Source: Opitutales bacterium
GTDB taxonomy: Bacteria > Verrucomicrobiota > Verrucomicrobiia > Opitutales > Oceanipulchritudinaceae
Reading direction: 5' to 3'
Length of the DNA stretch: 32,904 nt
Assembly: GCA_020831585.1 (NCBI GenBank)
Contig: JAFIGE010000044.1
Coordinates: 1-32,904, forward strand
The translations under genes and the position numbers were made by a program. Numbering within the stretch: position 1 is the first letter of the stretch; each line of letters begins with the position of its first letter. This document shows positions 1 to 32,904 of the stretch, one piece after another. The notes below the pieces were generated by a model. The model did not search any database. It was given only the letters and a program-made list of their open reading frames with translations, and was not told where the DNA came from.

Positions 1-2
1 CG

Positions 3-872
3 GGGATGGAGGTGCTGACGTATTGCTTTATGGCTAATCACTTTCACATCTTCGTAAGGCTGGATCCGAAGGAGACGGAAAACCTGGATGATGCGGGGCT
101 GGTGGGGCGCTTTCGGGCGCTCTATGGTGGGACGCGGTGCGCTTCGCTGGGGTTGGATGCGGATGATCTGGAGGTCATTCTGAGGAAAAACGGAGGCTCC
201 GCAGAGGGGATCAGGCGACGCTTGAAGGCGCGGATGGGGGATGTATCGGTCTTTATGCGGGAGGTGAAGACGCGGTTTACTTTGTGGTATAACGGGGAGC
301 GTGGAACGGTGGGGACTTTCTGGGCGGAGCGTTTCCGCAGTGTCATCGTGGAGGCGGATACGGAGGCGCAAAGGATGGTGGCGGCTTACATCGATTTGAA
401 CCCGGTTCGGGCGGGGTTGGTGGCGGATGCGGGTGCCTATGCTTTCAGCGGTTTCGGGGAGGCCTGCGCAGGTGGCTCGGCCGCGCGACGGGGAATCGCC
501 CGGATCGAGGGTAGGATGGCCTGGACGAGCAAATGGCACGAGCGCTACAAGGCGCGCTTATGCAGCCGTATGGCTCCTGGAATGCGACCTCTTCGGAGAG
601 ACCAGGGGAGCGCCGCAGCCGGTGCAACGAAGGAAACGAAGGAGAAGGAGATGGCTGAAGCGGGTCTGGCGGAAGAATCCAGGCTTATCTCGAAAATCCG
701 CGCCTTCAGTGAGAGCTGGGTGGTGGGGTCGGTAGCCTGGGTGGAAAGCTTCTGTGCGGCCGATGGCTGGCTCGGCTTTCGGAGGAAAAGGAAGCCCCAA
801 CCGCTCGTGGAGGAAGCCGGTGCAGACTTCGCAATGATCGCGACCGTGGTGAAACGCCACCGAAAAATGTGA
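3..872 (+). CDS. RAYT-type (Y1/IS200-like) transposase, copy 1, 5' end cut by window edge
   Basis: This is a REP-associated tyrosine transposase-like protein. The family are single-strand DNA endonucleases related to IS200/IS605 TnpA that act on REP hairpins. The reading frame is open to the left edge, and the first visible residues (GMEVLTYCF) align with residues 49-57 of copy 2 at 9400, so about 50 N-terminal residues lie outside the window. Counting from the Met at base 6, the HUH-type pair is His12-Phe-His14 (NHFHIF). The likely nucleophile is Tyr128, in YIDLNPVRAGL, the family signature. A 'GTFWAERFRS' block precedes it. The C-terminal region (VGSVAWVESFCAADGW) is shared with copy 2, so the gene looks intact apart from the window edge. 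Bases 227-511 match copy 3 at the right edge without gaps. It could be a domesticated housekeeping RAYT or an active element; the sequence does not decide. Confidence 0.85.
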   Translation, partial: GMEVLTYCFMANHFHIFVRLDPKETENLDDAGLVGRFRALYGGTRCASLGLDADDLEVILRKNGGSAEGIRRRLKARMGDVSVFMREVKTRFTLWYNGERGTVGTFWAERFRSVIVEADTEAQRMVAAYIDLNPVRAGLVADAGAYAFSGFGEACAGGSAARRGIARIEGRMAWTSKWHERYKARLCSRMAPGMRPLRRDQGSAAAGATKETKEKEMAEAGLAEESRLISKIRAFSESWVVGSVAWVESFCAADGWLGFRRKRKPQPLVEEAGADFAMIATVVKRHRKM

Positions 873-1041
873 CAACCTTCGTGGTCACACCCAATTTTCG
901 ATCACTCTCCTTTTCCGCTTGCCAAGGGGAGCGCGGCACGGATTGTCTCAACGGTTTGCGTTTAGAGTTCTCCGGCGATGGCCGGACGACTCCGCGGTTC
1001 GGTCGCGCCATCCGGAAGGATCGGCGAGGCTTGAAAACGGT

Positions 1042-1065
1042 GGGACCGGCTGAAAGGCGGGTCCC
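1042..1065 (+). promoter_or_regulatory. Hairpin in the rpsO leader
   Basis: A 6-bp inverted repeat, GGGACC (1042-1047) and GGTCCC (1060-1065), encloses a 12-base loop. It lies about 52 bases upstream of the probable rpsO start and is followed by a CCCGCGGG palindrome (1063-1070) that could form a competing structure. S15 represses its own translation through leader RNA structures in several bacteria, so a regulatory role is possible. This is inference from position and pairing only. No convincing -35/-10 pair was found between 873 and 1117. Confidence 0.25.
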
Positions 1066-1117
1066 GCGGGTTCTCCCGGTGGAGGGCTCCTTCGAATCGT
1101 GAATGGTCCATACCCAC

Positions 1118-1387
1118 ATGTCTAAAGCACAACTCGATAAAAAATCCGTCATTGACGAATACAAGACCCACGGCACCGACACAGGTTCGGCCGAGGTGCA
1201 AATCGCTCTGCTCACCCAGCGCGTGAACCACCTCACCGAGCACCTGCGCACGCACCGGAAGGACTTCCACAGCCGCCGTGGCCTCATTGCCATGACGAGC
1301 CGCCGCCGGAAGCTCCTCGACTACATCAAGAGCCACGATCTCGATAAATACAAAGAGATCATTGAGCGTCTGAAGCTCCGCCGCTAA
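1118..1387 (+). CDS. rpsO: 30S ribosomal protein S15
   Basis: Ribosomal protein S15 binds the central domain of 16S rRNA and helps assemble the small-subunit platform. The start at 1118 gives exactly 89 residues, the usual length, beginning MSKAQLDKK. An in-frame ATG at 1103 would add five residues (MVHTH) and is less likely. Neither start has a good Shine-Dalgarno. Family hallmarks are clear: DTGSAEVQIALLT near residue 22, HRKDFHSRRGL near 46, RRRKLLDYI near 64, and the terminal IERLKLRR. The gene ends in a strong terminator and is followed by pnp, the widely conserved rpsO-pnp order. A RAYT gene lies immediately upstream where other bacteria often carry truB or rbfA. Confidence 0.97.
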   Translation: MSKAQLDKKSVIDEYKTHGTDTGSAEVQIALLTQRVNHLTEHLRTHRKDFHSRRGLIAMTSRRRKLLDYIKSHDLDKYKEIIERLKLRR

Positions 1388-1415
1388 GCGCGCGCTTGCC
1401 CCTCTTTTTTTTTTC

Positions 1416-1462
1416 GGGGAAGGCGGTGGCCTCCGAAAAGGCCGCCCGCCTTCCCCTTTTTT
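1416..1462 (+). terminator. Rho-independent terminator of rpsO
   Basis: The left arm GGGGAAGGCGG-T-GGCCT (1416-1432) pairs with AGGCC-GC-CCGCCTTCCCC (1439-1456), leaving only a small internal loop. A run of six T follows (1457-1462). The stem begins 29 bases after the rpsO stop codon. A second T tract (1405-1414) precedes the stem, so a poorer terminator on the minus strand is also possible. Confidence 0.85.
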
Positions 1463-1529
1463 CTTTCCTCTCCCGGAAAATACCCCGAATCTACTAGAAT
1501 TCCAATTTCCGCAATCGTCCCCGGCTCCT

Positions 1530-1578
1530 GTAGGAAGTCCGCCTGCGGATTCCCCGAAATCCGCAGGCGAGCTTCCTA
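1530..1578. repeat. REP-like GTAG-headed imperfect hairpin in the rpsO-pnp spacer
   Basis: The arms at 1531-1550 (TAGGAAGTCCGCCTGCGGAT) and 1559-1578 pair over 20 positions with only a T-G wobble and one C-A mismatch in the middle, around an 8-base loop. The left side begins with GTAG (1530-1533). A GTAG/GGAG tetranucleotide next to a hairpin with a mid-stem mismatch is the classical architecture of bacterial REP elements recognised by RAYT proteins, and three RAYT genes or remnants lie in this window. The alternative is a dedicated pnp leader hairpin of the sort RNase III cleaves in enteric bacteria. I found no second copy in the window, so the repeat status is inferred. Confidence 0.6.
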
Positions 1579-1612
1579 AAACGCTGGCGATGGTTGCAAC
1601 CCAACCCGCTGC

Positions 1613-1629
1613 TTTGCCATCCGGGCAAA
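1613..1629 (+). promoter_or_regulatory. Small hairpin just upstream of the pnp start
   Basis: TTTGCC (1613-1618) and GGCAAA (1624-1629) form a 6-bp stem with a 5-base loop ending 24 bases before the pnp ATG. With the larger hairpin at 1531-1578 it would give the pnp leader two consecutive stem-loops. Autogenous control of pnp through leader structure is known in enteric bacteria; applying it here is inference. Confidence 0.25.
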
Positions 1630-1653
1630 TCAGCAAAAAGAAGAACAGCAACC

Positions 1654-4134
1654 ATGTATAAACAAAAACACTCCGTCACCGTAGAAGAATACGGCATGAC
1701 CTTCCAAACAGGCTCCCTGGCCAAGCAAGCCTCCGGGGCCGTTACCATCCAAGTGGGCGAAACCGTGGTCTTTGTCGCCGCCGTAGCCGCCACGAAAATC
1801 CGGGAGGGGCAGGACTTCTTTCCCCTCCAAGTCGACTACCGCGAAAAGTTCAGCGCCGCCGGCCGCCTTCCCGGCGGGTTTTTCAAGCGCGAGGGCCGTC
1901 CTTCCGAAAAGGAAATCCTCACCTGCCGCCTAACCGACCGTCCCCTCCGTCCGCTCTTCCCCAAAGGCTTCATGAATGAAGTTCAGGTGCAGGGCCTCCT
2001 CCTCTCCGCCGACCTTCAGAATGAGCCCGATATCCTCATGCTCAACGGAGCCTCGGCCGCCCTCCTCTGCTCCGATATTCCCTGGAATGGCCCGATTGGT
2101 GCCATCCGCCTTGCGCTCGTGGACGACGAATACATCGTCAACCCCACCCACGCGCAGATGTTTGAGTCGGAACTCGACCTCATCTACGTGGGCAACGAAA
2201 AGGAAATGATGATGATCGAGGGCTCCGCCGAGGAGATTCCCGACGATAAATTCATCGAAGCCCTCGAATTTGCACAAAAGGCCATTCAGCCCATCATCAA
2301 GGCCCAGCGCGAACTTGCCAAAATGGCCGCAAAGGAAAAGCGCAGCTTCGAACTCTTCGAAGTCACGCCGGAAAACCTCACCTTTACCCGCGAAATCGTC
2401 GGCGACCGCATGGCCGAAGCCGTCTTCAAGGAAGTGAAATCCGAGCGCGAAGCCGCCGTGAGCCTCCTCAAGGACGAAGTCGCGGAAAAGATGAAGGAGC
2501 GCGATGGCGACGATTTCCAAAGCACCCAGGTGATGCTCGCTTTTGAAGTGCTTCAGGAGGAAGTCTACCGCTCCAACATTCTCAAGTCGGGCAAACGCGC
2601 CGACGGGCGCTCCCCCACCGATTTGCGCGATATCGAGTGCCACGTGGGTGTGCTCCCGCGTGTTCACGGGTCCGCCATCTTCCAGCGCGGCGAGACACAA
2701 AACATCGCCATCACCACTCTTGGCGTGGCTGGCGACGTGCAATCGATGGACGGCATCACGGGCGGACCAAAGGAAAAGAGCTTCCTCCTCCACTACAACT
2801 TCCCGAATTACTCCGTCGGCGAAACCGGCCGCATCATGGGCCCGGGCCGCCGCGAAATCGGGCACGGCGCGCTCGCTGAACGCTCCCTCCTGCCCGTCAT
2901 TCCCCCGGAAGACGAATTCCCCTATACCATCCGCGTGATCTCCGAGATCATGGAGTCCAATGGCTCCACATCGATGGCCTCGGTTTGCGGCGGCTGCCTC
3001 TCCCTTATGGATGCCGGGGTGCCCATCACCGATCTCGTCGCCGGGATCTCCGTGGGCCTCGTCACTGAGACCGATAAGAAGGGCGCGATCAAGAAACACG
3101 TTGTGCTCTCTGACATTATCGGCGCGGAAGACCACTTCGGGGACATGGATTTCAAAATCTGCGGCACGAAAAACGGCATCACCGGTTTTCAGCTCGACCT
3201 CAAGATCAAGGGGCTCCCGCACAAGATCGCCGTCGAGTCGATCAACCGCAACCGCGAGCTGCGCCTGAAGATTCTCGACATCATGGCCGCCACCATGGGT
3301 GAGCCGCGTTCCGAGCTGAGCCCTTACGCGCCCCGCATCAAGACCGTGCAGATCGATCCCGAAAAGATCGGTGCCCTCATCGGCCCCGGCGGCAAAAACA
3401 TCCGCCGCATTTGCGAAGTCTCCGGCGCGCAAATCGACATCAACGAAGACAACTCCGGCCGCATCAACGTCTACGCCACGAGCGAGGAATCCATGGCCCG
3501 CGCCATCGAGGAGATCGAAATGGTCTGCGCCGAGATTGAAGAGGGCAAACTCTACCTGGGCACCGTTCGCGGTATCAAAGAGTTCGGCTGCTTCGTCGAG
3601 TGCTTGCCCGGAAAAGAAGGCCTCGTGCACGTTTCCGAACTCGCCGATTTCCGCATCAACCGCGTCGAGGACGTCTGCAGCATGGGCGACCAGATGTGGG
3701 TCAAGTGCGTCGGCATCGACGACAAGGGCCGCGTGCGCCTCAGCCGTACCGCCGCCCTCGCCGACCGCGAAGGCGAAGCCGACGGCATCAGCGAAAAGGT
3801 CGCCGCCGCCAAGGAAAAACATGACTCCCGCCCTCCCCGCGCCGAAGGCGAGGATCGGGGCGATCGCAGTGACCGGGGCGATCGCGGCGGTCGCGGGCGC
3901 GACCGTGATCGCGGTGACCGAGGCGGACGCGGCGGCGATCGCGGCGGTGATCGCGGCGGTGATCGCGGCGGCCGCGGGCGCGACCGCGGAGACCGGGGTC
4001 CCCGTCGCCGGGGCGGTCGCGATGGCGAACGCAGTGACCGCGGAAGTCCCGCTCCCCGTGAAAACACCGACGCCGCTCCCCGCGAAAACAGCGACGCCGC
4101 TCCCCGCGAGAACAGCGGTGGCGGCGAAGATTGA
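1654..4134 (+). CDS. pnp: Polyribonucleotide nucleotidyltransferase (PNPase)
   Basis: PNPase is a trimeric 3'-to-5' phosphorolytic exoribonuclease of mRNA decay. The start at 1654 ([14 protein letters not shown]) gives 826 residues, and upstream in-frame codons lie in the leader. Two RNase PH domains are present: the second carries FPNYSVGE and the metal/phosphate-site stretch [14 protein letters not shown] domain near residues 560-620 has GPGGKNIRR, and an S1 domain follows near 628-700 ([15 protein letters not shown]). The roughly 110-residue tail after the S1 domain is built of [11 protein letters not shown] units and ends with three APREN(T/S) repeats. Enteric PNPase is about 711 residues and lacks such a tail; Arg/Gly-rich tails generally bind RNA or drive protein interaction. 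The gene follows rpsO, has its own leader hairpins, and has a perfect-stem terminator. Confidence 0.98.
3850..4125 (+). repeat. Low-complexity repeat coding the PNPase tail
   Basis: Degenerate tandem units of 9-12 bases related to GGCGGTGATCGC encode DRGG/DRGD/RGRD repeats. They are followed by three 24-base-type units encoding [16 protein letters not shown] and APRENS. Copy-number change by slippage would stay in frame only in steps of three, and the unit lengths allow this. The same stretch produces long spurious open frames on both strands, which are composition artefacts. Confidence 0.8.
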
Positions 4135-4162
4135 TTTGCCTGGCGCAATCCAACTTCCTTTT

Positions 4163-4195
4163 AAACGGGTGCCCCCACGGGCACCCGTTTTTTTT
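4163..4195 (+). terminator. Rho-independent terminator of pnp
   Basis: A perfect 11-bp stem, AAACGGGTGCC (4163-4173) with GGCACCCGTTT (4180-4190), has a 6-base loop, and eight T (4188-4195) overlap the end of the right arm. It begins 29 bases after the pnp stop. Confidence 0.93.
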
Positions 4196-4461
4196 GGCAC
4201 GCAGCCTGCGCAGGTTTCATCTGTGTTCCTCAAAAACTTGCCCTTTCTCATCCGGAGCCTGCGAGTTACAGGTAAACCAACTTTGAGATCGCAACGACCG
4301 CACAATCGCATTGCCATGATCGGATAAAATCATCTCTACGAAAGGTCGCCGGAAGCTGGGCGGGCAGAGTGACCGGAGCGTGCCCCCCTCCTCAGCGTCC
4401 TGCCCCCTCCGACCTCACCTCTCACCCCACCCCTTCTTCGTTTTCGACCTCCTGCCACTGC
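4196..4461. other. Spacer between pnp terminator and the large secreted-protein gene
   Basis: No gene is supported here. The only promoter-like element noticed is a TAAAAT hexamer at 4325-4330 without a recognisable -35 partner. The last 75 bases are strongly pyrimidine-rich on the plus strand (many C and CT runs). There is no Shine-Dalgarno before the ATG at 4462, so translation signals for the downstream gene are unusual or its real start differs. Confidence 0.5.
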
Positions 4462-7056
4462 ATGATTTTTTCCACAATCCGCTTTTTCGTTTTGGTAGCC
4501 ATCAGCACCCTTCCGGCTATCACTCCCGCAGCGGTCGCCGCCACCCTCGCCTGGTCGCCCGAAAGCGGTCCCGATGGTCTCTGGTCAACCACCGCACCAA
4601 ACTGGTTGGATGGTGCCGAGCGAAACCCTTGGATTGCGGGCGCGGACGCCTGGATTGCCTTAGCTCCCGCAAACCTTACCCTCTCCGGAGCGATTGAGGC
4701 GAGCGCCGTCGACTTCGCCACGACCGGCCACACGCTCTGGATCCATCGCTCCGAAAACGCTCTCCTGCGCGCGGATTTGCTCAGCGGAGAACCCATCATT
4801 CGCTTCGGAGGGCTCATTCCGGCCAACGCCGATGCCCACCCCGATCCCGATCTGGCGCGCGCGGCGGGGCTCTGGTTCACGCCAAAGGAGAACTTCCGCC
4901 TCGAGGCCGACCTCGTTCCTTTCGGGGAGGGTTCCCCTATCCTCGGCGTGCGCGGGGCGGGCGGGATCGTGGACTTTGCAGGCAAATGGGTGGCCGACAC
5001 GGGCTCCATCATCTCTTGGGTAATCCTCGATGAGGCCGGCCACTTGCGCTTTGCCCCGGAGGCCGATATGCGCTTCATCCGCGAGTCCTTCTACACCCTC
5101 CAACTTTGGGTCAACGGCGATGGCACAGGCACCCTCGAACTGGATGAGGACTTCATTGCCGACCGCACCGAGCGCGGGGCCGTGCGGCTCGGTATCGGCT
5201 CCATCCGCATGGGCGCGGGCACCCTTGTTACCCACAACACCGCCAGCCTCCCCCTCGGCTACCGCCCGCAGGCCAACGGCACCGTGCAGACCAACGGCCA
5301 CATGGCCTTTGAGGACAACCCCGGCACCCGCTGGATCACGCGCACGCACCCGCAGGTCTACCCGGGCGCGGTTTGGATTTATCAGGATATGGAAGTGCGC
5401 ACCGAGGCCGACCTCACCCACGTCGGCGTGACCGAAGTCGCTTTTGACTATACTGCCCTCAATGGCTGGACGCTCTTCGCCCCCGTTACGGTGACCAAGA
5501 CCGGACCCGCCCGGCTCGCTCTCGGTGGGGACCAATCCTACCCCGCAGGCGCGGCCTTCCGCGTGGAAGAGGGAACACTGGAATTTCTCTTACCACCCTC
5601 GAACGGCCTACCCCTGGCAGGCGGAAGCGCGAACCTTGCCGTCAATGTCCAGGAAAACGCCCGCCTCAGTTGGCAAACCCATGGCGGCCTCCGCAAACTC
5701 CACCTCGACGGCAGGCTCGATCTTGGCGGCGTCCTTCAAATCGCTGGAGATACCGCCACCTGGACGCCCTCCAGCGCGACGCGCATCCTCCTTTCCCCCG
5801 AGAGCCCCCCGGCTCTTATCCGCACCAGTGGCACCGCCACCATCGGCGGCACCTTGATCGTGGAACGACTGCCGGATTGGTATCCCGACTCCGGATACAG
5901 TTGGACCGTGCTCGAAGCCACAGCACTCAACGGCCAGTGGATCCTCGACGACCGCACCGGTATGGGCCTGCAATTCGACAACACCGCCACTGCCGTCCGC
6001 CTCATCGCCACGAGCGCCCCGCCTCCCCAACCCGGCGAGATTTTGCTCGCGGACGATTTCTCCGGTGACCTTAGCGCGTGGGCGGACCTCTCCACCGTTC
6101 CGCTTTGGGGAGATCCCGTCATGCACGGCAGCGCCTTCGAACAGGTCGGCGATGTCATCCGGCTCATCCGCTCGGGGCCGCGCGACACCCGGCACTTCAC
6201 GGCTTACCTCAACCCACTGGGCCTCAAGACCTTCACCGCACTCGACCACCGTTTCAACGAACCCATCGACCGCACCACGAGCCAACTCACCATCGATTTC
6301 CGCCTCCGCTGGCCCACGCCCACGGCATCCAGCGGCGAAGGCGGGCGTTTCATCATCTCCCTCAATCATGCTTATCCCGAAGGCGGTCTCGACCTCACGC
6401 CCGAGGATACGCCCGGTTCGCGCTGGAACGACTTTTCTGCTCCTTGGTGGGCGCGCCCTGCTTACCATGTGCGTCTGCGCAACAGCAGCACCGGCGCAGG
6501 TCCCAGCTTTCTCCAATACGGCGGCGGCGCGGCGCTCCTCGGCGAATATGAGCGCACCCCGCAGTGGTGGCTCCCGGGCTTCATCTCCGGCGCGGGCGGC
6601 ATCGCTCCCGGCGCGGGCGAGGACTTTCCCGCCAACAGTTGGGTGCGCACCTCCAACGGCATGGCGAGCGACACCTTCACCACCTTCCGCTACCGCATCT
6701 TACCCGACCGGCAGGAACTTTGGCGGGATACCAATGACGATGGTATCCTGGACCCCGACGAACTTGTCGCCGTGATGCCCCTCCCGACCGAAAGCGACGC
6801 CCCTTTCTACAACACCTTCCCGACCCTCGAAGGCCTCCGCCTCTTTTGGAGCGGGGTCGATGACAATGGCCCCGGCACCGGACAGGTGGAAATGGATTGG
6901 ATCGTCGTCACCCACAGCCAAAACCTCCCGCCACCGCTGTTGCCGGACCCGACCGATTTGCCACCGTCCTCGTCGACGGGCGCGCGCCCATTCGCCTTGA
7001 TGCCTCTGCCAGCAGCGATCCAGAGGGCGATGCGCTCACCTACCTCTGGTGGTTAA
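4462..7056 (+). CDS. Large secreted beta-rich protein, 5' part of a frameshifted gene
   Basis: This is the N-terminal part of an exported protein. The chosen start (MIFSTIRFFVLVAIS) gives a classical signal peptide: Lys/Arg-poor n-region, hydrophobic core, and Ala-rich cleavage zone before ATLAWSP. Longer in-frame starts would put a proline-rich stretch in front of it. Residues 30 to about 515 look like repeated beta strands of the kind seen in autotransporter-associated repeats (TLEFLLP, GTATIGGTLIVERLP). A module beginning LLADDFSGDLSAW follows, resembling a concanavalin-like beta sandwich. After VVTHSQN (to 6924) the frame degrades to a Pro/Ser-rich stretch and stops at 7056, while the homologous continuation is in another frame. 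No catalytic motif was recognised. A role in surface adhesion or polysaccharide binding is plausible but unproven. Confidence 0.75.
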   Translation: MIFSTIRFFVLVAISTLPAITPAAVAATLAWSPESGPDGLWSTTAPNWLDGAERNPWIAGADAWIALAPANLTLSGAIEASAVDFATTGHTLWIHRSENALLRADLLSGEPIIRFGGLIPANADAHPDPDLARAAGLWFTPKENFRLEADLVPFGEGSPILGVRGAGGIVDFAGKWVADTGSIISWVILDEAGHLRFAPEADMRFIRESFYTLQLWVNGDGTGTLELDEDFIADRTERGAVRLGIGSIRMGAGTLVTHNTASLPLGYRPQANGTVQTNGHMAFEDNPGTRWITRTHPQVYPGAVWIYQDMEVRTEADLTHVGVTEVAFDYTALNGWTLFAPVTVTKTGPARLALGGDQSYPAGAAFRVEEGTLEFLLPPSNGLPLAGGSANLAVNVQENARLSWQTHGGLRKLHLDGRLDLGGVLQIAGDTATWTPSSATRILLSPESPPALIRTSGTATIGGTLIVERLPDWYPDSGYSWTVLEATALNGQWILDDRTGMGLQFDNTATAVRLIATSAPPPQPGEILLADDFSGDLSAWADLSTVPLWGDPVMHGSAFEQVGDVIRLIRSGPRDTRHFTAYLNPLGLKTFTALDHRFNEPIDRTTSQLTIDFRLRWPTPTASSGEGGRFIISLNHAYPEGGLDLTPEDTPGSRWNDFSAPWWARPAYHVRLRNSSTGAGPSFLQYGGGAALLGEYERTPQWWLPGFISGAGGIAPGAGEDFPANSWVRTSNGMASDTFTTFRYRILPDRQELWRDTNDDGILDPDELVAVMPLPTESDAPFYNTFPTLEGLRLFWSGVDDNGPGTGQVEMDWIVVTHSQNLPPPLLPDPTDLPPSSSTGARPFALMPLPAAIQRAMRSPTSGG

Positions 7057-8567
7057 ACGGCTCCCCCGTCCACTTCGGCGGTGAACCCGCAACCGATCTT
7101 CTCACGCCGCCGGGCGAACATCTCGTAACTTTATGGGTAACGGATAGGGCGGGCAACCGAGCGGCTGATCAGTTCCTTCTCACCGTTGTCGAGGGCAACG
7201 CCCGCCCAACCGCGCGAGCGGGTCAGGACCGCAGCGTCACAGCCGCCAACGGCTGGTTCGCTGCAGTGATGCTCGACGGCTCGGCCTCCAGCGACCCGGA
7301 CGGCGAAATCCTTCGCTACCGCTGGACCATGGATGGCGGCACCCGCGTGCTTTACGATGGACCGGATGCGACCGTCGATGTTGGTCTCGGTATCGGCACC
7401 CGCCGCATTGCCCTGACCGTTTGGGACAACGACGGCGCCATCGCCACCGATGAAGTTCGCATCGATATCCTCCCCCCCCTTACCGGCCAACCCGACACCC
7501 TCCTTTACCGGGAAAACTTCTCCCGCGATCCCGACGCCGGGGAAGTCGGCGTGAATGCCGTCGGTTGGGCGCTCACCCAATTCAACGGCCAGCCGGTCAT
7601 CACCAATGCCCATCGATGCATCAACACGGCTGGGTCCGACAGCTTTCTCCCACGCGTGAACAGCAACCCCACCGGCCTCGAATACGATGAGCCCAACGCC
7701 CTCGGCCACGTCTGGATGAACCAGATGCCCTTCCTCAACGCCTCCCCGTCCGAATGGATGCTCTGGACGGATGAGTTTGCCATCGACCGTCAAAGCTGGG
7801 ACCTCGCCTCCTTCCTTTTCCGCGCACGCGACGAAAGCACGTCCGAAGGCGGCGTGCAAAACGTTCCCGCTGTGCGCATCGACGGCCAATGGTATCTGGG
7901 TTGGGATTTGCGCGTGGAGTCCTTCTTCAACTTCTGGCGCTCCTACACAATCAATATGAGCGAGAGCGGCTGGTATCGCTTCGACCCCTCCCCCAGCTTC
8001 AGCATCCTCAACGCCACCCGCGTCGACAGTCTCCCGGCGGGCGAGATCGAAGCCTTCGGCCTTTACTTCCGCAAACTCTTCGGATGGCACGTGAACCGCA
8101 TCGACAATTTCGAGGTCTGGGTGCGGCCCCGCGCTCCGCTCGATCCTTATGGACAATGGCTCGCCCGCCACTTTCCGCCCACGCGCCTCGCCCTTGCGCA
8201 GGAAACCGGACTCTGGGGACCCGAAGACGATGCTTCCGGCGACGGCCTGCCCAACTATGTCGCCTTCGCACTCGACCGCGATCCCTTCATTCCCGGATCT
8301 GGTGTCTCCGGGCGGGACCACACGCTCGAAGACCTCGGCGAGGGCTGGCGCGCCCGTCTGCGCATCAATCCAGCCGCTACAGCCGCTAGGAATGTGACCA
8401 TCGCCCTCCAGTTTAGCACCGACCTCATTGCTTGGACCATTCACCCTTCATCCGGCAATGCCGTAACCGACATCCACGGAATCCATTGGCTGGAGTGGGG
8501 CATTCCCAGTGCAACCGGAGAGCCTGCTATGTTCGTGCGCTGGAGCTTTGAAGATAGCCATCAATAG
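6924..8567 (+). CDS. Large secreted protein, 3' part: two PKD-like domains and C-terminal module
   Basis: This is the continuation of the gene at 4462 in a different frame, with no credible start of its own; the nearest upstream initiation codon is a TTG at 6897, inside the first part. It begins with two PKD-like domains: AVAGPDRF...LDASASSDPEGDALTYLW, then ARAGQDRS...LDGSASSDPDGEILRYRW. Next is a second module starting LLYRENFSRDP, similar in style to LLADDFSGD in the first part. The C-terminus has DASGDGLPNYVAFALDRDP, an element frequent near the ends of secreted verrucomicrobial proteins. PKD domains are extracellular beta sandwiches used in binding or spacing. Restoring one base near 6924 would give about 1368 residues. 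The frameshift may be a sequencing error or a real inactivation. Confidence 0.75.
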   Translation, partial: PPATAVAGPDRFATVLVDGRAPIRLDASASSDPEGDALTYLWWLNGSPVHFGGEPATDLLTPPGEHLVTLWVTDRAGNRAADQFLLTVVEGNARPTARAGQDRSVTAANGWFAAVMLDGSASSDPDGEILRYRWTMDGGTRVLYDGPDATVDVGLGIGTRRIALTVWDNDGAIATDEVRIDILPPLTGQPDTLLYRENFSRDPDAGEVGVNAVGWALTQFNGQPVITNAHRCINTAGSDSFLPRVNSNPTGLEYDEPNALGHVWMNQMPFLNASPSEWMLWTDEFAIDRQSWDLASFLFRARDESTSEGGVQNVPAVRIDGQWYLGWDLRVESFFNFWRSYTINMSESGWYRFDPSPSFSILNATRVDSLPAGEIEAFGLYFRKLFGWHVNRIDNFEVWVRPRAPLDPYGQWLARHFPPTRLALAQETGLWGPEDDASGDGLPNYVAFALDRDPFIPGSGVSGRDHTLEDLGEGWRARLRINPAATAARNVTIALQFSTDLIAWTIHPSSGNAVTDIHGIHWLEWGIPSATGEPAMFVRWSFEDSHQ

Positions 8568-8669
8568 GCTCGCGTGAAAGGCAGCCGGCCGGGTTTCTCG
8601 CAAACGTCTTGCCTTTGGCACTGCTTGTGCTTACCCCATCGATAAGTTTAACTACAGGAGGTTACCACC

Positions 8670-9332
8670 ATGCACCGATCACGTCATTTTCTTTCGGAAG
8701 ACGATTTGGCCTTCATTCAAGAGACTCTGGCAAAAACGCCAGCTGATCGCGATGCTCTCTTGGAACTGCTTATCGATCCGGATGAAGCCGACAAGCTTTT
8801 GGACCATCCGGCATTGTTCAACGCGTGTGACCGCCCCAGGCTTACCGGGAACCTTTCCCTTCGCCTTTTTTTCTACATTCGTCTTCGGAAAGTGTTCTCT
8901 ACCTTAGGTGTGGATGATCGCGATTTGGCCGACTACGTGGCCTGTCAACTCGCCGAAGCGGCGCACCGTGACCGTTGGCTCTTTCCGTTTTCCCAGACAC
9001 GGGAACCCATGCTCTACGCGATCGAGTATTTCCGGGATGTCGAAACCGCTTCCGGCAGCCAAGCTTTCTTCCTCCACGCCTCCGCCGGCAACCATTACCT
9101 GTTCATGACCGGTCTTTTCGCCCCCTTCCTCGAGAAGCGTAAAGCCCGGCGCGGTGCCCCGGGCCCGGCCTTCTACGAATCCCTCGGCGCCCGCTCCTAC
9201 GCCAAAGCCCGCGACCACCGCCTCGCCCGCGAATACGGCATGGTCGAACTTTTCGACCACCTCTCCTCCTCCTTCCCCCACCTCCGCGCCGCCCTCGCCA
9301 CCGAAGCCAATCTCTGGCGCAAAGCCTCATAA
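8670..9332 (+). CDS. Conserved-looking hypothetical protein, 220 residues
   Basis: I do not recognise this protein. It has a perfect Shine-Dalgarno AGGAGG (8656-8661) eight bases before the ATG, the strongest in the window, which supports both the start and real expression. The sequence is mainly helical and soluble, with no signal peptide or membrane segment. Notable stretches are LRLFFYIRLRKVF near residue 65, VACQLAEAAHRDRW near 90, and SAGNHYLFMTGLFAPF near 138, followed by a basic RKARRGAPG. The AGNHYLF and YESLGARSYAKA blocks look like conserved motifs rather than drift. It lies 102 bases after the frameshifted secreted-protein gene and 67 bases before an intact RAYT gene. The spacer to the RAYT gene is AT-rich and could carry a promoter. 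Confidence 0.85.
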   Translation: MHRSRHFLSEDDLAFIQETLAKTPADRDALLELLIDPDEADKLLDHPALFNACDRPRLTGNLSLRLFFYIRLRKVFSTLGVDDRDLADYVACQLAEAAHRDRWLFPFSQTREPMLYAIEYFRDVETASGSQAFFLHASAGNHYLFMTGLFAPFLEKRKARRGAPGPAFYESLGARSYAKARDHRLAREYGMVELFDHLSSSFPHLRAALATEANLWRKAS

Positions 9333-9399
9333 AAATCAATAAAATATATTTCAGAAATTTTAACTTGCCAAACAACTCACCTTTTGAAAGAAGGCGATC

Positions 9400-10401
9400 A
9401 TGTCAAAATACACGCAACGACCGATGGTGAATGAAGAAGTGTGTGTTCATGCGATGTCGCGGGTGATTCAGAAGCGGTTTTTGATCGATGAACCGGGGAT
9501 GGAGGAGATGCGGCGAATACTGCGGACGCAGGCGGAGTTTGCCGGGATGGAAGTGATCACATTTTGCTTCCTCAAAAACCACTTCCATATACTTCTGCAC
9601 GTGGATCCCGAGCAGGCATGCGAGAACGTAACAGACGAAGAACTGTTGCGGCGCTTTCGGGCACTCTACGGGTCAAAACGGTCGCCCTCGCTGGGAGCAG
9701 ATGCAGAGACACTGGAGGCACTGCTGAAAAGGAATGATGAACGGGCGCAGACGGCGCGAAAACGCCTTAAGGCGCGGATGGGCGACGTTTCCGTGTTCAT
9801 GCGTGAGCTGAAAACCCGATTCACTTTTTGGTACAATGAGCACTACAAGACCGTGGGAACATTCTGGGCCGAACGCTTCCGCAGCGTCCTCGTGGAACCG
9901 GGCTCCCTTGCACTGAAGGCCGTCGCGGCTTACATTGATTTGAATGCGGTTCGCGCAGGCCTAACCGATTCCCCCCAGCACTACCGATACTGCGGACTGG
10001 GGGAAGCCAACCTGAAAAACCCAATCGGTCGCCGCGCCCAAACCGCATACGAATGGCTCCACCGAAGGAAGAAAGGTCGGAAGCTTGCCCAATCACTCGA
10101 AGCCTCAACCTTTGAGGATTATGAGGCGTATGTGAATCGGATCTTAGAACAGATACATCGGGAACAAGAGGCGCTGGCGATCACCAAATCCCGGGCTTCA
10201 AATGAAATGACAGTAGAGGAGAGCGCGGCCACTCTCAGCTACAACACAAACGCGGGAGCCGTCGGCAGCGCCACGTGGATAGAGCGCATCTGCGCAGCGG
10301 ATGGCGTTTTCGGTTTCCTTCATAGGAGAAAGAGGCCAGCCATCTTACTCGATCCAGATGTCGAAATACACGCTGCCCGACACGGCCGCACCCATGGTTG
10401 A
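9400..10401 (+). CDS. RAYT-type (Y1/IS200-like) transposase, copy 2, full length
   Basis: A complete 333-residue REP-associated tyrosine transposase-like protein. The start MSKYTQRPMV is preceded by a GAAAGAAGG ribosome-binding sequence. The N-terminal CVHAMSRVIQKRFL block is the usual RAYT opening. The HUH pair is His61-Phe-His63 (NHFHILL), and the candidate nucleophile is Tyr178 in AAYIDLNAVRAGL. A 'MGDVSVFMRELKTRF' helix and 'GTFWAERFRS' lie between them. A basic region (HRRKKGRKLAQ) follows, then a C-terminal ICAADGVFGFLHRRKR segment shared with copy 1. It is clearly diverged from copies 1 and 3, so it is not a recent duplicate of either. No flanking terminal inverted repeats or target duplications were seen, as expected for single-copy RAYTs. 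Confidence 0.92.
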   Translation: MSKYTQRPMVNEEVCVHAMSRVIQKRFLIDEPGMEEMRRILRTQAEFAGMEVITFCFLKNHFHILLHVDPEQACENVTDEELLRRFRALYGSKRSPSLGADAETLEALLKRNDERAQTARKRLKARMGDVSVFMRELKTRFTFWYNEHYKTVGTFWAERFRSVLVEPGSLALKAVAAYIDLNAVRAGLTDSPQHYRYCGLGEANLKNPIGRRAQTAYEWLHRRKKGRKLAQSLEASTFEDYEAYVNRILEQIHREQEALAITKSRASNEMTVEESAATLSYNTNAGAVGSATWIERICAADGVFGFLHRRKRPAILLDPDVEIHAARHGRTHG

Positions 10402-10539
10402 CCCGAGTCGGCGATTCAAACGTGTTTCCCACGAAACCGGAAGAAAATCTGAATTCCTATTGCCGGTTGCAGCGGGAGATTCTGGAATTGACTCAACAAA
10501 TTCCCGTCCCCCATCCCCTCTCCCCGATATCTTTTTGCT

Positions 10540-13512
10540 ATGACCGTCAGCGCCGTCGCCCCGCCCACGTTTTCCAGTTTTCTACAGGATCTTGGTCCCA
10601 AAGACCGCGCACGCCTGCTTCGTCTGGACAGCACTTCCCGCCGCCTGTTTGCGACAGATGCTTCGGAATATCAGGAAATGCCGCTCGGCGTGGCCTTTCC
10701 GAGGACACAGGAAGACGTGGGGACGCTCGTTCGCCTCGCCCATCGCCACCGCATCCCGCTCATCCCGAGGGCCGCTGGAACGTCGCTGGCCGGACAATGC
10801 GTCGGCGGTGGTCTGGTTGTGGATGTATCCAGACACCTCACGCACATCATTGATCTGGATGTATCCACACGCCGAGTACGCGTGGAACCGGGCGTGATCC
10901 GCAACGAGCTAAACCTCTACCTCGCCGAACACGGCTTACTTTTTGGTCCGGAAACATCCACCGCGAACCGGGCCACCATCGGCGGTATGGCGGGAAACAA
11001 TAGCTGCGGCTCCAACTCAATCGTTTACGGAAGCGTGCGGGATCACCTGATCTCCACGAGCGGGTATTTGAGCGATGGCTCCTTTGTGACCTTTGAAGCG
11101 CTCACCCGCGATGAGTTCGCGGTGAAATGCGCGGGGCCGGAAGATTCCATGGAAACCCGCATTTACCGAACCCTGCGGGACCTTCTGGGCGATCCGGAAA
11201 ACCGCCGGACCATCCGGGAGAACTTCCCAAAGGTGTCCATTCCCCGCCGCAACACCGGATACGCCCTCGATCTCCTGATGGACGCGGATGTTTTCGACCC
11301 CGCTTCGGACAAACCCTTTAATCTCTGCAAACTCATCGCCGGATCCGAAGGCACTCTATATTTCGGAGTTGAATACACCCTGGATTGCAACCCGCTGCCG
11401 CCCCCATTTGTCGGCCTGCTCTGTGCGCACTTCACGTCTATCGATGAGTCGCTTCAGGCAAACCTGCTGGCCCTGCCGCACGGGCCGTCCGCCTCCGAGT
11501 TAATCGACCGGCATATCCTCGAATGCACACGCAACAGCCCGGAGCAGTCCCGCAACCGCGACTTCGTCGAGGGCGACCCCGGTGCCATCCTTGTCGTGGA
11601 AATCCGGAGAGACTCGGCAACTGAGCGGGATGCCGTTCTCGCGCGCATCGTTGAGGATATGCGCACGGCAGGCCTTGGTTATGCCTACCCGCTGCTCCTG
11701 AACGAAGCCGGCAACAAAGTGTGGGAACTGCGGCGCGCCGGTCAGGGCCTCATGAGCAATATTCCAGGCGACGCCAAACCCCGCGAAGTCGTCGAGGACA
11801 CCGCCGTGGACGTGCACGAACTCCCCGCCTACATCCGCGAGTTCGACGCCTTGCTAAAGGAAAAATATGGCATCGGGACGGTCTACTACGCCCACGCGGG
11901 CTCGGGTGAATTGCACACCCGCCCGCTCTTCAACCTGAAGACCGAAGAAGGCCGCCGCACATTTCGCGGGGTGGCCGCCGATATCGCGGCCCTCGTGAAG
12001 AAATATCGCGGTTCGCTCAGCGGGGAACACGGAGACGGGCGTCTGCGGGGCGAGTTCATTCCCTTTATGGTGGGGGAAGCCTGTTACGGGATGATGCGTC
12101 AGGTCAAAGAGGTCTTCGATCCACACAATCTTCTCAATCCCGGCAAGATCATCGATACGCCACCCATGGACACCTATCTGCGCTATGATGCAGGGATCGT
12201 GGAACCGGAACTCCCGACCGTCTTTGACTGGTCCTCAACAGGCGGCATGCTGGGGGCGGCGGAGAAGTGCAATGGCTCGGGTGATTGCCGGAAAACCGAG
12301 AAAGCCGGCGGAACCATGTGCCCGAGCTTCATGGCCACCCGCGAGGAGCGCGAGACCACTCGGGCGCGCGCCAATATGCTCCGTCACCTCATCACGGAAG
12401 GCGGCGCGGACGCCTTTGCTTCGGAGGAGCTGAAAGACATCCTCGACCTCTGTCTCTCGTGTAAAGGCTGCAAGGCCGAGTGCCCTTCAACGGTCGACAT
12501 GGCCAACCTGAAGGCGGAATTTCTTCAAGGCTACTACGACCGCAAGGGCGTGCCGCTCCGCGCGCGGATGATTGCCAACTTCGCCACAGTGGCGAGGTTC
12601 GCGGGCAAAGTCCCCTGGGCGTGGAACGCAGCCTTTGGGGCGAAACCGATTCGGCGAATGCTCAACCGCCTGAGCGGTTTCCACCCGGATCGCACGATCC
12701 CTCCCCTTTCGCGCATCAGTCTGCGTCGCTGGTTTGCGTCCCACATTCCCCACCCGGCAGCCGGAACGCGCGGCCGGGTCTGGCTCTTCGCGGATGAGTT
12801 CACAAACGCCCAGGACGCGGAAATCGGTGCCAAAGCCGTCGAACTCCTGGAGGCACTGGGCTATACCGTTGACATACCCGATCATGGAGAAAGCGGACGA
12901 GCGGCTCTCTCCAAAGGCTTCCTGCGCCGCGCCCGCAAAAGGGCCGCGGCAAACGTCGAGGCCCTGGCTCCGCTCGTCTCCGCAGATCGCCCACTTATCG
13001 GCATCGAGCCCTCCGCACTCCTCTGCTTCCGCGACGAATATCCGGTCCTCCTAAGAGATTCCGCTCAAAAAACGGCTCAGGATCTGGCCAACAACTGCTT
13101 CCTCATCGACGAGTTTCTTATCCGCGAGGTTGATGCGGGTCGCCTGCCCCGCGATGTGTTTTCGGAAGAAACACGCGAAATCCGTCTCCATGGACATTGC
13201 CAGCAAAAGGCCCTTGTCGGTCTCGTGCCGACGAAACGCGCGCTCGAACTGCCCCGCGGCCACAAAGTGCGCCTGATACCCTCCGGCTGTTGCGGAATGG
13301 CGGGTAGTTTTGGTTACGAAAAAGAGCACTACGAGCTGTCCATGCAAATCGGGGAACTGGTCCTCTTTCCCACCGTCCGCAAAGAGCCGGAGAAGGTCCT
13401 CATTTGCGCGCCGGGGACCTCCTGCCGTCACCAAATTCACGATGGGACCGACCGCCGGGCCCTTCACCCGGTTGAGATTCTGCACGCCGCCCTTCCGCGG
13501 GTCACCAGCTGA
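10540..13512 (+). CDS. FAD-linked oxidase / Fe-S oxidoreductase fusion (D-2-hydroxyacid dehydrogenase, YdiJ type)
   Basis: At 990 residues this joins a GlcD-like flavin half to a GlcF-like iron-sulfur half, the layout of YdiJ-type D-2-hydroxyacid dehydrogenases (enteric YdiJ is about 1018 residues). The FAD-binding motifs are IPRAAGTSLAGQ (residues 75-86) and TIGGMAGNNSCGSNSI (146-161). The flavin-oxidase C-terminal domain has HAGSGELHTRP and SGEHGDGRLRGEF. Iron-sulfur ligands lie in CNGSGDCRK...GTMCPSF (about 576-595) and CLSCKGCKAECP (about 637-648). The Cys-rich C-terminal domain shows HGHCQQKALVG (about 883) and SGCCGMAGSFGYE (about 914). It probably oxidises D-lactate or D-2-hydroxyglutarate and passes electrons to the respiratory chain; the substrate cannot be told from sequence. 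It stands alone, without glcE or a permease, and has no clear Shine-Dalgarno. Confidence 0.93.
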   Translation: MTVSAVAPPTFSSFLQDLGPKDRARLLRLDSTSRRLFATDASEYQEMPLGVAFPRTQEDVGTLVRLAHRHRIPLIPRAAGTSLAGQCVGGGLVVDVSRHLTHIIDLDVSTRRVRVEPGVIRNELNLYLAEHGLLFGPETSTANRATIGGMAGNNSCGSNSIVYGSVRDHLISTSGYLSDGSFVTFEALTRDEFAVKCAGPEDSMETRIYRTLRDLLGDPENRRTIRENFPKVSIPRRNTGYALDLLMDADVFDPASDKPFNLCKLIAGSEGTLYFGVEYTLDCNPLPPPFVGLLCAHFTSIDESLQANLLALPHGPSASELIDRHILECTRNSPEQSRNRDFVEGDPGAILVVEIRRDSATERDAVLARIVEDMRTAGLGYAYPLLLNEAGNKVWELRRAGQGLMSNIPGDAKPREVVEDTAVDVHELPAYIREFDALLKEKYGIGTVYYAHAGSGELHTRPLFNLKTEEGRRTFRGVAADIAALVKKYRGSLSGEHGDGRLRGEFIPFMVGEACYGMMRQVKEVFDPHNLLNPGKIIDTPPMDTYLRYDAGIVEPELPTVFDWSSTGGMLGAAEKCNGSGDCRKTEKAGGTMCPSFMATREERETTRARANMLRHLITEGGADAFASEELKDILDLCLSCKGCKAECPSTVDMANLKAEFLQGYYDRKGVPLRARMIANFATVARFAGKVPWAWNAAFGAKPIRRMLNRLSGFHPDRTIPPLSRISLRRWFASHIPHPAAGTRGRVWLFADEFTNAQDAEIGAKAVELLEALGYTVDIPDHGESGRAALSKGFLRRARKRAAANVEALAPLVSADRPLIGIEPSALLCFRDEYPVLLRDSAQKTAQDLANNCFLIDEFLIREVDAGRLPRDVFSEETREIRLHGHCQQKALVGLVPTKRALELPRGHKVRLIPSGCCGMAGSFGYEKEHYELSMQIGELVLFPTVRKEPEKVLICAPGTSCRHQIHDGTDRRALHPVEILHAALPRVTS

Positions 13513-13568
13513 GCAAAAACCCTGTCCGTAACGATCTCTGGAGGAACCGACCGGCGAAGCCCCGTGTC

Positions 13569-13904
13569 TCAGGCCTCGATAAAATGGCAGATGTATTGGC
13601 AGATACCCGCTTCCACCGAAATCGTAAAACCCGATTGCCCAGGCACCTCGAAGGCATGGCCCGCCGCGTAAGCCGCCGCCTCGGAGGAACCGTCGAGAAC
13701 GACTGAGCAGGCGCCATCGACAATCTCCATGCGTTCCGGTTTGGCGGTGCCAAAATGATAGGTGCCGGGGAAAATCAGCCCCAGCGTGCACGTGCGGCCA
13801 TCGGCAAACTCAAGCGTGTGGCTCACCACGCGCCCATCGAAATAGACGTTCGCCTTCGTAACAGCTGTAACTCCGGAAATCCTGGTCGGAACTGACGCAT
13901 TCAT
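13569..13904 (-). CDS. ppnP: Pyrimidine/purine nucleoside phosphorylase (DUF1255 family)
   Basis: A small cupin-fold enzyme of the PpnP (YaiE) family, which cleaves several nucleosides with phosphate to give free base and ribose-1-phosphate. The start MNASVPTRISG has GGAGG five bases upstream and gives 111 residues, slightly longer than the 94-residue enteric protein. Family hallmarks are YFDGRVVSHTLEF near residue 18, GLIFPGTYHFGTAKPERMEIVDG near 40-62, and the closing AGHAFEVPGQSGFTISVEAGICQYICHF, which matches the enteric FNVPGHSEFHLQV pattern. It is transcribed convergently with the 2-hydroxyacid dehydrogenase gene and divergently from the LysM lipoprotein gene. Its upstream region is unusually G-rich on its own strand. 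Confidence 0.9.
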   Translation of the reverse strand: MNASVPTRISGVTAVTKANVYFDGRVVSHTLEFADGRTCTLGLIFPGTYHFGTAKPERMEIVDGACSVVLDGSSEAAAYAAGHAFEVPGQSGFTISVEAGICQYICHFIEA

Positions 13905-13914
13905 CGCCCTCCAC

Positions 13915-14020
13915 AAACCCCCTCCGCCTCCCCCCTGTCGACAAAAAAAACGCAACCACATGCAACACCCCACTCACCCCAACCTCCACACACGCCCAAC
14001 CCATCCCCCTCTGCATTCCC
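13915..14020 (-). other. G-rich tract in the ppnP upstream region
   Basis: On the minus strand this spacer carries repeated runs of three or more G (seen as C runs on the plus strand). One cluster at 13968-14006 includes GGGGGATGGGTTGGG and, after a longer gap, two GGGG runs; another lies near 13917-13935. The runs are nearly regular, and an ACAAAAAAAACG A-tract interrupts them. A G-quadruplex or a structured leader is possible. No protein-coding gene is supported here. Confidence 0.4.
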
Positions 14021-14143
14021 GGAATCTTTATTCACCCACTCAAGGCGCCACAGCCCAGTCAATAATTTTGTTCTGAACATGTATACCAACTGAGCTTTGC
14101 GGAAATTGTTTTGATCTTCGGTAGGGAGGGTGGAGGATGAACG

Positions 14144-14953
14144 GTGGAAGTGGATAGGTTGACTATGGATGGTATGATAAAGTGCTTTGGATGGTTGTTT
14201 CTGGCAGGGGTGATTCTGCTGGTTGGCGGATGCCGGGAAACCGCCCCGGAGACGAAAGAGACCGATGAGCGGGCTTTTCGCCGGGGGCAGAGTTTTTTGC
14301 GGGAGGGGCGGCATCAGGAGGCGCTGAATGCATTCCTCACGGTGATCGAGTCGCGCCGGGTGGCCCCGGAATCCCACCTCGAAGCGGGGTTGATTTATCT
14401 GCACCACCTGCGTGATCCGCTCGCGGCCATCTATCACTTTCGGAAATATCTGGAGGTCCGCCCCAATACGGATCAATCAGCCTTGGTCCGTGACCGGATT
14501 GTATCTGCCCAACGCGAGTTTATCCGCACCCTGCCCGGCGACCCTTTCGCCGGATCGATGGAACGGGTGGACCTGGTCGAGAAGACCCGCAGTGCACAGG
14601 AGCAAAATTTGGAACTCCGCGAGGCCCTCGCCCAATCAAGAGGCCGGGTGGACCGCCTCGAGCGCGAGCTTCAACAGGCACGACAGACGATCGAGGAACT
14701 CCGCGCCCGCATCGAAGGGCGACCGGTAGCCCCGGTAGTGATCGCCCCTCCCGCACCGGCACCCACCCATACCGCCAACCGCGCGGCTGCACGAAGCACG
14801 ACCTACGTTGTACAACCGGGAGATACCCTGAGCCGGATTTCGCAAAATGTCTATGGAACGCCCGCTCGCTGGGCGGAAATTTTCGAGGCCAATCGCGATA
14901 CCCTGAGCAGCCCGAACGCCCTCCGTGTAGGGCAGGAGCTCCGCATTCCCTGA
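14144..14953 (+). CDS. LysM-domain lipoprotein with tetratricopeptide-like and coiled-coil regions
   Basis: A probable envelope lipoprotein. GTG at 14144 has GGAGG (14132-14136) at ideal spacing; ATG at 14174 (MIKCFGWLFL) gives a shorter, more typical signal peptide. Either way the lipobox is LVGGC, so Cys would be lipidated after signal peptidase II cleavage. The next 100 residues (FRRGQSFLREGRHQEALNAF, then YHFRKYLEVRP) resemble tetratricopeptide helices. A coiled coil follows (RGRVDRLERELQQARQTIEE), then a Pro/Ala linker. The C-terminal 50 residues form a LysM domain: TYVVQPGDTLSRIS, NVYGTPARWAEIFEANRD, NALRVGQELRIP. LysM binds peptidoglycan, so the protein probably tethers the outer membrane to the wall or organises wall enzymes. 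It is 21 bases upstream of the cysteine desulfurase gene. Confidence 0.85.
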   Translation: MEVDRLTMDGMIKCFGWLFLAGVILLVGGCRETAPETKETDERAFRRGQSFLREGRHQEALNAFLTVIESRRVAPESHLEAGLIYLHHLRDPLAAIYHFRKYLEVRPNTDQSALVRDRIVSAQREFIRTLPGDPFAGSMERVDLVEKTRSAQEQNLELREALAQSRGRVDRLERELQQARQTIEELRARIEGRPVAPVVIAPPAPAPTHTANRAAARSTTYVVQPGDTLSRISQNVYGTPARWAEIFEANRDTLSSPNALRVGQELRIP

Positions 14954-14974
14954 AGCGGGCCGCCCGCACTGGTC

Positions 14975-16129
14975 ATGGTCTATTTTGATCACAACGCCAC
15001 AACGCCCCTTTGCGCAGAGGCCCGGGAGGCGTGGCTGAAGGCATCGGAGGAAGCATGGATGAACCCTTCCAGCCCCTACCCCGCCGCATCCCGTGTGCGC
15101 CATGCACTCGATGCCGCCCGCGAGGAGCTAGCCGGCCACCTCGATGCCCGCCCCGAGGAGATCGTCTTTACCTCGGGTGCGACCGAGGCGGCCAACCTCG
15201 TTTTGGGGCACTTTGCGCGCCAGCGGGAGCAGACCCTTTTGATTGGGGCCACGGAACACCCCTGCATCCGCGAGAGCGCCCAGTCCGGCGTTGCAAAAGT
15301 CGACATACTCCCCGTGCAACCGCAACCGGACGGACGGATAGCTCCGTTGAAACTCGCCGAGCGTCTGCGCGCCAAGCCCCGGCCCGCCCTTGTCGCCATC
15401 ATGGCGGCAAACAACGAGACCGGCACGGAGAACGACGTCGAAGCGATCGCGCGGGTCTGCCGGGAGGCGCAGGTGCCTTTTCTCTGCGACGCGGTCCAGT
15501 GGATCGGCAAACGCCCGCTCGGTGCCCTGCGGCATGCCGATGGCCTTCTCGGAAGCGCGCACAAATTCGGCGGACCGAAGGGCGTGGGGTTTGCCCGCCT
15601 CGGGGCGGCCCTGGGAGACCTGCGGGGCGCACGCGGCGGCCAGCAGGAGGGGGGACGGCGCGGCGGCACGGAGAATTATCCTGGTATCGCCGCGATGGTG
15701 GCTGCGCTCCGATCAGCCCAAGCCACTGTGGAGGACGCACAAGCCATCGCCACCCGCGAGGCATGGCGCAGTCGTTTCCTTGAGCGCGTGCGCGGCCTCG
15801 GGTTCGGCGTCGCCGGGTCGGAGGCAGCCAATCTGTGGAACACCGTGCTCCTGCTGCCGCCGCTTGGCGAACGCATGCGCTGGGTGATGCGCCTGGCCAA
15901 ACGCGGTTTTGCCGTCTCAACCGGGAGCGCCTGCTCTACGGGCCGCGAGTCCGCTTCTGCGGTGCTCCAAGCCCTCGGCATTCCCGATGCCACCGCCCGC
16001 CGCGCCATTCGCATCAGCTCGGGCAGGGAATCAAGCGAGAGCGACTGGCAGGCCCTTGCCGACGCCATAGAATGCATCCTTGCCGACCTTTCCGCCGAGG
16101 ACGCACCCGCCACAGTCGTGCGGATCTGA
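14975..16129 (+). CDS. Cysteine desulfurase (NifS/IscS family)
   Basis: A PLP-dependent class V aminotransferase-fold enzyme of 384 residues that removes sulfur from cysteine as a persulfide for Fe-S clusters or thiolated cofactors. The start YFDHNATTPL is the family opening. TSGATEAANL near residue 65 and ATEHPCI near 90 are PLP-pocket motifs. The Schiff-base lysine is in SAHKFGGPKGVGF (about residue 193). The catalytic cysteine is present in STGSACSTGRES (about 318), so the enzyme should be active. No scaffold gene (iscU/nifU) or regulator is adjacent. It lies between the LysM lipoprotein (21-base gap) and recF (25-base gap) and may be co-transcribed with both. The Cys-loop type fits the NifS/IscS rather than the SufS group; the precise subtype is uncertain. 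Confidence 0.92.
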   Translation: MVYFDHNATTPLCAEAREAWLKASEEAWMNPSSPYPAASRVRHALDAAREELAGHLDARPEEIVFTSGATEAANLVLGHFARQREQTLLIGATEHPCIRESAQSGVAKVDILPVQPQPDGRIAPLKLAERLRAKPRPALVAIMAANNETGTENDVEAIARVCREAQVPFLCDAVQWIGKRPLGALRHADGLLGSAHKFGGPKGVGFARLGAALGDLRGARGGQQEGGRRGGTENYPGIAAMVAALRSAQATVEDAQAIATREAWRSRFLERVRGLGFGVAGSEAANLWNTVLLLPPLGERMRWVMRLAKRGFAVSTGSACSTGRESASAVLQALGIPDATARRAIRISSGRESSESDWQALADAIECILADLSAEDAPATVVRI

Positions 16130-16154
16130 GAGCATACGTCCGCCCGAACCCCCG

Positions 16155-17291
16155 ATGAGTGATCGCCCCTCCGATTCCGTCAGCGGCCCCCTGCGCATCA
16201 GGGAGGTCCGCCTGCAAAATTTCCGCAACATCGCCGAGGCGGCCGTCGCCTTTCCCGCCGACCGACCGGTCTTCGTGCTCGGCCCCAACGGACAGGGAAA
16301 GACCAACCTGCTGGAGGCGATCGGTCTGATCACTGCCCTGCGCTCCTTCCGCACCCACGAGATCCGCCCGCTACTGCACTGGGGAACGAGCGAGGCCGGC
16401 GTGCGCGTCCTTCTCGATCATCCGTTGCGCGGCGAAACGGAGTTCCACCTCACCCTGGCAAAGGGGCGCAAACATCTCCGCGTCGACGGGGAGGACATCA
16501 CCCGCCTGGGATCCATCCTCGGGCTCTTCCCGACGGTCGCCTTCAGTTCCCAGGATATCCAGCTCCTGCGCGGGGCACCTCTGGGCCGACGGCAGTTCCT
16601 GGACCTCTCCCTCTCCGCCACCGACCCTACCTACTACAGCACCCTCCGCCGTTACCACGGGGCGTTGAAGGAGCGCAACCAACTCCTCAAACAAGGGGCG
16701 GATTTAGCCCTCACCCGTGCCTTCGATGCCATCCTGCTTCCGGCGGGTGCGGCCCTCATGGAAAAACGCCGCGCAGGGCTGGCGGCTTTTGCCAGCGATC
16801 TTGAAGAAGCCTACCGGCGCATCAGCCCCACCGCCGAAGAACCCGAACTCCGCTACGCCCCCGACATTTCCGGCGCACGTGCGGACACCTGGCAGCAGAC
16901 CCTCGAATCCGCCCGCCTGCGCGACCGCGAAACCGGCACGACGACCCGCGGCCCCCACCGCGACGACTGGGAGCTGCGCCTCAAGGGCCACGCCGCCCGC
17001 CCCTTCGCTTCCGAAGGCCAGCAGCGGGGACTCGTTCTCGCCCTCCGTGTGGCGCAGGCGCGGTGGTTTGCCCGCCACGGAGGCGCGCACCCTGTGATCC
17101 TCGCCGACGACATCCTCGGCGAACTCGATCCACAGCGGCGGGAACGCTTCTGGAACGCCCTCGATCACCCTGCGCAGATCATCGCCACCGGCACCGCTCT
17201 TCCCGGCGGCGATCCCGGCGGAGCGTGGGCGGTCATCGAAGTGGCGGCCGGCCAATTCCACACCGCCGCCGCCCGGTCCCCTCTGCCTTGA
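16155..17291 (+). CDS. recF: DNA replication and repair protein RecF
   Basis: RecF is an SMC-like ABC ATPase that works with RecO and RecR to load RecA at single-strand gaps. The start MSDRPSDSVSG at 16155 gives 378 residues; the frame extends upstream into the preceding gene, but the conserved LRIREVRLQNFRNI begins at residue 13. Walker A is GPNGQGKT (43-50). The signature motif is SEGQQRGLVLALRVAQA, and Walker B with D-loop is VILADDILGELDPQRRERF. DDWELRL and GPHRDD are also family features. It is away from dnaA-dnaN-gyrB, its usual neighbours, and follows a cysteine desulfurase gene. Its TGA stop abuts the hisE stop on the other strand. Confidence 0.95.
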   Translation: MSDRPSDSVSGPLRIREVRLQNFRNIAEAAVAFPADRPVFVLGPNGQGKTNLLEAIGLITALRSFRTHEIRPLLHWGTSEAGVRVLLDHPLRGETEFHLTLAKGRKHLRVDGEDITRLGSILGLFPTVAFSSQDIQLLRGAPLGRRQFLDLSLSATDPTYYSTLRRYHGALKERNQLLKQGADLALTRAFDAILLPAGAALMEKRRAGLAAFASDLEEAYRRISPTAEEPELRYAPDISGARADTWQQTLESARLRDRETGTTTRGPHRDDWELRLKGHAARPFASEGQQRGLVLALRVAQARWFARHGGAHPVILADDILGELDPQRRERFWNALDHPAQIIATGTALPGGDPGGAWAVIEVAAGQFHTAAARSPLP

Positions 17292-17555
17292 TCAAAGGTG
17301 CCGGTAGACGTCCTCCGGTTTAAGACCCCGGGCGATCATCATCACCTGCAAGTGGTAGAGCAGTTGGGAAATCTCCTCCGCCGCCCGGTCGGCCGACTCG
17401 TATTCCGAGGCCAGCCAGACCTCCCCGGCCTCCTCCATGATTTTCTTGCCAATGTTATGCACGCCCCCCTTCACGGCGCGCACCGTGCCCGAACCCGGGT
17501 CGTTCGCCTCCACCTTGGCGGTCAGTTCTGCAAAAAGGCTTTCAAAGGTCTTCAT
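17292..17555 (-). CDS. hisE: Phosphoribosyl-ATP pyrophosphatase
   Basis: HisE hydrolyses phosphoribosyl-ATP to phosphoribosyl-AMP and pyrophosphate, step two of histidine synthesis. The start [11 protein letters not shown] gives 87 residues, the usual size of the stand-alone enzyme. The MazG-type helices show [14 protein letters not shown] (about residues 36-49) and [21 protein letters not shown], the EISQ form also found in actinobacterial HisE, and the protein ends PEDVYRHL. In-frame upstream Met codons would add a Cys/Gly-rich extension without family similarity. No other his gene is near. The stop codons of hisE and recF are directly adjacent in the palindrome TTGATCAA, so the two transcripts must overlap or share a terminator, and none is visible. 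Confidence 0.93.
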
Positions 17556-17734
17556 CGCGGGCAAGCAAGAGCTCCCCTCCCCTCCGTGGCAATCCCGATT
17601 CACACACCCATCGCCATCGGCAACTCCCCCTCGCGGGCCAACAGTTTGCCCACCCGGAGAGTCCGGATTTGATCGTAAAAATTCAACAAAACCCCTCGAT
17701 GCGAAATTATTAAGAGAGCGTAAAAAACCAGTGC

Positions 17735-17773
17735 TTTACATTTGTAAAATTGCCATCTGTGTTCAATTGTAAA
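17735..17773 (+). promoter_or_regulatory. Possible operator: TTTACA-TT-TGTAAA with a TGTAAA repeat downstream
   Basis: An AT-rich block upstream of the response-regulator gene holds a 6-bp inverted repeat, TTTACA (17735-17740) and TGTAAA (17743-17748). A second TGTAAA in similar context lies at 17768-17773. The two TTGTAAA units are direct repeats 25 bases apart. OmpR-type regulators commonly bind direct repeats, so autoregulation is conceivable. A clear sigma-70 promoter could not be fixed, though the region is much more AT-rich than its surroundings. Confidence 0.3.
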
Positions 17774-17827
17774 TTCTTCGAACAACCTTATCTACGTTGA
17801 TTAACCGCCCCTCCAGGAGTCTTGCTT

Positions 17828-18577
17828 ATGGCCAAACCGAAACCACTCATTCTCATCGTTGAGGACGACAAGCAAATCGCACAGATGATCTCCGAGCAAT
17901 TGGAATCGGCCGGCATGCTGACGCAAGTCTACCACCGGGCGGCCAATGTTGTGCGTTTTCTCACCAATAACTTCGCAAACTTGCTCCTCCTCGATGTGAA
18001 CCTCCCGGATCAAACGGGGTTTGCGCTCGTGGAGGAGTTGAAGCGTAGCAACATCGAAGTGCCCATCATTTTTCTGACTGGTGACGATTCGGAGATTTAC
18101 AAGGTGAAGGGGCTGGAAATGGGAGGGGACGATTACATCACAAAGCCCTTTAGTTTCCCTGAGTTGATTGCGCGCATCCATGCCGTGTTGCGACGGGCTG
18201 AGACGGCGATGGATTTCCACATTACGAAAAACGCGACCGTGGCTCAGGAGCCTTACCCCTTCTGCGGTGCCACCGTGAACCCGATCCGCATGGAGCTGCA
18301 ATTTCCCAACGGCGCATCGGAGAAAATCGGGCGGAAGGAACTCGGTATCATCACCTACCTCGCCCAAAATCCAAACACGGTGATCACGCGGCGCAGCATG
18401 ATTCATGCGGTCTGGGGCATTCATGCCGATGTTCGTAGCCGGAGCCTCGACCAGTATATTGTGAAGATTCGCAGCGCCTTCACGGACAACGGGGCCTCCC
18501 TCGACGCCTTCAAAACCATCCACGGCGTGGGTTACATTTACAATACGGAGGAGACTTCGGGGGAAGCCGCCACCTGA
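17828..18577 (+). CDS. OmpR/PhoB-family response regulator
   Basis: A two-component DNA-binding response regulator of 249 residues. ATG at 17828 has AGGAG (17815-17819) eight bases upstream; a TTG six bases earlier is less likely. The receiver domain (1-120) has the acidic pocket Glu12-Asp13-Asp14, phospho-acceptor Asp56 in LLLLDVNLPD, Thr84 in FLTGDD and Lys106 in ITKPF, all present. The C-terminal winged helix (about 150-240) shows GRKELGIITYLAQNPNTVITRRSMI and the recognition region RSRSLDQYIVKIRSAF...IHGVGYIYN. No histidine kinase gene is within the window on either side, so it is an orphan here. It converges on the Omp85 gene with 61 bases between stops. Confidence 0.93.
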   Translation: MAKPKPLILIVEDDKQIAQMISEQLESAGMLTQVYHRAANVVRFLTNNFANLLLLDVNLPDQTGFALVEELKRSNIEVPIIFLTGDDSEIYKVKGLEMGGDDYITKPFSFPELIARIHAVLRRAETAMDFHITKNATVAQEPYPFCGATVNPIRMELQFPNGASEKIGRKELGIITYLAQNPNTVITRRSMIHAVWGIHADVRSRSLDQYIVKIRSAFTDNGASLDAFKTIHGVGYIYNTEETSGEAAT

Positions 18578-18638
18578 AAGGCTGGCACTTCGCCCGCGAT
18601 AAGGAGGCTTGGCTCCGCAGCGGGCCGTTGGGTCCGGC

Positions 18639-20801
18639 TCAAAACGGAGAGCCGAGAGAAATGTGCAAAGTGCCGCGCGGATCATGAGTGCCGCGCGTGA
18701 GATTGTGTCCATACTCGATGCGCAGCGGTCCCAGTGGCGTTGAATAGCGCAGACCAAGGCCCAAGGAGAGCCGACCATCTTTTCCCGGGTAATCGCCTAA
18801 CTCCGCCGAGCGCAAAAGATAATCGGCAAAAACCACGCCGCGTAAGGCAGGGATCAAGGCGCGCTCCCATTCAGCGGTGGCGAGGGTGAAAATCTCCGCT
18901 CCAAGGATCCGCCCATCTTCGTCCCTGGGGGAGGCCGCGCCCTCCCGATAGCCCCGAACGGAGGACTCGCCTCCGGGAAAAAAGCGACGGTTGAAGGGCA
19001 ATTCCCCGCGATCTCCGCCCCACCGGGCGAGCGCTCCTTGCTCCAGGCGAAAGTGCACCCACATGGCCTCGGAAAGGGGGCGGTGATAGGATGCCCGTGC
19101 GGTGAAACGCTGATAAGGGAAGTCGGCACCCAAAGCCGGAAGTGCCCACTCGGCGGAAGCTCCCACACGAAAGCCTCTTGAGGGCGCGACGGCAAAATCC
19201 CGCCGATCCCAAGCCCAGTCCACCCCCACACTGCCACTCTGAAAACGGTCGCGACCCGAAAAGCGCGCCGCCTCGTTAAAACGTGAACGGAGGCTCTCAA
19301 AACGATACCGAACGACAAATCGGTGGTCCGTCTGCGGTGGTCGAATCTCCAGACCGGCTTCGGTGGTCAACTCCTCCCGACGAAAGCTGATTTCCTGCCT
19401 GTCGAGGAAGCCCGCGCGAAAATTCGCTGAGACCGGCCATTGTCGCAAAAAGGGAATGCGGTAGTTTGCCTCGGCTGCGGTGCCCTTAAACGATTGCATG
19501 GCGCGCACGTCGGTGCGGTGAGCCCTCCCGAAAATATTGAAAATGGTGTATTCAAATCCCAAGCGCAGTTGATCGTAGCTCCCATAGCCGCCGATAAGGT
19601 GAAACTCATGGCGGGCGTCTTCCTTCAGTTCGAAGACCACATCTCGCCGAGTCGCAACATCCTCCCCGTCCACCTCACTCTCCGCCTCCTCCGCAGGCCC
19701 AAGGGAGAAGTCGACCTCCCGAAAAATCCCGAGACGGGCGAGCCGCGCCCGCGCAATCTCCACCTCCACCCGATTCAACCATTCGCCCGAATCCTGGGTA
19801 TACTGCGAGCGGGCATAACGCTCGCGGGTGAGGTTCAAACCATTGAAAACAACCGCACCCAAACGCGTGCGTTCGCCGGGGCGGACGATCAAATCGATAT
19901 CCACCACACTCCCCGCTTCCTCCGGTCGATCAATCACACGCGAGGTGACGGAGGCGTCTGGAAATCCCGCCCGGAAAAACCGGTTACGCAAATCCGTCGC
20001 AAAATCCTGCTCGCGGTCGACGGAGAAGAAAGCCGTGACTGCCCGCTCCGGAATGATCAGCCCGTCCGGCACAGACTGGCCGGATGCACCCTCGATCCGC
20101 TCCCGAACCAGGCGAATGTGATAACGGGGGCCTTCATGCACGGTCAGGCGCACGCCGACACGACCACTTTCCGTATCCATCGAATGGATATCGGCCTCAA
20201 GGGCCGCGCGTCGAAAGCCCATCAGTTGAAGACGCCGAACCAGATTACGTTGTCCCCGGGCGAATCCGTCCGGAGAAAAATGCCGAAAACGCGGTAAATC
20301 AAAAACAAACCCTGCCGGAAAAAAGAGTTCGCGCGCGCTCTCTTCGCTCAACGAAACCAATCCCGAAACGGAGAAATCATCATAAAAAAACAGAACGCCG
20401 CGGTCGATGCGAAAGCGAGCCGTCACCACCGCATCCTCCGGCATCTCTCCGAGGAAGCGGCCTTCGCTCCACTCGACTTGCTTCACGCGTCCATCCTCCA
20501 AGGTCAGTTCAGCTGTGAGGACTGGTCGCAAAAAGCCATCTCTGCGCAACTGTGCCCGAATGAGAAAGAAGCTGTCCTCAACAAAATTTGCCTCAAACAC
20601 CGGCATTTCCGGTTGCAAATCGATCTCCCGAAGCAAGTTCCGCAGGCGCAGATTTTGGAAAAGCCCATATCCACTCACCTGCACGCTCTTTGGCTGCACA
20701 GAAGCTGGTGGACGATCCTCCGCCCCGGCAGGCACACACACCCCTGCGCCCATCACCGATCCCCACACCCAAAAAATCCAAAAACGCCAGATTCGGTTCA
20801 T
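18639..20801 (-). CDS. Omp85/BamA-TamA-like outer-membrane protein
   Basis: A 720-residue exported protein with POTRA repeats followed by a 16-stranded barrel of the bacterial surface antigen family, involved in inserting or translocating outer-membrane or surface proteins. The signal peptide (MNRIWRFWIFWVWGSVMG, cleavage near AGA-ED) is clear. POTRA-type segments fill roughly residues 35-375, for example RLGAVVFNGLNLTRERY followed by a short helix and RLARLGIFREVDFSL. The barrel begins around HEFHLIGGYGSYDQLRLG. The diagnostic loop-6 motif is FFPGGESSVRGYREG, with VRGY in place of the common VRGF. The protein ends in LHISLGSPF with the C-terminal Phe needed for barrel assembly. It overlaps the IMPase gene by four bases (ATGA). 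With only about three POTRAs it looks closer to TamA than to the essential BamA, but this is uncertain. Confidence 0.88.
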   Translation of the reverse strand: MNRIWRFWIFWVWGSVMGAGVCVPAGAEDRPPASVQPKSVQVSGYGLFQNLRLRNLLREIDLQPEMPVFEANFVEDSFFLIRAQLRRDGFLRPVLTAELTLEDGRVKQVEWSEGRFLGEMPEDAVVTARFRIDRGVLFFYDDFSVSGLVSLSEESARELFFPAGFVFDLPRFRHFSPDGFARGQRNLVRRLQLMGFRRAALEADIHSMDTESGRVGVRLTVHEGPRYHIRLVRERIEGASGQSVPDGLIIPERAVTAFFSVDREQDFATDLRNRFFRAGFPDASVTSRVIDRPEEAGSVVDIDLIVRPGERTRLGAVVFNGLNLTRERYARSQYTQDSGEWLNRVEVEIARARLARLGIFREVDFSLGPAEEAESEVDGEDVATRRDVVFELKEDARHEFHLIGGYGSYDQLRLGFEYTIFNIFGRAHRTDVRAMQSFKGTAAEANYRIPFLRQWPVSANFRAGFLDRQEISFRREELTTEAGLEIRPPQTDHRFVVRYRFESLRSRFNEAARFSGRDRFQSGSVGVDWAWDRRDFAVAPSRGFRVGASAEWALPALGADFPYQRFTARASYHRPLSEAMWVHFRLEQGALARWGGDRGELPFNRRFFPGGESSVRGYREGAASPRDEDGRILGAEIFTLATAEWERALIPALRGVVFADYLLRSAELGDYPGKDGRLSLGLGLRYSTPLGPLRIEYGHNLTRGTHDPRGTLHISLGSPF

Positions 20802-21607
20802 GAGAAGGCAGCCTCTAAATCGAGTGAGCGCACATAGCTACAAAAGGAGGGAGTGCCCGCATAGAAAGGGATGATGGGTGCACGCACATGAAAAGTTTTG
20901 AGGGGAAAGGCGGTCTCTCCGAGAGGCACAAAAGGATGATTCGCCGCGCGCAATAGCGCCACACAGGCCGCGATATCCCAAACTTTCACTTTGAAGTCGA
21001 TACAGCCATCGAGGAGGCCAATCGCGGTGTAAGCCAGATTCAGCGCACCACTTCCCAAACTGCGCAAGCGGTAGCGGGCAAGCACCGGTGTCAACGGGCC
21101 GATCACCTTCGCGGGGAGGGGAAAATGCATACCGATGATACTCCTCCGCTCATCCAGTTCGCGATCGTGCAAGTGCACCCGGCGACCGCTGTCCAGGAGC
21201 GGGCACCCCGGGCCACCCTCAATCAGCCGGTCACGGGCATAATCATAGACGAGCCCGTAGACCGGTTCCCCCCATTTCAAAAGAGCGAGCGCGATGGCGC
21301 AAAAGGGAAGCCCGATGGCGTAGTTGTTGGTCCCGTCGATCGGATCTAGCACCCAGGTATACTTTGCCTTCAAATCAAGGATCTCATCGAGCGGGTTCGA
21401 CTCCTCTGAGCAGAGGTTATCATCCGCGAAGGACCGGCGAAGATTATTCAGAATTCGCTCGGAAATCGCAAAATCCGCAAAAGTCACACGGGTGGCATCC
21501 TCCTTCCATTCACTGGGAACCTGACCAAACTGTTTGCGAAAAAATCCCACCTCTTCGCGGATGACTGCCCGCGCCACATTCACGCGGTGTCGAATTGCCG
21601 TATCCAT
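20798..21607 (-). CDS. Inositol-monophosphatase-family phosphatase
   Basis: A 269-residue Mg-dependent phosphatase of the IMPase/FBPase superfamily. Metal ligands are visible in SEES (Glu68, Glu69), the DPIDGT motif (Asp88, Asp91) and VWDIAA (Asp211). The family includes inositol monophosphatase, CysQ-type bisphosphate nucleotidase and HisN-type histidinol-phosphatase; with hisE three genes away HisN is a thought, but substrate cannot be assigned. There is no signal peptide, so it is cytosolic. It is the middle gene of a tight minus-strand group: it starts 18 bases after the stop of the coiled-coil exported protein and overlaps the Omp85 start by four bases, implying translational coupling. 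Confidence 0.9.
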   Translation of the reverse strand: MDTAIRHRVNVARAVIREEVGFFRKQFGQVPSEWKEDATRVTFADFAISERILNNLRRSFADDNLCSEESNPLDEILDLKAKYTWVLDPIDGTNNYAIGLPFCAIALALLKWGEPVYGLVYDYARDRLIEGGPGCPLLDSGRRVHLHDRELDERRSIIGMHFPLPAKVIGPLTPVLARYRLRSLGSGALNLAYTAIGLLDGCIDFKVKVWDIAACVALLRAANHPFVPLGETAFPLKTFHVRAPIIPFYAGTPSFCSYVRSLDLEAAFS

Positions 21608-21625
21608 TTTCAGGGAACCTTTTCT

Positions 21626-22729
21626 TTAGCGGCGAAGGGAGCCCCGGCGGGCATTTACCCGCCCCGATTGAGAGAGGCCCGCAGAAGTTTCCGCCTCCGC
21701 CGGTGCGTGTTCATGGTCCCTGATCGCCGCAGACGGAACATCACGCCGGGCGGGAAGGGGGGTCGTCTGACGCGGAGGAGACTCCACCGTGAAAGCCGCA
21801 GGGACGGCTTCGAGCAGCCGTTCGGCATTTTCACGGGCCTCGCGCTCGCGCAGTCGGGCCGCCTCGGCCCGAGCTGAAAGCTCAGCCAAGCGCAAATTCT
21901 CCTCTCTCACCGAATCCAGGTCCGTCTCCATGAGAGCCAGCGTCGCTTCGAGATCAACAATGCGCTTGGGCAATGCGCCCCGGGTCAACAGCTCCTCCGT
22001 CAGCCGGTCCACCTCTTGCTCCAGACGCTGGCGCTCCAGCGCGAGAAACTCAATCGTCGAGACCATGCCACTCTGCTGCGCGCGCACCTGCCGCAAGGCC
22101 TCTTCACTCTCCGCAAGCCTTTCCAGAGTGCCCGCCAATTCCGTGCGCAATGAAGCCACCAAACCCTCAAGGAAAGCCACTCGCAAGGAGGGATCGGCAT
22201 CTTCCGCGTTCGCCGGGTGTGAAAGAAACCACCCCTTGGCAAAAGCCCATTCCTCATCCAAAAACAATGAGAGGCGGAAGTACCCATCCAGCTCCACATC
22301 CGCGGCCAATGCATCCACGGAGTCGGCCGCAAACCAAAATTCAACCCATCCCGGATGCTCCGCGCGCTCCCCCTGATAGACCGCCCAACGCACATACAAA
22401 GCCCGCTCCTCCGAGCCGGGAAAGGTCGAGAAGAGGATTTCCACGGCATCCCCCCGGCGCCAGCGACCCTCCCAACCGACCACGTGGTTTTCATCCACGG
22501 TGAACTCCAGCTCAGCCAGCTGCGGTACCCCATCGTCCCGCAGCGTCCACGCGAAGGAACCCGCAAAGACCTCGTTCACCCGCACGCCGGCTTCAAAAGC
22601 AGCATCGGCGGAATCCACCAGTCCCTCGAAAACCCGCTGTCCTTCCATTGCTCCCTCCAGGGACAACGCTGCCCAGACGGCGGTCCACATTGCCACCAAA
22701 CGCCAAAGACTCTGCCAACAAACGATCAT
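21626..22729 (-). CDS. Exported coiled-coil protein of unknown function
   Basis: I do not recognise the family. The start at 22729 (MIVCWQSLWRLVAMWTAVWAALSLEG) gives a good signal peptide and 367 residues, with GAGGA about 11 bases upstream. The open frame runs on to 22912, but that part is polar, overlaps the aldolase promoter and is unlikely to be coding. Residues 30-190 form a beta-rich domain with many Trp and acidic residues (FAGSFAWTLRDDGVPQLAELE, VVGWEGRWRRGD). Residues 195-310 are long heptad helices (LRTELAGTLERLAESEEALR, LERQRLEQEVDRLTEELL), then an Ala/Arg/Glu-rich helix and a Pro-rich tail. The architecture suggests a periplasmic scaffold or trimeric coiled coil. As first gene of the operon with IMPase and Omp85 it may be a partner or cargo of that outer-membrane machinery. 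Confidence 0.8.
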   Translation of the reverse strand: MIVCWQSLWRLVAMWTAVWAALSLEGAMEGQRVFEGLVDSADAAFEAGVRVNEVFAGSFAWTLRDDGVPQLAELEFTVDENHVVGWEGRWRRGDAVEILFSTFPGSEERALYVRWAVYQGERAEHPGWVEFWFAADSVDALAADVELDGYFRLSLFLDEEWAFAKGWFLSHPANAEDADPSLRVAFLEGLVASLRTELAGTLERLAESEEALRQVRAQQSGMVSTIEFLALERQRLEQEVDRLTEELLTRGALPKRIVDLEATLALMETDLDSVREENLRLAELSARAEAARLREREARENAERLLEAVPAAFTVESPPRQTTPLPARRDVPSAAIRDHEHAPAEAETSAGLSQSGRVNARRGSLRR

Positions 22730-22824
22730 TTGCTTGTCATCCTCTGAGCGATCCCCATGGCTGTCGATGGAAATTCCGGCCGGTGAGCCTGCCATGGCGT
22801 GTTGTGACATAAGGATTTTTAATG

Positions 22825-22856
22825 TTGCACACTCAAAGACCGGCAGGATTTTATAG
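22825..22856 (+). promoter_or_regulatory. Possible sigma-70 promoter of the aldolase gene
   Basis: TTGCAC (22825-22830) resembles a -35 box, and the AT block TTTTATAG (22849-22856) lies 18-20 bases downstream as a -10 candidate. Transcription would start about 35 bases before the aldolase ATG. The block sits in the divergent gap with the coiled-coil protein gene, whose own promoter must lie nearby on the other strand. Confidence 0.4.
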
Positions 22857-22896
22857 ACCGGAAAATACGGTTTTTCACCCTTAGCCATCAAAAGAT

Positions 22897-23931
22897 ATGC
22901 CGATCGCCACACCCAAGCAGTACGCTGCCATGCTCGACGCCGCCCAGAAGGGCGACTACGCCTACCCGGCGGTAAACGTGACGAGCATCACCACGATTAA
23001 CGCCGCCCTCAAGGCTTTCTCCGACGCGAAGTCCGACGGGATTATTCAGTTCTCCACGGGAGGCGGACAATTTGCCTCCGGTCTGAACGTGAAGGATGCC
23101 GCCTTCGGGGCCATCGTGCTGGCCGAAGCCGCGCACCGCCTCGCGGAAAAGCACAACGTGCTCATCGGTCTGCACACCGACCACTGCCAGCCGAAGGCCG
23201 CCGAGGGCTTCCTCAAGCCGCTCATCGCCGCCACTGCGGAGCGCCGTGCGAAGGGCCTCACCAACCTTTTTCAGAGCCACATGCTCGACGCTTCCGATCT
23301 CCCCTTGGAGGAGAACATGAAGCTCTCGCAAGAGTATCTGAAGCTCTGCGCGGAAAATGAAATCATCCTCGAAGTCGAAGCCGGTGTAGTCGGCGGGGAA
23401 GAGGATGGAGCCGCCGGCGGCGAAGACACACCGCAGGAAAAACTCTACACGACCCCCGAGGACATGGTGGCCGTTTACGAAGCCCTCAACGGCCTCGGCC
23501 GCTATATGTTTGCCGCCACTTTCGGCAATGTGCACGGATCCTACAAGCCCGGCGCGGTAAAGCTCCGCCCGGACATCCTCAAAAAGGGCCAGGACGCGGT
23601 TACGGCCAAATACGGCGCACAGGCAAAGTTTGACCTCGTTTTCCACGGGGGCTCGGGCACACTGCTCGAAGAAATTCGCGAGACACTCGCCTACGGTGTG
23701 GTGAAGATGAACATCGATACCGACACCCAGTATACCTTCACCCGCCCGATCGCGGATCACATCATGAAGAACTACGATGGTGTGCTCAAGATCGACGGTG
23801 AAGTGGGCAACAAGAAGGTCTATGATCCCCGTTCTTACCTCAAGAAGGCCGAAGAAGGCATGGCCGCCCGCCTCGTCCAGGCTGCAGACGACCTCCGCAG
23901 CACGGGGAAGACGATCTTCGGGCAAGTATAG
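22897..23931 (+). CDS. fbaA: Class II fructose-bisphosphate aldolase
   Basis: A zinc-dependent aldolase of glycolysis and gluconeogenesis, 344 residues, close to the enteric FbaA type (class IIa). Catalytic Asp95 and zinc ligand His96 lie in GLHTDHCQ. FQSHMLDAS (125-133) and ILEVEAGVVGGEEDG (157-171, with Glu161) follow. His213 in FGNVHGSYKPG and His250 in VFHGGSG complete the metal site, and VVKMNIDTDTQ (269-278) binds the substrate phosphate. The end YDPRSYLKKAEEGMAARL is also family-typical. There is no strong Shine-Dalgarno (AAAAGA only), but codon use looks like that of the highly expressed pnp. It is monocistronic: a divergent gap lies upstream and a terminator directly downstream. Confidence 0.97.
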   Translation: MPIATPKQYAAMLDAAQKGDYAYPAVNVTSITTINAALKAFSDAKSDGIIQFSTGGGQFASGLNVKDAAFGAIVLAEAAHRLAEKHNVLIGLHTDHCQPKAAEGFLKPLIAATAERRAKGLTNLFQSHMLDASDLPLEENMKLSQEYLKLCAENEIILEVEAGVVGGEEDGAAGGEDTPQEKLYTTPEDMVAVYEALNGLGRYMFAATFGNVHGSYKPGAVKLRPDILKKGQDAVTAKYGAQAKFDLVFHGGSGTLLEEIRETLAYGVVKMNIDTDTQYTFTRPIADHIMKNYDGVLKIDGEVGNKKVYDPRSYLKKAEEGMAARLVQAADDLRSTGKTIFGQV

Positions 23932-23957
23932 ATCTTTCCGCCCTTGCCTCTTTTGCG

Positions 23958-23994
23958 AAAGCCGGCTCCTCCAAAGGGGTCGGCTTTTGTTTTT
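23958..23994 (+). terminator. Rho-independent terminator of the aldolase gene
   Basis: AAAGCCG (23958-23964) pairs with CGGCTTT (23981-23987), with a weaker inner CC/GG pairing. T-rich sequence follows (TTTTGTTTTT, 23985-23994). It starts 27 bases after the stop and sits between convergent genes, so its A/T-flanked stem might also serve the Rsm22-like gene. Confidence 0.75.
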
Positions 23995-24048
23995 GGGGTG
24001 TCGCCCATGCAACGGCGGGGTCTTCAGCCGGTCGGCGATCGTTTTGGA

Positions 24049-25074
24049 TCAACCTTTGTCGGGAAAAATATCCTTGATGCCGGTAACCGCCCCACCCGCT
24101 TCAGTGAGGCGAAAAGAGGGACCAGCCCGCCCTTTTTCAATGGCCTTGATCATTTGCTTGAATGCGCGCTTCGGGAGTTCGCGCGAGCGGATGCCCGTCT
24201 CTTCGCAGGTGGTGAAGGCGAGCCCGGTCCGCAAGGTCTGTGGTCGGCCCAGCAGCCGGGCCGTGACCGCGTTTCCGGCCACCGGCGGCAAAGGATGCTT
24301 GGATCGGGCAACGACGAGAAAAGCATAGGGCAAGCTGCGCAAGTCCACGCCCATTTCCCGCGCAAAGCGGCCCCAGGCCGCATCCGCGCCAATTCCCTTG
24401 GGTGGTTTAGCAAAATGGTGGCACCAGGCGAGGGCTCCTTCGGGTTGGGTGAGACCGCAGGTTCCGGCATGCAAACAGGGTGCCACCACCGACCAACCGG
24501 CTGCCCTCCGCGAATCCCGCGCGGCGACGAGGCGACGGCTCTCGGCATAGGTTCCTGGCTCGACCCAGACCACCGCCTCCGCTTCAACCGCATCCGCCCA
24601 AACGCGGGCCTCCTTTTCCGGCGAGATCTCCGAGAGCACGTGGCTCACCAGAAGGAGCGCGGGTGGCGCTTCGGGAGCGGAGAGCGGATCCAAAGTCCGC
24701 AGGGGCAAGCCGGGGAAATCCTCCGAAAGGCGCATCCGCGCGAAATCCCGGGCGCGCGTGGACCGGTCAACGAGGCAGACGCCCGCGCAGCGCTCCGGAA
24801 AAGCCGCCAGCATCCTCCGAATGGCCACCCCCGGCCCGCACCCCCAGTCCATCCAGATGCCCCGGGGAGGTTCCCAACCGCGCTGCTTCAGCTCGCCGAT
24901 AACGGCGTCCCATTTCCAACCGATCCGTTCGCCGAGAAAGCGGTCGTAGAGCGTCAGGTCGGCATCCGAGCGCCAGTAGTCGGCCTGCCCGGCGGAGCCA
25001 TCGAGAAAACCGTCCCGCAACCCCCGCAAGCGCGCCCAGTCGATGGTGTCGAGATCCTCCGGCGCGTCAGGCAT
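24049..25074 (-). CDS. Rsm22/METTL17-like ribosomal small-subunit methyltransferase-fold protein
   Basis: A 341-residue class I methyltransferase-fold protein of the Rsm22 family, known mainly from mitochondria, where METTL17/Rsm22 helps assemble the small ribosomal subunit and binds an Fe4S4 cluster. The SAM-site motif is WMDWGCGPGVA (residues 74-84). The family block VVWVEPGT...SRRLVAARD (168-187) is present, followed by VVAPCLHAGTCGL and AWCHHF. Four cysteines at 200, 206, 218 and 290 match the order and approximate spacing of the cluster ligands of METTL17, so a cluster is plausible. The bacterial role is not settled; ribosome assembly is the natural guess. Its start overlaps the end of the upstream gene by eight bases, suggesting coupled translation. 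It is convergent with the aldolase gene. Confidence 0.85.
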   Translation of the reverse strand: MPDAPEDLDTIDWARLRGLRDGFLDGSAGQADYWRSDADLTLYDRFLGERIGWKWDAVIGELKQRGWEPPRGIWMDWGCGPGVAIRRMLAAFPERCAGVCLVDRSTRARDFARMRLSEDFPGLPLRTLDPLSAPEAPPALLLVSHVLSEISPEKEARVWADAVEAEAVVWVEPGTYAESRRLVAARDSRRAAGWSVVAPCLHAGTCGLTQPEGALAWCHHFAKPPKGIGADAAWGRFAREMGVDLRSLPYAFLVVARSKHPLPPVAGNAVTARLLGRPQTLRTGLAFTTCEETGIRSRELPKRAFKQMIKAIEKGRAGPSFRLTEAGGAVTGIKDIFPDKG

Positions 25075-26152
25075 TGAGCTTTTCCAGTTCGGGGAACTCG
25101 ACCCGTTGGCGCTGCATGTTCTCGCGAAGGTGGGTCAGGGAGAGGCGGAGAATTTCACCCATGTTGCGGGCGGTTTCAAAAGCCGTGTTCTGGTAATGAT
25201 CGGCCAAAGCGGAACGCAAGTCCGCTACCTTCTCATCCGTGGAAATCGTGTCGACGCACATCGCCTCCATGAGCGCGCCCAGGCGCTCGCGCGCGATGAC
25301 CAGCCGCCGGTAAAAAACGGCCTGCTCCTCCTTCTGGTATTGGCGCGCGGTGGGGACATTGATTTGCTGCATGCAAAACTCGGCCAGCGCCCGGTTCTCC
25401 CGGAAAAACTGGGGCAGATAGAAATTCTTCCGCCCGCTGTAGCTCTGTTGATCGAAATCCATCGCGCGGATGCGCATCTGCACGTCTTCGAAGTCCGGTG
25501 TGACATCGACGACGAAATTATAGGACCGCATGTCACCGAGGAGACGGATAAAGCAGCGCTCATTGAACTTTACCAGCTCCTTGGCCAGGCGGATCTTGCG
25601 GATGTTGCGGTCGTGCATCCAGCGCTCAATAAAGACATCTCCCGGGATCCCCACCACGTGCTCCTCCACCAGAAGGTCGTCGGCGATGAGATAATGCATG
25701 CGGTTGGGAGAAAGGAGGTGCTCCAACTCCAGCCCGTAGATGCGGGAGGCGTCGGCCTTTTTGATGTAATAATAATCCTGGTTCTCGTTGTAGGCATTGA
25801 CCACGCGAATGCGGAAAGGGTGGCTGTTTCCGAATGTGCAATAGTCGATGCGATCGACGTAGAGGTGATCGACAAAGGAGTAATCGCCCTCGGTCTTGAG
25901 GAGGGCGTAAATGGCCGTGAGGTGCTTGTTGAGCCGCCGCATGACCTCCGACCGGTAGATCACCGAGCGCCACAACGTGTCCTCTCCCTTGGCGTCGTAA
26001 AGCGGCATCGACTCATCCCATTCAGTCAGGCGGGAATAAGAAACAGGCAGCTTGAAAAGCCGGTTGTAGCGCCCGAGATATTCTCGAAGGGGTGCCCCGA
26101 TGGGGTACATCGGCTTCTTGCGCGTGGCAAACTGGTCAGGAGCGAAGGCCAT
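25067..26152 (-). CDS. Unrecognised protein with protein-kinase-like motifs, 361 residues
   Basis: I do not recognise a named family. The start MAFAPDQFATRKK at 26152 is the best available; the frame continues upstream but in compositionally different sequence. Several stretches follow the logic of a kinase or phosphotransferase fold. YYYIKKADASR (Lys131/132) could be the ATP-binding lysine strand. LELEHLLSP (Glu144) could be the helix-C glutamate. LLGDMRSYNFVVD places Asp207 and Asn212 exactly five residues apart, as in catalytic loops, and IRAMDFDQQSY (Asp232/Asp234) could be the metal-binding Asp. Spacing from Asn to Asp (20-22) is closer to HipA-like than to classical kinases. No glycine-rich loop is obvious. 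The last 100 residues are helical. It overlaps the Rsm22-like gene by eight bases and is divergent from rpsU. Confidence 0.8.
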   Translation of the reverse strand: MAFAPDQFATRKKPMYPIGAPLREYLGRYNRLFKLPVSYSRLTEWDESMPLYDAKGEDTLWRSVIYRSEVMRRLNKHLTAIYALLKTEGDYSFVDHLYVDRIDYCTFGNSHPFRIRVVNAYNENQDYYYIKKADASRIYGLELEHLLSPNRMHYLIADDLLVEEHVVGIPGDVFIERWMHDRNIRKIRLAKELVKFNERCFIRLLGDMRSYNFVVDVTPDFEDVQMRIRAMDFDQQSYSGRKNFYLPQFFRENRALAEFCMQQINVPTARQYQKEEQAVFYRRLVIARERLGALMEAMCVDTISTDEKVADLRSALADHYQNTAFETARNMGEILRLSLTHLRENMQRQRVEFPELEKLNA

Positions 26153-26377
26153 GAATTTCAGCTCAGTTTTCCCGTTGGTTCCGGTGTGCGCAATGCAAAA
26201 GCCAAAACCTGAGCTAACCGCGCGGCGGTTCTGCGTGGGCAGCAGGACCGCGAGAAAGCGGAAGGCCAACACCGGCAAGCCGCCGATGCAGACCCCGCCC
26301 CTTTTCATCACAACCGATCCGGACGACGGCAGAAATCATCGAAAGCAGGAAGGCGGGAAAATATCTCAAGAATGGCA

Positions 26378-26406
26378 TTGACGAAGGAGCGCAAACTCAT
26401 TGCTTT
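26378..26406 (+). promoter_or_regulatory. Weak candidate promoter for rpsU
   Basis: TTGACG (26378-26383) is a good -35 match, but 17 bases later only TGCTTT (26401-26406) is found. The 40 bases before the rpsU ATG are AT-rich with no Shine-Dalgarno. Otherwise the 26153-26443 divergent spacer shows nothing I can name. Confidence 0.25.
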
Positions 26407-26443
26407 CCTTCTTTTTCCGAGTAAACCAGAGCATCGATTTTAT

Positions 26444-26644
26444 ATGTCCGTTGAAGTAAAGATCCGCAAAGGAGAACCCATGGAGCGCGCCCTTCGTCGC
26501 CTCAAGAAGAAGTTGGATCGCGAAGGCGTGATTCGCGACGTGCGTGCCAAGCGCTATTTTGAAAAGCCCAGCGAAGTGAAGCGCCGCAAGAAGAAGGTGG
26601 CCGCCTTTTCGGCCATGCTTCGTGCCCGCTACGAAAATCTCTGA
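26444..26644 (+). CDS. rpsU: 30S ribosomal protein S21
   Basis: S21 is a small basic protein near the 16S anti-Shine-Dalgarno region and is needed for initiation on structured mRNAs. The start MSVEVKIRKGEPMERALRR at 26444 gives 66 residues, matching the family length; the open frame begins earlier (26372) but the extra 24 residues are not S21. The core is ERALRRLKKKLDREGVIRD, then YFEKPSEVKRRKKK and the basic C-terminus. The leader lacks an SD and is AT-rich, which fits the SD-poor rpsU leaders in groups where S21 level controls its own translation; that link is inference. It has its own terminator and is divergent from the kinase-like/Rsm22-like pair. Confidence 0.95.
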   Translation: MSVEVKIRKGEPMERALRRLKKKLDREGVIRDVRAKRYFEKPSEVKRRKKKVAAFSAMLRARYENL

Positions 26645-26720
26645 TTTCGAGGAGTGACGGGCTTCATCCGTCCACAAAGTTATCTTCCGAGCTTTTTCCC
26701 GAAAAATCCGGAACCCTCTG

Positions 26721-26755
26721 CCGCACCGCAAACCAATTTGCTGTGCGGTTTTTTT
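26721..26755 (+). terminator. Rho-independent terminator of rpsU
   Basis: CCGCACCGCAAA (26721-26732) pairs with TTTGCTGTGCGG (26737-26748) with one mismatch and a CCAA loop. Seven T follow (26749-26755). Confidence 0.9.
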
Positions 26756-26852
26756 ATGCAGCCCCCTCTCTTTCCGAACTACATCTTCGACTGTCAAACT
26801 TTTTTACCGTGTTAAATTCCTCAAATCTCCGACTTGCCATGAGGCGGAGAAA

Positions 26853-27611
26853 ATGCGTTTTGCTGAGGGGATGGCGAATTTCGTGGAAGGTGTGCGTTTG
26901 CAAAAATTTCTGGCTGACCAGGGGGTTGGGTCGCGGCGGGCGATTGAAGTGATGATCGAGGAGGGCCGGATCACGGTGGATGGTGCGCCGGCGGTGATTG
27001 GGCAGAAGGTGATGCCGGAGTCCCATGTGGTGGAAGTGGACGGACGGACCATCCGGGCGCGCGCCACCCGCTCCGTGGTGATTGCCCTGAACAAGCCAAA
27101 GGGGGTGCTGTGCAGCCACGGCGACCCCCACCACACGGGGAAAACGGTCTTTGACCTGGTGCCTTCAGTGATGCGCGGGGAGCGGCTTTTTTTCGTGGGT
27201 CGCCTCGACAAGGACAGCGAAGGCCTCGTGCTCCTGACCTCGGACGGCGCGTTCGCGCAGAGAGTGGCCCACCCATCGAAGGGTGTGGTGAAGCGCTACC
27301 GGGTGGAGCTGGACAAAAATTTCGACACGGCGGACATCCCGAAGATGTTGGCCGGGGTGAACTGGGAGGGCGAGCGTCTGCAGGCAGACAAAGTGATTCC
27401 CAATCCCCACCGCGTGGCCAACAGCCAGCGGCAAATCGAAGTGCACCTCACGCATGGTCGCAAACGCGAGATCCGTCGCTTGCTCTATGCCTTTGGATAT
27501 GAGGTAAAACGCCTGGAGCGGTTCCAGATTGGCCGCCTGACTTTGCGAGGTCTGCCCAAAGGGCGCTGCAAAATCCTCAACCCCGGGGAAATTGAGCGAT
27601 TATTCGGTTGA
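26853..27611 (+). CDS. Ribosomal RNA pseudouridine synthase, RsuA/RluB/E/F family
   Basis: A 252-residue enzyme that converts specific uridines in rRNA to pseudouridine. The N-terminal S4 RNA-binding domain covers about residues 14-60 (RLQKFLADQGVGSRRAIEVMI...GRITVDG). The catalytic domain has NKPKGVLCSHGD (80-91) and the active-site Asp119 in FVGRLDKDSEGLVLLTSDG. The thumb region KRYRVELD and THGRKREIRRLLYAFGYEVKRL are also typical. ATG at 26853 has GAGG eight bases upstream; ATG at 26871 lies too close to its purine run. Whether it modifies 16S Psi516 (RsuA) or a 23S site (RluB) cannot be decided. It follows rpsU's terminator and is separated by 35 bases from the exported protein downstream. 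Confidence 0.93.
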   Translation: MRFAEGMANFVEGVRLQKFLADQGVGSRRAIEVMIEEGRITVDGAPAVIGQKVMPESHVVEVDGRTIRARATRSVVIALNKPKGVLCSHGDPHHTGKTVFDLVPSVMRGERLFFVGRLDKDSEGLVLLTSDGAFAQRVAHPSKGVVKRYRVELDKNFDTADIPKMLAGVNWEGERLQADKVIPNPHRVANSQRQIEVHLTHGRKREIRRLLYAFGYEVKRLERFQIGRLTLRGLPKGRCKILNPGEIERLFG

Positions 27612-27646
27612 GATTCGGAGAGTCTTGCACGAAACTTCTTTCTGTA

Positions 27647-28582
27647 ATGACTCTCTCTCACAAAGCGTTGATTGCCGTTTGCTGTCTGGTCGGGGGGATC
27701 GGGCTTTCGGCCGCCCGTCTGGAGCTTTTTCTTGAACCCGATGCGACCCGTGAGCGGATCGCCGTGATCGAGGAAGGGGATCAGCGCCTGCGTCACGGAT
27801 CGGCACTTTTTCAACAGGAGCTGGCCCGCGAAAGATGGGCTTGGGCGGAATTTGAGAGTGAGTTCCGCGGATTCATCCGGGAGCAGGACATCGGTAAAGA
27901 CCAGGAGCCGCTTGCGGGGGCCGAGGTGTTCACGCGCCCAACTGAGGCCAGCTCGATTCTCACGCGCTTCGGGCCGGATGATGAGTTTCGTGTCGTGCGG
28001 GAGGGGCGTTGGTGGGAGATATTGATCACCAAGAGCATACCGGTTTATTACCAACTGCCGCCTCCAGCCGGCTCGCCGCCCCCACCCGCGCCCGCCCGCA
28101 CCCCTGCGGCGCAAGTGGCGGAGACCCGGCCTGCGCCGGAGCCGGTTCGTGCCCAGCCCTCCCCCACCCCGGAGCCCCGACAAACTTTTGTGGAGGACGC
28201 ACGACCGCGCCGCGAGCCTCCACCCGCTCAGATACAGGTGCGCGAACCGGTGGAAACGCGCATGGACTCGTCGCGCCCCGCCCCGTCCACCGGGCAGGCC
28301 CGCAGCGATCAAACGGTTGGCACATCGGGCGATCTTCCGCGGACGTTTACGGGCACACTTCGCCAAGCCCCGCGCAGTAATCCCTTCCGCAGCCCGGTGC
28401 GCCCGCTGGAGCTGGTGAATGCGGATGGCCGCCACCTTGCTTGGGTGGACACCTCGCGCATGGTTTCACCGACACCCGTTTCGCAGATGGTGGGTCGCCG
28501 CATCACGATTTTCGGTGATTTTGAAAGGGCCAATAACCGCCCGGAGATCATTCTCTTCGCAAAGTCGATTCACCCGCGCTGA
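27647..28582 (+). CDS. Exported SH3-like protein with proline-rich linker
   Basis: This is not a named family to me. The start MTLSHKALIAVCCLVGG at 27647 gives a signal peptide (cleavage near LSA-ARL) and 311 residues; no strong Shine-Dalgarno is seen. Residues about 25-130 resemble a bacterial SH3-like domain, with AEVFTRPTEASSILTRFGPDDEF, then VVREGRWWEILI, a pattern used in wall-binding proteins. Residues 135-230 are a Pro/Ala/Arg-rich low-complexity linker. The last 80 residues (FTGTLRQAP, LVNADGRHLAWVDTS, MVGRRITIFGDF) look like a small beta barrel, perhaps OB-fold-like. It is probably co-transcribed with the pseudouridine synthase gene and converges on smc; no terminator with a T-run was found between them. 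Confidence 0.8.
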   Translation: MTLSHKALIAVCCLVGGIGLSAARLELFLEPDATRERIAVIEEGDQRLRHGSALFQQELARERWAWAEFESEFRGFIREQDIGKDQEPLAGAEVFTRPTEASSILTRFGPDDEFRVVREGRWWEILITKSIPVYYQLPPPAGSPPPPAPARTPAAQVAETRPAPEPVRAQPSPTPEPRQTFVEDARPRREPPPAQIQVREPVETRMDSSRPAPSTGQARSDQTVGTSGDLPRTFTGTLRQAPRSNPFRSPVRPLELVNADGRHLAWVDTSRMVSPTPVSQMVGRRITIFGDFERANNRPEIILFAKSIHPR

Positions 28583-28766
28583 GCCGGTTCTTTGCTGATC
28601 GTGAGTGCTCCCGGGTTCGGCTGAACGGCTGGTTCACAACCTGTGGCACCCGACAGAGACGGAGAGGCGGCTCCGAATTTTCGAATGCCCCTGGCCGCCA
28701 TGGCAGCCGCTCAACGAGTTGAGAGTGCCTTTGCGCCTCCGGTCGACCAGGAAAAACCGGGTGCGG

Positions 28767-31700
28767 CTAGGCAAGGACGGTCTCGGCTTCGCCGGTGTGT
28801 TTGTTCAGGCGCATGGAGACCATTTTGGAGACCCCTCTCTCCTGCATGGTGGCTCCGTAGATGGTGTCCGCGATTCCAATGGTGCGCTTGTTGTGCGTGA
28901 TGATGAGGAACTGGGAATACTGCAAAAAGCTTTCGAGCATTTTGCAAAAGCGACCGATGTTGGCGTCGTCCAAGGGGGCGTCGATCTCATCAAGGACGCA
29001 AAAGGGGCTCGGTTTGACCATGTAGATGGCAAAGAGCAGACCCACGGCGGTCATGGTCTTTTGCCCACCGCTGAGGAGGCCGAGCGTGCGCAGGCGGGTG
29101 CCGGGCGGCTGGGCAATGATTTCGATGCCCGATTCGAGAACGTCCGCGGCATCGATCAGGTTCAGGTCGGCGTGCCCTCCGCCGAAGAGGGTATCAAAAG
29201 TGTGGATGAAGTTTTTGCGAACCTGCTCAAAGGTATTGGCGAAGAGTTCCTGGCTCGTTGCGTTGATTTCGTCGATGGCGTTGACAAGCTCGTTTTTCGC
29301 CTTCCAAAGGTCGTCGCTTTGGGATTTGAGGAAATCATATCGCTCGCGCAGGTCGCGGTATTCATCGATGGCCACGAGATTCACAGGCCCCATGGCCTGG
29401 AGGCGCCCGCGGAGGTTTTTGATTTCCTCCTGAATGAGGGTCCAATCGGGCTCGGGGACGGCTTCCAGATCGGCGGAAGTAGGTTCGGAGCGCTCGGGTT
29501 CGGCGGTTTCCTCCTCGGGTGAATCCTCCTCAATTTCCACGCGGATGCGCTCGGGGAGGGCCTCGCCGGCGAGAAACATCTCCCGTCGCCAATCAATCCC
29601 GGCAACGGTCTGATCGTATTCGCGCTGAATCTCCTCGACGACAAACTGCAACTGCGCCTGCTGGCGGGCGAGCTGCACATCGACGGCGTTGGCCTCTTTG
29701 CTGAGACGGTCGGCGAGGTCGCGCTTTTCCGAGGTGCCCTCTTCGATCACGCGGATCTCTTTTTCGGCGGTGGCCAGAGCGGTGCGGTGTTCTTCGAGGG
29801 AAGCCATGGTGGTGGCGAGGGTCTTTTCGACCTCCGCCACGCGCGCGGCCTGCGCCTCCTGATCCGCCGCCAAAGCTTCACGCTGTTCGCGCAAGTGGTC
29901 CTGCTCCTGCCGCCGTCGCTCAGAGCGGACGGAGAGATCGCGGGCCCGCTGGTCGATCTCGGAAAGGGTCCGGTCGAGCATTTGCAGGCGCTGGTTTTTC
30001 TCGGCAATTTCGAGGCGAATTTCGTTGAAGCTCTCGCGCTTGGCCTCGCGTTCATCGCGCAGCGCGGTGCATCGGGCTTCGGCCTCCCGGATGCCCTCTT
30101 TTTGCATCTCCATATCGGCGACAGCGGCAGTCAGGTCGATGCGCGCTTTTTCGAGGCGTTGGGAAGACTCCTCTTTGTGCGTTTCAAGGCGTTTCCAATC
30201 GGCCTCTTTGCCTTCGATGGAGCGTCTAGTCTGCTCGTGGGTGCGCTCAGCACCCTTCACCTGAGCTTCGAGGTTAGAGACTTCCTGGGCAAATTCGAGG
30301 ACACGTTTGCGCTGATCCTCCACGCGCCGCTCCGCCGCTTCGATCTTGGCCTCGACCTGGGCAGCGCGTTGACGAAGGAGGTCCTCCTTTTCGCGCAGAG
30401 CGGCGAGTTCCTCCCGCAAGCGCTGGATCTCATTGGCGCGTTCAAGGAATCCTCCGTCGCGCTTGGTGTTGCCCTGCCGACCGACAACGACCAATCCGCG
30501 CGCGTCGATCAACTCACCTTTCTCCGTGGCCACCAAATGAAAGGGGAAGGCCGGATGCTCCTGCCAAAAGGAAAGAAAGCTCTCCAGGTCACCGCAGAAA
30601 TAGCAGTCGCGCAGCAGTGCATGGACAATGCCAAGAAGCTGATCATCGGCCGCCTTCACACCGGCCCACGCGGGATGCAACCAGTCCGGCAAATCCTTGG
30701 GCGCACCCGGCGCGTCGGCCTGCGGGCGGGGCACGAGAATGCTCGCTCGGCCCAAGCTTTTTTCGAGGAGCCGCTGAGCGACCGGCCCCAGCCGACGCTC
30801 ATCGGCCAGAACAACGCCATCGGCGGCCGCCCCGAGGAGGCGTTCGAGGACCTTGGCGGCTGCCGCCGGCACCTTCAGGCTCTTGAGAAAGAGCCGGGCA
30901 TCACCGGGAGCGACAACATCGGCGAGCTTTCCCTGCAAGATTGATTTCACGCCCTCGGAGAAGCCCTCCAGTTTCTCCTGCAAGCCCTCCAGGATGCCGA
31001 TCTGCGCCTGCAATCCGGCGGCTGCCCGGCCGTGCGTCTGCAAATGCGTTTGCACCTCCTTGAACTCCGCCGTGAGGGCGGCCGCCTGTTGGCGAAGCTC
31101 TTCCACGCGTCCCTCCTCGCGCGCGCGATCCGAACGGTGCCGGGCAAGGGCGGCGGTGAGGGTCTGCGTTTCGTTGGCGGCCAGCTCCAACTGCTCCTTG
31201 AGAGCCTGCCGCTCATCGAGCAAATTGGCGTGGCGCACCTGATAGGTCTTCAGATCCACCTCCAGCGTGGTGGCGGCGGAGCGCAGTCGCGTGACCGCGC
31301 TCTCTTTCACGAGCAAAGCCTGCTTGGCGCGGGAGAGGAGGCTCTCCGCCTCGCTCAAGTCCTTTTGCAAACGGCCCAGCTCCTCACTGCGAACGCGAAA
31401 GACTTCGTCTGAACTCCCAAAGAGCGAGAGCTGCTCGGCCTTTGCCTGCTTCTCGCCGGCGGCCCGCTGCGTGAGCGCCTTCAGCTGATCGGCCATCTCG
31501 TTGAGCTCGGTCTCCATCTCCTGGATACGGCGGGCCATGTCGTCGCGCCGGACCCTCGCCATGTCCACCCGGCTCTGCGCATTATCCTTCTCGCTGCGGA
31601 GGTCGTAAACAGCCTGCTGGGCGGCCTGAAGGCGCTCGGTGAGGGCGCGGCGCCGCTCACGTTTCCCGCTCAGGCGCGCATCGGCTTCAGCCAGTTCGGC

Positions 31701-32477
31701 GCGAACCTTTTCGAGGCGTTCTGTGAGGAAACCGGACTTCGCTCCGAGCGCATCGATCTCCTCCTTGAGCAACTGCGCGCGGTGAGCCGCGTAGGCCAGA
31801 TCGAGATGGGTGAGGCGGTGTTTGATCCGCCGGAAACGCATAGCCTTGGCCGCCTGCCGCTTGAGCGAACCACTTTGCCGCCCCACTTCCTCGATTACAT
31901 CGGTTACCCGGGAGAGGTTGGCGTCGACCTGCTGGAGCTTGTTTAGGGCCTCGCGGCGCTGCGCCTTGTAGCGCGAAATCCCCGCCGCCTCCTCAAAAAT
32001 GGCCCGCCGCTCCTGGGGATTGGAGGAAAGGATCTGATCGATCTGCCCCTGAAGCATGAAAGAGTAGCTCACCTGCCCTACCCCCGTATCGAGGAAAAGC
32101 CGCTGGATATCGCGCAAGCGGCAATTTTTCCCGTTGAGCGCATAATCGCTCCCGCCATCGCGCACCACCCGCCGCGTGACCTCAACCTCGTGATAGGCCG
32201 TGCCAAGAAGTTCCTCGCACTCCGTAAAGATCAGCGTCACCTCGCACAGGTTAACCGGCTTGCGGGACGTCGTGCCCTGGAAAATCACATCTTGCATGGC
32301 CCCCGCACGGAGGGATTTGGCGCTTTGCTCGCCGAGTACCCAGCGGATGGCGTCGGCGATATTGCTCTTACCGCAACCATTGGGCCCCACGATCGCCGTG
32401 ACCCCGCGCCGGAGCTCCAATCGAGTGGGATCGGCGAAGCTCTTGAATCCATTGATGCGCAGTTCTTTCAGATACAT
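28767..32477 (-). CDS. smc: Chromosome segregation protein SMC
   Basis: SMC is the ATPase of the bacterial condensin that organises and segregates the chromosome with ScpA and ScpB. The start MYLKELRINGFKSF at 32477 gives 1236 residues; a frame start at 32510 adds 11 residues that do not belong to the family. Walker A is GPNGCGKSN (31-39), followed by DAIRWVLGEQSAKSLR and the QGQIDQIL block. Long coiled coils flank a hinge at about residues 500-660 (EGFSEGVKSILQGKLADVV). The C-terminal head has the signature LLSGGQKTMTAVGLLFAIY, Walker B with D-loop FCVLDEIDAPLDDANI, and the H-loop LIITHNKRT. QKTMTA replaces the more common EKALTA. A decayed RAYT sits directly upstream, so the smc promoter must lie in or beyond that remnant. 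scpAB are not in the window. Confidence 0.97.
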   Translation of the reverse strand: MYLKELRINGFKSFADPTRLELRRGVTAIVGPNGCGKSNIADAIRWVLGEQSAKSLRAGAMQDVIFQGTTSRKPVNLCEVTLIFTECEELLGTAYHEVEVTRRVVRDGGSDYALNGKNCRLRDIQRLFLDTGVGQVSYSFMLQGQIDQILSSNPQERRAIFEEAAGISRYKAQRREALNKLQQVDANLSRVTDVIEEVGRQSGSLKRQAAKAMRFRRIKHRLTHLDLAYAAHRAQLLKEEIDALGAKSGFLTERLEKVRAELAEADARLSGKRERRRALTERLQAAQQAVYDLRSEKDNAQSRVDMARVRRDDMARRIQEMETELNEMADQLKALTQRAAGEKQAKAEQLSLFGSSDEVFRVRSEELGRLQKDLSEAESLLSRAKQALLVKESAVTRLRSAATTLEVDLKTYQVRHANLLDERQALKEQLELAANETQTLTAALARHRSDRAREEGRVEELRQQAAALTAEFKEVQTHLQTHGRAAAGLQAQIGILEGLQEKLEGFSEGVKSILQGKLADVVAPGDARLFLKSLKVPAAAAKVLERLLGAAADGVVLADERRLGPVAQRLLEKSLGRASILVPRPQADAPGAPKDLPDWLHPAWAGVKAADDQLLGIVHALLRDCYFCGDLESFLSFWQEHPAFPFHLVATEKGELIDARGLVVVGRQGNTKRDGGFLERANEIQRLREELAALREKEDLLRQRAAQVEAKIEAAERRVEDQRKRVLEFAQEVSNLEAQVKGAERTHEQTRRSIEGKEADWKRLETHKEESSQRLEKARIDLTAAVADMEMQKEGIREAEARCTALRDEREAKRESFNEIRLEIAEKNQRLQMLDRTLSEIDQRARDLSVRSERRRQEQDHLREQREALAADQEAQAARVAEVEKTLATTMASLEEHRTALATAEKEIRVIEEGTSEKRDLADRLSKEANAVDVQLARQQAQLQFVVEEIQREYDQTVAGIDWRREMFLAGEALPERIRVEIEEDSPEEETAEPERSEPTSADLEAVPEPDWTLIQEEIKNLRGRLQAMGPVNLVAIDEYRDLRERYDFLKSQSDDLWKAKNELVNAIDEINATSQELFANTFEQVRKNFIHTFDTLFGGGHADLNLIDAADVLESGIEIIAQPPGTRLRTLGLLSGGQKTMTAVGLLFAIYMVKPSPFCVLDEIDAPLDDANIGRFCKMLESFLQYSQFLIITHNKRTIGIADTIYGATMQERGVSKMVSMRLNKHTGEAETVLA

Positions 32478-32510
32478 CGGGAAAACAGACCGTCCACAAA
32501 AGAGCGTCAT

Positions 32511-32904
32511 TCAAAAGCCCCGCGCACCGTCAGCAAGGGAAATATGGTCACACCCCGGCCCCGGAGAGCTGGCGGAGGCGGGAAGCAGGCCGGCGGAGTG
32601 AGGGCTGAAGTCATCTGCCCCCTCGATCCGGGCGATCCCTCGCCGCGCTGCCGAGCCACCCGCGCAAGCCTCCCCGAAACCACTGAGTCCATAGTCGCCC
32701 GCGTCCTCCTCCAGCCGCGCCCGCACCGGGTTCAAATCGATATACGCCGCCACCATCCTTTGCGCCGCCGTATCCGCCTCCACCACCACACTGCGGAAAC
32801 GCTCTGCCCCAAAAGTGCCCACCATCCCGTGCTTCTCGTTATACCACAGAGTAAAGCGCGTTTTCACCTCCCGCATGAAGACCGACACATCCCCCATCCG
32901 CGCC
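32511..32904 (-). pseudogene. RAYT-type transposase, copy 3, truncated and decayed, cut by window edge
   Basis: This is the remnant of a REP-associated transposase. Bases 32620-32904 align without gaps to bases 227-511 of copy 1 in opposite orientation; I count 13 differences in the 95 encoded residues. The candidate nucleophile Tyr in AAYIDLNPVRA is kept, but the conserved Trp in GTFWAERF is Gly here, and VRAGL is VRARL. After IARIEG homology ends abruptly and 35 unrelated GC-rich residues lead to a stop at 32511, so the C-terminal domain shared by copies 1 and 2 (CAADGW) is missing. The stop TGA is directly followed by an ATG in the smc frame. The HUH motif would lie outside the window. Probably non-functional. 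Confidence 0.85.

Follow-up and report, generated by a model that had tools for sequence, protein, structure and literature searches.

An unannotated protein family with a predicted PI3K-like kinase fold in Verrucomicrobiota and Bacteroidota

Is the unnamed protein encoded next to an Rsm22-like gene in an Opitutales genome a kinase, and do its gene neighbours tell us what it acts on? An earlier note, made from the letters of a 32,904-nucleotide stretch of DNA (the window), had pointed out kinase-like motifs in this protein and had read it as a kinase or pseudokinase working with Rsm22. The gene and the motifs YYYIKKAD, GDMRSYNFVVD, and AMDFDQ are real: they lie in a minus-strand frame of 361 residues, which starts with the ATG at 26152 and stops at 25067-25069, and its own genome holds a single copy of it. 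The ORFs and Pfam also bore out the described surroundings, namely an 8-base overlap (ATGCCTGA) with the Rsm22-like ORF and a divergent rpsU gene at a distance of 291 bases, counted from the likely true rpsU start (Table 1). Promoter, terminator, and Rfam scans gave no match. The Rsm22-like protein contains a PCxHxxxC...WCHHF stretch, which resembles the Fe-S-cluster-binding cysteines of METTL17/Rsm22.

Table 1. Positions of the kinase-like gene, its predicted lobes and active-site elements, and the adjoining genes in the window.
Feature	Positions	Strand	Basis
Rsm22-like methyltransferase-fold protein	24049..25074	-	Pfam Rsm22 PF09243, E 1.1e-14
Kinase-like gene, 361 aa, matching no named family of the searched libraries	25067..26152	-	ORF, model
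Predicted C-lobe and C-terminal helices, ~residues 171-351	25100..25642	-	model
Putative invariant metal motif D232-F-D234-Q235 replacing DFG	25448..25459	-	alignment
Putative catalytic loop G206-D207-M208-[RH]-x-x-N212; G, D, M, and N invariant	25517..25537	-	alignment
Predicted N-lobe, ~residues 39-170	25643..26038	-	model secondary structure; lobe limits inferred
Glu144, helix C, invariant; presumed salt bridge to Lys131, role inferred	25721..25723	-	model, alignment
Asp134 to Arg137, invariant end of K-x2-D-x2-R	25742..25753	-	alignment, PI3K-class sequence comparison
Lys131, putative ATP-phosphate lysine, end of strand 125-132, invariant	25760..25762	-	model, alignment
rpsU (S21), divergent	26372..26644	+	PF01165 match; likely true start 26444 (MSVEVK...)

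The primary structure alone does not place the protein in a named family of the libraries searched. Searches with the single sequence and with the family profile matched no entry of Pfam, NCBIfam, or PADLOC and gave no significant match in PHROGs or among PDB sequences. PF00454 matched neither the protein nor anything in genome G000, and it was not among the matches listed for 76 relatives. Alignment of the family with hhalign against single sequences of VPS34, p110 gamma, mTOR, HipA, UbiB, SrkA, WaaP, and WaaY and against AceK gave nothing clearly above a background of 538 proteins; the sequences of VPS34, p110 gamma, and mTOR had been verified with PDB chains. Anchored scoring of segments and motifs gave each of the kinase families a z value between 1.7 and 3.0 and did not discriminate among them. 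A literature search found no paper describing the kinase-like family. Long upstream frames at some loci were considered as possible domain fusions and rejected because supporting evidence was lacking.

The predicted three-dimensional structure is that of a kinase. An AlphaFold2 model built with 76 Verrucomicrobiota sequences shows, with high confidence, a kinase fold of two lobes (pLDDT 92, pTM 0.89), and a second, independent model from a Bacteroidota-only alignment repeats it. The modeled N-lobe opens with two strands (47-52 and 58-65) and a long helix (68-87), followed by three strands (97-105, 113-119, and 125-132), the last of which ends at Lys131, helix C (135-147) with Glu144, and the hinge strands (154-164). 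Beyond the hinge come a helix, the catalytic loop, two strands leading to the Asp-Phe-Asp motif, and a helical C-terminal part. This modeled order of secondary-structure elements is that of a kinase, and its extra strands and helix in the N-lobe are typical of PI3K.

Searches of the PDB with Foldseek and VIA-align ranked the VPS34/PI3K/PI4K/PIKK class at the top for the first model, with a Z score of 13.8 and an r.m.s.d. of 4.5 over 270 residues, and for the Bacteroidota-only model, with a Z score of 13.4 and an r.m.s.d. of 4.4 over 272 residues; Foldseek's own superpositions were poor (TM 0.2-0.4), and similarity of fold does not in itself demonstrate activity. Among solved structures, VPS34, PI4KIIIb, and PIKKs match best, with model residues 20-351 aligning to residues 396-857 of VPS34. 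For either model, all of the best 50 matches listed in the VIA-align search belong to the PI3K/PI4K/PIKK class; AceK, chains of which exist in the PDB, and HipA are not among the best 50 matches listed in the fold searches. The earlier note had proposed such a structure prediction and fold search, and its expectation of a two-lobe kinase fold held for both models, each with kinases as the top PDB matches.

Conservation of the putative active site points in the same direction. The ATP lysine, the helix C glutamate, the catalytic aspartate, the asparagine, and the metal-binding aspartate occur in the order of the protein-kinase-like (PKL) superfamily as K131, E144, D207, N212, and D232. Across 216 aligned homologues, 31 of the 361 positions are invariant, including E163, H165, G206-D207-M208, and D232-F-D-Q235, and no variation was found at K131, D134, R137, E144, D207, N212, D232, or D234. 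Since all six catalytic residues originally cited fall within these 31 positions (hypergeometric probability ~2.5e-7), the motifs are beyond chance. Their spacing is also nearly fixed, with a K-D distance of 76 or 77 in 215 of the 216 homologues and a D-D distance of 25 in 214. The conservation check proposed with the motifs therefore came out in favor of a kinase as far as Asp207, Asn212, Asp232, and Asp234 are concerned, and the choice left between Lys131 and Lys132 can be settled on Lys131, because Lys132 is conserved in only 63% of the homologues. Residue 209 is a histidine in 22 of the 216 homologues (e.g., L215), where GDMH replaces GDMR and comes nearer to those loops of other kinases that contain a histidine. 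As for the alternative between kinase and pseudokinase, the protein looks like an active kinase because its catalytic residues are invariant in 216 homologues; nothing catalytic is missing that would speak for a pseudokinase.

Homologues were found in 13 of the 17 sampled genomes of the window's taxonomic family, Oceanipulchritudinaceae, in 60 of 103 of the order, and in 82 of 387 of the phylum (~21% of sampled Verrucomicrobiota). Among Bacteroidota, 99 of 395 sampled genomes match (~25%), one of them with only a broken remnant of the gene in two pieces with stops (G720:C1:3158148-3158407). A scan of named genomes found homologues with roughly 51-57% identity in Pontibacter, Hymenobacter, Algoriphagus, and Chitinophagaceae among the best 80 of 577 confirmed loci, the remainder of which may include phyla beyond Bacteroidota and Verrucomicrobiota. 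No homologue was found in phage, viral, and plasmid collections. The family is discrete, since nearly all intact homologues exceed 300 bits and hardly any sequence falls between this level and no match. In a FastTree tree of the 216 homologues, Verrucomicrobiota form three groups nested among Bacteroidota, implying three state changes at modest backbone support. This topology suggests repeated horizontal transfer between the two phyla, in approximately three events.

The best reading of the models and the alignment is that the protein founds an unannotated family of the PKL superfamily, PI3K-like in fold. For the kinase-like families PI3K, AlphaK, and IDHK (AceK), the relation to the others shows only in structure or key residues (PMC1821047), and the window's protein family appears to be another of this kind. 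Most of these families lack the glycine of DFG, and Mnk kinases have a DFD motif (PMC1821047). Resembling kinases by anatomy and assigned at the superfamily level, the window family is probably an active kinase family, as judged from the computed fold and conservation. No transmembrane-like segment was detected in 215 of 216 homologues, and the median pI is 6.9. We put the probability at about 0.6 that the protein is a catalytically competent, soluble, stand-alone kinase of an unannotated PKL family, its predicted fold being closest to the PI3K/PI4K/PIKK class.

In analogy to known kinases and AceK, ATP-Mg would bind between the two lobes, where Lys131, held by Glu144, would contact the ATP phosphates and Asn212 and Asp232 would bind Mg. 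Asp207 would orient or deprotonate the acceptor hydroxyl. Asp234, at the place of the DFG glycine, may act like Asp477 of AceK, which sits in the AceK active site (PMC3747045), and thus provide a third acid near the metal and the acceptor. A hydroxyl of some cytosolic substrate would then receive the gamma phosphate. We give close to even odds that this substrate is a serine or threonine of a protein, and somewhat lower odds that it is a polar small molecule or a lipid head group.

Three other readings of the same fold have to be weighed against this one, beginning with an AceK-like kinase that controls an enzyme of the TCA cycle, for instance isocitrate dehydrogenase. Residues 206-244 match AceK 456-487 locally in the pattern GDMxxxNF...D[YF]D[EQ]x[CS]Y...NF, which is not significant alone, and isocitrate lyase co-occurs with the kinase in Bacteroidota (30 of 98 genomes with the kinase vs. 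18 of 297 without; Fisher p 3e-9, uncorrected for relatedness or lifestyle). However, 68 of the 98 kinase-bearing Bacteroidota lack isocitrate lyase, as does every one of the 17 genomes in the window's taxonomic family, and for the latter this makes an AceK-type function in the glyoxylate bypass unlikely. The Pfam AceK_kinase profile has no match in G000 and only chance-level matches in its class, the hhalign alignment with AceK stays at background, and the 361-residue protein lacks the N-terminal regulatory region of AceK (578 aa); taken as a whole, an AceK-like kinase is very unlikely. We find it just as hard to believe in a lipid kinase that has the head group of an inositol lipid as its substrate. 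The PI3K and PI4K lipid kinases are indeed among the best fold matches, but the fit to the PIKK protein kinases is about equally good, and inositol-1-phosphate synthase shows no co-occurrence with the kinase in Bacteroidota (odds ratio 1.15, p 0.64). A kinase fold can also serve other chemistry, for which there are precedents within the PKL superfamily such as AMP transfer by SelO and glutamylation by SidJ. The DFD and DMR sequences, which deviate from the PI3K consensus, would fit such a function or a mere scaffold, whereas the invariance of every canonical catalytic residue makes either improbable.

The remaining alternative concerns the neighbours: that the kinase acts with Rsm22 on ribosome assembly or translation, as the earlier note had proposed. 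The overlapping frames and the divergent rpsU in the window are in its favor, as is the same order of kinase then Rsm22 in six of the 17 genomes of the taxonomic family. Yet Rsm22 was undetected in six kinase-bearing genomes of that very family (G001, G002, G004, G005, G006, and G011), and in G003 the two genes are on different contigs. Beyond the family, Rsm22 was not found beside the kinase in Verrucomicrobiota or Bacteroidota, including about 80 Bacteroidota loci viewed with several kilobases of flanking sequence, and rpsU adjoins the kinase only in the window's own genome, so that the proposed persistence of the neighbourhood did not hold up. Elsewhere, the neighbours are lineage-specific and unrelated between lineages, e.g., an aldolase in Chitinophagaceae, a LytTR response regulator in Pontibacter, and an amidohydrolase or NUDIX gene in some Opitutae, with no constant gene partner. 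Because one joint function would predict a constant partner, the adjacency of kinase and Rsm22 is best read as local gene order. The kinase is not a dedicated partner of Rsm22 or the ribosome, and we give a joint action on translation hardly any credence. A class II fructose-bisphosphate aldolase is encoded two genes away from the kinase-like gene in the window (22897-23931), and an aldolase homologue directly follows the kinase in ~10 Chitinophagaceae-type loci (L103, L123, L125, L138, L141, L145-L147, and others); this recurrence is possibly a coincidence.

For the stand-alone PKL kinase preferred here, a wider evolutionary scenario may be drawn. A regulatory kinase of PI3K/PIKK type could have originated in bacteria, belonged to the ancestor of Bacteroidota, and reached Verrucomicrobiota in about three transfers, controlling a core process by protein phosphorylation as a bacterial branch of a fold known mainly from eukaryotes; in its entirety, we regard this scenario as speculative and rather unlikely. 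In any case, a single-copy protein with an apparently intact kinase site, as judged from its sequence, occurs in two large phyla, and the searched libraries list no family for it. Should it be active, it would represent a sequence-orphan branch of the kinase superfamily whose PI3K-class fold is familiar above all from eukaryotes. The homologues carried by cultured Pontibacter, Hymenobacter, and Algoriphagus make the family testable.

How does the family compare with known systems? Rsm22/METTL17 is a different protein and a neighbour only, adjoining the kinase in six genomes of the window's taxonomic family without persistent linkage elsewhere. The D-x-H-x-x-N-F-x-V loop of HipA (PF07804) resembles the D-M-H-x-x-N variant of the 22 members mentioned above, but there is no Pfam match and hhalign against E. 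coli HipA remains at background. AceK, the isocitrate dehydrogenase kinase/phosphatase (PF06315), has the GDMxxxNF loop and D[YF]D with the second aspartate in common with the window family, which differs from it by the missing profile match and N-terminal regulatory region. The PI3K/PI4K/PIKK class (VPS34, PI4KIIIb, SMG1, Tel1/ATM, and mTOR; PF00454) resembles the predicted fold over residues 20-351 with Z scores of 13-14, although the window protein has neither its accessory domains nor a sequence match to PF00454. Both contain Asp-x4-Asn and an Asp-Phe metal motif in the same order, and K-x2-[DE]-x2-R is common to VPS34, p110 gamma, mTOR, and the window family. Within these shared elements, GDRHxxN or DRHxxN in the PI3K/PI4K/PIKK loop corresponds to GDM[RH]xxN in the window family, and DFG corresponds to DFD.
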